Shown: one piece after another, positions 1 through 64,000 of the stretch
How the letters are laid out: each line of letters begins with the position of its first letter
Numbering within the stretch: position 1 is the stretch's first letter
Assembly (NCBI RefSeq): GCF_039645985.1
Contig: NZ_CP147919.1
Coordinates: 2,418,001-2,482,000 of the forward strand
Source: Sulfurimonas sp. HSL3-7
GTDB taxonomy: Bacteria > Campylobacterota > Campylobacteria > Campylobacterales > Sulfurimonadaceae
Direction: 5' to 3'
DNA: 64,000 nt
Program-made: the position numbers and the translations under genes
The notes under the pieces: model-generated
What the model was told of the DNA's origin: nothing
Databases searched by the model: none
The model's input: only the letters and a program-made list of their open reading frames with translations

Positions 1-1881
1 CCCCTGGCGTACCGCTTCGATGATGACTGAAAGGTCGTTATTGAGCAGGATCATGTTCGCTGTCGCCTTGGCCGCTTCAGCCCCGCTGCCCATCGCGATG
101 CCGAGATCGGCTGCTTTAAGTGCTGGGACATCATTGGCGCCGTCACCTGTGACGGCGACGATCTCACCGCTCTCCTGTAGCAGTTTGACGATGCGATATT
201 TGTGTTCTGGCAACATACGGGCCCAGACGGTGGTATCGGCAAGTTTTGTTTTCAGCGCTTCGTCATCCAGATCGCCGACCTCCTCGCCGCTCACGACCCG
301 ATCACCTTCGCGGTAGATGCCGACCTCTTCGGCAATAGCGGTAGCCGTCAGGGCGTTGTCGCCGGTGATCATCATGATGCGTATGCCGGAATTTCCCGCA
401 GTCTCCACCGCCGCTTTGACATCCTCTTTCGGCGGATCAAGAAAACCCACCAGTCCGACGATGTCGATCTCCCATGTCTCGATGTCGTCGCTTTCATAAG
501 TGCCGACACCAAAAGCCAGAACCCTCAGCCCTTTTCGTGCGAATTCGTCGTGAACCGCCTCGAGCTTTTCAAAATCTTCACGGTTGCGCGCAAACTCTTT
601 GAGTGATTCATACGCCCCTTTGACGACGATCTTGTGCTCTTCATGAATAATGTTCGCACTTGCCATCAGCCGATACTTGGTATCGAAAGGGTAGAAGCTG
701 GTACGTCGGAATCGTTCTCTGATCTGTTCAAAATGCACGCCAAGCCATTGGGCCAGTGCCGTGTCGATCGGGTCGCCTCTGCCCTGCTCCGACTCATTGG
801 CCAGGGCGGCGGCGATCTTTGTGAAGCTCTCGTTGATCGCAAAACTCTCTTTGACGACCAGTTTTCCCTGGGTGATCGTGCCGGTCTTGTCCGAAGCGAT
901 CACCGTTGCGCTGCCGAGGGTCTCTACCGTAGGAAGGTATCGCACCAGGACATTTCTACGGCTCAGCGCCATGGCCCCGATCGTCAGGACAAGGGTCACG
1001 ACGATCGGCAGCCCTTCCGGGATGGCCGATACGATCTCCGCGATCAGCAGCATCGTGATGTCGAGAAGGTCCCGTCCCTGGAAATAGGCGATGATCCCGA
1101 CGATCGCAATAATGGAGAGGGTAAGCAGAAGATGCTTTCTGGTATAGGTGCCGAGCGCCCGGCTCAAAGGACTTTCGGGCGACTCCTCCTGCGCCTTTTC
1201 CGCGATGGAGGCGAGGTAGCTCTTCTGGGCGGTATAGACGGCCACCGCCGTGGCACTTCCTTTGACGACGACGGTGCCCGAAAGGGCCATGTTGTCCAGT
1301 TCGTACGGCAGTGTCTTCCTGGGAAGCGCAACAGCAGCCTCTTTGGTTACCGGTACCGATTCCCCCGTCAATACGGACTCGTCGATAGTCAACCCCTCTA
1401 CCGTGATCAGCCGAAGATCAGCCGGAACGAGATCGCCTTCGCTCAGGAGAATGAGATCTCCAGGGACGATCTCCGATGAGGCAACCCTCTTCTCATCCCC
1501 GTCACGTATCACAGTGACCCTGCTTTCGGTCATCTTTTTCAGGGCTTCGATCGAGGTGAGGGCCTTGAGCTCCTGCCAGAAACCGAGTGCGGTATTGATA
1601 CAGACGATCAACATGATCAGCAGACCGTCGGCGGAGCTGCCAACCGAAAAAGCGATGAGCGCTGCAAACAGGAGGATCAGGACAAGCGGCGACCTGAACT
1701 GCCCTGCCAGAACAGAGAGCCTGCTCACCTTCTGCTGTTCAATTATATTCTTTCCGAACACGCGCTGCCGTGATACGACGTCATCACTTTTGAGGCCATT
1801 CGAAGTGCTCTGCAGCTTTTCCATGGTCTCTTCGACTTTCAAAGAGTGAACATATTCTGGAATGTGCAGGAGAGGTTCCAT
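1..1881 (-). CDS. P-type cation-transporting ATPase (P2-like), 3' end cut by window
   Basis: Membrane pump that hydrolyses ATP through an aspartyl-phosphate to move a cation, probably Ca2+, Mg2+ or another P2-type substrate. The 627 visible codons, read on the minus strand from ATG at 1881, begin with a cation-ATPase N-terminal domain, then two membrane segments (about 62-100), the actuator motif TGES (172-175), the M4 motif PEGLP (288-292), the phosphorylation motif DKTGT (D331) and the hinge motif TGDGAND near residue 577. The C-terminal membrane segments M5-M10 lie beyond the left edge. The gene diverges from a CorA-type transporter, which suggests a divalent-cation locus. PEGLP fits Ca2+-type pumps, but the substrate cannot be assigned without M5-M6. 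Confidence 0.93.
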   Translation of the reverse strand, partial: MEPLLHIPEYVHSLKVEETMEKLQSTSNGLKSDDVVSRQRVFGKNIIEQQKVSRLSVLAGQFRSPLVLILLFAALIAFSVGSSADGLLIMLIVCINTALGFWQELKALTSIEALKKMTESRVTVIRDGDEKRVASSEIVPGDLILLSEGDLVPADLRLITVEGLTIDESVLTGESVPVTKEAAVALPRKTLPYELDNMALSGTVVVKGSATAVAVYTAQKSYLASIAEKAQEESPESPLSRALGTYTRKHLLLTLSIIAIVGIIAYFQGRDLLDITMLLIAEIVSAIPEGLPIVVTLVLTIGAMALSRRNVLVRYLPTVETLGSATVIASDKTGTITQGKLVVKESFAINESFTKIAAALANESEQGRGDPIDTALAQWLGVHFEQIRERFRRTSFYPFDTKYRLMASANIIHEEHKIVVKGAYESLKEFARNREDFEKLEAVHDEFARKGLRVLAFGVGTYESDDIETWEIDIVGLVGFLDPPKEDVKAAVETAGNSGIRIMMITGDNALTATAIAEEVGIYREGDRVVSGEEVGDLDDEALKTKLADTTVWARMLPEHKYRIVKLLQESGEIVAVTGDGANDVPALKAADLGIAMGSGAEAAKATANMILLNNDLSVIIEAVRQG

Positions 1882-1901
1882 GATCAGCCTTCAACTAAAA
1901 G

Positions 1902-1947
1902 ATAACAGTTATATCATATCAAAAAAGCCACAGAGGATAACTGTAAT
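1902..1947. promoter_or_regulatory. Pair of ATAAC-N-GTTAT-like boxes between divergent transporter genes
   Basis: A perfect 11-bp palindrome (ATAACAGTTAT, 1902-1912) and a near copy (ATAACTGTAAT, 1937-1947) lie 35 bp apart in the 147-bp gap between the divergent P-type ATPase and corA genes. The layout resembles operator half-sites for a shared regulator. A -10-like TACAAT (1997-2002) for corA lies downstream. The regulator is unknown, and the function is inferred from position and symmetry only. Confidence 0.3.
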
Positions 1948-2028
1948 ATCGTGATTCGAAGGTAACCCTTTTGAATACAAATACACCTCGTTCTGCTACA
2001 ATAAGAGATCAACTAACACGAGGTGGTC

Positions 2029-2823
2029 ATGGAACACTTGGAACAGCTGATCGACACGCTGCATCTTGAAGATCTGCGCAATGAACTGCACCCTTCGATA
2101 TTTGACGAGAATGAGACCTACAACATGCTGATCGTCCGCCTGCCGGTCATCGGAAAGGAACTTCAGGTCATCTCTTTAGGTTTCGTGATCACGCCGGAGA
2201 AAAGCTACTTCTATGACAAAGAGGAGAAAAGGTTCAAACTTCTCGAAGAACGTTTTGAAGGGCCGTACGGACTGATCGACAGGGTGACGGACCAGATGTT
2301 AAAATCGTTCACCCGGTACCAGGACCTGATAGCAGCTATGGAAGAGAAGCTCTATACTGACAAGGCTTCGAACGACTTCATGACAGAGTGGCTTGGTCTC
2401 AAACGCGACATATTGCGTATCGAACGGGTCCTGGTGCGGGCTTTGGACACCATGAAAGAAGTAATCGACGCCTATGAGGAGGCCCCGGGATTCCCTATCA
2501 ACAGCTACGCCGACCTGTATGAACACATCGACCGTACCATGCGCTCAGCCGCGCTGCAGCTCTCCAAGCTCGACTACCTCTACAACTTCTACAACATACG
2601 CACCAACGAAAAGATGAACAGGCTTATCTACACGCTTACCATCATCTCAGCCGTCTTCCTTCCGTTGAACCTGGCAGTCGGTTTCTTCGGCATGAATACC
2701 AGCGGCCTCCCCTTCACCGGAGGGAGCTCGGGAACGCTGAATGCTGTTTTGCTGATGGGCGCCTTGATCTTAATGAGTTCGGCCATTTTCTATCTGTGGC
2801 GCAGCAAAGTGGAAAAGTCCTGA
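2029..2823 (+). CDS. corA: CorA-family magnesium/divalent cation transporter
   Basis: Inner-membrane channel for Mg2+ (or Co2+/Ni2+), acting as a pentamer. The 264-residue product has a long, largely helical cytoplasmic domain and two C-terminal membrane segments. The family signature GMN sits at the end of the first segment (context GFFGMNTSGLPF, near residue 225), followed by a short loop, the second segment and a basic tail. It is somewhat shorter than E. coli CorA (about 316). I chose ATG 2029 over an in-frame GTG at 2023 because an ACGAGG ribosome site ends at 2023, five bases before the ATG. Divergent from the P-type ATPase. Zn2+ export (ZntB-like) is an alternative function. Confidence 0.92.
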   Translation: MEHLEQLIDTLHLEDLRNELHPSIFDENETYNMLIVRLPVIGKELQVISLGFVITPEKSYFYDKEEKRFKLLEERFEGPYGLIDRVTDQMLKSFTRYQDLIAAMEEKLYTDKASNDFMTEWLGLKRDILRIERVLVRALDTMKEVIDAYEEAPGFPINSYADLYEHIDRTMRSAALQLSKLDYLYNFYNIRTNEKMNRLIYTLTIISAVFLPLNLAVGFFGMNTSGLPFTGGSSGTLNAVLLMGALILMSSAIFYLWRSKVEKS

Positions 2824-2907
2824 TACGCAAGAAAGAGCCCTGAAAAGCGCCGCACGATCGGCCGAACGCCAGTAAAAGCGTTATGCATTCAATGAAACGA
2901 TCGGCAG

Positions 2908-3834
2908 TTAAGCGCCGATCTTGTCTTTTTTCACACGTCTTCGTTTCGTCGGTTCGTTCGTATCGACATTTCGTTCGATGTAATCCATGATCTTACCGGC
3001 GATATCAATACCCGTCGCCTTTTCAATCCCTTCCAGCCCGGGGGAGGAGTTCACCTCCATCACAAGCGGACCGCGTTTGGAAAGGATCATGTCCACACCG
3101 CAGACGCCTAGCCCCATCGCTTTGGCTGCCGCGACGGCCGTCGATTTCTCTTTGCGTGTCAGTTTGTGAAGCGTTGCGCTGCCACCCTGGTGAAGGTTGG
3201 AACGGAAATCGCCTTCGGCACCCTGACGTTTCATCGAACCGACCACTTCGCCGTCAACAACGATCACACGGATATCCGCACCGCCCGCCTCTTCGATGAA
3301 CTCCTGGACCAACAGGTTGACATCCATCCCGTAGAAGGCGTCCAAAACCGATTTGGCCGCTTTCTGCGTCTCGACAAGAACCACCCCCACACCCTGCGTC
3401 CCTTCAAGGATCTTTAGTACCAGCGGGGTACCGCCGCTGAGCTCGATGATATCTTTTGCATTTGACTTGTTCGAGGCAAAAACGGTCTTGGGCATATCGA
3501 CACCGGCCTTTGACAAGATCTGAAGACTGCGCAATTTGTCGCGCGAGCGCGAGATCGCCAGAGAGCCGGCAACGCTGAAGGCATTCATCATCTCAAGGTG
3601 ACGCACCATTGCCGTGCCGTAAAAGGTACGGCTCGCCCCTATCCGGGGGATGATGGCATCGGGCGCCTCAAGCATTTCGCCGTTATAGTTGATCATCAGT
3701 TCGCCTTTTGCGATCTCGATACTGAACTTCAGATAGTCAAGGACCCGGACATCCCAGCCTCTTGATTTGGCCGACTCATGGAGTCTTTTAGTCGAATAGA
3801 GGGTTGATTTTCTTGATAGAATGTAGACTTTCAT
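2908..3834 (-). CDS. rimK: RimK-family ATP-grasp glutamate ligase
   Basis: ATP-grasp ligase that adds L-glutamate residues to the C-terminus of ribosomal protein S6 or to another acceptor by forming amide bonds through an acyl-phosphate. The 308-residue length matches E. coli RimK (300). Visible features are the N-terminal pre-ATP-grasp region, the ATP-binding segment around residues 140-155 ([13 protein letters not shown]), the [17 protein letters not shown] block, and the Mg2+ ligands [17 protein letters not shown] near residues 265-282. It lies 12 bp downstream of a retropepsin-like protease gene, so the two are probably co-transcribed. Family and context suggest polyglutamate tagging; S6 as the substrate is inferred. 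Confidence 0.92.
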
Positions 3835-3846
3835 AGAGCAGGCCTT

Positions 3847-4266
3847 TTAATTTTTTGCGGATTGATAGGTTAAAGAGACATCAACAATAAAACGGTCTTC
3901 GAGAAATTTTCTGCCGATGAGCATCGGATACTTCATACTTGCTCTGTCCGTCAAAGAGAGTTCCGTCTCAAATTGTTGATTAAAAAGTTCCAACGTCGTC
4001 ATGATAAATATGCGTTCCTGCACCGTACCGTTGGAACTTTTGACATGCCTAATCTCATGTACCGGCATCACAATATCTTTTTCGTGGTAGTCGGGATGCG
4101 AATCATCTAGAAGTCTGAAATGGACCGTTCCGTCGTCGTTAAGACGGATCTCGTCACAGTGGATTGAACAGGAATAGGCTCCCGTATCAATTTTTGCATC
4201 GATTTCGTTAAAGCCGAGGTCAGGAAGCGAAACATACTCATTCCGCCCTATGGTTAACTTTTTGAT
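3847..4266 (-). CDS. RimB-like retropepsin/ATP-dependent zinc protease family protein with non-canonical start
   Basis: A member of the family annotated as ATP-dependent zinc protease (PF05618), now viewed as retropepsin-like aspartic peptidases that trim RimK-added glutamates. The frame from 4266 encodes 139 residues with the family opening (TIGRNEYVSLPDLG), the catalytic motif IDTGAYSCSIH (about residues 21-31), a central HEIRHV strand and the closing PMLIGRKFL block. The first ATG or GTG in frame (4071/4074) lies after the catalytic motif, so a start there cannot give an active protein. An AAGGGA site precedes an ATC at 4266-4264, with an in-frame stop five codons further upstream. I therefore propose ATC as the start. 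A point mutation of ATG or a sequencing error would look the same. Confidence 0.75.
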   Translation of the reverse strand: MKKLTIGRNEYVSLPDLGFNEIDAKIDTGAYSCSIHCDEIRLNDDGTVHFRLLDDSHPDYHEKDIVMPVHEIRHVKSSNGTVQERIFIMTTLELFNQQFETELSLTDRASMKYPMLIGRKFLEDRFIVDVSLTYQSAKN

Positions 4267-4355
4267 TTGATATCCCTTGTGCTAATCTATGCTAATATTC
4301 TACACTAAAATCGTTCAATATCTGATGCAAAATCATCGCGTAATAAAGAGAGCTT

Positions 4356-5402
4356 ATGTCTAACAATACGTTTCAAATCAACGGTATTGATATTCCTGCA
4401 GGCAGGACCACCAATCTGGAAATCGAACTGCCAAAACTCTACAATCTTCCTGCGGTGATCTCTGTTCAGGTAATTCGCGGCAAAAGAGCAGGACCGACGG
4501 TCTTTGTGAGTGCTGCCATTCATGGCGATGAGCTCAATGGCATCGAGATTATCAGACGGTTAAAACAGCTTTCCATTTTGAAAAAAATCAAAGGCACCCT
4601 CATTCTTGTCCCTGTCGTCAATGTTTACGGCCTCAATACACTGACCAGATACCTGCCTGACCGCAGAGACTTGAACCGCAGTTTCCCCGGCTCGACCAAA
4701 GGTTCCCTTGCCGCCCGTATAGCAAAAATCTTTTTTGACGAGATCACCAAAAAATGCAATTTCGGCATCGACCTGCATACCGGAGCCATTCACCGTTCGA
4801 ACCTGCCGCAGATACGTACGAACATCAACAATGAGCAGACCCTGGAACTGGCCAAAGCGTTTGAAGCACCGGTCATTCTCCACTCTGAGCTCAGAGACGG
4901 CTCACTTCGGGCTGAGGCCCAGGAGTACGGCGTCCCTATTCTGCTCTACGAAGCAGGTGAAGCGCTGCGTTTTGACGACACCTCCATCAAGATAGGGGTC
5001 AAAGGTATCATCAATGTCCTTCAATCACTGGGAATGCTTCCGCCGAGGGTAAAAAAGCGCTACCGCAATCCTTTGATCTTTAAACAGAGCAGCTGGATAC
5101 GGGCAACAGAAGGCGGGATGCTGCGGACGGTCAAAGGGCTTGGCGATTCGGTCAAAAAAGATGAAATCATCGCATTTATCGATGAGCCGCTCGGCGAGAA
5201 GAGTATCGAGATGCGATCACTGTTTGACGGTATCATCATCGGTAAAAGCCAGATTCCTCTTGTTCAGGAGGGGGATGCTGTTTTCCATATCGCCCGTTCG
5301 GACAACCTCGAAGTAGCGGAAGAACGCATCGAATATTTTCAGGAAGATGCCATCGAACGCAGCGATATTTTCGGCTTGAATGATGAACACAGCATTCAGT
5401 AA
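4356..5402 (+). CDS. Succinylglutamate desuccinylase/aspartoacylase-family zinc hydrolase
   Basis: Predicted Zn-dependent amidohydrolase of the AstE/AspA (M14-like) superfamily, 348 residues. The zinc site is visible as HGDE (near residue 53) and a later DLHTG histidine (near residue 141); other conserved elements are DLNRSFPG near residue 108 and an LYEAGE block near 200. A C-terminal beta-rich domain resembles the barrel-sandwich domain common in this family. It is divergent from the RimK/retropepsin pair with under 100 bp between. AspA/AstE-type genes are known neighbours of RimK-like ligases, so a role in cleaving glutamyl or related amide bonds is likely. True succinylglutamate desuccinylase activity in arginine catabolism is unlikely because no ast genes are nearby. 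Confidence 0.85.
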   Translation: MSNNTFQINGIDIPAGRTTNLEIELPKLYNLPAVISVQVIRGKRAGPTVFVSAAIHGDELNGIEIIRRLKQLSILKKIKGTLILVPVVNVYGLNTLTRYLPDRRDLNRSFPGSTKGSLAARIAKIFFDEITKKCNFGIDLHTGAIHRSNLPQIRTNINNEQTLELAKAFEAPVILHSELRDGSLRAEAQEYGVPILLYEAGEALRFDDTSIKIGVKGIINVLQSLGMLPPRVKKRYRNPLIFKQSSWIRATEGGMLRTVKGLGDSVKKDEIIAFIDEPLGEKSIEMRSLFDGIIIGKSQIPLVQEGDAVFHIARSDNLEVAEERIEYFQEDAIERSDIFGLNDEHSIQ

Positions 5403-5445
5403 TCAACTGTTATAAATTTAAGGGTTTGTGGGATTTTGTAGTAGA

Positions 5446-5521
5446 TGGTCTCCCCACGAGGACTCGAACCTCGAGCTAGGCCTTAGGAGGGCCCTGCTTT
5501 ATCCAGTTAAGCGATGAGGAG
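5446..5521 (-). tRNA. tRNA-Arg(CCT)
   Basis: Cloverleaf folds with a 7-bp acceptor (CTCCTCA with TGGGGAG), D arm GCTT/AAGC, anticodon loop CTCCTAA giving anticodon CCT, T arm with TTCGAGT loop, discriminator A and encoded CCA. It decodes AGG. Confidence 0.95.
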
Positions 5522-5534
5522 AAAAGAGGCCGAT

Positions 5535-5540
5535 ATTATA
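5535..5540 (-). promoter_or_regulatory. -10 element of the tRNA-Arg promoter
   Basis: Minus-strand TATAAT ends 13 bp before the tRNA-Arg 5' end. There is no good -35 at 16-18 bp spacing, which is usual for Campylobacterota sigma-70 promoters. It lies just downstream of the stop of the neighbouring secreted-protein gene. Confidence 0.55.
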
Positions 5541-5553
5541 ACGAAGCTAACTT

Positions 5554-6015
5554 TTAATGTTCCACAGGCGGCATCATCGGTTGCTGAACCGGAGGGAAAC
5601 GCGGTGGCGATTGTGGTGCTGAACGTTCTTTCGACGGGCTGCCTCCGCCATTTTCGCCGCTGCCGTCCTGGTATATCTCACTAACATTGGGACGAATACC
5701 GTAGAGCACATGATACTCCCTGACCGCTCCTCTAAAATATGCTCTACGCTTCCGGTCCCCTTTTTTGATCACCTGCCGGATCTGGTATTGCTCATCCAAA
5801 GAGATCTGCTCTTTGCAGTATGCCAGATAGACGATTGCCGCATCGATGAGATCATTGACCAGGTCATAGCGTTCCCGGTAAGAGCTGCCGCCGATCTCCT
5901 CCATTCTGTACTTTGCCGTAGCATAGGCCTCTTCATACGCCTCGCAATCCGTTGCCGCAAGAGCACTGTCAAGCATCAGTAACAGCAGTCCCGCTGCGAT
6001 CGCTACCCGTTTCAC
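5554..6015 (-). CDS. Secreted hypothetical protein with Pro-rich tail
   Basis: Unknown function. From the GTG at 6015 the product is 153 residues: a signal peptide ending near SALAA, a helical charged domain with two cysteines (TDCEAYEEAY and LAYCKEQ), then a low-complexity Gly/Ser/Pro tail. The longer reading from ATG 6039 would put 8 residues before the signal peptide and overlap the upstream gene by 28 bp. The GTG overlaps the upstream stop as GTGA, which is typical of translational coupling, so I prefer it. The centre (C..SLDEQY..R..IK) resembles the upstream gene product (C..SLDRQY..K..K), so the two look like diverged paralogues of a periplasmic family. Confidence 0.7.
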   Translation of the reverse strand: MKRVAIAAGLLLLMLDSALAATDCEAYEEAYATAKYRMEEIGGSSYRERYDLVNDLIDAAIVYLAYCKEQISLDEQYQIRQVIKKGDRKRRAYFRGAVREYHVLYGIRPNVSEIYQDGSGENGGGSPSKERSAPQSPPRFPPVQQPMMPPVEH

Positions 6016-6380
6016 GGTACCGGCCTTATCGTGCCCCATTTATAGACAATGATCTCTTCAGGGTGCCTGAACGCATAACTGCTAACCTCTGACTGGGTAA
6101 ACACGTCATAGCTCTTACGATTCTGTTTTGCCGTTTTGAGTTTGCGTTTGAGTGTATATTGACGGTCCAGGGAATAGAGGTCCGGACATCTTTGTAATAA
6201 CAGTTCCCCTTCTTTGACAAATTTTCCGATAATTGCATAGGCTTCATTGCCGGCTACAGCGATGCTTGCTACCGTATCGTAGGCAGACTCCTCTTTTTCA
6301 AAAGAGCGCTTCATCTCTGCACACTCATCTGCTTTCAAAGACATCAACAAAAGAAAAATTGAAAGGATTATGCGCTTCAT
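6012..6380 (-). CDS. Small secreted hypothetical protein, paralogue of its downstream neighbour
   Basis: Unknown function, 122 residues. Signal peptide (KRIILSIFLLLMSLKA) followed by a charged helical domain with two cysteines (ADEC at the mature N-terminus and LLQRCPDL near residue 65), so a disulphide in the periplasm is plausible. The SLDRQYTLKRKLKTAKQNRK stretch parallels the next gene. Its stop overlaps that gene's start by 4 bp, so the pair is co-translated. Confidence 0.65.
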   Translation of the reverse strand: MKRIILSIFLLLMSLKADECAEMKRSFEKEESAYDTVASIAVAGNEAYAIIGKFVKEGELLLQRCPDLYSLDRQYTLKRKLKTAKQNRKSYDVFTQSEVSSYAFRHPEEIIVYKWGTIRPVP

Positions 6381-6441
6381 ACAACCATTCTAGCGTATAA
6401 ACGGTTTACTGAAAATGGTGGGTTTTCAAATAAAAAAGGAG

Positions 6442-6798
6442 AGTTGGCTTTTTATAAAGTCTCCGGCGTCGGTATTCACTTTCGTGAACACATCGACTTC
6501 GGGTTCGCCACCTAAATTTGTTCCAAAGGCTATTTGCCTTTGTTTCTATTGATGTTCAAGCCGGCGTCGGTGCTTCGCACATCGACTCTGGTTTCGTTCG
6601 CTGAAAAGCCAAGAAATTGGCTTTAATGGAGCTCTCCCTTCGTCGGTATTCACTTTCGTGAACACACCGACTTCGGGTTCGCCACCTAAATTTGTTCCAA
6701 AGGCTATTTGCCTTTGTTTCTATTGATGTTCAAGCCGGCGTCGGTGCTTCGCACATCGACTCTGGTTTCGTTCGCTGAAAAGCCAAGAAATTGGCTTT
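6442..6798. repeat. Two-unit tandem hairpin array (158-bp units, 174-bp period)
   Basis: The 431-bp gap between argS and the secreted-protein pair holds two nearly identical units, 6467-6624 and 6641-6798, with one clear difference. Each unit contains four inverted repeats in order: GTCGGTATTCAC/GTGAACACATCGAC, CAAAGGC/GCCTTTG with TATTT loop, GTCGGTGC/GCACATCGAC, and AAGCCAA/TTGGCTT with GAAA loop. The first and third hairpins share a GTCGGT...ACATCGAC frame followed by a GGxTTCG tail. A partial unit end (TTGGCTTT) precedes unit one at about 6444. No ORF is credible here. The last hairpin may also terminate argS. Confidence 0.85.
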
Positions 6799-6800
6799 TC
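6781..6800 (-). terminator. Likely argS terminator (last hairpin of the array)
   Basis: AAGCCAA-TTTC-TTGGCTT followed by TTTTC when read on the minus strand, 12 bp past the argS stop. It is the fourth hairpin of the second repeat unit, and its near symmetry would allow termination in both directions. Confidence 0.55.
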
Positions 6801-6811
6801 TTATCGCGAAC

Positions 6812-8392
6812 TCACATCCTATCTTTTGCGGTGATGCCCAGCAGGGAGAGACCGGTACGCAGTGAGAGTGCGACGACAAGGAAAAGCTTGAGCATCTTCG
6901 CCTCGTCTTTTTCGCCGATGATGCGGTAGTCGTAGTAAAATTTGTGCAGTCTTGCCGCAAGTGACTTGAGGTACTCCGGCAGTTTCTGGACCTGGCGCGT
7001 CATAAACGCGTCTTCGATCACTTCCGGCAACAAAAGAGCCTCGAAAAGGAGCCCGTCGGCATCCTCGTTGAGTCCTTTGAGATCACTCGCCATGATCTCA
7101 TCTCTCGAGAGTTCACTCTTGCCGAGTATCGTCTGAATACGCGCATGCGCGTAGTTGATATAGTAGATCGGGTTCGAACTGTCCTCTTTTTTGAGCTCTT
7201 CGACATCGAACTCGAGCGGCGTGTCGCTCTTTTTGCTCGCGAAAATAAAACGAAGGGCATCGGAACCGATCTCTTCGATGATATCGCTCATCAGTATGAC
7301 GTTGCCCGCCCGTTTGCTCATCTTGTACGGCTCGCCGTCTTTGAGCAGGCTGACCATCTGCGAGAGCTGTACTTCGAGTTTGCTGCTGTCATGGCCCAGG
7401 AACTCGGCTGCAGCCTTTACCCGGGGGATATAGCCGTGGTGGTCGGCACCCCAGATATTGATGTGGTGGTCGTAACCGCGCTCGAACTTCTGGTTATGGT
7501 AGATGATATCGCCGGCCAGATAGGTCGGACGGCCGTCTTCGCGCACAACGACACGGTCTTTCGCATCGTCGTAATCGGTTGAACGGAGCCAGATCTTATC
7601 TTCGAGATGGTAGACACCCCCGGCCATCTTGGCCATGACACGATCCCACTCTTTGTAAAGTGACGCTTCGGAGACAAAGGTATCGAAATGGATGTTCGCA
7701 TCGGCAAGATCCTTAATGATGATCTCCATCACCTTGTCTTTTGCCCAGAGCGCCAGCTCTTTCTGACGGTTCTCGTCATGAAAGATCTCTGTTCCGAAAA
7801 CCGCTACCGCTTCCTTTGCAAGGTCTGTCATATACTCGCCGCGATAGAAGCTCTCAGGGTATTCGACCTCTTCATTGAGGATGGAGGAACGTCCCTCAAG
7901 TTGAATAGAGAGCCCCAGAAGATCGATCTGGTTACCGGCATCGTTGACATAGTACTCGGCAGTGATATCAAAACCGAGCTTACGCCCTAAACGCAACAGT
8001 GTGTCACCGTAGACCGCACCGCGTGCGTGGCCGATATGTAACGGGCCTGTCGGGTTGGCACTGACGAACTCCAGCAGGATCTTCTCATTGGCATTGACAG
8101 AACCGAACTGCTCTTCGTTCTCAAGCGCCCATGAAGCGTACTCATCCAGAAATGACTCGGAGAGACGTAGGTTAATGTAGCCCTTTACCGATTCAACCGC
8201 CGAGAACATCGGGTCTTCGCCAAACGAAGAGGCCAGTTCATCGGCAATGGCCATCGGTGATTTGCGGAATTCTTTGGCTAGGGAAAATGCGACTGGTGTT
8301 GCGAAGTGGCCAAAAGAACGATCTTTCGGCTTCTCTAAAACAACATCTCGATCAAACTGCTCTCTAAGGAGCGCTGCAACACGTTGTTTCAA
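6812..8392 (-). CDS. argS: Arginyl-tRNA synthetase
   Basis: Class I aminoacyl-tRNA synthetase that charges tRNA-Arg with arginine in the cytoplasm. The 526 residues are close to the usual 530-580. Visible: N-terminal additional domain, nucleotide-binding motif HIGH (119-122, context GPLHIGHARGAV), the GADHHGYIPR region, KMSKR(AG)N in place of KMSKS, and a C-terminal DALR anticodon-binding helical domain (DEDADG...YDYRIIGE). It starts 3 bp after the tatA stop, so they share a transcript; I recall the same argS-tatA order in Campylobacter. Confidence 0.97.
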   Translation of the reverse strand: MKQRVAALLREQFDRDVVLEKPKDRSFGHFATPVAFSLAKEFRKSPMAIADELASSFGEDPMFSAVESVKGYINLRLSESFLDEYASWALENEEQFGSVNANEKILLEFVSANPTGPLHIGHARGAVYGDTLLRLGRKLGFDITAEYYVNDAGNQIDLLGLSIQLEGRSSILNEEVEYPESFYRGEYMTDLAKEAVAVFGTEIFHDENRQKELALWAKDKVMEIIIKDLADANIHFDTFVSEASLYKEWDRVMAKMAGGVYHLEDKIWLRSTDYDDAKDRVVVREDGRPTYLAGDIIYHNQKFERGYDHHINIWGADHHGYIPRVKAAAEFLGHDSSKLEVQLSQMVSLLKDGEPYKMSKRAGNVILMSDIIEEIGSDALRFIFASKKSDTPLEFDVEELKKEDSSNPIYYINYAHARIQTILGKSELSRDEIMASDLKGLNEDADGLLFEALLLPEVIEDAFMTRQVQKLPEYLKSLAARLHKFYYDYRIIGEKDEAKMLKLFLVVALSLRTGLSLLGITAKDRM

Positions 8393-8395
8393 TGA

Positions 8396-8641
8396 TTATG
8401 CTTGTTTTGTTTCTTTAGGTGCTTCTTTACTTGCACCTTCTTCTGAAGCCTCTACTTTTTTAGGCTCCTCAACCGAGTCGTTCTTTGCGACCTCCGGCTC
8501 ATCATCTTTAACCGATTTTTTGAAGTTACGTATACCTTCACCCAACCCTTTTGCAAGTTGAGGGATCTTCTTGCCTCCAAAAAGGAGCAGTACGACTGCA
8601 AGGATTAAAATAAGTTCGAACCCGCCTGGAATACTTGGCAT
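8396..8641 (-). CDS. tatA: Sec-independent protein translocase subunit TatA/TatE
   Basis: Pore-forming subunit of the twin-arginine translocase for folded proteins. In 81 residues it has the short N-terminal membrane helix ([20 protein letters not shown]), the hinge with the conserved FGGKKIP-like turn, an amphipathic helix ([16 protein letters not shown]) and an acidic/charged tail. RBS AAAGGAG lies 5 bp before ATG. tatB/tatC are not in the window. Confidence 0.95.
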
Positions 8642-8753
8642 AGGTCTCCTTTATAATCAAATATTTTGCCAGAAGTATAACTTCTGGATGCTGTAATAGG
8701 GCTAAATATTCTAAAAGATGTAAGAGTTGGCTTTAGAACATTAAGTTTATAGA

Positions 8754-9104
8754 CTAGCCTTTGAGCTCTTTGAGCGCCTGTTCTATACGTACCAATACCT
8801 CACTGATCTTCTCAGGAAAAGTAAAAAGCTCCCGTTTGACGGTACTTGAAATACTGCCGCCACCCTCGATCTCACTTAACAAAGCCATAATATTACGCAG
8901 ATAGTTGCGTTGATAACTACAGGTATGACACACTTTTATCTCTTCGCACATCCCGTCATTAAGGCATACGTACGCCTCTTCAACGACGATGGAAAGCTCT
9001 TCAATAAAACTCGGGTCTTTCAACTGCATTCCATACGATTGCGTATTGACCATAGCATCGATGGTTCTGAATTGTTTTTCAACAGTCTGTATCGTCTCTA
9101 TCAT
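8754..9104 (-). CDS. Conserved-looking hypothetical protein with CxxC motif
   Basis: Not recognised. 116 residues, soluble, mostly helical, with no signal peptide. Four cysteines cluster in the middle (CLNDGMCEEIKVCHTC, about residues 47-62), which could bind zinc or an iron-sulphur centre. A clear AAGGA ribosome site precedes the ATG and codon use resembles its neighbours, so I take it as real. It sits between dedA and tatA in one minus-strand run. Confidence 0.65.
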   Translation of the reverse strand: MIETIQTVEKQFRTIDAMVNTQSYGMQLKDPSFIEELSIVVEEAYVCLNDGMCEEIKVCHTCSYQRNYLRNIMALLSEIEGGGSISSTVKRELFTFPEKISEVLVRIEQALKELKG

Positions 9105-9173
9105 AAAAAATCCTTATATGATATTTTTACAAGAAGTATAGAGATTAATACATGAAAAAAAGCTAAAAAACCG

Positions 9174-9782
9174 TCAGTTCTGATTATTTCCGTTTTTTAA
9201 ACGACGAATATAAACAAATACAAGCACAACCAACGCTCCCAGAACAGCAATTGTGATCTGATGCAGATAGGTTTCCACCAACTCTATGTTCTGACCCAAG
9301 AAATACCCCAGCATGATCAGGATCAAACTCCAGATACCCGCCCCCAATGCAGTGTAAAGACTAAAAGACAGCAGCGGCATCTGGGAAAGGCCTGCCGGAA
9401 TCGAGATAAGCTGACGTATCCCCGGAATCAAACGGCCTGTAAATGTTGAGATGGGGCCATGCTTTTGAAAGAAGTTATCCATCTTATCCATCGTACTGCT
9501 TGGGATAAAGATATATTTTCCGAATTTCAGCAACAAGCGCCTGCCGATGATGAATGCGCCAAAGTAGTTGATAAAGGCACCGCTCAGTGAGCCAAACAGT
9601 GCGACTACAAAAACAATAACGATATTCATCTCACCCTGCTGGGCCAGATAGCCGGCAGGTATCAAGACGATCTCGCTCGGAAAAGGGATAAAAGAGCTTT
9701 CGATCATCATCAGAAGAAAGATGCCTAGATAGCCCATATCCAATATATTTTGTACAAGCCACTGGGCAAGATCAGCTAACAT
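9174..9782 (-). CDS. DedA-family membrane protein
   Basis: Inner-membrane protein of the DedA/VTT superfamily, likely a lipid-carrier flippase or scramblase (undecaprenyl-phosphate or phospholipid recycling). 202 residues with re-entrant and membrane helices; the N-terminal IESSFIPFPSEIVLIPAG block and the FTGRLIPGIRQLISIPAG motif (about 113-130) define the family. The start overlaps the murG 3' end by 11 bp with GAGGAG upstream, indicating coupling with a lipid-II synthesis gene. That fits a role in the undecaprenyl cycle. Confidence 0.9.
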   Translation of the reverse strand: MLADLAQWLVQNILDMGYLGIFLLMMIESSFIPFPSEIVLIPAGYLAQQGEMNIVIVFVVALFGSLSGAFINYFGAFIIGRRLLLKFGKYIFIPSSTMDKMDNFFQKHGPISTFTGRLIPGIRQLISIPAGLSQMPLLSFSLYTALGAGIWSLILIMLGYFLGQNIELVETYLHQITIAVLGALVVLVFVYIRRLKNGNNQN

Positions 9783-10797
9783 CCAAACGCTCCTCTATAT
9801 CATCAATAATTGCCGCAGCGGCACCTTTATTCCCGAGTTTCATCAAGCCACGACTCTTCTCTTCGAGGTCATCATCCAAAAGAGCCAAGAGGTTACGCGC
9901 ATACGAAGGGCTCTCCCGATAGGACCACGCCAACGCTTTCTCAACCAAAAAGAGCGCATTGTGGTATTGATGGTCCCCTGCCGCATACGGGTACGGCACA
10001 AAGAGTGCCGGCAGCCCGTTCGCCGCAAGTTCCCAAAGCGTACTGGCACCTGCACGGCTGACTGCCAGGTCCGCGCGTTCTATCAAGGCCGGAAGCTCTT
10101 TTGTGAAACTGTACAGTTCGACTTCGAGCTTCTGCTCTTCATACGCTTTTTTGACCCGTTCATAATCTCTTTCGCCGCATTGGTGAATGACCTTGATCCC
10201 TTTGGCAATGCAGGCGGCGGATGTCTCCAGCGCCAGATCATTGATGAACTTCGCCCCTTGCGAACCGCCCAGAAAGATGACCGTATTGATCTTTTTACGC
10301 AGATGCGCCGTCTCAAAAAAGAGATCACGCACGGGGTAGCCTTTTACAGGTGATTTTTCATCGTAGGAGCTGTAAAAAGCACGGGCATAGGGTTTCATCA
10401 TGGCGTTAAGCCGTCCCATCACCGCGTTTTGTTCGTGAATAAAAAAGGGAATATGTTTGGTATAGGCACCAAAGGTGGCCGCCGCAGCCGAATAACCGCC
10501 GACCGAGACCACGGCATCGATCTTCTCATTTTTTAAGATGCTGCGCGACTTTAACACCGCGCGGAATATCTTCCACAATGCCCACAACTTGCCTATGTAT
10601 CGACGGTTGACCACACCGCTTGTATCGAGAAAAAAGCGTTTTTCAAAACGTGTTTCCTCACCAAACCAGGCCCGGTCCTGGCCTGAGACCGAACCGATAT
10701 AGATCGCCTCATGCCCTTTTTGTTTCAGGGCTTCAAGCAGTGCTGCCGCAATGGCCAGATGACCGCCTGTTCCGCCGCCTGTAATCGCTACTCTCAT
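9772..10797 (-). CDS. murG: UDP-GlcNAc:undecaprenyl-PP-MurNAc-pentapeptide GlcNAc transferase
   Basis: Membrane-associated GT28 glycosyltransferase that converts lipid I to lipid II. 341 residues; N-terminal glycine loop TGGGTGGHL (6-14), second loop VFLGGSQGAKFIND (about 169-182), and the UDP-GlcNAc site SRAGASTLWELAANGLPALFVPYPYAAGDHQ (shown in two blocks: SRAGASTLWELA, PYPYAAGDHQ). It follows ftsW by 7 bp and overlaps dedA, so cell-wall precursor synthesis and septal polymerisation are in one operon. Confidence 0.96.
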   Translation of the reverse strand: MRVAITGGGTGGHLAIAAALLEALKQKGHEAIYIGSVSGQDRAWFGEETRFEKRFFLDTSGVVNRRYIGKLWALWKIFRAVLKSRSILKNEKIDAVVSVGGYSAAAATFGAYTKHIPFFIHEQNAVMGRLNAMMKPYARAFYSSYDEKSPVKGYPVRDLFFETAHLRKKINTVIFLGGSQGAKFINDLALETSAACIAKGIKVIHQCGERDYERVKKAYEEQKLEVELYSFTKELPALIERADLAVSRAGASTLWELAANGLPALFVPYPYAAGDHQYHNALFLVEKALAWSYRESPSYARNLLALLDDDLEEKSRGLMKLGNKGAAAAIIDDIEERLDVS

Positions 10798-10804
10798 TGT
10801 ATTC

Positions 10805-11971
10805 CTAACGTTTCAATTTTACTTTTCGTGAGGCCATCAGGACCATGCCTATGCCGACAGATGCGGCGATCATCGCTGAACCGCCGTAGCTCAAAAACGG
10901 TACGGAGATCCCCTTGATCGGCGTCAGGCCGCTGATGCCGTACGCGTTGATCAAAAAGGTGAACGCGATCAGCAGACCGATGCCCATACTGAACAGATAG
11001 CTTTTTTCATCTTGGGTACGGTTGGCGACCCTGAAGATGCGCTGCAAAATAGCCAAGAAGATGATCGTCACCAGCAGTACGCCAAGGAAACCGAACTCCT
11101 CTGCAATGCCGGCCAACACAAAGTCGGTATGGACCTCGGACAAAAAGCCCAGCTTGAAGGTTCCGTTGGCCAGTCCCGAACCGAAGAGCCCGCCGTTATG
11201 GATCGCGTTGAGCGAATGCGAGATCTGGTATGGCTCGGAGTAGCTCTCGATCCGTAATTTCGAAGCAATGGACTCGGGGAAAAAAGCGAGTATCTGGTTT
11301 TGCGCCAGAGACCACCAGGACTTGATCCGCATTATCCTGTGCTCTGCCGTAAAGATAAAGATAAGGAAAAAAGCCGATGCGCTCCCCAAAAGGGTGATAA
11401 AAAACTTAAAACTGCTTCCTGCGAACATCAGCATAAACAGCAGTGCCATGCTCAGGACAACGACCTGTCCAAGATCTTTCTGCAGCACCGCGATCAGCAC
11501 CATGACAACAACGAAGAAAACGGCATACGGCGCAAAGCGCGAGAACTCCTCTTTAAGCCCCATACCGCCGTGATGCCCCATCTTTCGCGAAAAGCTCCAC
11601 GCCAGGAAATAGACAAAACCGATCTTGAAAAACTCCACCGGCGCCAAAGAGAAGCCTGCCACCTTGATCCACCGTTTCGCCCCGCCCACTTCGCTAACGA
11701 GACTTGCCGGCATGAACGGCATAGCGATCATCAAAAAAAGTGCCCCGAAAAAGAGTGCAAACCCGAGACGTGCCAGCCATATATCGGGGTTCAACTGCGC
11801 CAGCGACCACATGATGAGAATCGAGAGCAGCCCAAAGGCAAACTGGCGAATCACAAAATGAAAATCGCTGTAGTCGAACAAGACAACGACATAACTCGAG
11901 AGAGAATAGGTGAAGATAATACTGATGCCGATAAGCAGTGATGTCAAGATAAAAAGTTGTCGATCAGCCAT
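10805..11971 (-). CDS. ftsW: SEDS-family septal peptidoglycan glycosyltransferase FtsW
   Basis: Polytopic membrane enzyme polymerising lipid II at the division site, partnered with a class B PBP. 388 residues with about ten membrane segments; family blocks GGAKRWI, the QKDLGQ segment and the SEVHTDFVLAGIAEEFG loop, and the C-terminal FLSYGGSAM. Immediately upstream of murG, as in many dcw clusters, which favours FtsW over RodA. An FtsI-like transpeptidase lies divergently about 1 kb away. Confidence 0.93.
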   Translation of the reverse strand: MADRQLFILTSLLIGISIIFTYSLSSYVVVLFDYSDFHFVIRQFAFGLLSILIMWSLAQLNPDIWLARLGFALFFGALFLMIAMPFMPASLVSEVGGAKRWIKVAGFSLAPVEFFKIGFVYFLAWSFSRKMGHHGGMGLKEEFSRFAPYAVFFVVVMVLIAVLQKDLGQVVVLSMALLFMLMFAGSSFKFFITLLGSASAFFLIFIFTAEHRIMRIKSWWSLAQNQILAFFPESIASKLRIESYSEPYQISHSLNAIHNGGLFGSGLANGTFKLGFLSEVHTDFVLAGIAEEFGFLGVLLVTIIFLAILQRIFRVANRTQDEKSYLFSMGIGLLIAFTFLINAYGISGLTPIKGISVPFLSYGGSAMIAASVGIGMVLMASRKVKLKR

Positions 11972-12045
11972 TATGTTCCACGATGAAAATTTGTGTTGAT
12001 ATTTTAGCGTTTTGGGTTTAAACTAGAGGCCTCATCTTGCAAATC

Positions 12046-12876
12046 TTACCTGCAGTGATGGTTCGCAAGTTCATAACTGCGGTGACCGTCAAATAACAGG
12101 GCCTTGTCTTCACGTGTGATGTCGATTGTCTGCTCCTGCCCATTATTTCCCTGAAGGATCAGACGCGAGGACTCGACAGACCAGGTTCCGCTTTTTTGCT
12201 CTTGTATCCGCGACATCCCTCCTTCAAGCGTATGCTCCTCTTTCAGTAGGTATCGTCGGTCTGAGCAGAGCCAAAGTTCACGTTTTTCATCATAAGTACC
12301 GGCATCTTTGACATAAACGATATGGGCACCTTTTAGACGCATCTCCAGATCGTCCAGAGCGTTTTGCAGCTGTCTTGTCGGTATAAATACGAGCGCTTGC
12401 GCGATATTCATGGTGAGTACCTTGAACGCACTGTCCTTGGAAACGTCATAATCCGCTGTTATCGCTACCGCCCTCTCCTGCGGCCCCAAAATAATATAGA
12501 CCAAAACCGATCTCTTATGCTGAGCGCCGGAAGGACTATAGTTTCGGCGATAAATGCGCGAGCTGACTTTCATGATGTGTTCCTGCGGGAAGATCCTGCG
12601 ATCATCGCCAAGATAATGCACCTCATTCAGATAACGGATCGCCTCGACACTGTTCATCGTTTTTGAACGCATAACGATCGTGTCATTGGTGTCGTCTTGA
12701 AACAGCAGCAGCCCTTCGCCTTGTTTCGCGACGGCATTCCAGTGCGGAGGCAGCCCCATGCTTGCGCCCAAAGAAGAGACAGTCAGTTTCTTCGGCCCGC
12801 TGTAAACCTTGTCAAATTCCAGTTCGGTGCCGCAGAGCACTGTAACCGACACTAAAAAGGTTAAAAGCAGGCGCAT
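12046..12876 (-). CDS. Secreted/periplasmic hypothetical protein
   Basis: Not recognised. 276 residues with an N-terminal signal peptide (RLLLTFLVSVTVLCG) and a beta-rich body; the C-terminal part (GTWSVESSRLILQG...) resembles a short lipocalin-like strand pattern. RBS AAGGAG 8 bp before ATG. It lies 74 bp upstream of ftsW and diverges from the FtsI-like PBP, so an envelope role is plausible but unproven. Confidence 0.7.
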   Translation of the reverse strand: MRLLLTFLVSVTVLCGTELEFDKVYSGPKKLTVSSLGASMGLPPHWNAVAKQGEGLLLFQDDTNDTIVMRSKTMNSVEAIRYLNEVHYLGDDRRIFPQEHIMKVSSRIYRRNYSPSGAQHKRSVLVYIILGPQERAVAITADYDVSKDSAFKVLTMNIAQALVFIPTRQLQNALDDLEMRLKGAHIVYVKDAGTYDEKRELWLCSDRRYLLKEEHTLEGGMSRIQEQKSGTWSVESSRLILQGNNGQEQTIDITREDKALLFDGHRSYELANHHCR

Positions 12877-13013
12877 CTATCAACTCCTTCTGTTGCTGAC
12901 CTAACTATAACATAAAGCCCTAAACAATCGTGAGCGGATAGACATCGCTATAACCCCTTTATAAAGTTATTCTCGATATATTTTTGCATTCACAAATAAG
13001 GCCAAATTCCCAG

Positions 13014-14777
13014 ATGGTAGACGACGATAAAAAAGCCTCCAAGGTCCTGCTGTTATTTATTTTTCTCGTTATCGGCTTTTTGATCTTTCTGAGCACCATG
13101 TTCTATACCGCCGTCAAACCGCGTGACCTGCCTTCGCGTTTTATTTCAGACACGACAAAAGCGGAACGCAGCAGTATCATCAGCGCCGATGGCTTCCATC
13201 TTGCTATCAGCAAAAAAGTCTACAAGGCGATGATCAACACCAAAAATCTTGATCCCGATAAAAAAGAACTTTTTATCCAACTTTTCTCGATCTACAGCAA
13301 TATTCCTGCCGAGACGATCCGCAGAAAGATCCGCCGCAGAAAAGGAGCTGTGACACTCAGTTACAGCATCTCCGAACAACGCGCGCAGTACCTCAAATCC
13401 CTCGCTTTTGAACTGCGCCGCCTCAATGTCTTTCAAGAGTACCAAACGCCAAACGGCCGCCATATTTTGCAAGGTCTTGACATTATCGAAAGCGGTGAGG
13501 CGAGGATCTATCCCTATGGCGATCTCCTTACCCCGGTGATCGGTTACCCCAAAAAGCATGAAGACCACGGCTATACCCGTTCGCACGGTATGAAAGGGAT
13601 CGAACGCAAGTACAATGATGATCTTTCCCCCCGTCAGGATGGTCTGCAGCGCGGTCCGCGTGACGTCAACGGTTATATGATCCTCAACAAAGAGAGCCAC
13701 ACCAAATACGCGCTCAACGGACTTGATGTCAAACTCACCATCCCGGTCACCCTCCAGTCTCGCGTCGAACGGATGTGCGACAAGATGCAGGAGAAGATGG
13801 GTGCAAGACAGATCATCGTCACCGTCATGGAGTCGGAGACAGGCAGGATGCGCGTTCTGGCCACATCAAACCGTTTTAAACCCAAAGATATCCAACCCGA
13901 AGACATTCCCTCCCTTCAGGTACATGCCGTCGAATACAGTTTTGAGCCGGGTTCGGTCTTAAAACCCATTATTTTTGCCCTATTGATGAAACACAAGCTT
14001 GTCAACCCTTTCGAAGTGGTCAATACCCATAACGGCCGATTTAAAATCGGCAAACGCATCATCACCGATGAGCATAAAATGCACTACATGAGTGCCGAGA
14101 ACGTCATCGTGCACTCCTCCAATATCGGGATCGCACAACTTGCCCAGCGACTCAATGCAAGTGACTATCATCAAGGCCTGCTCGATTTCGGGTTCACACA
14201 ACCCTCGGGCATCGATCTGACCAATGAGTACCTCGGCAAGATCCCGACCATGCGTCAACTCGACTCCGAGACCTACAAAGCCAGTGCTTCGTATGGGTAT
14301 GCCGTGCGGGCCAACCTCATCCAGCTGCTTAAAGCCTACAACGTCTTCAACAATAGCGGGCGTATGGTCACACCGCGTTTGACCCAGGAGTATATTGATG
14401 AAACTGGGCGCAGTATCCCTCTGGAACAGGAAGAGCCTATGCAACTGCTTAACCCCGAAACGGCGGAACGCATTAAGCGTATTCTTGTCAAAACAGCCGT
14501 AGAGGGGACCGGGCAGAAGGCCCTGGTCGACGGCATCGAGATCGGCGGTAAAACAGGTACGGCACAGATCTCCGAGCGCGGCCACTACCAACAGAAGTAC
14601 AACACCTCCTTTATCGGGTTCGCCAATGATAGCGCCCACAACTACACGATCGGTGTCACCGTCATACGCCCAAAAATCGCTTACCGCTTTGCTGCGCAGA
14701 GCGCGGCACCTGTTTTTAGAGAAACGGTGGAACTGCTGATAGAAGAGGGATTACTGAAACCTAAATGTGATAAATAA
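13014..14777 (+). CDS. Class B penicillin-binding protein (FtsI/PBP3-like D,D-transpeptidase)
   Basis: Cross-links peptidoglycan in the periplasm, probably at the septum with FtsW. One N-terminal membrane anchor (LLLFIFLVIGFLIFLS), a dimerisation domain, then the transpeptidase with the active serine in EPGSVLKPI (SxxK), SSN in IVHSSNIG, and KTG in GGKTGTAQ. I start at ATG 13014 (587 residues); a TTG 30 bp upstream is also in frame but has no ribosome site. Divergent from the ftsW-murG operon. PBP2/MrdA is the alternative, but size and KTGTAQ context favour FtsI. Confidence 0.9.
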   Translation: MVDDDKKASKVLLLFIFLVIGFLIFLSTMFYTAVKPRDLPSRFISDTTKAERSSIISADGFHLAISKKVYKAMINTKNLDPDKKELFIQLFSIYSNIPAETIRRKIRRRKGAVTLSYSISEQRAQYLKSLAFELRRLNVFQEYQTPNGRHILQGLDIIESGEARIYPYGDLLTPVIGYPKKHEDHGYTRSHGMKGIERKYNDDLSPRQDGLQRGPRDVNGYMILNKESHTKYALNGLDVKLTIPVTLQSRVERMCDKMQEKMGARQIIVTVMESETGRMRVLATSNRFKPKDIQPEDIPSLQVHAVEYSFEPGSVLKPIIFALLMKHKLVNPFEVVNTHNGRFKIGKRIITDEHKMHYMSAENVIVHSSNIGIAQLAQRLNASDYHQGLLDFGFTQPSGIDLTNEYLGKIPTMRQLDSETYKASASYGYAVRANLIQLLKAYNVFNNSGRMVTPRLTQEYIDETGRSIPLEQEEPMQLLNPETAERIKRILVKTAVEGTGQKALVDGIEIGGKTGTAQISERGHYQQKYNTSFIGFANDSAHNYTIGVTVIRPKIAYRFAAQSAAPVFRETVELLIEEGLLKPKCDK

Positions 14778-15070
14778 AATTTCATCTAATATTTAGATGC
14801 GTTTTTTTCCTGTACACTCTCTGCAAAATCATCTTAATAACGCTGTCTGCTGTTTCTATTCAAAATTCAGATGTATGGAGTACTAATCAGAAGTACAGCA
14901 GCAGATGTAACCGTCTTCTCACTGTTAACTTCTAAATGCGATAGTTGGTACATTACGCCCTTCCCTTTCCGCCATCAAAACATTAGGGAGAAAGTCAAGA
15001 GTGATTCTGATGCACAACAAACCAGAGCGAAACTCTGATTCATTCATAGAATAATGGCTGCCCAAGAGAT
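14778..15070. other. Intergenic region with terminator; otherwise nothing recognised
   Basis: Convergent gap between the PBP gene and a lipoprotein gene. It holds the PBP terminator at its left end and an inverted repeat CTGCTGT/ACAGCAG (about 14848-14903). No coding frame with a ribosome site is seen. Confidence 0.5.
14783..14808 (+). terminator. Rho-independent terminator after the FtsI-like gene
   Basis: Perfect stem CATCTAA/TTAGATG with TAT loop followed by CG and seven T residues, starting 5 bp after the stop codon. Confidence 0.9.
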
Positions 15071-16243
15071 CTATCGGTAGAGCTGAAGTTGGCCGGCACT
15101 ACCGTTATTCCAGGTTCCCCCGATAATGAAGTTTGTGATACTTCCGACAACCTCGCCGGAAAATGCCCCGCCGCCAGGTACTGCAAAGCTGAATATATGC
15201 GTTGAAGCATCATAAGACCATTCACCGCTAAATGTTCCCTGCACCCCGTCGATCCATTCGGTTCCCGTGAATGTCCCGTCAATGTTGAACGTAAATATAG
15301 CCCGATATGCGGCACTCGTCCGGTTGGGGTCCAGCGCGTTATAGGTGCCGACAAAATCGGATTCCTGCGCATCATCAACAGAAATTTCGCCTTCAACCCA
15401 GGCCTGGGGCACAGGACATCGGCCTTCCCCGTCTATATTGTCGTACAATAATACATATGCCGGTGCGACATACGATGAATTCTCGTTCAAACTGACGGCC
15501 GGACTGGAAGGCAACGATCCAAGGAAACCAAAATAACGCTTTGGTCCGTCAATAGTGTCTTGGATCCACTCCATACAGAATGTATAACTTCCCTGCGGCA
15601 GGTACATTCTTGCCGTCGGATAATCAAACGGCGGCGCGAGAACGGCTACTGCCTTGTTCGCCGCAATCGGAGCATCCAGATCAGGATGGGCGAGAATATA
15701 CCGATAGGGTTTGACTATCGGATCATAGGTATTGAAATGGGGTTCAAATTCGACCGGAAAATGCAAAGCCCGACCGGTACCGATGATAAAAACCGAAAAG
15801 CTGTCCACTGAAGTTGTGACGGCATTCTCCTTCAGACCGCCGCCAACAAACGTCCACTGACCGCCGTCCCATCGATAGATACCAACCTCTCCTTCTTGCG
15901 TAGAGGGGTCGATTCCTGTTGCCGGGAAAGTGATCGTTGCCGGCACGGCAAGCTTAATGTTATTTGCATCAATTTTATACACAGGTGATGAAGCCGTAAT
16001 AATTCCCGGCAGTGGCGCAGGCAGTTTTGTTTCTTCAACACTGACCAACAAAGGCTGATCAACAGCTCCTTCCGGAAAAGTCACGCTAAAACCTGATGAA
16101 AGCGTTATGACACCACCGTCACTGTCAATGGTCGTTTCGACCTTCTCGCTGTCATTGTTATTATCACTGCTTGAACATCCGCTTAAGGCGAACATCATCG
16201 CTACAAGTACCGCTACCGTTGTCAAAATATACCGTGATTTCAT
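15071..16243 (-). CDS. Lipoprotein with ZU5-like domain
   Basis: Unknown surface or periplasmic lipoprotein, 390 residues from ATG 16243. That start has a GGATGG site just upstream; the same frame stays open to 16441 but the extra 66 residues look non-coding. Signal peptide and lipobox FALSGC (lipidated Cys near 24), a Ser/Asn/Asp linker, a ZU5-like segment (GGVITLSSGFSVTFPEGAVD), a middle domain, and a C-terminal beta domain (GTFTGTEW...FSGEWSYD) like lipocalin-type repeats. No enzymatic motif. Single transcription unit. Confidence 0.8.
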   Translation of the reverse strand: MKSRYILTTVAVLVAMMFALSGCSSSDNNNDSEKVETTIDSDGGVITLSSGFSVTFPEGAVDQPLLVSVEETKLPAPLPGIITASSPVYKIDANNIKLAVPATITFPATGIDPSTQEGEVGIYRWDGGQWTFVGGGLKENAVTTSVDSFSVFIIGTGRALHFPVEFEPHFNTYDPIVKPYRYILAHPDLDAPIAANKAVAVLAPPFDYPTARMYLPQGSYTFCMEWIQDTIDGPKRYFGFLGSLPSSPAVSLNENSSYVAPAYVLLYDNIDGEGRCPVPQAWVEGEISVDDAQESDFVGTYNALDPNRTSAAYRAIFTFNIDGTFTGTEWIDGVQGTFSGEWSYDASTHIFSFAVPGGGAFSGEVVGSITNFIIGGTWNNGSAGQLQLYR

Positions 16244-16631
16244 AATCCATCCTTTCAGGCCGAATAATAGCTGTGAAAATGCAATCATTTTCAGTATAAA
16301 TCCATCCTCCTTAAAAATAAATGAACAGCATAAACAGGAGGACCCTTTAAAAATAACGCCCTGAACATAATCCGATCTGAAATTCGGTACACACATCAGA
16401 ATCTCTTTAACGCCTAATGGAAATATAAGCCTTTTATACACTAGTTTCTATGCGGTATGGATCCTGTACCGTAAGTACAGCCTGTCAAAATAAAGAGGTA
16501 TAAAGCGTTATGGAGAAAAAAGAGCATTGTAGCTTATGAGTAAAACCGTATATCTAAAATATCTTGATCATATTTGAGAATATCTCAGAAAACACAACTT
16601 GCTATCAAAAATGGTCTTGTATTTTATACTA
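16244..16631. other. Upstream region of the lipoprotein gene; no gene seen
   Basis: AT-rich gap between the lipoprotein start and panC stop. The only structure I see is a small perfect hairpin CTGTAC-CGTAA-GTACAG at 16464-16480, about 220 bp ahead of the lipoprotein start. It matches no riboswitch consensus that I can recall. Confidence 0.4.
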
Positions 16632-17453
16632 TCAAATCCAAATATTATCCAGTAATCTTGTCGTTCCGCTGATCGCCTCGACAAGAATGATAGTGTTGCC
16701 TATCTCAACATGTTCAATCGGTTCGAAAGAGCGGTTCACAATGGTCACATACTCAACATCCAGCGGCGCTAAAATAGCCAGCATCTCTTCTCTGATCCTG
16801 GAGACATGCAATTCATTTTTCATCACCATCTGTGTTGCAGTACGCAGGGACTTGATGATCTTAAGTGCCTCCTCCCGCTCTTGCTCGCTCAGATACACAT
16901 TTCGCGAGCTCATCGCCAGACCGTCTTTCTCCCGCAGCGTGGCCATCGGAACGATCTCGACGTTCATAAAAAGATTTGCCACCATCGTCTCGATCAGCAT
17001 CAACTGCTGCGCATCTTTTTTACCGAAATAGGCGCGTGTCGGATTGACGATATTGAACAGCTTATTGACGACGGTCAGGACACCCGAAAAGTGCCCGGGA
17101 CGGGAGTTCCCCTCCATAATATAGCCGCGTACGCTGGGCGCATTGAGGCTCACCTCGTCCTCGCCGTACATCTCGCTTGCATCCGGGTAGAAAAGGTAAT
17201 CGACCCCGCTGAGTTCGCACACTTTTTTGTCTGCCTCTTCACGGCGCGGGTAGGCATCAAGATCTTCACCTTCTAAAAACTGTGTCGGGTTGACAAAGAT
17301 CGAGACAACGACAAGGTCATTAGCCTCCCGTGCCGCCTCGATAAGGCTCCGGTGGCCTAGATGCAGCGCGCCCATCGTCGGCACGAACCCGATCGTTCCC
17401 TGCTCCTCTTTCAACAGTTTTTTCAACTCCAACGGTGAATGAACAACCCTCAT
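16632..17453 (-). CDS. panC: Pantothenate synthetase
   Basis: Condenses pantoate with beta-alanine using ATP (pantoyl-adenylate intermediate), the last step to pantothenate. 273 residues; nucleotidyl-transferase motif PTMGALHLGHRSLI (25-38, HIGH-like HLGH), the SIFVNPTQF block, KDAQQLMLIETM substrate region, and the KMS-like MSSRNVYLS. The partner panD, which supplies beta-alanine, lies at 48.4-48.8 kb, so the pathway genes are unlinked here. Confidence 0.97.
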   Translation of the reverse strand: MRVVHSPLELKKLLKEEQGTIGFVPTMGALHLGHRSLIEAAREANDLVVVSIFVNPTQFLEGEDLDAYPRREEADKKVCELSGVDYLFYPDASEMYGEDEVSLNAPSVRGYIMEGNSRPGHFSGVLTVVNKLFNIVNPTRAYFGKKDAQQLMLIETMVANLFMNVEIVPMATLREKDGLAMSSRNVYLSEQEREEALKIIKSLRTATQMVMKNELHVSRIREEMLAILAPLDVEYVTIVNRSFEPIEHVEIGNTIILVEAISGTTRLLDNIWI

Positions 17454-17523
17454 ATTTTAAGCCCTTATACACTATAATCTACTTCTATAAAACGCAATTA
17501 TATCAAGAATTACTGGACAATTT

Positions 17524-18621
17524 ATGGACCACTACGAATACAGTGAACTGCTTAAAACCTTACATACAAAAATGGATAACATTGCCGGTGTTGTCCAGCC
17601 GGAAAAGATCAGAGAGGAGCTCAAGGAGATTGAACGCCTTGAAAACTCTGACGGTTTTTGGAACGATGCGGCCAATGCTGCCAACGTACAAAAAGAGAAG
17701 ACCCAGCTCGAGCGTAAACTCGATAAGTTCAATGTAGCGCTAACGGCCCTGACAGATGCGGAAGATCTTTACGAGATGGGCAAAGAGGAGGGTGACGAAG
17801 AGACAATTGAGACACTCTTTGCCGAAGCCGATTCTCTGGATGAGCAGGTAAAAAGCATGGAGGTCTCGATGCTGCTCAGCGGCCCGCAAGACGCTAACAA
17901 TGCCATCGTCTCCATTCACCCGGGTGCCGGCGGTACCGAGTCCCAGGATTGGGCATCGATACTGCTTCGCATGTACACCCGCTGGGCAGAGCGCCATGAC
18001 TTTAAAGTGGAGAAGATGGATTACCAGGCAGGTGATGAGGCCGGCATCAAAGATGCGACCATCATCATCCGCGGCGAGAATGCCTACGGCTACCTGAAAG
18101 TCGAGAACGGTATACACCGTCTTGTCCGCATCAGCCCATTTGACTCCAATGCCAAACGCCACACCTCATTTGCTTCGGTGATGGTCTCACCAGAGATCGA
18201 CGATGACATCGATATCGTTATCGAAGACAAGGATATCCGCATCGACACCTACCGCGCTTCGGGTGCAGGCGGCCAACACGTTAATAAGACCGAGTCGGCT
18301 ATCCGTATCACCCATATCGACACCGGGATCGTCGTACAGTGTCAAAACGACCGCTCACAGCACAAAAACAAAGCGGCCGCGATGAAGATGCTGAAGTCGC
18401 GTCTTTATGAGTACCAGATGGCGCTGAAGCAGGCAGAACTGGATGGAGTCGAAAAGAGTGAGATCGGCTGGGGACATCAGATACGTTCTTATGTCATGCA
18501 GCCCTATCAACAGGTTAAAGACACCCGTTCTAACGAAGCCTATTCACAGGTCAATGCCATCCTCGACGGCGACATCGACAAAATGCTCGAAGGCGTACTT
18601 ATCGCACAAAGCCGCAGCTAG
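17524..18621 (+). CDS. prfB: Peptide chain release factor 2, no programmed frameshift
   Basis: Recognises UGA and UAA and triggers peptide release. 365 residues in one uninterrupted frame; the anticodon-like tripeptide SPF occurs in [11 protein letters not shown] and the catalytic GGQ in [13 protein letters not shown] (near residue 245). Many bacteria autoregulate RF2 through an internal UGA and +1 shift near codon 26; here the N-terminal region has no in-frame stop, so that control is absent. The stop codon overlaps the stop of the convergent cold-shock gene in a CTAG. Confidence 0.97.
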
Positions 18622-18848
18622 ACCTGCGCTATCGGCGCAACATTTTGCGCCATCAACCCTTTGGGCCCTTCACATACTTCAAATGTGACTCTCAGCCCCT
18701 CATTAAGCGTGTAACGTTTTTTATCGCTATTGAGATTGATATTGCGAAAATGGACAAAAAGGTCCTCTCCGCCGCTGTCTTGTTCAATAAACCCGTATCC
18801 TTTGACCTCATTGAACCATCGGACAGTACCTGTAGCCAAGGCAGCCAT
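18618..18848 (-). CDS. Cold-shock-domain protein (CspA family)
   Basis: Small single-stranded nucleic-acid-binding protein, likely RNA chaperone. 76 residues with [18 protein letters not shown] (RNP1 KGYGFIE) and DLFVHF (RNP2), slightly longer than CspA. RBS AAAGGATG before ATG. Convergent with prfB, overlapping by 4 bp. A perfect GGCGCAA/TTGCGCC hairpin (18634-18651) sits inside its 3' end and could end prfB transcription. Confidence 0.95.
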
Positions 18849-19017
18849 TTATCATCCTTTTGAATTTTGGCGGCAGTATAGCTCAAAAACAATGAATTTT
18901 TTATATACCTGCAGCAGCGAAAAAAGTGTCATCATCGCTGTTTTACACTTGCTTAGAATGGCAGCATTGATCTATTGCTTTACCTCTGTTTTACCTCTGC
19001 TGTGGCAATATTCCGCA

Positions 19018-19743
19018 ATGAATCATCTCTTAAAAGAGTGTGCTCTATCCGAGCAGTGCTCCTATCTTCCGGGCCTTGAACAAACCACGCACTACAAAAT
19101 CATAGAGAAGTGTAGTATTGAGTACAATGAACTGCTTATCGAACGCGGCTGGCGTCGCTTCGGTAATATGTTTTTTCGTCCGATGTGTACGGGGTGCAGT
19201 GCCTGTGAAAGCATTAAGATCGATGTCAACGGGTATGTTTTTTCCAAATCTGAAAAACGTGTCATCAAAAAAAATGCCCATCTTAAAACCTTGATCCGCA
19301 GACCTTCTGCATCCCAAAGCCACATTGCACTGTTTGAAAAATATCATGAGTTTATGCACAACAAACGGGGTTGGGAACAGCAGCCGATCAACATCAAAAA
19401 CTATTACATGTCTTTTGTCAACGGGTTTAATGAGTATGGCTATGAGGTGCTCTACTTTGATGGTGATAAGCTCATAGCCGTCGATCTCATCGATATACTG
19501 CCAAACGGGGTCTCATCGATCTATTTCTATTATGACCCGGACTATCAGCATCTCTCCCTCGGAAAGTATTCCATGCTGCGACAGATCATATACGCCAAGA
19601 CCAATCATCTGGAGTGGATCTATATGGGATATTATGTGAAAGAGTGCCGTAGCCTTGCCTATAAAGGAGACTATAAACCCTACCTCACTTTGGATGGCAG
19701 CCCCAAAGAAGGTGACGAACCTCTATGGTATGAAAAAGTGTAA
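19018..19743 (+). CDS. bpt: Aspartate/glutamate leucyltransferase (bacterial N-end rule)
   Basis: Transfers Leu from Leu-tRNA to N-terminal Asp/Glu, marking proteins for ClpSAP degradation. From ATG 19018 the product is 241 residues, matching the family length (about 235-245). Conserved parts: the N-terminal Cys region (CALSEQCSYLPG), the RGWRRFGNMFFRPMC-x2-C block (CTGCSAC), and the GNAT-like C-terminus (SSIYFYYDPDYQ...SLGKYSML, YMGYYVKEC). The frame is open upstream to 18730, but that region lies over the cold-shock gene and is unlike the family. No strong ribosome site is visible, so the start is moderately certain. Confidence 0.88.
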   Translation: MNHLLKECALSEQCSYLPGLEQTTHYKIIEKCSIEYNELLIERGWRRFGNMFFRPMCTGCSACESIKIDVNGYVFSKSEKRVIKKNAHLKTLIRRPSASQSHIALFEKYHEFMHNKRGWEQQPINIKNYYMSFVNGFNEYGYEVLYFDGDKLIAVDLIDILPNGVSSIYFYYDPDYQHLSLGKYSMLRQIIYAKTNHLEWIYMGYYVKECRSLAYKGDYKPYLTLDGSPKEGDEPLWYEKV

Positions 19744-19757
19744 CGCAATGATGCGCC

Positions 19758-20423
19758 CTACTCCATTCCCAGCTCTTTTTTCTGTTCGTTCATTACTTTC
19801 TTCTTTTCACGTTCCCTCTCTTCGCTGACAGAACGTTCCAGGGCCTCGCTTCTGGCCTTCTCTGTTGCGCGCATGCGTTTAAGGAGCGCTTCTTTTCTCA
19901 ACGCTTCAGCATTAACACTTTGAGTGCGATTCTGATCATCCGTCAATGTACGTTCATACGCTCTGTAGAGCGGTTCAATGACAGTAAGGTTTTGTTCCTC
20001 AGAAAACTCTTCATAATATTGGATCAGTTGACTGTTGTATGCTTGAGGATCGATGATGCCAATCGTAATCATCGCTGTCACTGTTTCTCCGTCTTCATCC
20101 TGCATCGCTTCTTCAAAACGCTCGCGTGCGCCCGATACGATGGTATCGTGTTCTGTAGAGAGTGCCCGCAGCTTATTGAGATAGGCTTTTGCGTTGACCG
20201 ATGGCTTCTTCGCATCTACGGCAAAGCCCATTGTTTTACTCTGCTCGGCCTCTTCTATATACGTATCAATAAACGGTATGTAATCACACATTGACGCCAG
20301 CTCTTTTAACTGCTCGAATTTTTCAATGTCGTTATAGACGACATCACCCAGAGCTGCAAAAGAGACCGGATTTTCGGCATAAAGAACAACGGAGAAGATG
20401 AGAGAGAATAGATATTTTTGCAT
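19758..20423 (-). CDS. Secreted hypothetical protein with charged helical tail
   Basis: Not recognised. About 221 residues from ATG 20423 (an upstream ATG at 20435 is possible). Short signal peptide (KYLFSLIFSVVLYA), a helical domain (two short repeats around ALSTEHDTIVSG and ERFEEAM), and a C-terminal coiled coil very rich in Arg/Glu/Lys (REKKKVMNEQKKELG). Likely periplasmic. Convergent with bpt. Confidence 0.65.
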   Translation of the reverse strand: MQKYLFSLIFSVVLYAENPVSFAALGDVVYNDIEKFEQLKELASMCDYIPFIDTYIEEAEQSKTMGFAVDAKKPSVNAKAYLNKLRALSTEHDTIVSGARERFEEAMQDEDGETVTAMITIGIIDPQAYNSQLIQYYEEFSEEQNLTVIEPLYRAYERTLTDDQNRTQSVNAEALRKEALLKRMRATEKARSEALERSVSEEREREKKKVMNEQKKELGME

Positions 20424-20609
20424 TACAACGCCCATAATTATATTTTAATTTTATATTTTACATCCAAATAGTTAAAGTTGGTGTTAATAGGAACAAAAAT
20501 CAATGATTGTTGAAGGAATTCTATTTGCTGCACTCAAAATGATTTTATTTCGGAAAGAGTTTTTTAGCAGAAGTGCTATTGGAAGCGTATCCCATCAGCT
20601 GTTAGTGGC

Positions 20610-20663
20610 ACAAAAATTAAAAAAAAAGGGGAAATAAAAGAGAAGAGCCTGGCTATTGCCAAA
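20610..20663 (-). terminator. Putative terminator after fusA
   Basis: On the minus strand TTGGC-AATA-GCCAG is followed within about 20 bases by a long pyrimidine/T-rich run. It is the end of the str operon, 28 bp past the fusA stop. Confidence 0.5.
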
Positions 20664-20690
20664 CTCTCAGACGCATAAACGCTGTAAGAA

Positions 20691-22781
20691 TTAACCGTTA
20701 CGTTTTTTGATGATCTCTTCGGCAACGTTGCGTGGAACTTCTTCGTAGTGATCGAATTCCATTGCATATGTTGCACGTCCCTGAGTCGCAGAACGAAGGT
20801 CAGTCGAGTAACCGAACATCTCAGAAAGCGGTACGAATGCATCAACGATCTTGTTGCCCGCACGGTCACCCATGTTGTTAACCTGACCGCGACGACGGTT
20901 AAGGTCACCGATAACGTCACCCATGAAATCTTCTGGAACTTCGACTTCGACTTTCATCAACGGCTCAAGGATCGCTGGATCAGCTTTTCTTGCACCCTCT
21001 TTGAATCCCATAGATGCAGCCAATTTAAATGCCATCTCATTCGAGTCGACATCGTGGTATGAACCGTCATAAAGTGTTACATCGACATCTTCGATAGGGT
21101 AACCGGCAAGAACACCGTTTTGCATCGCCTCTTCACAACCTTTTTCAACCGCCGGGATATATTCGCGAGGAACCGTACCACCTTTGATCTCATTGTGGAA
21201 GACATAACCTGTACCTGGTTCACCCGGCTTGATCGTAAGATATACGTGTCCGAACTGACCGCGTCCACCAGACTGCTTAGCATATTTGTATTCTTGGTTA
21301 ACTTCTTTTTTGATCGTTTCACGGTAAGAAACCTGTGGCGCACCAACTTCCGCTTCAACTTTGAACTCGCGGAACATACGATCTACAAGGATCTCAAGGT
21401 GTAGCTCACCCATACCCGAAATAATCGTCTGGCCAGACTCTTCATCAGTGTGTACACGGAAAGATGGATCTTCTGCAGCAAGTTTACCAAGTGCGATACC
21501 CATTTTTTCCTGGTCAGCTTTAGTCTTAGGCTCAACAGCAACAGAGATAACCGGTTCCGGGAAGTCCATACGCTCTAGTACGACTTTATCTTCCGGTGCA
21601 CACAGTGTATCACCAGTCGTTGTTGATTTAAGACCAACAACCGCACCGATCTCACCAGCGTAAATCTCTTTAACTTCTTCACGTTTGATCGCGTGCATCT
21701 TCATGATACGACCGATACGCTCTTTCTTGTCTTTAGTCGAGTTATGGACATATGATCCAGACTCAAGAGAACCACGGTAAACACGGATAAATGTCAATTG
21801 ACCTACGAATGGATCCGTCATGATCTTGAATGCCAATGAAGCGAATGCACCGTTATCAGTCGATGGTACGGTAACCTCTTCTTCTTCATTATCCATCATC
21901 GTACCTTTGATCGCCGGAGCTTCAACCGGTGAAGGAAGGTAAGCAACAACAGCGTCAAGAAGTGTCTGAACACCTTTGTTCTTAAACGCAGTACCTGCTG
22001 TCATCGGAACGATGTGCATAGCGATAGTCGCTGCTTTGATACCTGCAACGATCTCTTCTTCAGAAACTTCTTCGCCTTCTAGGAATTTTTCCATAAGCTC
22101 TTCGTTACCGTCAACAGAAGAGATCTCTTCGATCATCTTTTCGCGGTACTCAGTAGCTTTGTCAAGCATATCAGCAGGAATCTCTTCAACGTGATAGTTA
22201 GAACCCATCGCCGCATCTTGATCCCAAACGATCGCTTTCATTTTCACAAGGTCTACAACACCCTGGAAGTTATCTTCAGCGCCGATTGGCAGCTGAATTG
22301 GAACCGGGTTACCTTTCAAACGGTCACGGATCTGGTTCTCTACTTCGTAGAAATCAGCACCCGTACGGTCCATCTTGTTAACAAAAACAATTGATGGTAC
22401 GCCGTAACGGTTACGTTGACGCCATACTGTCTCAGACTGCGGCTGAACACCACCGACCGCACAGAATACAGAGACTGCACCGTCAAGTACACGCATAGAA
22501 CGCTCAACTTCGATCGTGAAGTCAACGTGGCCCGGAGTATCGATAATGTTGATCTGTTTACCAGACCATTCACATGTTGTTGCAGCAGACGTAATCGTAA
22601 TACCGCGCTCTTGTTCTTGTTCCATCCAGTCCATAGTTGCTGCACCGTCGTGAACTTCACCGATCTTGTGCTCAACACCCGTATAGAAAAGAATACGTTC
22701 TGTTGTTGTTGTCTTACCGGCATCAATGTGCGCAGCAATACCGATGTTTCTTACATCTTCAAGTTTATGAGATCTTGCCAT
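20691..22781 (-). CDS. fusA: Elongation factor G
   Basis: GTPase that drives ribosomal translocation and, with RRF, recycling. 696 residues; G1 AHIDAGKT (17-24), switch RGITI, G3 DTPGH (about 81-85), G4 NKMD (about 135-138), domain II, and the conserved domain IV-V segments ([20 protein letters not shown] near the C-terminus). Last gene of rpsL-rpsG-fusA; tuf is not here but in the beta operon about 14 kb upstream. Confidence 0.99.
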
Positions 22782-22819
22782 AATTAATGTCCTATTATCT
22801 GTATTAAAATGTGAAAATG

Positions 22820-22908
22820 GGGAAGCGGAAATCGGAAATCAGACCGTGATCTATTTTCCGCTTTCCGTTATCCATTTTCCGAAAACACTTACCTGCTGGT
22901 AAGTGTAA
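22820..22908 (-). promoter_or_regulatory. Two hairpins in the rpsG-fusA spacer
   Basis: The 136-bp spacer contains a long imperfect inverted repeat with arms AGCGGAAAT (22823-22831) and ATTTTCCGCT (22852-22861), built of repeated TTTCCG units, and a perfect stem ACACTTA/TAAGTGT with an 8-nt loop (22887-22908). Possible sites for RNA processing, attenuation or r-protein feedback between S7 and EF-G; the role is inferred. Confidence 0.4.
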
Positions 22909-22917
22909 ACGTAACTG

Positions 22918-23394
<477 letters not shown>

Positions 23395-23451
23395 TTACTT
23401 CAATTAATGAATAATTTACTCAAAAGCCTTACAGCTTCTGTTCTGGCCTGA

Positions 23452-23823
23452 TTATTTAGGCTTCTTAGTACCGTATTTAGAACGGGCTACTTTACGGTTG
23501 GCAACACCAGCTGTATCGAGTGCACCACGGACGATGTGATACTTAACACCAGGTAAATCTTTGATACGGCCGCCACGTACGAGTACGATTGAGTGCTCTT
23601 GAAGGTTGTGACCCTCACCACCGATATACGAAATAACTTCGAATCCTGAAGTTAAACGGACTTTGGCAACTTTACGAAGCGCCGAGTTTGGTTTTTTTGG
23701 TGTAGTTGTATAAACACGTGTACATACACCACGACGTTGTGGACAGTTCACAAGAGCTGGTGATTTTGATTTTTTAATCACTTGTTTGCGCTCTTTACGA
23801 ATCAATTGGTTGATTGTAGGCAT
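23452..23823 (-). CDS. rpsL: 30S ribosomal protein S12
   Basis: Decoding-centre protein. 123 residues; begins with [13 protein letters not shown], and has the conserved loop [16 protein letters not shown], where Lys after TTPKKP (about residue 43) is the usual streptomycin-sensitive form, then [10 protein letters not shown]. First gene of the str operon, 229 bp after rpoC, so its own promoter is likely in that AT-rich gap. Confidence 0.98.
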
Positions 23824-24052
23824 ACAATTCCTTTCTTAAAATGTTCCAGTAGATTACTCTTAAGGGAGTAATAAACGCGCAATAATACACAAATAATGAT
23901 AAATAGTAGCTTTAAGTAAACAGTTAAATGATTTTGAAGAAATGAAAGTGAATGAAAGTAAAATGCGGAAATAGCGTTGCCGTCATTTCACAAAAAAGCC
24001 ATCTGCCTTGCCCTTGACGGGTAGGACAGACATGCAGCGACAAAGAAGGGGC

Positions 24053-33073
<9,021 letters not shown>

Positions 33074-33442
33074 TTACTTAACTTCGACTGTTGCACCAGC
33101 TTCTTCAAGCTCTTTTTTAGCAGCTTCAGCAGTCTCTTTATCAACGCCTTCTTTGATTGTTGATGGAGTACCCTCAGCAGCTTCTTTAGCCTCTTTAAGA
33201 CCAAGACCTGTTAGTGCACGTACCGCTTTAATAACGTTGATTTTTTTCGCACCAGCGTCAACAAGTACAACATCAAACTCAGTTTTTTCTTCTGCAGCTT
33301 CAGCAGCAACAGCACCACCGGCAACCGCTACAGGTTGAGCAGATACACCGAATTTTTCTTCGAATTCTTTTACAAGCTCAGAAAGCTCAAGAACAGATAG
33401 ACCAGAAATGAATTCTAATACGTCTTCTTTAGTTACAGCCAT
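33074..33442 (-). CDS. rplL: 50S ribosomal protein L7/L12
   Basis: Stalk protein that recruits translational GTPases. 122 residues from ATG 33442 with GGAGA 5-6 bp upstream; an ATG four codons earlier overlaps the ribosome site. N-terminal dimer domain, Ala-rich hinge ([13 protein letters not shown]) and the C-terminal domain with [21 protein letters not shown]. Follows rplJ by 67 bp. Confidence 0.98.
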
Positions 33443-33509
33443 AGTATTCTCCATGAATATATTTTTTTTAATTTTGAGTGGTTAAGCCACAAATCTCTTG
33501 AAGGAGGGG

Positions 33510-33992
33510 CTACGCCTCTTCTTCTTTTTTACGTTTAAGCGCATCGAGGCCAATTGTGAAATTCGCAACCGGGGCCATCCATGTCGCAGCAAGCATACCG
33601 AGTAGTTCTTCGCGACCCGGTAGTTTTGCGAATGCTTCGATCTTTGCAACGTCAGCCGGTTCACCGTCAAGGTAACCAGACTTAATTACAAATTTATCGT
33701 TAGTCTTCGCGAAATCAGCAGCGATTTTAGAGGCAGAAATAACATCATCAGACCATAGGAAGATGTTTGTATCTTTAATCTCTACACCGCTCATTCCCGC
33801 ATTATTCAATGCGATTGTTGCCAAAGTATTTTTAACAACCTGAACACTTGTATCTTTAGTTTTTGCCGCTTTACGTAACGCTTCCAGTTCGCTAACACCA
33901 AGACCTTTGTAGTCACAAATGACTACGGCAGTCGTATTCTCAAACGAAGAGGTAAGTTGCGCAATTACTTCAGCTTTTTTAGCTTTAAGCAT
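33510..33992 (-). CDS. rplJ: 50S ribosomal protein L10
   Basis: Base of the L7/L12 stalk and usual translational repressor of its own operon. 160 residues from ATG 33992: the AAGGAG site is 7 bp upstream of this ATG but only 1 bp from the other ATG at 33998. Typical opening (AKKAEVIAQL), the VVICDYKGLGVSELEALRK segment and a C-terminal helix that carries L12 dimers. Confidence 0.97.
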   Translation of the reverse strand: MLKAKKAEVIAQLTSSFENTTAVVICDYKGLGVSELEALRKAAKTKDTSVQVVKNTLATIALNNAGMSGVEIKDTNIFLWSDDVISASKIAADFAKTNDKFVIKSGYLDGEPADVAKIEAFAKLPGREELLGMLAATWMAPVANFTIGLDALKRKKEEEA

Positions 33993-34180
33993 GTTCATTC
34001 TCCTTTCCAGACTTTAACTTCAAGCGGGGCGGGAAAGGCCGATTAAGCTCACTGCATACTCTGCAGATACCCCCAACTCTCTTCAGTCCAAGTAATTCAG
34101 ATCTCCAAAATGAAAATCTTTAGGCTGGATTCCGATGAATTCAGACTAAAAAGCTTCATAACCCAAAAAAGGCGAACGAA
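33993..34180 (-). promoter_or_regulatory. Likely L10 leader of rplJL
   Basis: A 190-nt untranslated leader lies between the nested promoter and rplJ. In many bacteria this interval carries the L10(L12)4-binding leader that represses rplJL translation. I see CTGCAG-like and AAAGATTTTC-type short pairings but did not fold it fully; assignment rests on position and length. Confidence 0.45.
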
Positions 34181-34220
34181 ATTATAGCGAAAAACCGCTC
34201 TAAAATCAAATCGCCTTTTT
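34166..34220 (-). promoter_or_regulatory. rplJL promoter nested inside terminator arms
   Basis: Minus-strand promoter with -35 TTGATT (34204-34209), 17-bp spacer and -10 TATAAT (34181-34186). It is enclosed by inverted arms AAAAAGGCGA (34211-34220) and TCGCCTTTTTT (34166-34175), which can act as an rplA terminator; an inner stem AGCG/CGCT lies at 34186-34199. The rplKA transcript thus can end in the same DNA from which rplJL-rpoBC starts. Confidence 0.7.
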
Positions 34221-34235
34221 AGATAAAAAGTATAA

Positions 34236-34931
34236 TTATTTAATGTCAGCTAGTTCTGCAACATCAAATTTAATTGCAGGGCTCATAGTCAATGAAAGTG
34301 CTGCATTTTTGATATAACGACCTTTAGCTGAAGCTGGTTTCTGCTTGTTGATCGCTGTAACAAATGCTTTGATGTTCTCACTGATTTTCTCTGCATCGAA
34401 GCTAACTTTACCGATACCGGCGTGGATGTTACCTTTTTTGTCAACACGGAACGCGACCTGACCGCCTTTTACATTGTTAACAGCCGTTGCTACATCTGGA
34501 GTAACTGTACCTGTCTTAGGGTTTGGCATCATACCTTTTGGCCCCAGAATACGACCAATCTTACCAACAAGACCCATACAGTCAGGTGCTGCGACAACAA
34601 CGTCGAAGTTGATGTCACCGGCTTGGATCTGCTCTACAAGGTCATCAGTACCAACAATATCGGCACCTGCTGCTTTAGCTTCATCGGCTTTGGCACCTTT
34701 AGCAAATACAGCAACACGTACTACTTTACCAGTACCGTGAGGTAGTACGATTGCACCACGAACCATTTGATCAGCGTGACGCGGATCAACATTAAGGTTC
34801 ATCGCGATCTCTACTGTTTCATCAAAGTTTGCTGATTTTAGCTCTTGCATAAAAGCTGCTGCTTCAGCAACAGAATATTTTTTTGTATTATCAATTTTTT
34901 CGCTCAATTGTTTATAGCGTTTGCTTGCCAT
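34236..34931 (-). CDS. rplA: 50S ribosomal protein L1
   Basis: L1-stalk protein that guides exit of deacylated tRNA and represses rplKA translation. 231 residues, full length; family blocks [37 protein letters not shown] and [13 protein letters not shown]. Follows rplK by 69 bp with a GGAGA site. Confidence 0.98.
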
Positions 34932-35000
34932 TTTGATTCTCCGTTATAAATCTGCCGCATAGTTTAAGATCACTGCGGTCGATGATCATTTTCGCAGGTT

Positions 35001-35426
35001 TTAGTCTACGATCTCAATACCCATTGAACGTGCAGAACCAGCGATAGTGTTTGCCGCTTGTTCTTCGTCGTCTGTATTAAGGTCTGCGATCTTCATTTTT
35101 ACAACTTCCATAAGCTGTGCTTTGGTGATCTGACCAACTTTGTTTTTAAGTGGATTGTCAGTCCCTTTTTTAAGACCGGCTGCTTTCATAAGAAGTGCAG
35201 ATGCCGGTGGTTGTTTCGTGACAAAAGTGAAACTTCTGTCGCTGTAAACCGTGATAATCGTTGGAACTTTGAATCCCATCTTATCTTTTGTTTTTTCATT
35301 GAATGCTTTACAGAATTCCATGATATTGACACCGCGTTGACCTAGCGCAGGTCCAACCGGTGGTGCAGGGTTAGCTGCGCCGGCTTGAATCTGAAGCTTA
35401 ATATAACCCATAACCTTTTTTGCCAT
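35001..35426 (-). CDS. rplK: 50S ribosomal protein L11
   Basis: GTPase-centre protein bound by factors, RelA and thiopeptides. 141 residues; N-terminal domain with [20 protein letters not shown], the linker, and C-terminal KTPPASALL-equivalent [15 protein letters not shown]. Twenty bp after nusG. Confidence 0.98.
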
Positions 35427-35446
35427 AGTTCTTTCCTTTTTTGAGA

Positions 35447-35974
35447 TTAAATAATTTTTTCAACTTGTGAATATGAGATATCCACCGGTGTTGAACGACC
35501 AAAGATCGAAACGTTGAGCTTAAGTGTTCCGTGTTCGACATCGTATTCGTCGACAGTCCCTGTGAAGTTGGCAAACGGGCCGTCAATAATGCGAACCATT
35601 TCCCCATTTTCAAAATAGACTTTCGGTTTTGGTGCCGGACGGTTATTGACACGGTCAAGAATCGTGTTAATATCGTTTTCACTCAACGGTGTAGGTGTAT
35701 TCCCTTCACCGATAAAACCGGATACTTTCGGAACACTTTGAATCAGTGTCTGCAGCTCAGTATCAAGGTCTACATTGATAAAAACGTATCCTGAGTAAAG
35801 CGAGCGCTCAGAAAGCTTTTTTTTACCGCTCTTCATCTCGACAACATCTTCTGTCGGAACGATCACTTCGGCGATTCGGTCCTGAAGATTGTTCTCTTCG
35901 ATCAGGTTAAGAATCGCCTCACGAACTTTACGCTCACTACCATAGGTCTGAATTGAGTACCATTTGTGTGCCAT
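35447..35974 (-). CDS. nusG: Transcription termination/antitermination protein NusG
   Basis: Binds RNA polymerase beta' and couples to Rho or to ribosomal S10. 175 residues; NGN domain starting [16 protein letters not shown], and a C-terminal KOW domain with [16 protein letters not shown]. Located 10 bp after secE, the normal order. Confidence 0.97.
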
Positions 35975-35984
35975 TGACCGATCC

Positions 35985-36170
35985 TTATCCTAGAATTGCA
36001 GATAGCACGGTTGACATCAACAAGTCAACCAATGCCAAAAAGATAGAGATGACAGTGACTACCAAAAAAACTGCAAAAAATGCCTGCTTCACCTGCCCTT
36101 GTGTCGGGAAGATGACCTTAGCTAATTCACTTTTTGCATTTCTGAATGCGCCTGTTAAACTGTTTTTCAT
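35985..36170 (-). CDS. secE: Preprotein translocase subunit SecE
   Basis: Clamps SecY in the Sec channel. 61 residues from ATG 36170 with GAGGA about 8 bp upstream; the frame extends ten codons further without a ribosome site. Short form with a single membrane helix (FFAVFLVVTVISIFLALVD) preceded by the amphipathic ELAKVIFPT segment typical of the family. Confidence 0.95.
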   Translation of the reverse strand: MKNSLTGAFRNAKSELAKVIFPTQGQVKQAFFAVFLVVTVISIFLALVDLLMSTVLSAILG

Positions 36171-36243
36171 CTCTGATTCCTCTATTACATTTGCAATCAA
36201 TAGAGCTCATTAGCTGCATTGATCATAAATGATACGTTATATG

Positions 36244-36319
36244 TGGCAGGCGTAGAGAGACTCGAACTCCCAACACCCGGATTTGGAATCCGGTGCTCTA
36301 CCATTGGAGCTATACGCCT
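36244..36319 (-). tRNA. tRNA-Trp(CCA)
   Basis: Acceptor AGGCGTA/TACGCCT, anticodon stem CCGGA/TCCGG with loop TTCCAAA (anticodon CCA), T loop TTCGAGT, discriminator G and encoded CCA. Placed between rpmG and secE. Confidence 0.97.
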
Positions 36320-36375
36320 GTAAAAGAAATTTGAAGCCAGGCTTCAGATCTCTCGACATTCACCAGAAGGCGAAA

Positions 36376-36528
36376 TTATAATTTCGCTTCTTTGTGAACA
36401 GTGTGCTCACGACACCATTTACAGTATTTAGTTACTGAAAACTTCTCAGTGTGAGTCTTTTTGTTTTTACTTGTGTGATAGTTACGACGAGTACACTTCT
36501 CACAAGCCAAGTGGATATTTTCACGCAT
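36376..36528 (-). CDS. rpmG: 50S ribosomal protein L33
   Basis: Small 50S protein of 50 residues. It carries two zinc-type pairs, CEKC (residues 9-12) and CKWC (about 38-41), so it is the zinc-binding C+ form. Starts MRENIHLACEKC. Lies 48 bp after tuf and before tRNA-Trp, the usual Campylobacterota order. Confidence 0.95.
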   Translation of the reverse strand: MRENIHLACEKCTRRNYHTSKNKKTHTEKFSVTKYCKWCREHTVHKEAKL

Positions 36529-36576
36529 AGTGTCTACCTAGTTTTAAAATTCATCCCCCGAAGGAGATGACATCAA

Positions 36577-37776
36577 TTACTTGATGATTTTAGAAACAAC
36601 ACCTGCACCAACTGTACGTCCACCTTCACGGATAGCGAAACGAGTTCCCTCTTCCATCGCGATCGGGTTGATCAGTTCTGCAGTAATTTTTACGTTGTCA
36701 CCTGGCATAACCATCTCAGTACCTTCTGGTAGAGTGATTGCACCTGTTACGTCTGTTGTACGAACGTAGAACTGTGGACGGTAGTTAGAGAAGAATGGCG
36801 TGTGACGACCACCCTCTTCTTTACTTAGTACATAGATCTCAGCTTCGAAAGTTGTGTGCGGAGTGATTGAGCCCGGCTTACAAAGAACTTGACCACGCTC
36901 AACATCATCTTTACCGATACCACGTAGAAGGACACCACAGTTATCACCGGCAACACCACAATCCATCTCTTTACGGAACATCTCAACACCAGTTACCGTA
37001 GTAGACTGAGTATCTTTGATACCAACGATCTCGATTTGTTCACCAACACAAACTTGACCACGCTCAACACGACCAGTTACAACTGTACCACGACCAGAGA
37101 TTGAGAATACGTCCTCAACCGGCATTAGGAAGTCTTTGTCTGTTTCACGAGTAGGCTCAGGAATGTAAGCATCTACTTCAGCCATAAGCTTAAGAATTTT
37201 TTCTGACCACTCACCAAGAGTACCAGTTTTTGCTTCTTCAAGAGCTTTAAGAGCAGAACCAGCTACGATTGGAGTATCGTCACCTGGGAACTCGTATTGG
37301 TCTAGTAGTTCACGGATTTCCATCTCTACTAGTTCAAGAAGTTCTTCATCGTCAACCATGTCTTCTTTGTTCATGAAAACAACGATGTATGGAACACCAA
37401 CCTGGCGAGAAAGAAGGATATGCTCACGTGTTTGTGGCATTGGGCCATCCGCTGCAGATACAACTAGGATCGCGCCGTCCATTTGAGCAGCACCTGTGAT
37501 CATGTTCTTAACATAATCCGCGTGACCTGGACAGTCAACGTGTGCATAGTGACGATTGTCTGTTTCATACTCAACGTGTGAAGTTGCGATCGTAATACCA
37601 CGCTCGCGCTCTTCCGGTGCGTTATCGATTTGATCGTAATCCATAAGCGCTGCATTATTTGTTACAGCCAGTACTGCTGTAATAGCTGCTGTTAGTGTAG
37701 TTTTACCGTGGTCAACGTGACCGATTGTACCAATATTGACGTGCGGTTTCGTACGTTCAAACTTTTCTTTTGCCAT
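36577..37776 (-). CDS. tuf: Elongation factor Tu
   Basis: GTPase delivering aminoacyl-tRNA to the ribosome. 399 residues; G1 GHVDHGKT (19-26), switch [26 protein letters not shown], and NKED for the base-specific loop. RBS GGAGG. Preceded by four tRNA genes, as tufB in E. coli; no second tuf copy occurs in this window next to fusA. Confidence 0.99.
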
Positions 37777-37879
37777 AGTGTCCTCCGACTTTTTAGTAAA
37801 TAGAAATGGAATGATACCAAAAAACTATTCAATTATTGCTTATATCTTTAAAAACTTTTAGTAAAAAAATTTTACATAA

Positions 37880-37954
<75 letters not shown>

Positions 37955-38088
37955 AGACATAAAAAGTTAAAAACAAAGCAATCAATGCATAATTTTATGT
38001 ATACAAATATATTAGTAAGTAATTAGATTTATATAAGAAGAAGTATAAGTTATTGTACTTCAGCTCCCAGAAATAATACGGTCTTCAA

Positions 38089-38165
38089 TGGAGCGGGCGA
38101 AGGGACTCGAACCCTCGACCCTCAGCTTGGAAGGCTGACGCTCTAGCCAACTGAGCTACGCCCGC
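38089..38165 (-). tRNA. tRNA-Gly(TCC)
   Basis: Acceptor GCGGGCG/CGCCCGC, anticodon stem TCAGC/GCTGA with loop CTTCCAA (anticodon TCC), T loop TTCGAGT, encoded CCA. Third of four. Confidence 0.97.
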
Positions 38166-38176
38166 GTCATCATTGA

Positions 38177-38261
38177 TGGTGGTGAGACCAGGAGTCGAAC
38201 CTGGGAACCCATAGGGAGCAGATTTACAGTCTGCCGTCGTTGGCCACTTGACTATCTCACC
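38177..38261 (-). tRNA. tRNA-Tyr(GTA)
   Basis: 85 nt with a long variable arm; acceptor GGTGAGA/TCTCACC, anticodon stem GCAGA/TCTGC with loop CTGTAAA (anticodon GTA), encoded CCA. Second of four. Confidence 0.97.
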
Positions 38262-38308
38262 GATTGTATTAATTTGGTCTAACACTGTTTCTAATATTCG
38301 AAATCAAA

Positions 38309-38385
38309 TGGTGCCGACACGAGGATTTGAACCCCGGGCCTGCTGATTACAAATCAGCTGCTCTAGCCAACTGAGCTATGTCGGC
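38309..38385 (-). tRNA. tRNA-Thr(TGT)
   Basis: Acceptor GCCGACA/TGTCGGC, anticodon stem GCTGA/TCAGC with loop TTTGTAA (anticodon TGT), T loop TTCAAAT, encoded CCA. First gene of the tRNA-tuf unit. Confidence 0.97.
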
Positions 38386-38403
38386 ATCTGAAATCGAGCT
38401 GCA

Positions 38404-38432
38404 ATTATAGGCACTTTTTTTTTCAATGTCAA
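38404..38432 (-). promoter_or_regulatory. Consensus sigma-70 promoter of the tRNA-tuf operon
   Basis: Exact TTGACA (38427-38432) and exact TATAAT (38404-38409) with a 17-bp A-rich spacer, 18 bp ahead of tRNA-Thr(TGT). A full-consensus promoter suits the highest-demand operon in the window and contrasts with the -10-only promoters elsewhere. Confidence 0.92.
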
Positions 38433-38517
38433 GAGTTTTTACAAGAAGTTTCGATTTTTTTTCTCTTAGCCTGTTTTTTCCTCTTATAGAGTACAATCCT
38501 GTCAAAAAAGAGTGACC

Positions 38518-39249
38518 ATGCTATATACCCTATTCTCCCCTTCCGAAGGCAAGCTTCCCGGCGGCGACAGCTCTCAGCAGAGCAATATACTCTTCGGCTA
38601 CGCACCCCGCAATGAAATCCTCTTGACCTACAACACTATTGTAAACTCCGGCGACATGGATGCGATCAAAGCGCTTTTCGGCATCAAGAAAGAGAGTGAC
38701 ATTCAGCCCTATCTTAACGATCTTTTCAAGGCACCGAAGATGGCGGCTATTGAGCGCTACAGCGGCGTTGCCTACGACTACCTCGACTATGCCTCGCTGG
38801 CACCGGAGGCCAAAGCCTACCTGCGAGAGCAGGTCATTATCTTTTCCAACCTCTACGGCCCTGTGCTTGGCGGTGACAAAATCGCCAACTACAAGGTCAA
38901 GCAAGGTAACAGCATCGGAGGGATTGCACCCGACAAGTTTTACAAGGATCGTTTCTCCTACCAGTTGGATCTGCTGCTGATGGAGCATGAGATCCTTGAC
39001 CTTCGTGCCGGCTACTATGACAAGTTCTACAAGACGAAGCAGCCCTATACCACACTCAAATTTTTAAAAGACGGCAAAACCGTAAGCCACTGGGCAAAGG
39101 CTTACAGAGGTCTGGTTCTGCGCGAACTTGCACAACACCAGATCAACAACCTTGATGCCTTTATGAAGATGGAGATCGAGACGCTCAAGGTCGAAGAGAT
39201 CAGAGAGATAAAGAATAAAAAAGAGATTGTCTACAGCATCATCGGCTGA
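38518..39249 (+). CDS. yaaA: YaaA-family peroxide stress protein
   Basis: DUF328/UPF0246 family protein; E. coli YaaA limits free iron during H2O2 stress and binds DNA. 243 residues from ATG 38518 (a GTG at 38512 lies inside the purine-rich ribosome site). Recognised by LFSPSEGK at the start, ERYSGVAYDYLDYASL, VIIFSNLYGPVLGGD and FLKDGKTVSHWAKAYRG. Divergent from the tRNA-tuf operon. Confidence 0.88.
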   Translation: MLYTLFSPSEGKLPGGDSSQQSNILFGYAPRNEILLTYNTIVNSGDMDAIKALFGIKKESDIQPYLNDLFKAPKMAAIERYSGVAYDYLDYASLAPEAKAYLREQVIIFSNLYGPVLGGDKIANYKVKQGNSIGGIAPDKFYKDRFSYQLDLLLMEHEILDLRAGYYDKFYKTKQPYTTLKFLKDGKTVSHWAKAYRGLVLRELAQHQINNLDAFMKMEIETLKVEEIREIKNKKEIVYSIIG

Positions 39250-39264
39250 TACGCTGTCGACTGT

Positions 39265-39921
39265 TTAGCTCTTTCTGCTTTTGACCGAGATGGAAACAAG
39301 CTTGCTGATGACGATCGCCAGATAGAGTTGACCGAATACCGCCTCAAGCACCGAGAGCATTCTCGCCTGCGCATTCTGTGCAACGATGTCACCGTACCCC
39401 AACGTTGTCAAGGTCGTGTAGCTGTAATAGGTGAACAGTTCAATCGTATTAGAACTGCTCTCACCGCCAGAGATTGCAAAAGCGGATGTATCGAAATGGT
39501 ACAGCAGGACATAGCTGTAAGCCCAGATCAGCCCCCCGACCAGATAGATATTGATCGCTCCGAATATTGTATTAGTGTTGACTGTATGCGCATGTACCAT
39601 CTCATTGATGATCAGGTAGAGGAGATAGGCAAAGAAGGTCAGCATCAACACGTGTGATGCAGCGAAGGTGATATTGTTTGGATAGATACTCTCAAGCCAG
39701 GTCGCGATCAAGGCCGGGACGACAAACGCCATATCAATAAAAAAGATGCTGCGCATATGGCGTCCGCTGAAGATAAGATAGATCATCACGAAGGTGTACT
39801 GTCCCAGCAAGGCAAAACGCAACAGGGGCATCGCATTGACGAAAGGAAGCAGGAACAGGACCCCGCTCAACGAAAAGAAGAGAATGTAGTTATCATATTT
39901 GCGGCTTAGAAAAAGTTTCAT
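39265..39921 (-). CDS. Two-pore-domain-type potassium channel subunit
   Basis: Integral membrane ion channel, 218 residues with about six hydrophobic segments; the last pair flanks a pore loop with the K+ selectivity filter TLGYGD (about residues 183-188, context YTTLTTLGYGDIV). No RCK/TrkA-N regulatory domain follows, so it is a simple channel. RBS AGGGG before ATG. Follows the OMPLA-like gene by 10 bp, probably one operon. Confidence 0.87.
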   Translation of the reverse strand: MKLFLSRKYDNYILFFSLSGVLFLLPFVNAMPLLRFALLGQYTFVMIYLIFSGRHMRSIFFIDMAFVVPALIATWLESIYPNNITFAASHVLMLTFFAYLLYLIINEMVHAHTVNTNTIFGAINIYLVGGLIWAYSYVLLYHFDTSAFAISGGESSSNTIELFTYYSYTTLTTLGYGDIVAQNAQARMLSVLEAVFGQLYLAIVISKLVSISVKSRKS

Positions 39922-39931
39922 GTCCCCTCTT

Positions 39932-41056
39932 TTATCGTGATATGCTTAGACCAAAACCGACTTGGTTGGTATAGTGGTCATAATCGATCAAACTCTGGCC
40001 ATACCCGCTGAATCCCTGAATAAAGAAAAAGATAGTGTCACTCAGAGGTATCGGATAGCTCATATCCAGTTCTGCCGAACTGTACCCGCTCTTGAAATTC
40101 TTACGCAGTTTCAAACGCGCGAGCAGTTTTTTATAAATATATCCGAGTTCCAGTGACCCGTGACCGTAATAGTCCACAATATCCGGATTGTCATCCTTCT
40201 CTATCCTGTCTTTCATACGATGCCACAGTGTCAGTTCGGCAAAGAAACTGTCCCACTGGAAAGAGCCGCGTGCATACAGACGGTTCCATGAACGTGAACG
40301 AGAACCCTCGAACGGGCCATCCGAACGAATTCGGGTCGCATTCTCGTCCTCACCCGGCTGACCGTTGGAGGCATGTTTGTAGCCGAAAGAGATAGCCTTC
40401 ATATGGATCGCATCCAAAGCATGATAAAAAGGGAACGTCACAAAGACCTCCGGCATATAGTTGGTCTCTCGAAAGGGAGATGATTCTAAGAAGATCTGCC
40501 AGTAGGAGCTCTGGGTATAGGCGCCCGTCCACATCTGCGTAAATCCAAACCACTCTGTCACATAATCCGCACGAAGCGAAATTTGGAACTTCGTCTCCGT
40601 ATGAATATATTCCGTCTCTTCAAGAGCGGGATCGCCGCGTGGTACAATATTCGTATAAGAGACGAGCCAATAATTCGGTTCGTAAGCCCGCAAAGCAAAA
40701 GCACCGCTGGCCAGCTGTACCAGGGTATCGGCCGATTCACTGTTGCCCACCGGATCGAAATTTCGATACAGGGTCTCCATCACCCGCTCTTTATTGCTCT
40801 CGCTAGAGTCCCACTTCGCCGCTTTTTTATACCAATAGATCGCTTTTTCAGGGTCTTGTGCCACCCCTTTGCCGTTTTCATGCATCCAGCCAAGTTTAAA
40901 TGCCGTATCCGGGTTTTCAGCTTTTTTAGCGTACTCCAGATAGAGCCCATAGGCTTTGTCATACTCTTCATTTTGAAAATAGAGGTCGGCTTGATTATGT
41001 TCATCGGCAGTGGAGAGGAGAGTGAGTGTAAACAGCAAAAACAGAAGACGCAACAT
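39932..41056 (-). CDS. Outer-membrane phospholipase A with N-terminal Sel1-like repeats
   Basis: 374 residues. After a signal peptide come about 80 residues of TPR/Sel1-type repeats (AFKLGWMHENGKGVAQD, AIYWYKKAA), then a linker and a phospholipase A1 beta-barrel. The OMPLA catalytic set is visible: HASNG (His and Ser in GYKHASNGQ) and the Asn in SRSWNRLYARGSF. E. coli PldA lacks the repeat domain and is about 290 residues, so this is a fusion. It would hydrolyse outer-leaflet phospholipids; the repeats face the periplasm and may bind a partner. Ends with a barrel-type terminal strand (GFGLSISR). Confidence 0.88.
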   Translation of the reverse strand: MLRLLFLLFTLTLLSTADEHNQADLYFQNEEYDKAYGLYLEYAKKAENPDTAFKLGWMHENGKGVAQDPEKAIYWYKKAAKWDSSESNKERVMETLYRNFDPVGNSESADTLVQLASGAFALRAYEPNYWLVSYTNIVPRGDPALEETEYIHTETKFQISLRADYVTEWFGFTQMWTGAYTQSSYWQIFLESSPFRETNYMPEVFVTFPFYHALDAIHMKAISFGYKHASNGQPGEDENATRIRSDGPFEGSRSRSWNRLYARGSFQWDSFFAELTLWHRMKDRIEKDDNPDIVDYYGHGSLELGYIYKKLLARLKLRKNFKSGYSSAELDMSYPIPLSDTIFFFIQGFSGYGQSLIDYDHYTNQVGFGLSISR

Positions 41057-41145
41057 TATGTAGACTCTTTGGAGTAAAATATTATAATTCTTTTCATTAT
41101 AGTATATAAATGCATTAATCCATTCATCACGACCAAGGAGCTCTT

Positions 41146-41466
41146 ATGTTGAGCATCGAGACCATCGAACAAACCCTGCAATCAGAACTCGCCGTAGCCC
41201 TCTATTTCAGCGCACCAACCTGCAACGTCTGCCATGCGCTTAAACCCAAACTTCTTTCAGCTTTCGAGGAGAACTTCCCGCAGCTGCAGGTGATCAGTAT
41301 CGATATATCGGAGACACCGGAGATCGCCTCGCACTTCAGTGTCTTTACCATCCCCACGTTACTGGTCTATCTTGACGGCAAAGAGTTCTTACGCAAAAGC
41401 CGTCATATGAGCGTCGGCGAGGTCGTACAGGAGATCAAACGCCCCTACGACATGATGACATCGTAA
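41146..41466 (+). CDS. Thioredoxin-fold protein with CNVC active site
   Basis: Cytoplasmic thioredoxin-like protein, 106 residues, no signal peptide. Active site CNVC (26-29) in SAPTCNVCHALKPK instead of WCGPC; cis-proline in FTIPTLLVY. The missing Trp and Gly-Pro suggest a redox potential or partner different from general thioredoxin. RBS AAGGAG before ATG. Single gene. Confidence 0.88.
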   Translation: MLSIETIEQTLQSELAVALYFSAPTCNVCHALKPKLLSAFEENFPQLQVISIDISETPEIASHFSVFTIPTLLVYLDGKEFLRKSRHMSVGEVVQEIKRPYDMMTS

Positions 41467-41475
41467 GGTTCTGCT

Positions 41476-42267
41476 CTAGTTTGGTAAAAATGCGAGCAGC
41501 GCTGCCGTAACGGCAACGTTCAAAGACTCTACCCCGCGCTGCATCGGAATCGAGAGTGACTTGTTACAGAGCTTGGAGACCGCCGGACTTACCCCTTCAC
41601 TCTCATTCCCTAGGACGAATACAACCCCTTTGCCCATCTTCAGGCTGTAGATATCCTCTTTGGCATGCGAAGAGAGTGCATAGACCTCGGCACGTTCGGC
41701 AAGACGCGCCAGAGGGGCCTCGAGCGTCTTGCAGTGAAAGATAGGGATCTTGAAAAGTGTCCCGGCACTTGCCTTGATGACCAGCGGCGAGATCTTTGCA
41801 CTACTGTTGGTCGGCAGGATGATGCCGTCGATCTTCCCGGCGGCAGCCGAACGGACGATCATACCCAGGTTCTGCGGGTTCTGGACGCCGTCCAGGGCCA
41901 GCAGACGGAAGGTGTCACCGAGCAGTGCTTCGATGTCGTCGCTCTTGCGGTAGTTCGGGGCGATAATATCGATCGCCACCCCCTGGTCCTGCTTGGCGTT
42001 CTTGGAGATGCGCGAAAGCTGCTCTTTAACGTGCATCTTGACCTCGATGCCGCGCTGCTGTGCGATCTTCTTGATCTCAAGGATCACACCCTCCTCTCGA
42101 TTGCTCTTTGCAAGGTGCAGCTTATGCACCGTCAGTGACGGATCTTGGAGTATCTCCAGGACAACGTTGCGTCCGTACAGGGTTATAACATTCTCAAAAA
42201 AGTTTTTTTTGTCTAAATAGGCTTGTGTATCTTTCATAATCGCATTATAACCATATTTGTTTTTCAT
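41476..42267 (-). CDS. TrmH/RlmB-type rRNA 2'-O-methyltransferase
   Basis: SPOUT methyltransferase of the 23S rRNA Gm2251 (RlmB) or TrmH family. About 263 residues from ATG 42267 (AGGTG upstream); GTG 42276 and ATG 42237 are also possible. N-terminal substrate-binding part with LYGRNVVLEIL, then the three SPOUT motifs NLGMIVRSA, VVFVLGNESEGVS and IPMQRGVESLNVAVTAAL. SAM binds in the knot formed by the last two. Confidence 0.92.
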   Translation of the reverse strand: MKNKYGYNAIMKDTQAYLDKKNFFENVITLYGRNVVLEILQDPSLTVHKLHLAKSNREEGVILEIKKIAQQRGIEVKMHVKEQLSRISKNAKQDQGVAIDIIAPNYRKSDDIEALLGDTFRLLALDGVQNPQNLGMIVRSAAAGKIDGIILPTNSSAKISPLVIKASAGTLFKIPIFHCKTLEAPLARLAERAEVYALSSHAKEDIYSLKMGKGVVFVLGNESEGVSPAVSKLCNKSLSIPMQRGVESLNVAVTAALLAFLPN

Positions 42268-42327
42268 GCCGTTCACCTAATGTGCAAACAGCGCAGAACA
42301 GAAACGCTTGTCCCCTGCCCAGAATCT

Positions 42328-43272
42328 CTAGAAATCGAGGCTGAAACCAAGGCTTAGATTTAGACCGGCAAGTCCCTCTCCTCTTGAAACGCTCGGCTCG
42401 ACAAAATAACGATAGATATAAGCACGTTTTTCCGGCGTATTCCAATAGATACTTACCCCTGCTGTCGCATAACTGCCCATCTTGGCCACCTCGGCCAAGT
42501 CCCCCCAGATGTAATTTCCTTTCAAATACGGCTCTAACGTCAGGCTCATATCACGGTAATTATAAAGAGGATCAGTTTCAAAGCCCATTATCAAGGACGC
42601 AACCGATGTCTGAGAACGCAAAGAGGTGATATCGCCGATAATATCTTCTGCAAGGTCTGTCAGATCAAATTTTGACAAGGTTTTATAGAGTTTATAATTC
42701 AGCTTCATATAGATCTCATATCCTCTGTATTCGCGATGATAATCATACTCTGCAAAAAGCTTGTAGGAGAAGTTGTCATTGAAATCATCGGAAAAAAAGT
42801 TTTCGATACTGCTTCCATCTAGATCTTCTTCCGGACGGACAGTCAGTCCGACGCGTGAATAGAGCAGTTCCCCTCCGAACGACAGATCCGAGTGTGCGGT
42901 AGCCCGGTAGCGAATCCCGACGCCAATACCACCGACATAGGTCTGCATTCTATTGTTGAGATGCAGAAACGTTCCATTTTCGTCCAGGACATTACCGGCT
43001 TTACGGGTATCACTGTAGCCCAGATCAAAGAGCACAAAGAGATTTGTGTTTTCAGTCAGAGGATCAAACTGGTAACTGAGAGGGAGGTTATACATGCGCA
43101 TTTGCGTATCGATCTTGGTAAAGCGGTAAACACCTGAACTTAGACCGTCTTGCGAAGTAAAAACAATCGCGGCGTTCACTGTGGCCAGATAGGCATCCTG
43201 TGTCAACTGCTCATCCAGCGTTGTTGCTTTTATGGATGAAAAAAATAAAAAAAGCAGTACTACTATACGCAT
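42328..43272 (-). CDS. Predicted outer-membrane beta-barrel protein
   Basis: Function not recognised. 314 residues with signal peptide (RIVVLLFLFFSSIKA), alternating strand pattern throughout (LFVLFDLGYSD, VGGIGVGIRYRA, GGELLYSRVGL) and a C-terminal aromatic strand LSLGFSLDF, the usual BAM signal. Likely 12-14 strands. Stands alone. Confidence 0.75.
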   Translation of the reverse strand: MRIVVLLFLFFSSIKATTLDEQLTQDAYLATVNAAIVFTSQDGLSSGVYRFTKIDTQMRMYNLPLSYQFDPLTENTNLFVLFDLGYSDTRKAGNVLDENGTFLHLNNRMQTYVGGIGVGIRYRATAHSDLSFGGELLYSRVGLTVRPEEDLDGSSIENFFSDDFNDNFSYKLFAEYDYHREYRGYEIYMKLNYKLYKTLSKFDLTDLAEDIIGDITSLRSQTSVASLIMGFETDPLYNYRDMSLTLEPYLKGNYIWGDLAEVAKMGSYATAGVSIYWNTPEKRAYIYRYFVEPSVSRGEGLAGLNLSLGFSLDF

Positions 43273-43393
43273 TCTTTATTATACTCCCAATCGATAAGAT
43301 TTGGACACAATGCCGCCAAACAGTTTAAAGAGGTGTAGCGCACCAGAAGGAATTAATTACAGATACAGCAGTCTAGAGATCAAATAGATATCG

Positions 43394-44578
43394 TCAGCTG
43401 CTCTCTTTTTGGCCGTGGAATTGCGACCGTAGGAACAGGTATCCGACAGTGCCGGAGAATAGCGAACCCAGTAAAATACCAATCCGCTCATCCGTCATAT
43501 TGAGACAGGCATCGCCACTGCACTCAAAGGCAAGTGAACCGATAAAAAGACTCATCGTAAAACCGATACCGCCCAGAATAGAGATCCCGTAGAGATGCCC
43601 CCAGGTAAATCCTTCAGGCAACTTGCCAACCCTTAACATCACCGCCAGGGCACCAAAGCTGAAGATACCGATCTGCTTTCCTAAAAACAGTCCCAAGGTA
43701 ATGCCGATCGTAACGTTGTCCACAAAGTCTTTTACACTCACGCTGCCGAAACCGACCCCTGTATTGACAAAAGCAAACAGCGGCAATATCACATAATTCA
43801 CTGGTCCATGCAGCGACTCTTCGAGTTCGTGGAAACTCTTTCTATTGTTGCGCAGCGGAATCAAAAGCCCGACGATAACACCGGCTATCGTCGCATGAAC
43901 CCCGGATTTCAGGACAGCAGCCCATATGATGATACCGAGAAGAACATAAACGGTATTGTTCGTTACACCCCGCCAGTTCATCACCATCAAAACAGCGATG
44001 AGTATCCCCGAGACAGCCAAAGCTGTCATCGTAAGGCCATGCCCGAAAAAAAGCGCTATTACGATAATAGCCCCCAGGTCATCGATGATAGCCAGAGCCA
44101 GCAAAAAAACTTTCAGTTCCACAGGAACGCGTTTTCCCAAAAGAGAGAGTATACCCAAGGCAAAAGCGATGTCCGTCGCCATCGGGATAGCCCACCCCTG
44201 CATCCCGGTCGGGTCACCCCAGTTAAAGAGACTGTAAACAACAGCCGGTACAACCATACCGCCTATAGCTGCGAAAGCGGGTACCACTACTTTGGATATA
44301 TGGCTTAGACTGCCTTCAAGCACCTCTCTCTTTATCTCCAGACCGACCATAAAGAAAAAAACGGCCATCAGACCGTCATTCACCCACAAAAGCAATGGCT
44401 TTGCAATCACAAATTCATGGATACTGACGACAACCGGAATATCTAGAAAATCCTGATACGTTTGTGCCAAGGGGCTGTTCGCGAGTAACATCGCCAGAAA
44501 AGTAGCTAAGATAAGCAAGATGCCGACAGCCGATTCGCCTTTAAAAAAATCAAGTAGAGAGTGTTTGAGTGCCGTCAT
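43394..44578 (-). CDS. nhaA: Na+/H+ antiporter NhaA
   Basis: Inner-membrane antiporter exchanging Na+ for H+, pH and salt homeostasis. 394 residues, about 12 membrane segments; the ion-binding double aspartate is visible in LAIIDDLGAI, and MATDIAFALGIL precedes it. Convergent end with the barrel gene. Fits a marine or brackish habitat but is not proof. Confidence 0.96.
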   Translation of the reverse strand: MTALKHSLLDFFKGESAVGILLILATFLAMLLANSPLAQTYQDFLDIPVVVSIHEFVIAKPLLLWVNDGLMAVFFFMVGLEIKREVLEGSLSHISKVVVPAFAAIGGMVVPAVVYSLFNWGDPTGMQGWAIPMATDIAFALGILSLLGKRVPVELKVFLLALAIIDDLGAIIVIALFFGHGLTMTALAVSGILIAVLMVMNWRGVTNNTVYVLLGIIIWAAVLKSGVHATIAGVIVGLLIPLRNNRKSFHELEESLHGPVNYVILPLFAFVNTGVGFGSVSVKDFVDNVTIGITLGLFLGKQIGIFSFGALAVMLRVGKLPEGFTWGHLYGISILGGIGFTMSLFIGSLAFECSGDACLNMTDERIGILLGSLFSGTVGYLFLRSQFHGQKESS

Positions 44579-44667
44579 TAAAGAGGTCCTGATGTTTTGT
44601 TACTTTAATAATACTCTGTTTTGAACAATAGACTATAACGAGGTCTTAAAGCAAAGAGATGGGATTC

Positions 44668-44685
44668 AGCCCGGCAAACCGGGCT
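44668..44685 (-). terminator. Strong hairpin after transketolase
   Basis: Perfect stem AGCCCGG/CCGGGCT with a 4-nt loop, 18 bp past the tkt stop on the minus strand. The T-tract is poor, so it may act as an RNA-stabilising end. Confidence 0.6.
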
Positions 44686-44703
44686 GGAGGAGTGTCGAGG
44701 TTC

Positions 44704-46620
44704 TTAAAGCTTGGCCGCGATCGCTTCGGCATTGAAACCGAACTTGTCAAACAGCTCTCCGGCAGGTGCCGAAGCACCGAAGCTGTCCATACAGATCACG
44801 TCATCAGCAAGTCGGTACCATTCCATGCCGCGCGCCGCTTCGATAGCGACTGTTTTGGTTCCCGGCTTGATAATCGCATCGATGTAGTCTTGTTCCTGTT
44901 CAATAAAAAGATCGAAACACGGGACCGATACGACATTGGCTTTGACCCCTTTGTCAGCAAGCTTCGCTTTGACCTCCAGGGCCAACGCGACTTCGGAACC
45001 CGATGCCATTAGCGTATAGGTCGCCTCCGCCTCTTCTTCAAGAAGGTAGCCGCCTTTACGTGCGTCACCCACTTTGGCTTCGCCGAGGATCGGTAGCGTC
45101 TGACGTGAACAGACAAAGGCGGAAGGAGAGTTTTTCATCTCCAGCGCCTGCTGCCATGCCGCCACGTTTTCAATGCCGTCAGCCGGACGCCAGACATAGA
45201 AGTTCGGCAGTGCGCGGAACTGTGAAAGGTGTTCGATCGGCTGGTGGGTCGGACCGTCTTCACCGACGCCGATACTGTCATGTGTCCAGACAAAAAATTG
45301 CTGTATACCGCTGAGCGCCGCAATACGCGCCGCCGGTTTCAGGTAATCCGAGAAGACAAAGAAGGTCGCCGAAAACGGCATGACCGGTCCATATAGCGCC
45401 ATCGCGTTGGTGATCGACGCCATTGCATGTTCACGGATGCCGAAGTGGATGTTCTTGCCCTTAGGAAAATCACCCATGTTTTTCAGCTCTGTCTTATTTG
45501 ACGGGCCCAGATCTGCCGAACCGCCGATAAAGCCCGGGATCGCTTTGGCAATAGCATTAAGAATAACACCGTTCGTCCCGCGGGTCGCATCGGCCTTCTC
45601 AAACGTCGGCCACTGAATACGCGAAAAATCCGGGTTTAGAAGCGCCTCAAGCGCTTCGTTCTGCTCCATCAACGGCAGGGTTTTAAGTGAATGTTTCCAT
45701 GCACGTTCTGCAAGATCGCCCTCTTCGATAGCGCATCTGAAGCGTGCAAGAACATCTTCAGGAACAAAAAATGTTTTCTCAGGATCGAATCCTGCACACT
45801 CTTTTGCTTCTCTGATAATCGCATCGCCAAGCGGTGAACCGTGTGAGTGGTGTGACCCCTCAAGCTCACATGCCCCTTTAGCGATCGTTGTGTTCGCAAT
45901 GATAAGCACCGGTTTATCAATCCCTTTTGCCTGCTTGATCGCGCTGTCGATCTCGTCAAAATCGTGCCCGTTTATCTCAAGCACTTCCCAGTTTTGCGAC
46001 TCAAAACGCTTGCGGATATCTTCTGAAATACTCAAGTCCGTTGAGCCTTCGATCGTAATACGGTTAGAGTCGTAGATACAGATCAGATTGTCAAGTTTGA
46101 GGTGGCCTGCTACCGAACATGCCTCATACGAAACACCCTCTTCCAGGTCGCCGTCGCCGCAAAGCACGTAGACATGATGATCGATCGCTTCGGCCGTATC
46201 GGAGTTGACCTGTGCACCCACATACTTACTTGCCATTGAAAAACCGACCGCGTTGGCAACACCCTGACCCAGTGGTCCGGTCGTGATCTCTATCCCTTCG
46301 GTATGACCATACTCCGGGTGACCCGGCGTTTTGGAATCAAGCTGACGGAAGTTTTTGAGATCTTCGATCTCCAGACCGTATCCCCAGAGATAGTAGAGTG
46401 AGTAGATCAGCGCAGATGCATGCCCGCCCGAAAAGACGAGACGGTCACGGTTCAGCCATGCCGGATTTGTGGGATTGTGTGAAAGGTGCTCGCTCAGGAC
46501 CACCGCGATATCGGCAAGACCCATTGGTGCACCCGGGTGGCCTGAGTTGGCAGCCTGAACCATATCGGCTGCTAAAAAACGAATACTGTCGGCCATCTTT
46601 TGGCGCATAGTGTTTGACAT
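44704..46620 (-). CDS. tkt: Transketolase
   Basis: Thiamine-diphosphate enzyme of the pentose phosphate/Calvin-type interconversions. 638 residues from ATG 46620, which has AAAGGA 7 bp upstream; the frame continues 30 codons further into an ispA-like relic and is not coding there. ThDP motif GDGDLEEGVSYEA...N near residue 150, GFGHPGAPMG-like AANSGHPGAPMG near residue 20, and the pyrimidine domain HFGIREHAM. Confidence 0.96.
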   Translation of the reverse strand: MSNTMRQKMADSIRFLAADMVQAANSGHPGAPMGLADIAVVLSEHLSHNPTNPAWLNRDRLVFSGGHASALIYSLYYLWGYGLEIEDLKNFRQLDSKTPGHPEYGHTEGIEITTGPLGQGVANAVGFSMASKYVGAQVNSDTAEAIDHHVYVLCGDGDLEEGVSYEACSVAGHLKLDNLICIYDSNRITIEGSTDLSISEDIRKRFESQNWEVLEINGHDFDEIDSAIKQAKGIDKPVLIIANTTIAKGACELEGSHHSHGSPLGDAIIREAKECAGFDPEKTFFVPEDVLARFRCAIEEGDLAERAWKHSLKTLPLMEQNEALEALLNPDFSRIQWPTFEKADATRGTNGVILNAIAKAIPGFIGGSADLGPSNKTELKNMGDFPKGKNIHFGIREHAMASITNAMALYGPVMPFSATFFVFSDYLKPAARIAALSGIQQFFVWTHDSIGVGEDGPTHQPIEHLSQFRALPNFYVWRPADGIENVAAWQQALEMKNSPSAFVCSRQTLPILGEAKVGDARKGGYLLEEEAEATYTLMASGSEVALALEVKAKLADKGVKANVVSVPCFDLFIEQEQDYIDAIIKPGTKTVAIEAARGMEWYRLADDVICMDSFGASAPAGELFDKFGFNAEAIAAKL

Positions 46621-46630
46621 TGTAATTCCT

Positions 46631-46697
46631 TTATCGATGTCTGTTAATATAAATCGTAAGTATTGGTGACAATTTACCTTGCAAATTCTCATCAATA
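46631..46697 (-). pseudogene. Relic of a second ispA 3' end
   Basis: About 66 bp just upstream of tkt read, on the minus strand, as the last ~22 codons of ispA including a stop: DENLQGKLSPIL and YINRHR against DENLQRRLSPIL and YINRHR in the intact gene 160 bp away. Sixteen of 22 residues match. The last six codons differ largely at silent positions and the stop is TAA instead of TAG. Homology ends abruptly near 46697. Confidence 0.75.
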
Positions 46698-46790
46698 TTA
46701 TCATTTTCACGTCTCTGGAGCCAAAACCCCGAAGACGACGCTAACGCCGAGTTTAACGCGGCGTTGTATCCAAATAACCGGAGATCCTCT

Positions 46791-47636
46791 CTAGCGGTGC
46801 CTGTTGATATACGTAGAAAGTATTGGTGACAACCTACGCTGTAGATTCTCATCAAAACTCATCAACTTATCTTCTACCTCAGCAGCCAATACGTTAGCCT
46901 CATCCATCGCTTTTTCCAGACCGAGCAAAGTGACAAAACTGTTTTTATCTTCATCGTTATTGGTCGTCTTGCCTGCTTCTTCATCGCTCTGCGTCACATC
47001 CAGGATATCGTCTTGAATCTGGAAAAGAAGACCTAACTTGATCCCGAAATCATAGATCGGTCTTTCAAGTGCCTTTTGTCCGGCAACAATCGCACCCATC
47101 TCCAGGGCACAGGCGATCAGCTTTGCTGTTTTGTTGATATGGAGGACTTTCACCTGTTCAATGTCGAGCGGCTGGTTCTCAAAATAACAGTCGATGGCCT
47201 GACCAAGCACCATACCGCCAACACCGCCATTGTGTGAGAGCGAACGGATCAGTTTGACGCGTGTTGCATCAGAGAAAGGCGCGTTTGACAGCACCTCGAA
47301 AGCGTAGGTGTTAAGAGCGTCACCGACCAAAATAGCCGTCACTTCATCATAACGCTTGTGCAGCGTGAGGTGGCCGCGCCGCAGGTCAGCATCATCCATA
47401 GCAGGAAGGTCATCGTGGATCAAAGAGTAGGTATGCAGTAGTTCAATAGCATATGCCGCATGATAAGCACCATCAATAAGGAGCTCATTATAAGCGGAGA
47501 CGACAGCTAAAAGCAGCGCAGGGCGAAAACGCTTACCGCCCGCTTCAAGCATCGTGTACAGGGCTTCTTCATAGTGAGGATGAAAGCTTGCTGCGGTGGG
47601 TTTATGTGCCGCTATGAACGCTTCAAATGACTGCAT
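46791..47636 (-). CDS. ispA: Polyprenyl (farnesyl/geranyl) diphosphate synthase
   Basis: Trans-isoprenyl diphosphate synthase making C15-type prenyl chains for undecaprenol and quinones. 281 residues from the ATG at 47636 (AGGA spaced 5-6 bp); the ATG six bases earlier abuts the ribosome site. First Asp-rich motif DDLPAMDD (near residue 80), second FQIQDDILD. Length and the short FARM match FPP synthase IspA; chain length is not certain. Followed by the tkt gene with a relic in between. Confidence 0.93.
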   Translation of the reverse strand: MQSFEAFIAAHKPTAASFHPHYEEALYTMLEAGGKRFRPALLLAVVSAYNELLIDGAYHAAYAIELLHTYSLIHDDLPAMDDADLRRGHLTLHKRYDEVTAILVGDALNTYAFEVLSNAPFSDATRVKLIRSLSHNGGVGGMVLGQAIDCYFENQPLDIEQVKVLHINKTAKLIACALEMGAIVAGQKALERPIYDFGIKLGLLFQIQDDILDVTQSDEEAGKTTNNDEDKNSFVTLLGLEKAMDEANVLAAEVEDKLMSFDENLQRRLSPILSTYINRHR

Positions 47637-47672
47637 TTCCATCCTAACTGTTTGATGCGGAATTTTAACATA

Positions 47673-48299
47673 TTAATAATGAAAGTTGAGACCCAGCTCG
47701 AACATTAATGAATGATCTGAGAGATCTACATTGGTCGTTGTCGGTGTATCGAGATTGTAGTTGCCCCAGATACGGTATTTATAGTACGCACCTATCTGCA
47801 ACTCCAGGGCATCGCCCATATGCAGGAACGTTCCGCCTCCGAACTTAAGACCGACATTCTTTGGCCATTTCTGCGCATACCCGTCAACCGGCATAAACGC
47901 AAAATCCACGCCGCCCAATAGATAAGGCTCATAACCAGATCCGATATCGTAGCCTTTGATAATGTCAAATCCGACACTCCATAAGAGACCGTCTCTGCCG
48001 CTGGCAAGAACAGCATTGTCTTTAGTGACATCACTATAGATGTCTTTATCAAACTTTTCGATACCCAGGTAGATATTGGTACGGACATGCTCCCCGTTAT
48101 CAACACCAAGGTTTATCTTTCCACCGTAAAGGTTTGGATCGATCGCATTGGTTTCTGAACCCTGTCCATGCACAGAGACCTTTTGGTCAATCAAGGAATG
48201 CCCGCCGATAAAGCTCACGCCCACGTACTGACTACTGCCTGCCGCACTGAGCGTGACGCCCCCGAAAAGAATCGAATAAATAAGTTTTTTTAGCTGCAT
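47673..48299 (-). CDS. Predicted outer-membrane beta-barrel protein, paralogue of the 49.4-kb gene
   Basis: Unknown. 208 residues, signal peptide (IYSILFGGVTLSAAG), eight-strand-like OmpA/OmpX-type pattern ending in LMFELGLNFHY. It shares with the product at 49353-49901 the blocks K..GYD....PYL..G, MPVD, FGGG, YK.R.W and GLN(F/Y)H(Y/F), so the two are paralogues on opposite strands. Confidence 0.75.
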   Translation of the reverse strand: MQLKKLIYSILFGGVTLSAAGSSQYVGVSFIGGHSLIDQKVSVHGQGSETNAIDPNLYGGKINLGVDNGEHVRTNIYLGIEKFDKDIYSDVTKDNAVLASGRDGLLWSVGFDIIKGYDIGSGYEPYLLGGVDFAFMPVDGYAQKWPKNVGLKFGGGTFLHMGDALELQIGAYYKYRIWGNYNLDTPTTTNVDLSDHSLMFELGLNFHY

Positions 48300-48413
48300 G
48301 ATAAATCCTGATCAATGTATTGGACTATTATATCTCGATAACGGCCTAGAGATAAACATATGGAATGAATAGAGGAGCGTAACGAAAGAACCCCAGCTTC
48401 TCAGCTGAAATCC

Positions 48414-48779
48414 TTAAATCTCGTCAAGGATATGATCGATGTTGTTATCGTCATTTAACAAGACGACACGTGGTTTGTAGGTCTCAAGGTCCTTTTCATC
48501 ATATGTGGCGTAGGCGACAACAATGATTTTATCACCTTTGTGCACCTTACGAGCCGCTGCACCGTTAAGGCAGATATCACGTTTGCCGCGTTCGCCTAAG
48601 ATGATGTAGGTAGAGAAACGTTCACCGTTATTGATATTGAGGATCTCGACTTTCTGGCCTACCCGCATCTTCGAAGCTTCTAAAAGCTCTTCGTCAATGG
48701 TGATTGACCCGACATAATTGAGGTTCGCATCGGTTACCGTTGCGCGATGAATTTTACTGTATAACATTTCAATGGTCAT
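48414..48779 (-). CDS. panD: Aspartate 1-decarboxylase proenzyme
   Basis: Makes beta-alanine for pantothenate; self-cleaves to form a pyruvoyl cofactor. 121 residues; cleavage site Gly24-Ser25 in NYVGSITID, the conserved Lys9-type N-terminus ([10 protein letters not shown]), and [25 protein letters not shown]. Twelve bp after the ferredoxin gene and likely co-transcribed with it. Confidence 0.97.
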
Positions 48780-48791
48780 CGAAATCTGTCC

Positions 48792-49166
48792 TTATCTACC
48801 CATCTGCTTCATCATGTCTGCCGGCGCTATTGGTGCATCCCAAAGCTCATCAGAAATGACAAATTCTTCAACAACATTGCCGCCAATAATATGCTCATCA
48901 ATGATACGGTCGATTGCATCTTTGGTCAAGCCTGCGTACATTGTGTGACCCGGTTCAACAAGCATAACCGGACCGACATTACAACGGTTAAGACATGCCG
49001 AACGAATCGGCTGAACTGTTCCAATAATACCTTTTTTCATTAAAGACTGCGCTAAATGCTGGAAAAGGTCTTGTGTTTCCGGTCTTACGCATGAAGGTTT
49101 TGGCATCCCAGGAGGTGCAGATTGTTCACATTTGAAAATATAAAAAGCTGGCTGTGGTATGCCCAT
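48792..49166 (-). CDS. Thioredoxin-like [2Fe-2S] ferredoxin
   Basis: Small electron carrier of the Aquifex/Clostridium 2Fe-2S family. 124 residues from ATG 49166 with GGAGA upstream. Cluster cysteines C13, C26, C58 and C62 (C-x12-C and C-x3-C), the usual spacing. It lacks the fusion to hydrogenase or NuoE, so the partner enzyme is unknown. Confidence 0.9.
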   Translation of the reverse strand: MGIPQPAFYIFKCEQSAPPGMPKPSCVRPETQDLFQHLAQSLMKKGIIGTVQPIRSACLNRCNVGPVMLVEPGHTMYAGLTKDAIDRIIDEHIIGGNVVEEFVISDELWDAPIAPADMMKQMGR

Positions 49167-49352
49167 TTTTTTCTCCATAAGACAGGCCCATTTTGACCCA
49201 TCTGATTAAAATTTCCGCGTATTATATCTAAAACTCTCAAGACAATTGTTTATCCCGGCCTGTCAAGCAATATCTTTAAGTTTCGGATTTTGCTCATTCT
49301 AAGATGAAATTGCCTAAAATGCGAACAACTTATATCAGGGAGACAAACGTTG

Positions 49353-49901
49353 ATGAGAATGATCGCTGTTTTATTATCACTGTGTTTCTCACTTCTTGCT
49401 GAGCCGGCAGGTTACATCGGTCTCTCTATCGAAGATTCAACAGAGTTCTTTGTGCTTAAAGGAAAAGAGAACCTGGATGCGTCAACACCTCAGTACAAGA
49501 TCAAAGCCGGTTATGGCGACATTTCCAACTTTGCTGTCGAAGCGTCGTTGAGCTATATGGATTATGCCACTAATGTCTTCTCTAAAAATGACGGTGCCGC
49601 TTTAATGCTCGATATCACTCTGTACAAAGGGTGGGATGCCGGATATGATCTCTATCCATATCTCGATATCGGCATCGGCATGGGGAACATGCCGGTGGAT
49701 AGAGAGCTTGAGGAAGCGCTTACTTTCAGCAGTTTTAATTTTGGCGGCGGCGTCCGTTATATGATTACCGAAGATGTTGATTTTGATCTGGGACTTAACT
49801 ACAAACTGCGCACTTGGCAATCCATCACACTGGTCTCAGAAAATGTCAAAGTCACATCACACCTTATCAATCCCTACATCGGGCTGAACTACCATTTTTA
49901 A
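49353..49901 (+). CDS. Predicted small outer-membrane beta-barrel protein
   Basis: Unknown. About 182 residues, signal peptide (IAVLLSLCFSLLAE), beta-strand pattern with YKIKAGYGD, MPVDRE, FNFGGGVRYM, NYKLRTW and C-terminal GLNYHF. Paralogous to the barrel at 47.7 kb. RBS GGGAG; TTG at 49350 is also possible. It is followed 12 bp later by a lipoprotein gene, probably the same operon. Confidence 0.75.
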   Translation: MRMIAVLLSLCFSLLAEPAGYIGLSIEDSTEFFVLKGKENLDASTPQYKIKAGYGDISNFAVEASLSYMDYATNVFSKNDGAALMLDITLYKGWDAGYDLYPYLDIGIGMGNMPVDRELEEALTFSSFNFGGGVRYMITEDVDFDLGLNYKLRTWQSITLVSENVKVTSHLINPYIGLNYHF

Positions 49902-49913
49902 GCGAGGAAGCAG

Positions 49914-50597
49914 ATGAATACAAGACTACAATACGCGCTATTGACATTGAGCCTCGCTGGCATCATGACAGGCTGCGGGACCACCTCCGACAGCGATCCG
50001 CTTGTACCCGAGATCGCTTCAATAGAGATTGACGGCACAGATACCGACAGCAGCATACATGCTATCGTTTTGCCAGATGATGAAAACCAGCTAAGCGCAA
50101 CGGTTTTTTATGATGACAACAGCAGCAGTTCAAACGTGACCTATCAGCTTGACTGGGATTCCAATGATACAACGGTCATGGAGGTACAGAACGGCCTGCT
50201 GACACCGACAGCCAATCGTGGTACTGCCGCAATTTCGGCTTCATTCAGAAATAAGCTCTTTACGACAATAGATAAAAAAGTGACCATCATTCCATTGAAC
50301 GACATCAACATCACATCAGAAGATATTAATATCACCTATGCGACCGATAAAAACAGTGCAAATGTCTATACCGGAAGCAGCTATACGCTAAAAGCCAACG
50401 GCACTTTTGATGACAATCAGACAACTGTCGACCCGATCAGCAGCAATATTCAATGGAGCAGCTCAAACACAACGATTGCTACAATCGATTCAACAGGTCT
50501 ACTTACAGTGCAAAGTACAGCAGGGATAGTCGATATCAATGTTTCTGTTTACGATGAAATAAACAGTACGTTGGAGCTCAACGTTACCGTCCAATAA
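49914..50597 (+). CDS. Lipoprotein with bacterial Ig-like (Big2) domains
   Basis: 227 residues. Signal peptide with lipobox IMTGC, a short Ser/Asp linker, then two Ig-like repeats; the second has the classic Big2 pattern IQWSSSNTTIATIDSTGLLTV, and the first resembles it (LDWDSNDTTVMEVQNGLLTP). Very rich in Asn/Thr/Asp. Probably outer-membrane or surface exposed; adhesion is a guess. Coupled by 12 bp to a barrel gene that could export or present it. Confidence 0.82.
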   Translation: MNTRLQYALLTLSLAGIMTGCGTTSDSDPLVPEIASIEIDGTDTDSSIHAIVLPDDENQLSATVFYDDNSSSSNVTYQLDWDSNDTTVMEVQNGLLTPTANRGTAAISASFRNKLFTTIDKKVTIIPLNDINITSEDINITYATDKNSANVYTGSSYTLKANGTFDDNQTTVDPISSNIQWSSSNTTIATIDSTGLLTVQSTAGIVDINVSVYDEINSTLELNVTVQ

Positions 50598-50704
50598 AAG
50601 TCTGCTCTTCCTCATCAGATTTCAGCGCGCTGCGCTTCACTCTTTTCGTTCCTGCTTTTATTACAAATATTTTATATAGAGAATGTATAGAAGAAAAGTG
50701 TTTC

Positions 50705-50740
50705 AAAAAGCCGGCTGAAGAGGGAAAGAAGCGCCGGCTA
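50705..50740 (-). terminator. Rho-independent terminator after murE
   Basis: Minus strand AGCCGGC ... GCCGGCT (17-nt loop) followed by five T residues, 13 bp past the murE stop. Confidence 0.75.
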
Positions 50741-50752
50741 TCGCATTAGTGT

Positions 50753-52048
50753 TTAACGCGCAGCTAAAAGCTCACGGGCCACTTCCCGATCATCAAACGG
50801 CAGTTTCTTGTCATAGATAATCTGATAGGCTTCATCGCCTTTGCCAAGGATCAGTACGATCTCATCACCGTTTTGGTCCTCGATCGCTTTGGCAATGGCA
50901 TTGCGGCGGTTGACATCCACATAGACGTCGCTCTGATCATCAATGCCTTTTAAAATATCTTCGATGATCTTGTCAGGGTCTTCCGTACGTGGGTTGTCGC
51001 TTGTCACATAGATCTTTTTGGCAAACTTTGACGCCACCTTGCCCATCAACGGGCGTTTTGATATATCGCGATCGCCGCCCGCGCCGAAGACGACCAGGAT
51101 CTCTTTCTCTCTCAGCGCGTTGAGGACCTGTTCCATGCCGTCCGGGGTGTGGGCAAAATCGACAATGACCAGAGGCTCTTCGCTTACCTTCTCCATGCGC
51201 CCGCTGACACCGCCGAAATGTTCGACCACTTCACAGATCTCGCTGAGCTTCTTGTCTGTCACCAGGTGAACCGCTGCGACAGCCGCTGTCAGGTTGTAGA
51301 GGTTGAAAAAACCGTGCATCGGGCTGTTAAAACTCTCCACCTCCTCAAAATGTTTGATCACAGCACTGACACCTTCGTTCAGAGAGTAGGCCATTACTTT
51401 GTAGGTAGCAGGATGTTCTGCGCCGTAACTGAAGGCATTTTTATAATTGAATTCTGCACGAGGCTCATCTTTGTTGATCAGTTTTTTGCTCTCGTCGGCA
51501 AAAAAACTGTTCTTAACGTAGATATAATCCTCAAGACTTTTATGGTAATCCAGATGGTCCTGTGTAATATTCGTCAGGACCTTCAGTGCGAACTCTATTC
51601 CTTCAATCCGTTTCTGGACAATAGCATGCGAGCTGACTTCCATCACAAAGTATTCACATCCGGCCATAACAGCCTGATAGATATGACGGTAGGTATTTAA
51701 GACGCTCGGTGTCGTCAGACTTTTACCCTCGGCAACCGTGTCATTTAAAAAGAACCCCCGGGTGCCCTGCATCGCTGCCTTGTATCCAAGATCGAGCAGC
51801 ATCGAATAGATGGCACTTGCGGTAGTGGTCTTGCCGTTGGTACCGGTAATGCCAATGATCTTAATACGGTTTACCCCGAAAAGAGGCGCAATGTCAGAAG
51901 CGGTGATGATGGAGTGTGCACCGTTTTTCTGGGCATCCTCTACATAGTTCTCATTTTGTTTCGTTTTTATAAACGCGGTCTCAGCGTCACACTCTTTCGA
52001 GTTTTCAGTGACGTAACGAAAAGGTTGAGAAGGAAGCTCAATTTTCAA
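50753..52048 (-). CDS. murE: UDP-MurNAc-L-Ala-D-Glu:meso-DAP ligase
   Basis: Adds meso-diaminopimelate to the peptidoglycan stem. 431 residues from a TTG at 52048 that overlaps the upstream stop by 11 bp; the AAGG inside the upstream gene is 8 bp away. ATP loop GITGTNGKTTTAS, carbamylated-Lys region, and DNPRTEDP, the motif that selects mDAP over lysine. An apparent longer reading to 52120 lies inside the upstream gene and is not protein-like. Confidence 0.94.
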   Translation of the reverse strand: MKIELPSQPFRYVTENSKECDAETAFIKTKQNENYVEDAQKNGAHSIITASDIAPLFGVNRIKIIGITGTNGKTTTASAIYSMLLDLGYKAAMQGTRGFFLNDTVAEGKSLTTPSVLNTYRHIYQAVMAGCEYFVMEVSSHAIVQKRIEGIEFALKVLTNITQDHLDYHKSLEDYIYVKNSFFADESKKLINKDEPRAEFNYKNAFSYGAEHPATYKVMAYSLNEGVSAVIKHFEEVESFNSPMHGFFNLYNLTAAVAAVHLVTDKKLSEICEVVEHFGGVSGRMEKVSEEPLVIVDFAHTPDGMEQVLNALREKEILVVFGAGGDRDISKRPLMGKVASKFAKKIYVTSDNPRTEDPDKIIEDILKGIDDQSDVYVDVNRRNAIAKAIEDQNGDEIVLILGKGDEAYQIIYDKKLPFDDREVARELLAAR

Positions 52049-52631
52049 CAGTTTTGCCTTTGGCAAGACGGCGAAGCAGCTTACGCAGCTCCTTATCGTT
52101 AGGATGGACGGCCAAAGCACCCTCCAGATAACTCATCGCCATCTCATGGTAGTTATTTTGCATAAGCTTATCCAAGAAATCTACAAAATCCTCTTTTTCT
52201 GTGATGATGACGCGGGTAGAGAACATAATATTCTCAAAAATGCGTCTGAAATCACCCTCATCATCAACGATCGCTTTGAATTCCTCATACATGATGCCGT
52301 CTTCGAATGCCAAATGTTCTTTCAGAGGTTGCGTGATGATATCGCCCAACTGCTCAAGCGTACCGTCCATCGTCTCCAGGATCTCGGAGATAATAAGATC
52401 GGCCTGCTCCGCATCATCCTCCCTCAAAACCGAGTAATAGTCAAACAGTGCTTCTGCACCGCTTTCCCCACTCATTGCCATCTCAGATAAGATCGCCCCG
52501 TTATAAGCTTCTTTGGAATTTGGATAATCTTTTAAAACAAGCGCATAAGTACGCAAAGCCTGTTCAAAATCTGATTTTGAGAAGCTCTCATTAGCTAGGG
52601 CAAGAGTTTTATATTTGTTTACTGTTTTCAT
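52038..52631 (-). CDS. TPR-like helical protein between nfu and murE
   Basis: Function not known. 197 residues, soluble; N-terminal TPR-like pairs (FSKSDFEQALRTYALVL, YPNSKEAYNGA) and a C-terminal repeat (YLEGALAVHPNDKEL). RBS AGGAAG before ATG. I recall the same nfu-unknown-murE order in Campylobacter, so the arrangement is old and a cell-wall or Fe-S link is conceivable. Confidence 0.75.
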   Translation of the reverse strand: MKTVNKYKTLALANESFSKSDFEQALRTYALVLKDYPNSKEAYNGAILSEMAMSGESGAEALFDYYSVLREDDAEQADLIISEILETMDGTLEQLGDIITQPLKEHLAFEDGIMYEEFKAIVDDEGDFRRIFENIMFSTRVIITEKEDFVDFLDKLMQNNYHEMAMSYLEGALAVHPNDKELRKLLRRLAKGKTVEN

Positions 52632-52658
52632 AACTCTTCCTTTTTTAGCAAATTATTG

Positions 52659-52934
52659 TTACATTGAATCGATCTGATTTTCCATACCGTGCGGTACATT
52701 TATTACCGTAAGCTCCGGATGGATATCCATACGCAGCTGTCTTTCAACACCGTATTTCAATGTATTTCCGGCACTGCCGCATCCGACACATGCACCTTGC
52801 AGTTGTACATAGACTGTACCATTTTTCACTGCCAGGAATTGAATATCGCCACCATCAAGGGCCAGTGAAGGACGTACTTTTTCAATTGTATTTTTAACTG
52901 GCGAGATTAACTCTTCATCTGTAAATGGAATCAT
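52659..52934 (-). CDS. NifU C-terminal-domain (Nfu-type) Fe-S carrier
   Basis: Small Fe-S scaffold or carrier, 91 residues. It is only the NifU C-terminal domain, with LDGGDIQFLAV and the cluster CxxC in GACVGCGSAGNTL. Likely transfers clusters to apoproteins. Start ATG 52934. The downstream gene begins 27 bp later. Confidence 0.93.
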   Translation of the reverse strand: MIPFTDEELISPVKNTIEKVRPSLALDGGDIQFLAVKNGTVYVQLQGACVGCGSAGNTLKYGVERQLRMDIHPELTVINVPHGMENQIDSM

Positions 52935-53045
52935 ATAAAACCTTGTTTTTGACTATATGGAATAATCCTAATATATAAACATAAAATAATCTAAAAGCGC
53001 TTAACAAGCTATAAAGCGACTGCTATGGCTTTATTACAAAGTTTT

Positions 53046-54272
53046 TTAAAAGGATTCCACGATGCTCAGCACCTGCATCACGTAACTCGGTTTTCGCATT
53101 CCAACTAAAATATAATCGATGTTTTCTTCTTCGAACAGGAACTTCAGTGCGCACTCCTGAAGCGCTTTGTCACATCCCGCCAGCTTCTCTTTGAGTTGCA
53201 CCTTGGTCATCTTTGTGCACTCGAATGCCACCATCTTTGCATACTCCTGCAAGAAGAGGTCCAAAGATTCAGCAAGCAGTTCGACCGCACCGGGATCAAG
53301 TTCGCGTAACCCGTTTTGTAGATGGGGTATAACTTGTGTATGCAAAAACTGTTCGTACTCTCCGACATATCCAAAACGGTGCTTTACATCATCAAGCTGT
53401 GCGATCATATTGTGCACACTCCGCAAACTGTCGTCATCTGTCATCGTCAGAATCTCATTGAGATGGTGGTAATAGTCGTGCGGCTCCTCATAAGTGGCCA
53501 GTCTGAACATCAAATTGTTTGCCTGTGCATTGAATGGACGATTGGCAAGGACACGCAGGCCATTTTTCTTTGCCCACGCCGCACATTTCAGCCCTTCTGT
53601 CTCGAGTAGATTGATTGGTAATTGCAGCGTTGAGAAGTGATGATTCTCAACGCCGGCCTCTTTTGCCGCGCGCTTGGCAATCGTAACAAGGTCCTCATAC
53701 GGTAAAAACTCCGGATCCTTGCTCTCTTTAGCAAACGAATTTGAACTTATGCCATAACTCTTGATACGACCCCTTTGTACCTCTTTTTCAAGTGCGACAA
53801 AAGCTTTTTCTATACGCTCAAACATCCTGTCCAGGGTCTCATTTCTATCAAGATCATGGTTGATGGCATCCAAGATAAAGTACTCCGGATTATGAATCAA
53901 ATAGCAACCTATACTATCCATATTCAAACGTTCCAGAGATCGTGTCAACTGATCTTCCATAAACTCCGGGGAGATGCAGTGATAGATATGGTCGGCATAC
54001 TTGACGATCTCCGGAAAGTGTTCCCCCTCTTGAATACGCTGAAGAGTTGAGCCCTGGATGTAACCAAACTTACTGACGATCTCGACATGTTCAATCGCAC
54101 TTGTCGGCATAGGTTGAAACGCCAATGCAATCGCTCTCTCGGCCCCTCCGTCCATATAGTTTGTCGATGTGTCAATGAGATCAACACCCTCTTCAACAGC
54201 TGTCTTGATAGCTTGAATATGCTCGGGGTTACGGTCACTTATTCGATAGGTTCCAAATCCGATTTTTGCCAC
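53046..54272 (-). CDS. Aldo/keto reductase family protein
   Basis: NAD(P)H-linked oxidoreductase fold, 408 residues, longer than the usual 320. Starts at GTG 54272 with AAGGAAG ahead. Candidate tetrad: Asp in DLIDTSTNYM with Tyr39, Lys in VSKFGY, His in YLIHNPE. The extra length is a C-terminal helical region (about 290-408). The substrate is unknown. Confidence 0.85.
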   Translation of the reverse strand: MAKIGFGTYRISDRNPEHIQAIKTAVEEGVDLIDTSTNYMDGGAERAIALAFQPMPTSAIEHVEIVSKFGYIQGSTLQRIQEGEHFPEIVKYADHIYHCISPEFMEDQLTRSLERLNMDSIGCYLIHNPEYFILDAINHDLDRNETLDRMFERIEKAFVALEKEVQRGRIKSYGISSNSFAKESKDPEFLPYEDLVTIAKRAAKEAGVENHHFSTLQLPINLLETEGLKCAAWAKKNGLRVLANRPFNAQANNLMFRLATYEEPHDYYHHLNEILTMTDDDSLRSVHNMIAQLDDVKHRFGYVGEYEQFLHTQVIPHLQNGLRELDPGAVELLAESLDLFLQEYAKMVAFECTKMTKVQLKEKLAGCDKALQECALKFLFEEENIDYILVGMRKPSYVMQVLSIVESF

Positions 54273-54437
54273 AATTCTTCCTTGTGTGAATGTTCGTGCA
54301 ATTATAGCAAAGATGCTTTGTATCGGTAAAAGAGTGTCTGTAGGTAGCCAATTTGATCTATAAAGAGAGAGAACTTTATATATTGTAGATTTTGTGCCAA
54401 AGTTGCCCCGAAAGTGTTATCGGCACAGTAGGAGGCG

Positions 54438-54465
54438 AACTTCGGTGCAAGATGCACCTGAAGTT
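54438..54465 (-). terminator. Long hairpin directly after the lipoprotein operon
   Basis: Arms AACTTC-GGTGCA and TGCACC-TGAAGTT pair with a single bulge, 6 bp beyond the lipoprotein stop codon. The T-tract is lacking, so it may be a stabilising 3' end. Confidence 0.55.
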
Positions 54466-54470
54466 ACGAA

Positions 54471-55331
54471 TTATTTAAACGGTTTAGCCAGGTCTTTTTC
54501 AATTGCGCCCGGAACACTGGCAATCGTCATAAACTCACCCATTGTAAGTCTAGGATAGCTGATAGCGATATAGTATTTCGGTGCCAATGCCTTCGCTTTG
54601 CCATCTTCGATCAAGACAGTATAAGGAAGGATATTTGCATTCTGGAAGCCGATCTTTTTGACAAACTTGGAGGTCTTTGTCCCCAATGCATAGCCGATAA
54701 GTGTACGTCCTTCAGCAAGCTGAAGTTCGAACAGCAACCCTTTGCCTTTTTTGTAACCTTTGGCTTTTTCCAAAAGTTCCGAGCTGTCGCCTTCTGCAAG
54801 AAGAGCCTGCTCGTTGTAATACGGCATACCCATCATAAAGTGGTAGTCTGCAAGACCGTCGAATGCCCATTTGTCATCAGATCCTTTCAGCTCGCCAAAT
54901 GCAGTGCTGAGGCTTTTTTCGATCGCTAAAGCAGCTTGATAATCAAATTCATCCTGCAGGAATGCTTTACCGTAGTATGTCGGGTTTGTAATGCTGATCT
55001 CTTGTTTCTCACCATTGACAAGAAGGCGAAGCACTGCCGCGTAGCCGCGACCAGGTTTGTTCGCTGCCACTTTCAATGCATCATTTGTGAAAACGATAGA
55101 CGTATAAAGACCCTTTTTATCGACTTTATAGGCTGTCACAACATCAAAACCTGCTTCTTTCAGTTTCGCCTCTGCCGTTTCAACATCAACATAGGCTCCT
55201 AGAAGGTAGGTACTTACCTCTTTTTCAGCCGGTGCACTCAATGTCGTATCAGCGGCTTCAGCCGACTTGGACGAACAACCGCTGAACGATAGAACGAGTG
55301 CTGCGACGATGAACGCTAATACTTTTCTCAT
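54471..55331 (-). CDS. Lipoprotein coupled to a DUF302-like protein
   Basis: Unknown. 286 residues; signal peptide with lipobox SFSGC (Cys near 19), then two similar alpha/beta segments: one with YVDVETAEAKLKEAGFDVV and the other with GEFMTIASVPGAIEKDL. The start ATGA overlaps the upstream stop by 4 bp, so it is translated with that gene. Periplasmic face of the inner or outer membrane. Confidence 0.75.
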   Translation of the reverse strand: MRKVLAFIVAALVLSFSGCSSKSAEAADTTLSAPAEKEVSTYLLGAYVDVETAEAKLKEAGFDVVTAYKVDKKGLYTSIVFTNDALKVAANKPGRGYAAVLRLLVNGEKQEISITNPTYYGKAFLQDEFDYQAALAIEKSLSTAFGELKGSDDKWAFDGLADYHFMMGMPYYNEQALLAEGDSSELLEKAKGYKKGKGLLFELQLAEGRTLIGYALGTKTSKFVKKIGFQNANILPYTVLIEDGKAKALAPKYYIAISYPRLTMGEFMTIASVPGAIEKDLAKPFK

Positions 55332-56329
55332 ATACTTTTTGCTCCAAGACCTTCCATAATCGAAACGATCTCTTTGTCAAGCGTATGGATTGCATCGACT
55401 TTTTTCTGATCTTTGATCCCCATTACAGCGATCCAGTTTTCAAGTTTCGGCATACCGACGACCATTTTATTGCTTCCTTTTTCGATGTACATGTACATTG
55501 AACATGGTGCAAAAACACCGGCATCCGGACGACCACCCTCTTTATTGAAAATACCTTCAGAGAATTTGAAGTGGCATAGCGAGTAGACAAAGTATGCATC
55601 GTATTTGCCGAAGTCTAGCTCCAAGTCTGTATAGGCTTCTTTAAAGTTTTTGTAGCCCGCGATGATATATTTGTGCTCTTCGAATGCTGCTTCGAACTCT
55701 TCCTGGAACTCATCGATAAATTCGGAAAGATCTTCCGGACGGTCAAAAGTCACTTCGAATTTCATCATAGGGTTTGCCGGGATTTTGTCATATGAGACCA
55801 TTTCCACTTTACCGCCAAGTTTCTCATCGATAAGATCGTCAAGCGGTTTGAAGGTCTCTGCGAACTCTTTACGGATCGTTTTGTCCTGTACACCGACGAT
55901 GTCAAGCATTGTCTCCGGTGTAATATGACCGACATATGAGATATTCTCGTTCTGGTTTTTATAGATATGAAGGTTGAACGGACTGAAACCACCAAGTTCC
56001 GGTGCCTGAAGAAGCAGCGGACGAAGCGCCTCATCTGCAGCAATAGAGAAGAAGCCAAGATTGTCAAGATTCGTTGAACCGTATTTTGTCGCATAACCGT
56101 CACTGATACGTTCGTGCGGGTCAGAAAGGATAAAACCGATATCTTCAAGGTCATTGTTGACCATCTCATTGTATTTTTTCTCTACTTCAGAAACCGCTTT
56201 CTCATCCTTAGGCTTGTCTTTCAACATTGTATCGTTAATAGCGTTGAAACGCACACCGAACTCTTGCCCCATTGCCATTGTCGCTGCAAGGCTTAGTGCT
56301 AATGCACCTGTTACTAGTTTTGTAAACAT
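55328..56329 (-). CDS. Secreted protein with two DUF302-like domains
   Basis: Function unknown. 333 residues from ATG 56329 (AGGGA 5 bp upstream; an ATG 13 codons earlier has no site). Signal peptide (VTGALALSLAATMAMG). Two DUF302-like units: residues around SPFNLHIYKNQ...ITPETMLDIVG and around APCSMYMYIEKGSNKMVV...PKLENWIAVMG, each with the Pro-Cys/Phe then Tyr/Lys strand pattern. DUF302 proteins in related bacteria occur with sulphur or envelope redox genes. Coupled to the lipoprotein gene by ATGA. Confidence 0.78.
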   Translation of the reverse strand: MFTKLVTGALALSLAATMAMGQEFGVRFNAINDTMLKDKPKDEKAVSEVEKKYNEMVNNDLEDIGFILSDPHERISDGYATKYGSTNLDNLGFFSIAADEALRPLLLQAPELGGFSPFNLHIYKNQNENISYVGHITPETMLDIVGVQDKTIRKEFAETFKPLDDLIDEKLGGKVEMVSYDKIPANPMMKFEVTFDRPEDLSEFIDEFQEEFEAAFEEHKYIIAGYKNFKEAYTDLELDFGKYDAYFVYSLCHFKFSEGIFNKEGGRPDAGVFAPCSMYMYIEKGSNKMVVGMPKLENWIAVMGIKDQKKVDAIHTLDKEIVSIMEGLGAKSI

Positions 56330-56774
56330 GAATCTCCCTTTTTTAAGCTTCTTGTGTTTTTTGCACAAAAATTTTGCTGAGTAATTTTATCACAAATGTA
56401 TCAACAACCATTGACAAAACCTATATTTACATATGATTTTTACCAAATGTAGCATTATGACAGCATCGGTGATTGTATGCATAAATTGACTCTATGACTA
56501 TTATGAATGTAGCTAATAATTGTGGAATGGTTGTGGAGTGTCTTTAACTTATGGTTTTTACTTATAACCGATTGCCTAACTTAATTCAGTTTTATCACTA
56601 CTTTTGATCCTCTATCATTAACTCTGTCAAAATGCTTTTGTACATAGTGCAACTTGAAGGTGATGAAAAAGGTTTGATTAATTGATTTTATAGAGAGTAG
56701 AGCAAGATATAGAAGTGTCTGTATTCCCATCAAAACGATGGGAATAGGTAAAGAAAGTATAAATCAGCTTCTAA
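56330..56774. other. Intergenic region between DUF302-like operon and fadL-type gene
   Basis: 445 bp, AT-rich, no gene seen. It carries the terminator of the porin gene (56723-56745) and presumably the promoter of the DUF302-like operon. Confidence 0.5.
56723..56745 (-). terminator. Terminator hairpin after the FadL-type gene
   Basis: Perfect 9-bp stem ATTCCCATC/GATGGGAAT with a CAAAAC-type loop, 30 bp after the stop on the minus strand. Confidence 0.65.
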
Positions 56775-58037
56775 TTAGAATACATAGTTAAGACCGATAG
56801 CAACACTTGTCTGTGAGTGTTTCGCTGTGATGTCTTGACCTGCAAAGTTCGTGAAAGTTTTGCTGATTTCTGGTGCATATGCAAGAGCAACATCAACTGA
56901 TGCTTGCTTAGTAAAGCCATATGTACCACCGACTGTTACGTGTGATTCTGTCGTAGCTGGGAAACCTAGCAAGTTAAATGTGTTTACTGTTCCCGCAGTT
57001 AGGCCGGCACTATTAACATTAGTTTCTCCTGCAGCACCAAAAGCAACTTTTTGTTCTTCAATAGGGCTTGCAGAGTAGTTATAACCGACACGTGCAGCCC
57101 AAGAATCAGCAGCATACTCATAACCGATTGCGATGACATCTTGGTCAACCCAGTCAAAGTCTTTATAACCCTCAGCGTCTGACCATTTGATCTGTTTGTA
57201 ATCAAGTGCAATCGTATTGCCTGCAATTTCATAACTTACACCAAGACCAATTTCCGCTGGTGTTGACAGTTTGTCATTGTCATACGATCCAGTTGTTGAA
57301 AAAGGGCTAACAGTCGTGGATAATACGTTTCTATATTCCATATCGATTTGAGATTTATATGAAGCACCGATTGTCACACCTGCGATCTGATAAGCAGCAC
57401 CGATATTCACACCGAAAGCAAGATCTTGACCCACACCGGCTCCAAAGTTTGTTCCTTGTGCAGGTGCAGCTGGGTTCGGATTACCTGGGTATTCATAGTT
57501 AATATCTAACGCACCATATTGTAAAACTGGTGTAACACCAATACTGAAACCGCTATTAGCGTATGTTAGAGGTACACCAAATTGCATAAGTTGTAAGTTA
57601 GTAACCATTTGCATTTGAGTTCCGCCATCAGCTGCTTTGTCTGCATCACGGTAATCTACACCCATACCGGCTGTACCCCACATACCGATACCCCAGTAGA
57701 AATTCTCGTTTACTTTGGTAGCGATAGAGATTGAAGGAATAACGCTTAGATCTGCTGCACTAGTCTCAGTTGAATCTCCACCACCTATGTTATTTGTGCT
57801 TTTAACATTTGGCATAAAAATGGTGCCGCCGAATTGAATTTCAGTACTTTCAACTGAAGAGATAAGAGCAGGATTCACTAATGCAGATTCAGCCCCATGA
57901 GCCATACCGATTCCAACACCACCCATAGCACGTGCTTTAGCACCAATACCAATTAGATTTGAACCATTTGTTGCGAATGCAGATGTTGCACCAAGTACCA
58001 TTGAAGCTGCAAGAGCCAATTTAATTGTTTTTCTCAT
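56775..58037 (-). CDS. FadL/OmpP1/TodX-type outer-membrane transporter
   Basis: Imports hydrophobic compounds across the outer membrane. 420 residues; signal peptide (LALAASMVLGATSAFA), the family opening NGSNLIGIGAKARAMGGVGIGMA, SALVNPALISS, then a beta-barrel ending in GLNYVF. The substrate could be fatty acids, hydrocarbons or elemental-sulphur species. A clean -10 (TATAAT, 58100-58105) lies 63 bp upstream. Confidence 0.92.
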   Translation of the reverse strand: MRKTIKLALAASMVLGATSAFATNGSNLIGIGAKARAMGGVGIGMAHGAESALVNPALISSVESTEIQFGGTIFMPNVKSTNNIGGGDSTETSAADLSVIPSISIATKVNENFYWGIGMWGTAGMGVDYRDADKAADGGTQMQMVTNLQLMQFGVPLTYANSGFSIGVTPVLQYGALDINYEYPGNPNPAAPAQGTNFGAGVGQDLAFGVNIGAAYQIAGVTIGASYKSQIDMEYRNVLSTTVSPFSTTGSYDNDKLSTPAEIGLGVSYEIAGNTIALDYKQIKWSDAEGYKDFDWVDQDVIAIGYEYAADSWAARVGYNYSASPIEEQKVAFGAAGETNVNSAGLTAGTVNTFNLLGFPATTESHVTVGGTYGFTKQASVDVALAYAPEISKTFTNFAGQDITAKHSQTSVAIGLNYVF

Positions 58038-59589
58038 ACGTTAATTCTCCTAAGAATTGAAAAGTTTAAAATCCGAACTCTCGAATTTTGACTGCGTTCA
58101 TTATAGGTCAGTAAAAATAAACTGAAACTTAAATGAAAAGTAAATGTAATAACAAATTATTATAATAATTACTACATTCTTTATTAAATAAGTCGACATA
58201 ATGACAATTATTTTGATACTATTGAAATAAGCCACAAAATTAACAATTTATAACAAATTAACATTATATCGACTAGTATATGTATTATTATTATATTAAA
58301 TCAAGTTGCAAGTACATGTGTAGAAAAGAAACACCTAGTAAATACTTACATACTTCAGCGGTCAATATATGAAAAATATATATCATAAATTCTGATAGTA
58401 TCTTCATGTATAAATTCGTTGAAATTCCCTGCTTGCCTTATATACACGGTATAAATCGATAAATTAAAATGCAGACACTGCTGCACCTGTACATAATACA
58501 TTTGAATATTTAGCCTTTATAACGCCGGTGTACAGCTCACTCAAACATTATATTTACGCAACATTTATATTTTGGAACTCGTAAATATGCATTGATCATA
58601 CTTCAACGATGTAATAGGAAAAATAATATCGTCGTATCGACTGTTATAGATACATAAAATGGGTTTCGTATAAACATCTTAAACAAACTGAGCAGAAGAA
58701 CACACAATATGATCATGAGAGACAAAGAACTAGGATATCTAATAAGAAATTATACGGATGATGAGTTGCAATATCATAAAGAAACGAGCAGCCAGTACGA
58801 AAGGATGAACGTACATCAGAATATGAAAGTAATGATTGTTTGGTATATAAGCAGTATTTGAAGTGATTGATTGATTTGAAGAGTAGGATATCAGATAAAA
58901 AATAATCCCAAAGGATGATTTGTAATGAGTACAGTAGCACAAGATGGAGCAAATGAACGAAGTGAAACAATATAATAGGACAAGACACGCTACGGCCTGC
59001 AATATAAACAGATATGGTCCCAGAGGCATGTCTTGTAGGGAAATAGCTAATTTGAATTTAAAATAAAAAGAGAACCGACAGAGAAGTAGGCTCTCGTATA
59101 CTGCGATCAACATCAACGTCAACATCGCGGCATAAAATAGACCTGATACATGCACAGAAAAGATGTGCAGAGGCATGTTTTATGTGTGGATAAAGATATA
59201 GCGCACAGATAGTTTGTAATTAAATGATTATAGGGATGTGAGATAAATCCGAGAACTGGGATATCTCATAGAAAAGATGCCCAAAGGCATGTTTTGTATG
59301 AGTAAAGTAGCAATAAATAGAGAGTGTAACGATCAATAGCCGGCGATTTGTATATGATAAAAGTTATGATTGTTAAGAGTAAATGTAGTTTATGGGAGTT
59401 TGTATAATCCGAGAACTAGGATATCTCATAGAAAAGCTGACTAAATGTCAGGTTTTATCTGAGTAAAGTCGCATAAGATGGAGCAAATGAACGAAGTGAA
59501 TACGCAGACAATAGCCGCCGATATGGATGTGAAAAAGTTTATAATAATTGTAAATGATTGAAGTTTAAAAATTGAAGTAAATCCGAGAA
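58038..59589. repeat. Gene-free tract with decayed post-5S tandem repeats
   Basis: 1.55 kb of AT-rich sequence downstream of the rRNA operon. A block AATCCGAGAACTAGG, which also directly follows 5S rRNA at 59580-59594, recurs at 59247 and 59407 and as a trimmed form at 58726; after it come ATATCTCATAGAAAAG, a short hairpin, and a T-rich GAGTAAAGT tail. The hairpins differ between copies but keep pairing: GATGCC/GGCATG (59276), CTGAC/GTCAG (59437) and ATCC/GGAT (about 58904). A second block AGATGGAGCAAATGAACGAA occurs at 58942 and 59476. Copies decay with distance from 5S. Confidence 0.7.
58100..58105 (-). promoter_or_regulatory. -10 element of the FadL-type gene
   Basis: TATAAT on the minus strand 63 bp before the start codon, with T-rich sequence but no -35 match upstream, as is common in Campylobacterota. 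Confidence 0.6.
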
Positions 59590-59704
59590 CTAGGCGGCGA
59601 CCTACGTTTCCACACCTGAAAGGTGCAGTATCATCAGCGAAGGGAGGCTTAGCTTCTGGGTTCGGAATGGAGCCAGGCGTTTCCCTCTCTCTATAGCCAC
59701 CTAG
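59590..59704 (-). rRNA. rrf: 5S rRNA
   Basis: About 115 nt, ends pairing CTAGGTGGC with GCCGCCTAG; internal conserved segment CCGAACCCAGAAG and the ACACCTTTCAGGTGT-type hairpin. Last gene of the rRNA operon. Confidence 0.93.
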
Positions 59705-59822
59705 ACAATCGGAAGTAAAAGCATCGAGATGATCTTACTTCCAACTGCTTGGATATATTGGAGTAGTTAATTATTGTCAGTCAACAGGTTTTGTAACTAT
59801 AATCGATTCATGCTGCTCATTC

Positions 59823-62812
<2,990 letters not shown>

Positions 62813-62948
62813 AAATAAAGCAGTCAATGAATTAATTGTAGTTACAATTTTGTTGACTTTGACAATAATAAGTTAAATAACATCTAGACTTCTAAAAGTC
62901 TAATTCAAATACTTCGTTTAGTACTTGAATTAAACTTCTAACCTCTAA

Positions 62949-63024
62949 TGGTGGAGAATAGCGGGATCGAACCGCTGACCTCCTGCGTGCAAGGCAGGCG
63001 CTCTCCCAGCTGAGCTAATTCCCC
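62949..63024 (-). tRNA. tRNA-Ala(TGC)
   Basis: Acceptor GGGGAAT/ATTCTCC, anticodon stem CCTGC/GCAGG with loop CTTGCAC (anticodon TGC), T loop TTCGATC, encoded CCA. In the 16S-23S spacer. Confidence 0.97.
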
Positions 63025-63047
63025 ATCCGGTCTTCGTGATCTTTACA

Positions 63048-63124
63048 TGGTGGGCCTAGGAGGACTTGAACCTCCGACCTCACCCTTATCAGGGGTGCAC
63101 TCTAACCAGCTGAGCTATAGGCCC
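63048..63124 (-). tRNA. tRNA-Ile(GAT)
   Basis: Acceptor GGGCCTA/TAGGCCC, anticodon stem CACCC/GGGTG with loop CTGATAA (anticodon GAT), T loop TTCAAGT, encoded CCA. First tRNA of the spacer. Confidence 0.97.
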
Positions 63125-63242
63125 TAATTAATATGTTCAAATAACATAGATCACTGAAAACTAAGTAAGTAGACACGTTAACTCTTCTAAGACGTGAGAT
63201 TTTCTCTTGAGTTCGTCAATCGAATGCGAACTCGTTACTCTA

Positions 63243-64000
<758 letters not shown>

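Follow-up and report, generated by a model that had tools for sequence, protein, structure and literature searches.

The window analysed here is a 64,000-nucleotide stretch of the Sulfurimonas sp. HSL3-7 genome (NZ_CP147919.1, positions 2,418,001 to 2,482,000 of the forward strand), and the feature of interest is an array of hairpins that directly follows the stop codon of argS. Its neighbours, argS (6812-8392) and a 122-aa open reading frame (ORF; 6012-6380), share the minus strand, so the array does not lie between convergent genes as a preliminary description had stated. The 122-aa ORF adjoins a second small minus-strand ORF of 161 aa (5554-6039) downstream of the array, and neither gave a Pfam match. 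The covariance model cited below, R1, describes two hairpins and was built from alignment A1 (MAFFT) of twenty complete copies.

6460..6517, plus strand: left-hand degenerate module of unit 1 (TCTCC and a GTCGGTATTCAC..ATCGAC hairpin); weak covariance model match, 15.4 bits, E 0.045
6467..6624, plus strand: unit 1, 158 bp, from the direct-repeat search; one base different from unit 2
6558..6640, plus strand: two-hairpin core in unit 1, lacking the right closing stem; R1, 63.6 bits, E 7e-15
6641..6798, plus strand: unit 2, 158 bp, from the direct-repeat search
6732..6817, plus strand: complete two-hairpin core, ending on the argS stop codon; best R1 match in the window, 104.1 bits, E 1e-25, and itself among the seed sequences of the model
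6740..6760, plus strand: core hairpin 1, with GTCG/CGAC stem, A-T bulge, inner hairpin, and TTC loop; pairs covary
6770..6811, plus strand: outer closing stem, GTTCGC (6770-6775) with GCGAAC (6806-6811), enclosing hairpin 2; covariation
6777..6800, both strands: core hairpin 2, A-tract, covarying G+C stem, and T-tract, terminator-like; covariation and T-tract counts
6812..6817, minus strand: junction, last argS codon ATG and stop TGA (TCACAT on the plus strand); from element-free argS orthologues
6812..8392, minus strand: argS, arginyl-tRNA synthetase, stop codon supplied or abutted by the element; Pfam DALR_1, tRNA-synt_1d, and Arg_tRNA_synt_N

The two 158-bp units form a direct repeat with a spacing of 174 and are identical at 157 of 158 positions, the only difference being T at 6493 in unit 1 and C at 6667 in unit 2. 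Each holds four hairpins (6468-6497, 6524-6542, 6566-6586, and 6603-6624 in unit 1; 6642-6671, 6698-6716, 6740-6760, and 6777-6800 in unit 2), which confirms the earlier account of eight hairpins in two near-identical units. The feature reaches 6817 when the right closing stem and the junction TCACAT are included. Folded as RNA, positions 6430-6810 give -134.7 kcal/mol on the plus strand (z -7.4 against shuffled sequence) and -129.4 kcal/mol on the minus strand (z -7.0); the fold is far from chance, yet without strand specificity. The array is a tandemly doubled version of a short two-hairpin element, with one recent tandem duplication in the window.

This building block, as captured by R1, is a two-hairpin element of ~86 bp (~80-86 bp). 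On the plus strand it reads as an optional AAGCC/GGTTT pairing, hairpin 1, an outer stem that encloses hairpin 2, and then (T/C)TCA. Hairpin 1 combines a 4-bp covarying stem with a small inner hairpin, and on its 3' side carries a bulge conserved as AT or AA; in hairpin 2 a covarying G+C stem lies between an A-tract and a T-tract. Across 121 distinct copies, 90.5% of cells are paired and double changes occur at 28 of 29 pairs (719 double-changed cells), values reached by 0 of 500 shuffles, and pairing falls to 37-48% in slid-partner controls; it should be kept in mind that this alignment was fitted to the structure and is to that extent biased in its favour. Covariation looks the same in the smaller alignment A1, again from chosen copies that also served to draw the structure. 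Five of the six outer-stem pairs covary with few unpaired cells, and the innermost is mostly unpaired across copies.

Is this pairing maintained in an RNA? The preliminary description had proposed selection on a plus-strand RNA, since unit 1 has a G-U-compatible pair where unit 2 has a Watson-Crick pair. That contrast is a single substitution within the bulge of the family fold, where the dinucleotide is AT or AA in 118 of 121 aligned copies and AC in none; thus the unit-1 base fits the family, and the C of unit 2 is the odd one. At the 23 core pairs of the same 121 copies, G.T mismatches (27) and A.C mismatches (30), as summed from the pair table, are equally rare; the outermost AAGCC/GGTTT pairing, a fixed G.T in one sub-type and unformed in others, was left out of this count. 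A constraint on single-stranded RNA should favour G.U on one strand, so this balance, together with the position of the substitution, led us to reject plus-strand RNA selection. Substitutions do keep the pairing, as that description would have it, but the pairing is Watson-Crick on both strands. The equal rarity of the two mismatches fits a DNA-level constraint, a both-strand terminator, or template switching, whereby one arm is copied onto the other and hairpins are created and maintained (PMC8794818). The hairpins may accordingly owe their upkeep to recognition as single-stranded DNA, to RNA constraint acting on both strands, or to such template switching.

A DNA search returned seven matches in the 2.87-Mb home genome (the two in the window included) and matches in 12 of 60 genomes. 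With R1, the home genome yields 25 matches at E<=1 and 20 at E<=0.001, tandem clusters among them; it thus holds about 20-25 dispersed copies. Matches to R1 occur in 94 of 200 sampled genomes of the family (12 of 18 genera, E<=0.001), in 108 of 299 genomes of the order (42 of 82 genera), and at up to 23 copies per sampled genome. Inspected directly, those from other families of the order share this architecture and the junction. The exact core pattern is present in Sulfurimonadaceae and Helicobacteraceae metagenome assemblies, Sulfurovum sp., and Sulfuricurvum sp., and going by the names of these records the order appears to be Campylobacterales; viral contigs gave 0 exact pattern matches. This spread across family and order supports two of the three possibilities first raised, a repeat family and a REP-like element; the reading as a plus-strand RNA does not hold. 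Copies at the same gene in different genomes have a median identity of 67.1%, and copies at different genes of one genome are slightly more alike (70.5%). In the literature that we consulted, general REP surveys aside, no such element is described from Sulfurimonas, Sulfurovum, or epsilonproteobacteria.

Some variants are worth recording. Four home-genome loci (L101, L103, L105, and L107) represent a related sub-family framed as GCGTCGGCTAAAAA..hairpin..TTTAACGCCTTTGGC; another dispersed repeat, CTCGCTTACGCTCAGACAGAGTG, adjoins some of its copies. In some other copies (L040 and L031) the loop of hairpin 1 contains a large insert, and these inserts have the motif ACTTTATCCAAAGAAAATATCCAT..AGGATATTTCTCTTTGGCATATC in common.

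The end of the element typically falls exactly on the stop codon of a neighbouring core gene, and its commonest terminus is TGAG on the gene strand. We viewed 105 copies in their surroundings. In 47 the element's TGA (TAA in two of them) is preceded by ATG, and nearly all of the 47 close long ORFs in frame; where AGG, AGA, ACA, or some other triplet stands there, the copy is, with few exceptions, intergenic. The 45 gene-end copies that close long ORFs in frame cluster into 11 gene families, and 44 of them follow a Met codon. Genes at the junction include argS, groEL, and radA-like and fabG-like genes, with an RNase J-like gene also recurrent; apart from argS, these were recognised from C-terminal sequences without a database search. 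By a rough ORF count, argS is the one Met-ending gene of 53 in the window, and about 25 ATGTAA, ATGTAG, or ATGTGA sites are intergenic there, so if a sequence target were all that mattered, most copies should be intergenic. It follows that either the target extends beyond the hexamer or copies at gene ends are retained by preference. Because the source copies of the model end in TCACAT, ATG-type ends may be over-represented in the sample; this bias does not account for the split between gene ends and intergenic positions among the ATG-type copies.

Comparison of orthologues reveals a change of stop codon. Element-free argS genes end in ATG-TAA or ATG-TAG, or in several genomes extend beyond that Met, and those with the element (genomes G000, G001, G002, G003, and G007) end in ATG-TGA-G. 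In one further genome (G018, locus L144) the usual C-terminal end of argS is missing and the frame enters element sequence to finish in a different tail, possibly because an insertion interrupts the gene or because the assembly is faulty there. For groEL, 32 of 50 genomes are empty, all with TAA or TAG, 13 are filled with TGA, and 5 are filled with a sub-type that keeps TAA. On the groEL tree, the element has been gained or lost at the same nucleotide at least 10 times, and at least 4 of these filled/empty changes are forced by well-supported (starred) branches. In the groEL pairs compared, homology breaks at the ATGT of the stop codon, after which the downstream DNA differs or resumes later; resumption is often late, or absent within 1.5 kb, and no clean junction marks the far end of the insertion. 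No target-site duplication was seen at gene-end copies.

A nested arrangement in another genome (G114; loci L325, L379, L383, L305, and L315) shows the limits of the core. There, a MITE family with inverted repeats CTGATGTTACGCACTT / AAGTGCGTAAGGTCAG occurs in two sizes, 142-143 bp without the hairpin core and 206-217 bp with it. The shorter copies hold a small palindrome, AGGGACAAATGTCCCT or a variant, and the core takes its place in the longer ones: the empty form reads CAGGGACA-AATGT-CCCTACAACC and the core-bearing form CAGGGACA[GCC...TTTTCA]CCCATACAACC. The core is thus a discrete module of ~80 bp, and the difference between the two forms could reflect its gain or its loss. One of these MITE copies has a possible duplication, TCATTAA.

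Hairpin 2 has the build of an intrinsic terminator, a G+C hairpin followed by a T-tract, and the eight positions that follow it hold a mean of 5.8 T on the plus strand and 4.6 on the gene strand. A stricter consensus terminator scan listed other hairpins of the array and not this one. On the basis of sequence, hairpin 2 probably acts as a bidirectional intrinsic terminator, and in the window the predicted terminator would part argS from the minus-strand ORFs at 6012-6380 and 5554-6039. A promoter-like site with a weak consensus match lies at 6415-6387 on the minus strand. Like known bidirectional intrinsic terminators, hairpin 2 has an A-tract, a G+C stem, and a T-tract; unlike them, it belongs to a dispersed element that also includes another conserved hairpin, one with a bulge.

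Taken together, we consider it reasonably probable that this is a REP/MITE-like, non-coding palindromic DNA element that favours Met-stop gene ends and is probably kept as a bidirectional terminator. The two-hairpin core would spread as DNA and occurs by preference at gene ends reading ATG-T(A/G)A, where in the commonest form the TGAG terminus would replace TAA or TAG as the stop and leave the protein intact. Once installed, hairpin 2 may be domesticated as a bidirectional terminator, which here would insulate argS from the minus-strand genes that follow it.

Comparison with known repeats helps to place the element. It is REP-like in the general sense, being a palindrome present in many copies, most of them extragenic, and enriched at the 3' ends of genes. 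Like the GTAG and CGTC REPs described in Di Nocera et al. 2013 (PMC3733652), it consists of small palindromes dispersed 3' of genes, falls into sub-families whose stems differ by complementary changes, has bulges in its stems, and has termini that often serve as stop codons. It differs from them in joining two unlike hairpins in a set order (~86 bp against 20-40 bp), in lacking a conserved GTAG or CGTC tag, and in supplying TGA right after a Met codon. Both REP types are reported there from Sulfurovum sp. NBC37-1, with which our comparison is by description and not by the sequences in the figures, so that partial overlap is possible. Mobilisation of a GTAG-type REP by a RAYT (Y1 HUH) transposase or another IS200/IS605-like enzyme would suit a small palindrome 3' of genes, the TAG stop that GTAG REPs are reported often to give to flanking ORFs (PMC3733652), and the presence of Y1/RAYT-like (PF01797) genes in 30 of 60 relatives. 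However, the hairpin foot reads exactly GTAG in only 16 of 121 copies (it is mostly NNAG) and the CGTC tag stands at the tested position in 0 of 121, which speaks against membership of either superfamily. The 32 Y1/RAYT loci gave 0 R1 matches beside them, and the two RAYT-like Y1 transposase genes of the home genome (L081, C1:1571473-1571805; L082, C1:2353733-2354065), also without adjacent copies, each sit between their own, unrelated inverted repeats (e.g. AATTACACCCCAGGGGTTGAATCTCCAC; AGGGGTCAGGTGATACC). The RAYT-REP partnership was rejected on these grounds, and we regard mobilisation of this kind as unlikely. The element resembles MITEs as a short, non-autonomous repeat, and its core sits within a true MITE in G114, but at gene ends neither terminal inverted repeats nor a target duplication is clear; by eye, its two ends show an ATGTKA-like similarity to each other. 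BIMEs and other mosaic intergenic repeats are likewise modular arrays of differing hairpins with tandem duplications; here, unlike there, polarity is fixed to the stop codon and the orientation is direct, not alternating. A recombination site that folds as a single strand and serves a tyrosine recombinase, like the attC sites of integrons, would agree with the internal loop and conserved two-base bulge of hairpin 1, the Watson-Crick pairing, and arrays of modules directly after stop codons. Against it, neither core sites nor consistent R-boxes (GTTRRRY/RYYYAAC) at the ends were seen by eye, the arrays read contain no ORFs between modules, and no recombinase was linked with the element in these analyses; we give it a very slim chance.

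Two further readings were weighed. In one, the element is a non-mobile 3'-UTR RNA structure or terminator that certain core genes inherit vertically, its paired changes maintained by selection or by the template switching described above (PMC8794818). The recurrence of argS, groEL, and the radA-like and RNase J-like genes in many genomes agrees with this, as does the terminator-like hairpin 2. Against it stand the gains or losses at groEL, at least 10 in number, intergenic copies away from gene ends, copies nested in a MITE, and the similarity of same-genome copies at different genes, which is no lower than that of same-gene copies in other genomes; we think it rather improbable. A plus-strand small RNA, the other, has in its favour the strong plus-strand fold, but the minus strand folds equally well, G.U is not in excess, its single clue was the bulge change, and the array matched no Rfam family at gathering thresholds (a permissive scan gave one chance-level match, E 2.2); we consider it very improbable.

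The REP/MITE-like element that we favour could also be understood more specifically, and here we are tentative, as an undescribed mobile hairpin pair of Campylobacterales that homes to stop codons, its insertion favouring ATG-T(A/G)A by way of some recombinase and re-supplying both stop and terminator. If so, this re-supply would let a homing element occupy essential genes harmlessly. Palindromic short repeats near stop codons are common, and the basis of their site choice is rarely clear. What is added here is an element found across the order and linked to gene ends of the Met-stop type. Its covariation without strand bias is a caution against naming such repeats RNA genes, and with one groEL nucleotide repeatedly filled or emptied, 44 of 45 gene-end copies after a Met codon, and the nested comparison, both target choice and mobiliser become testable.
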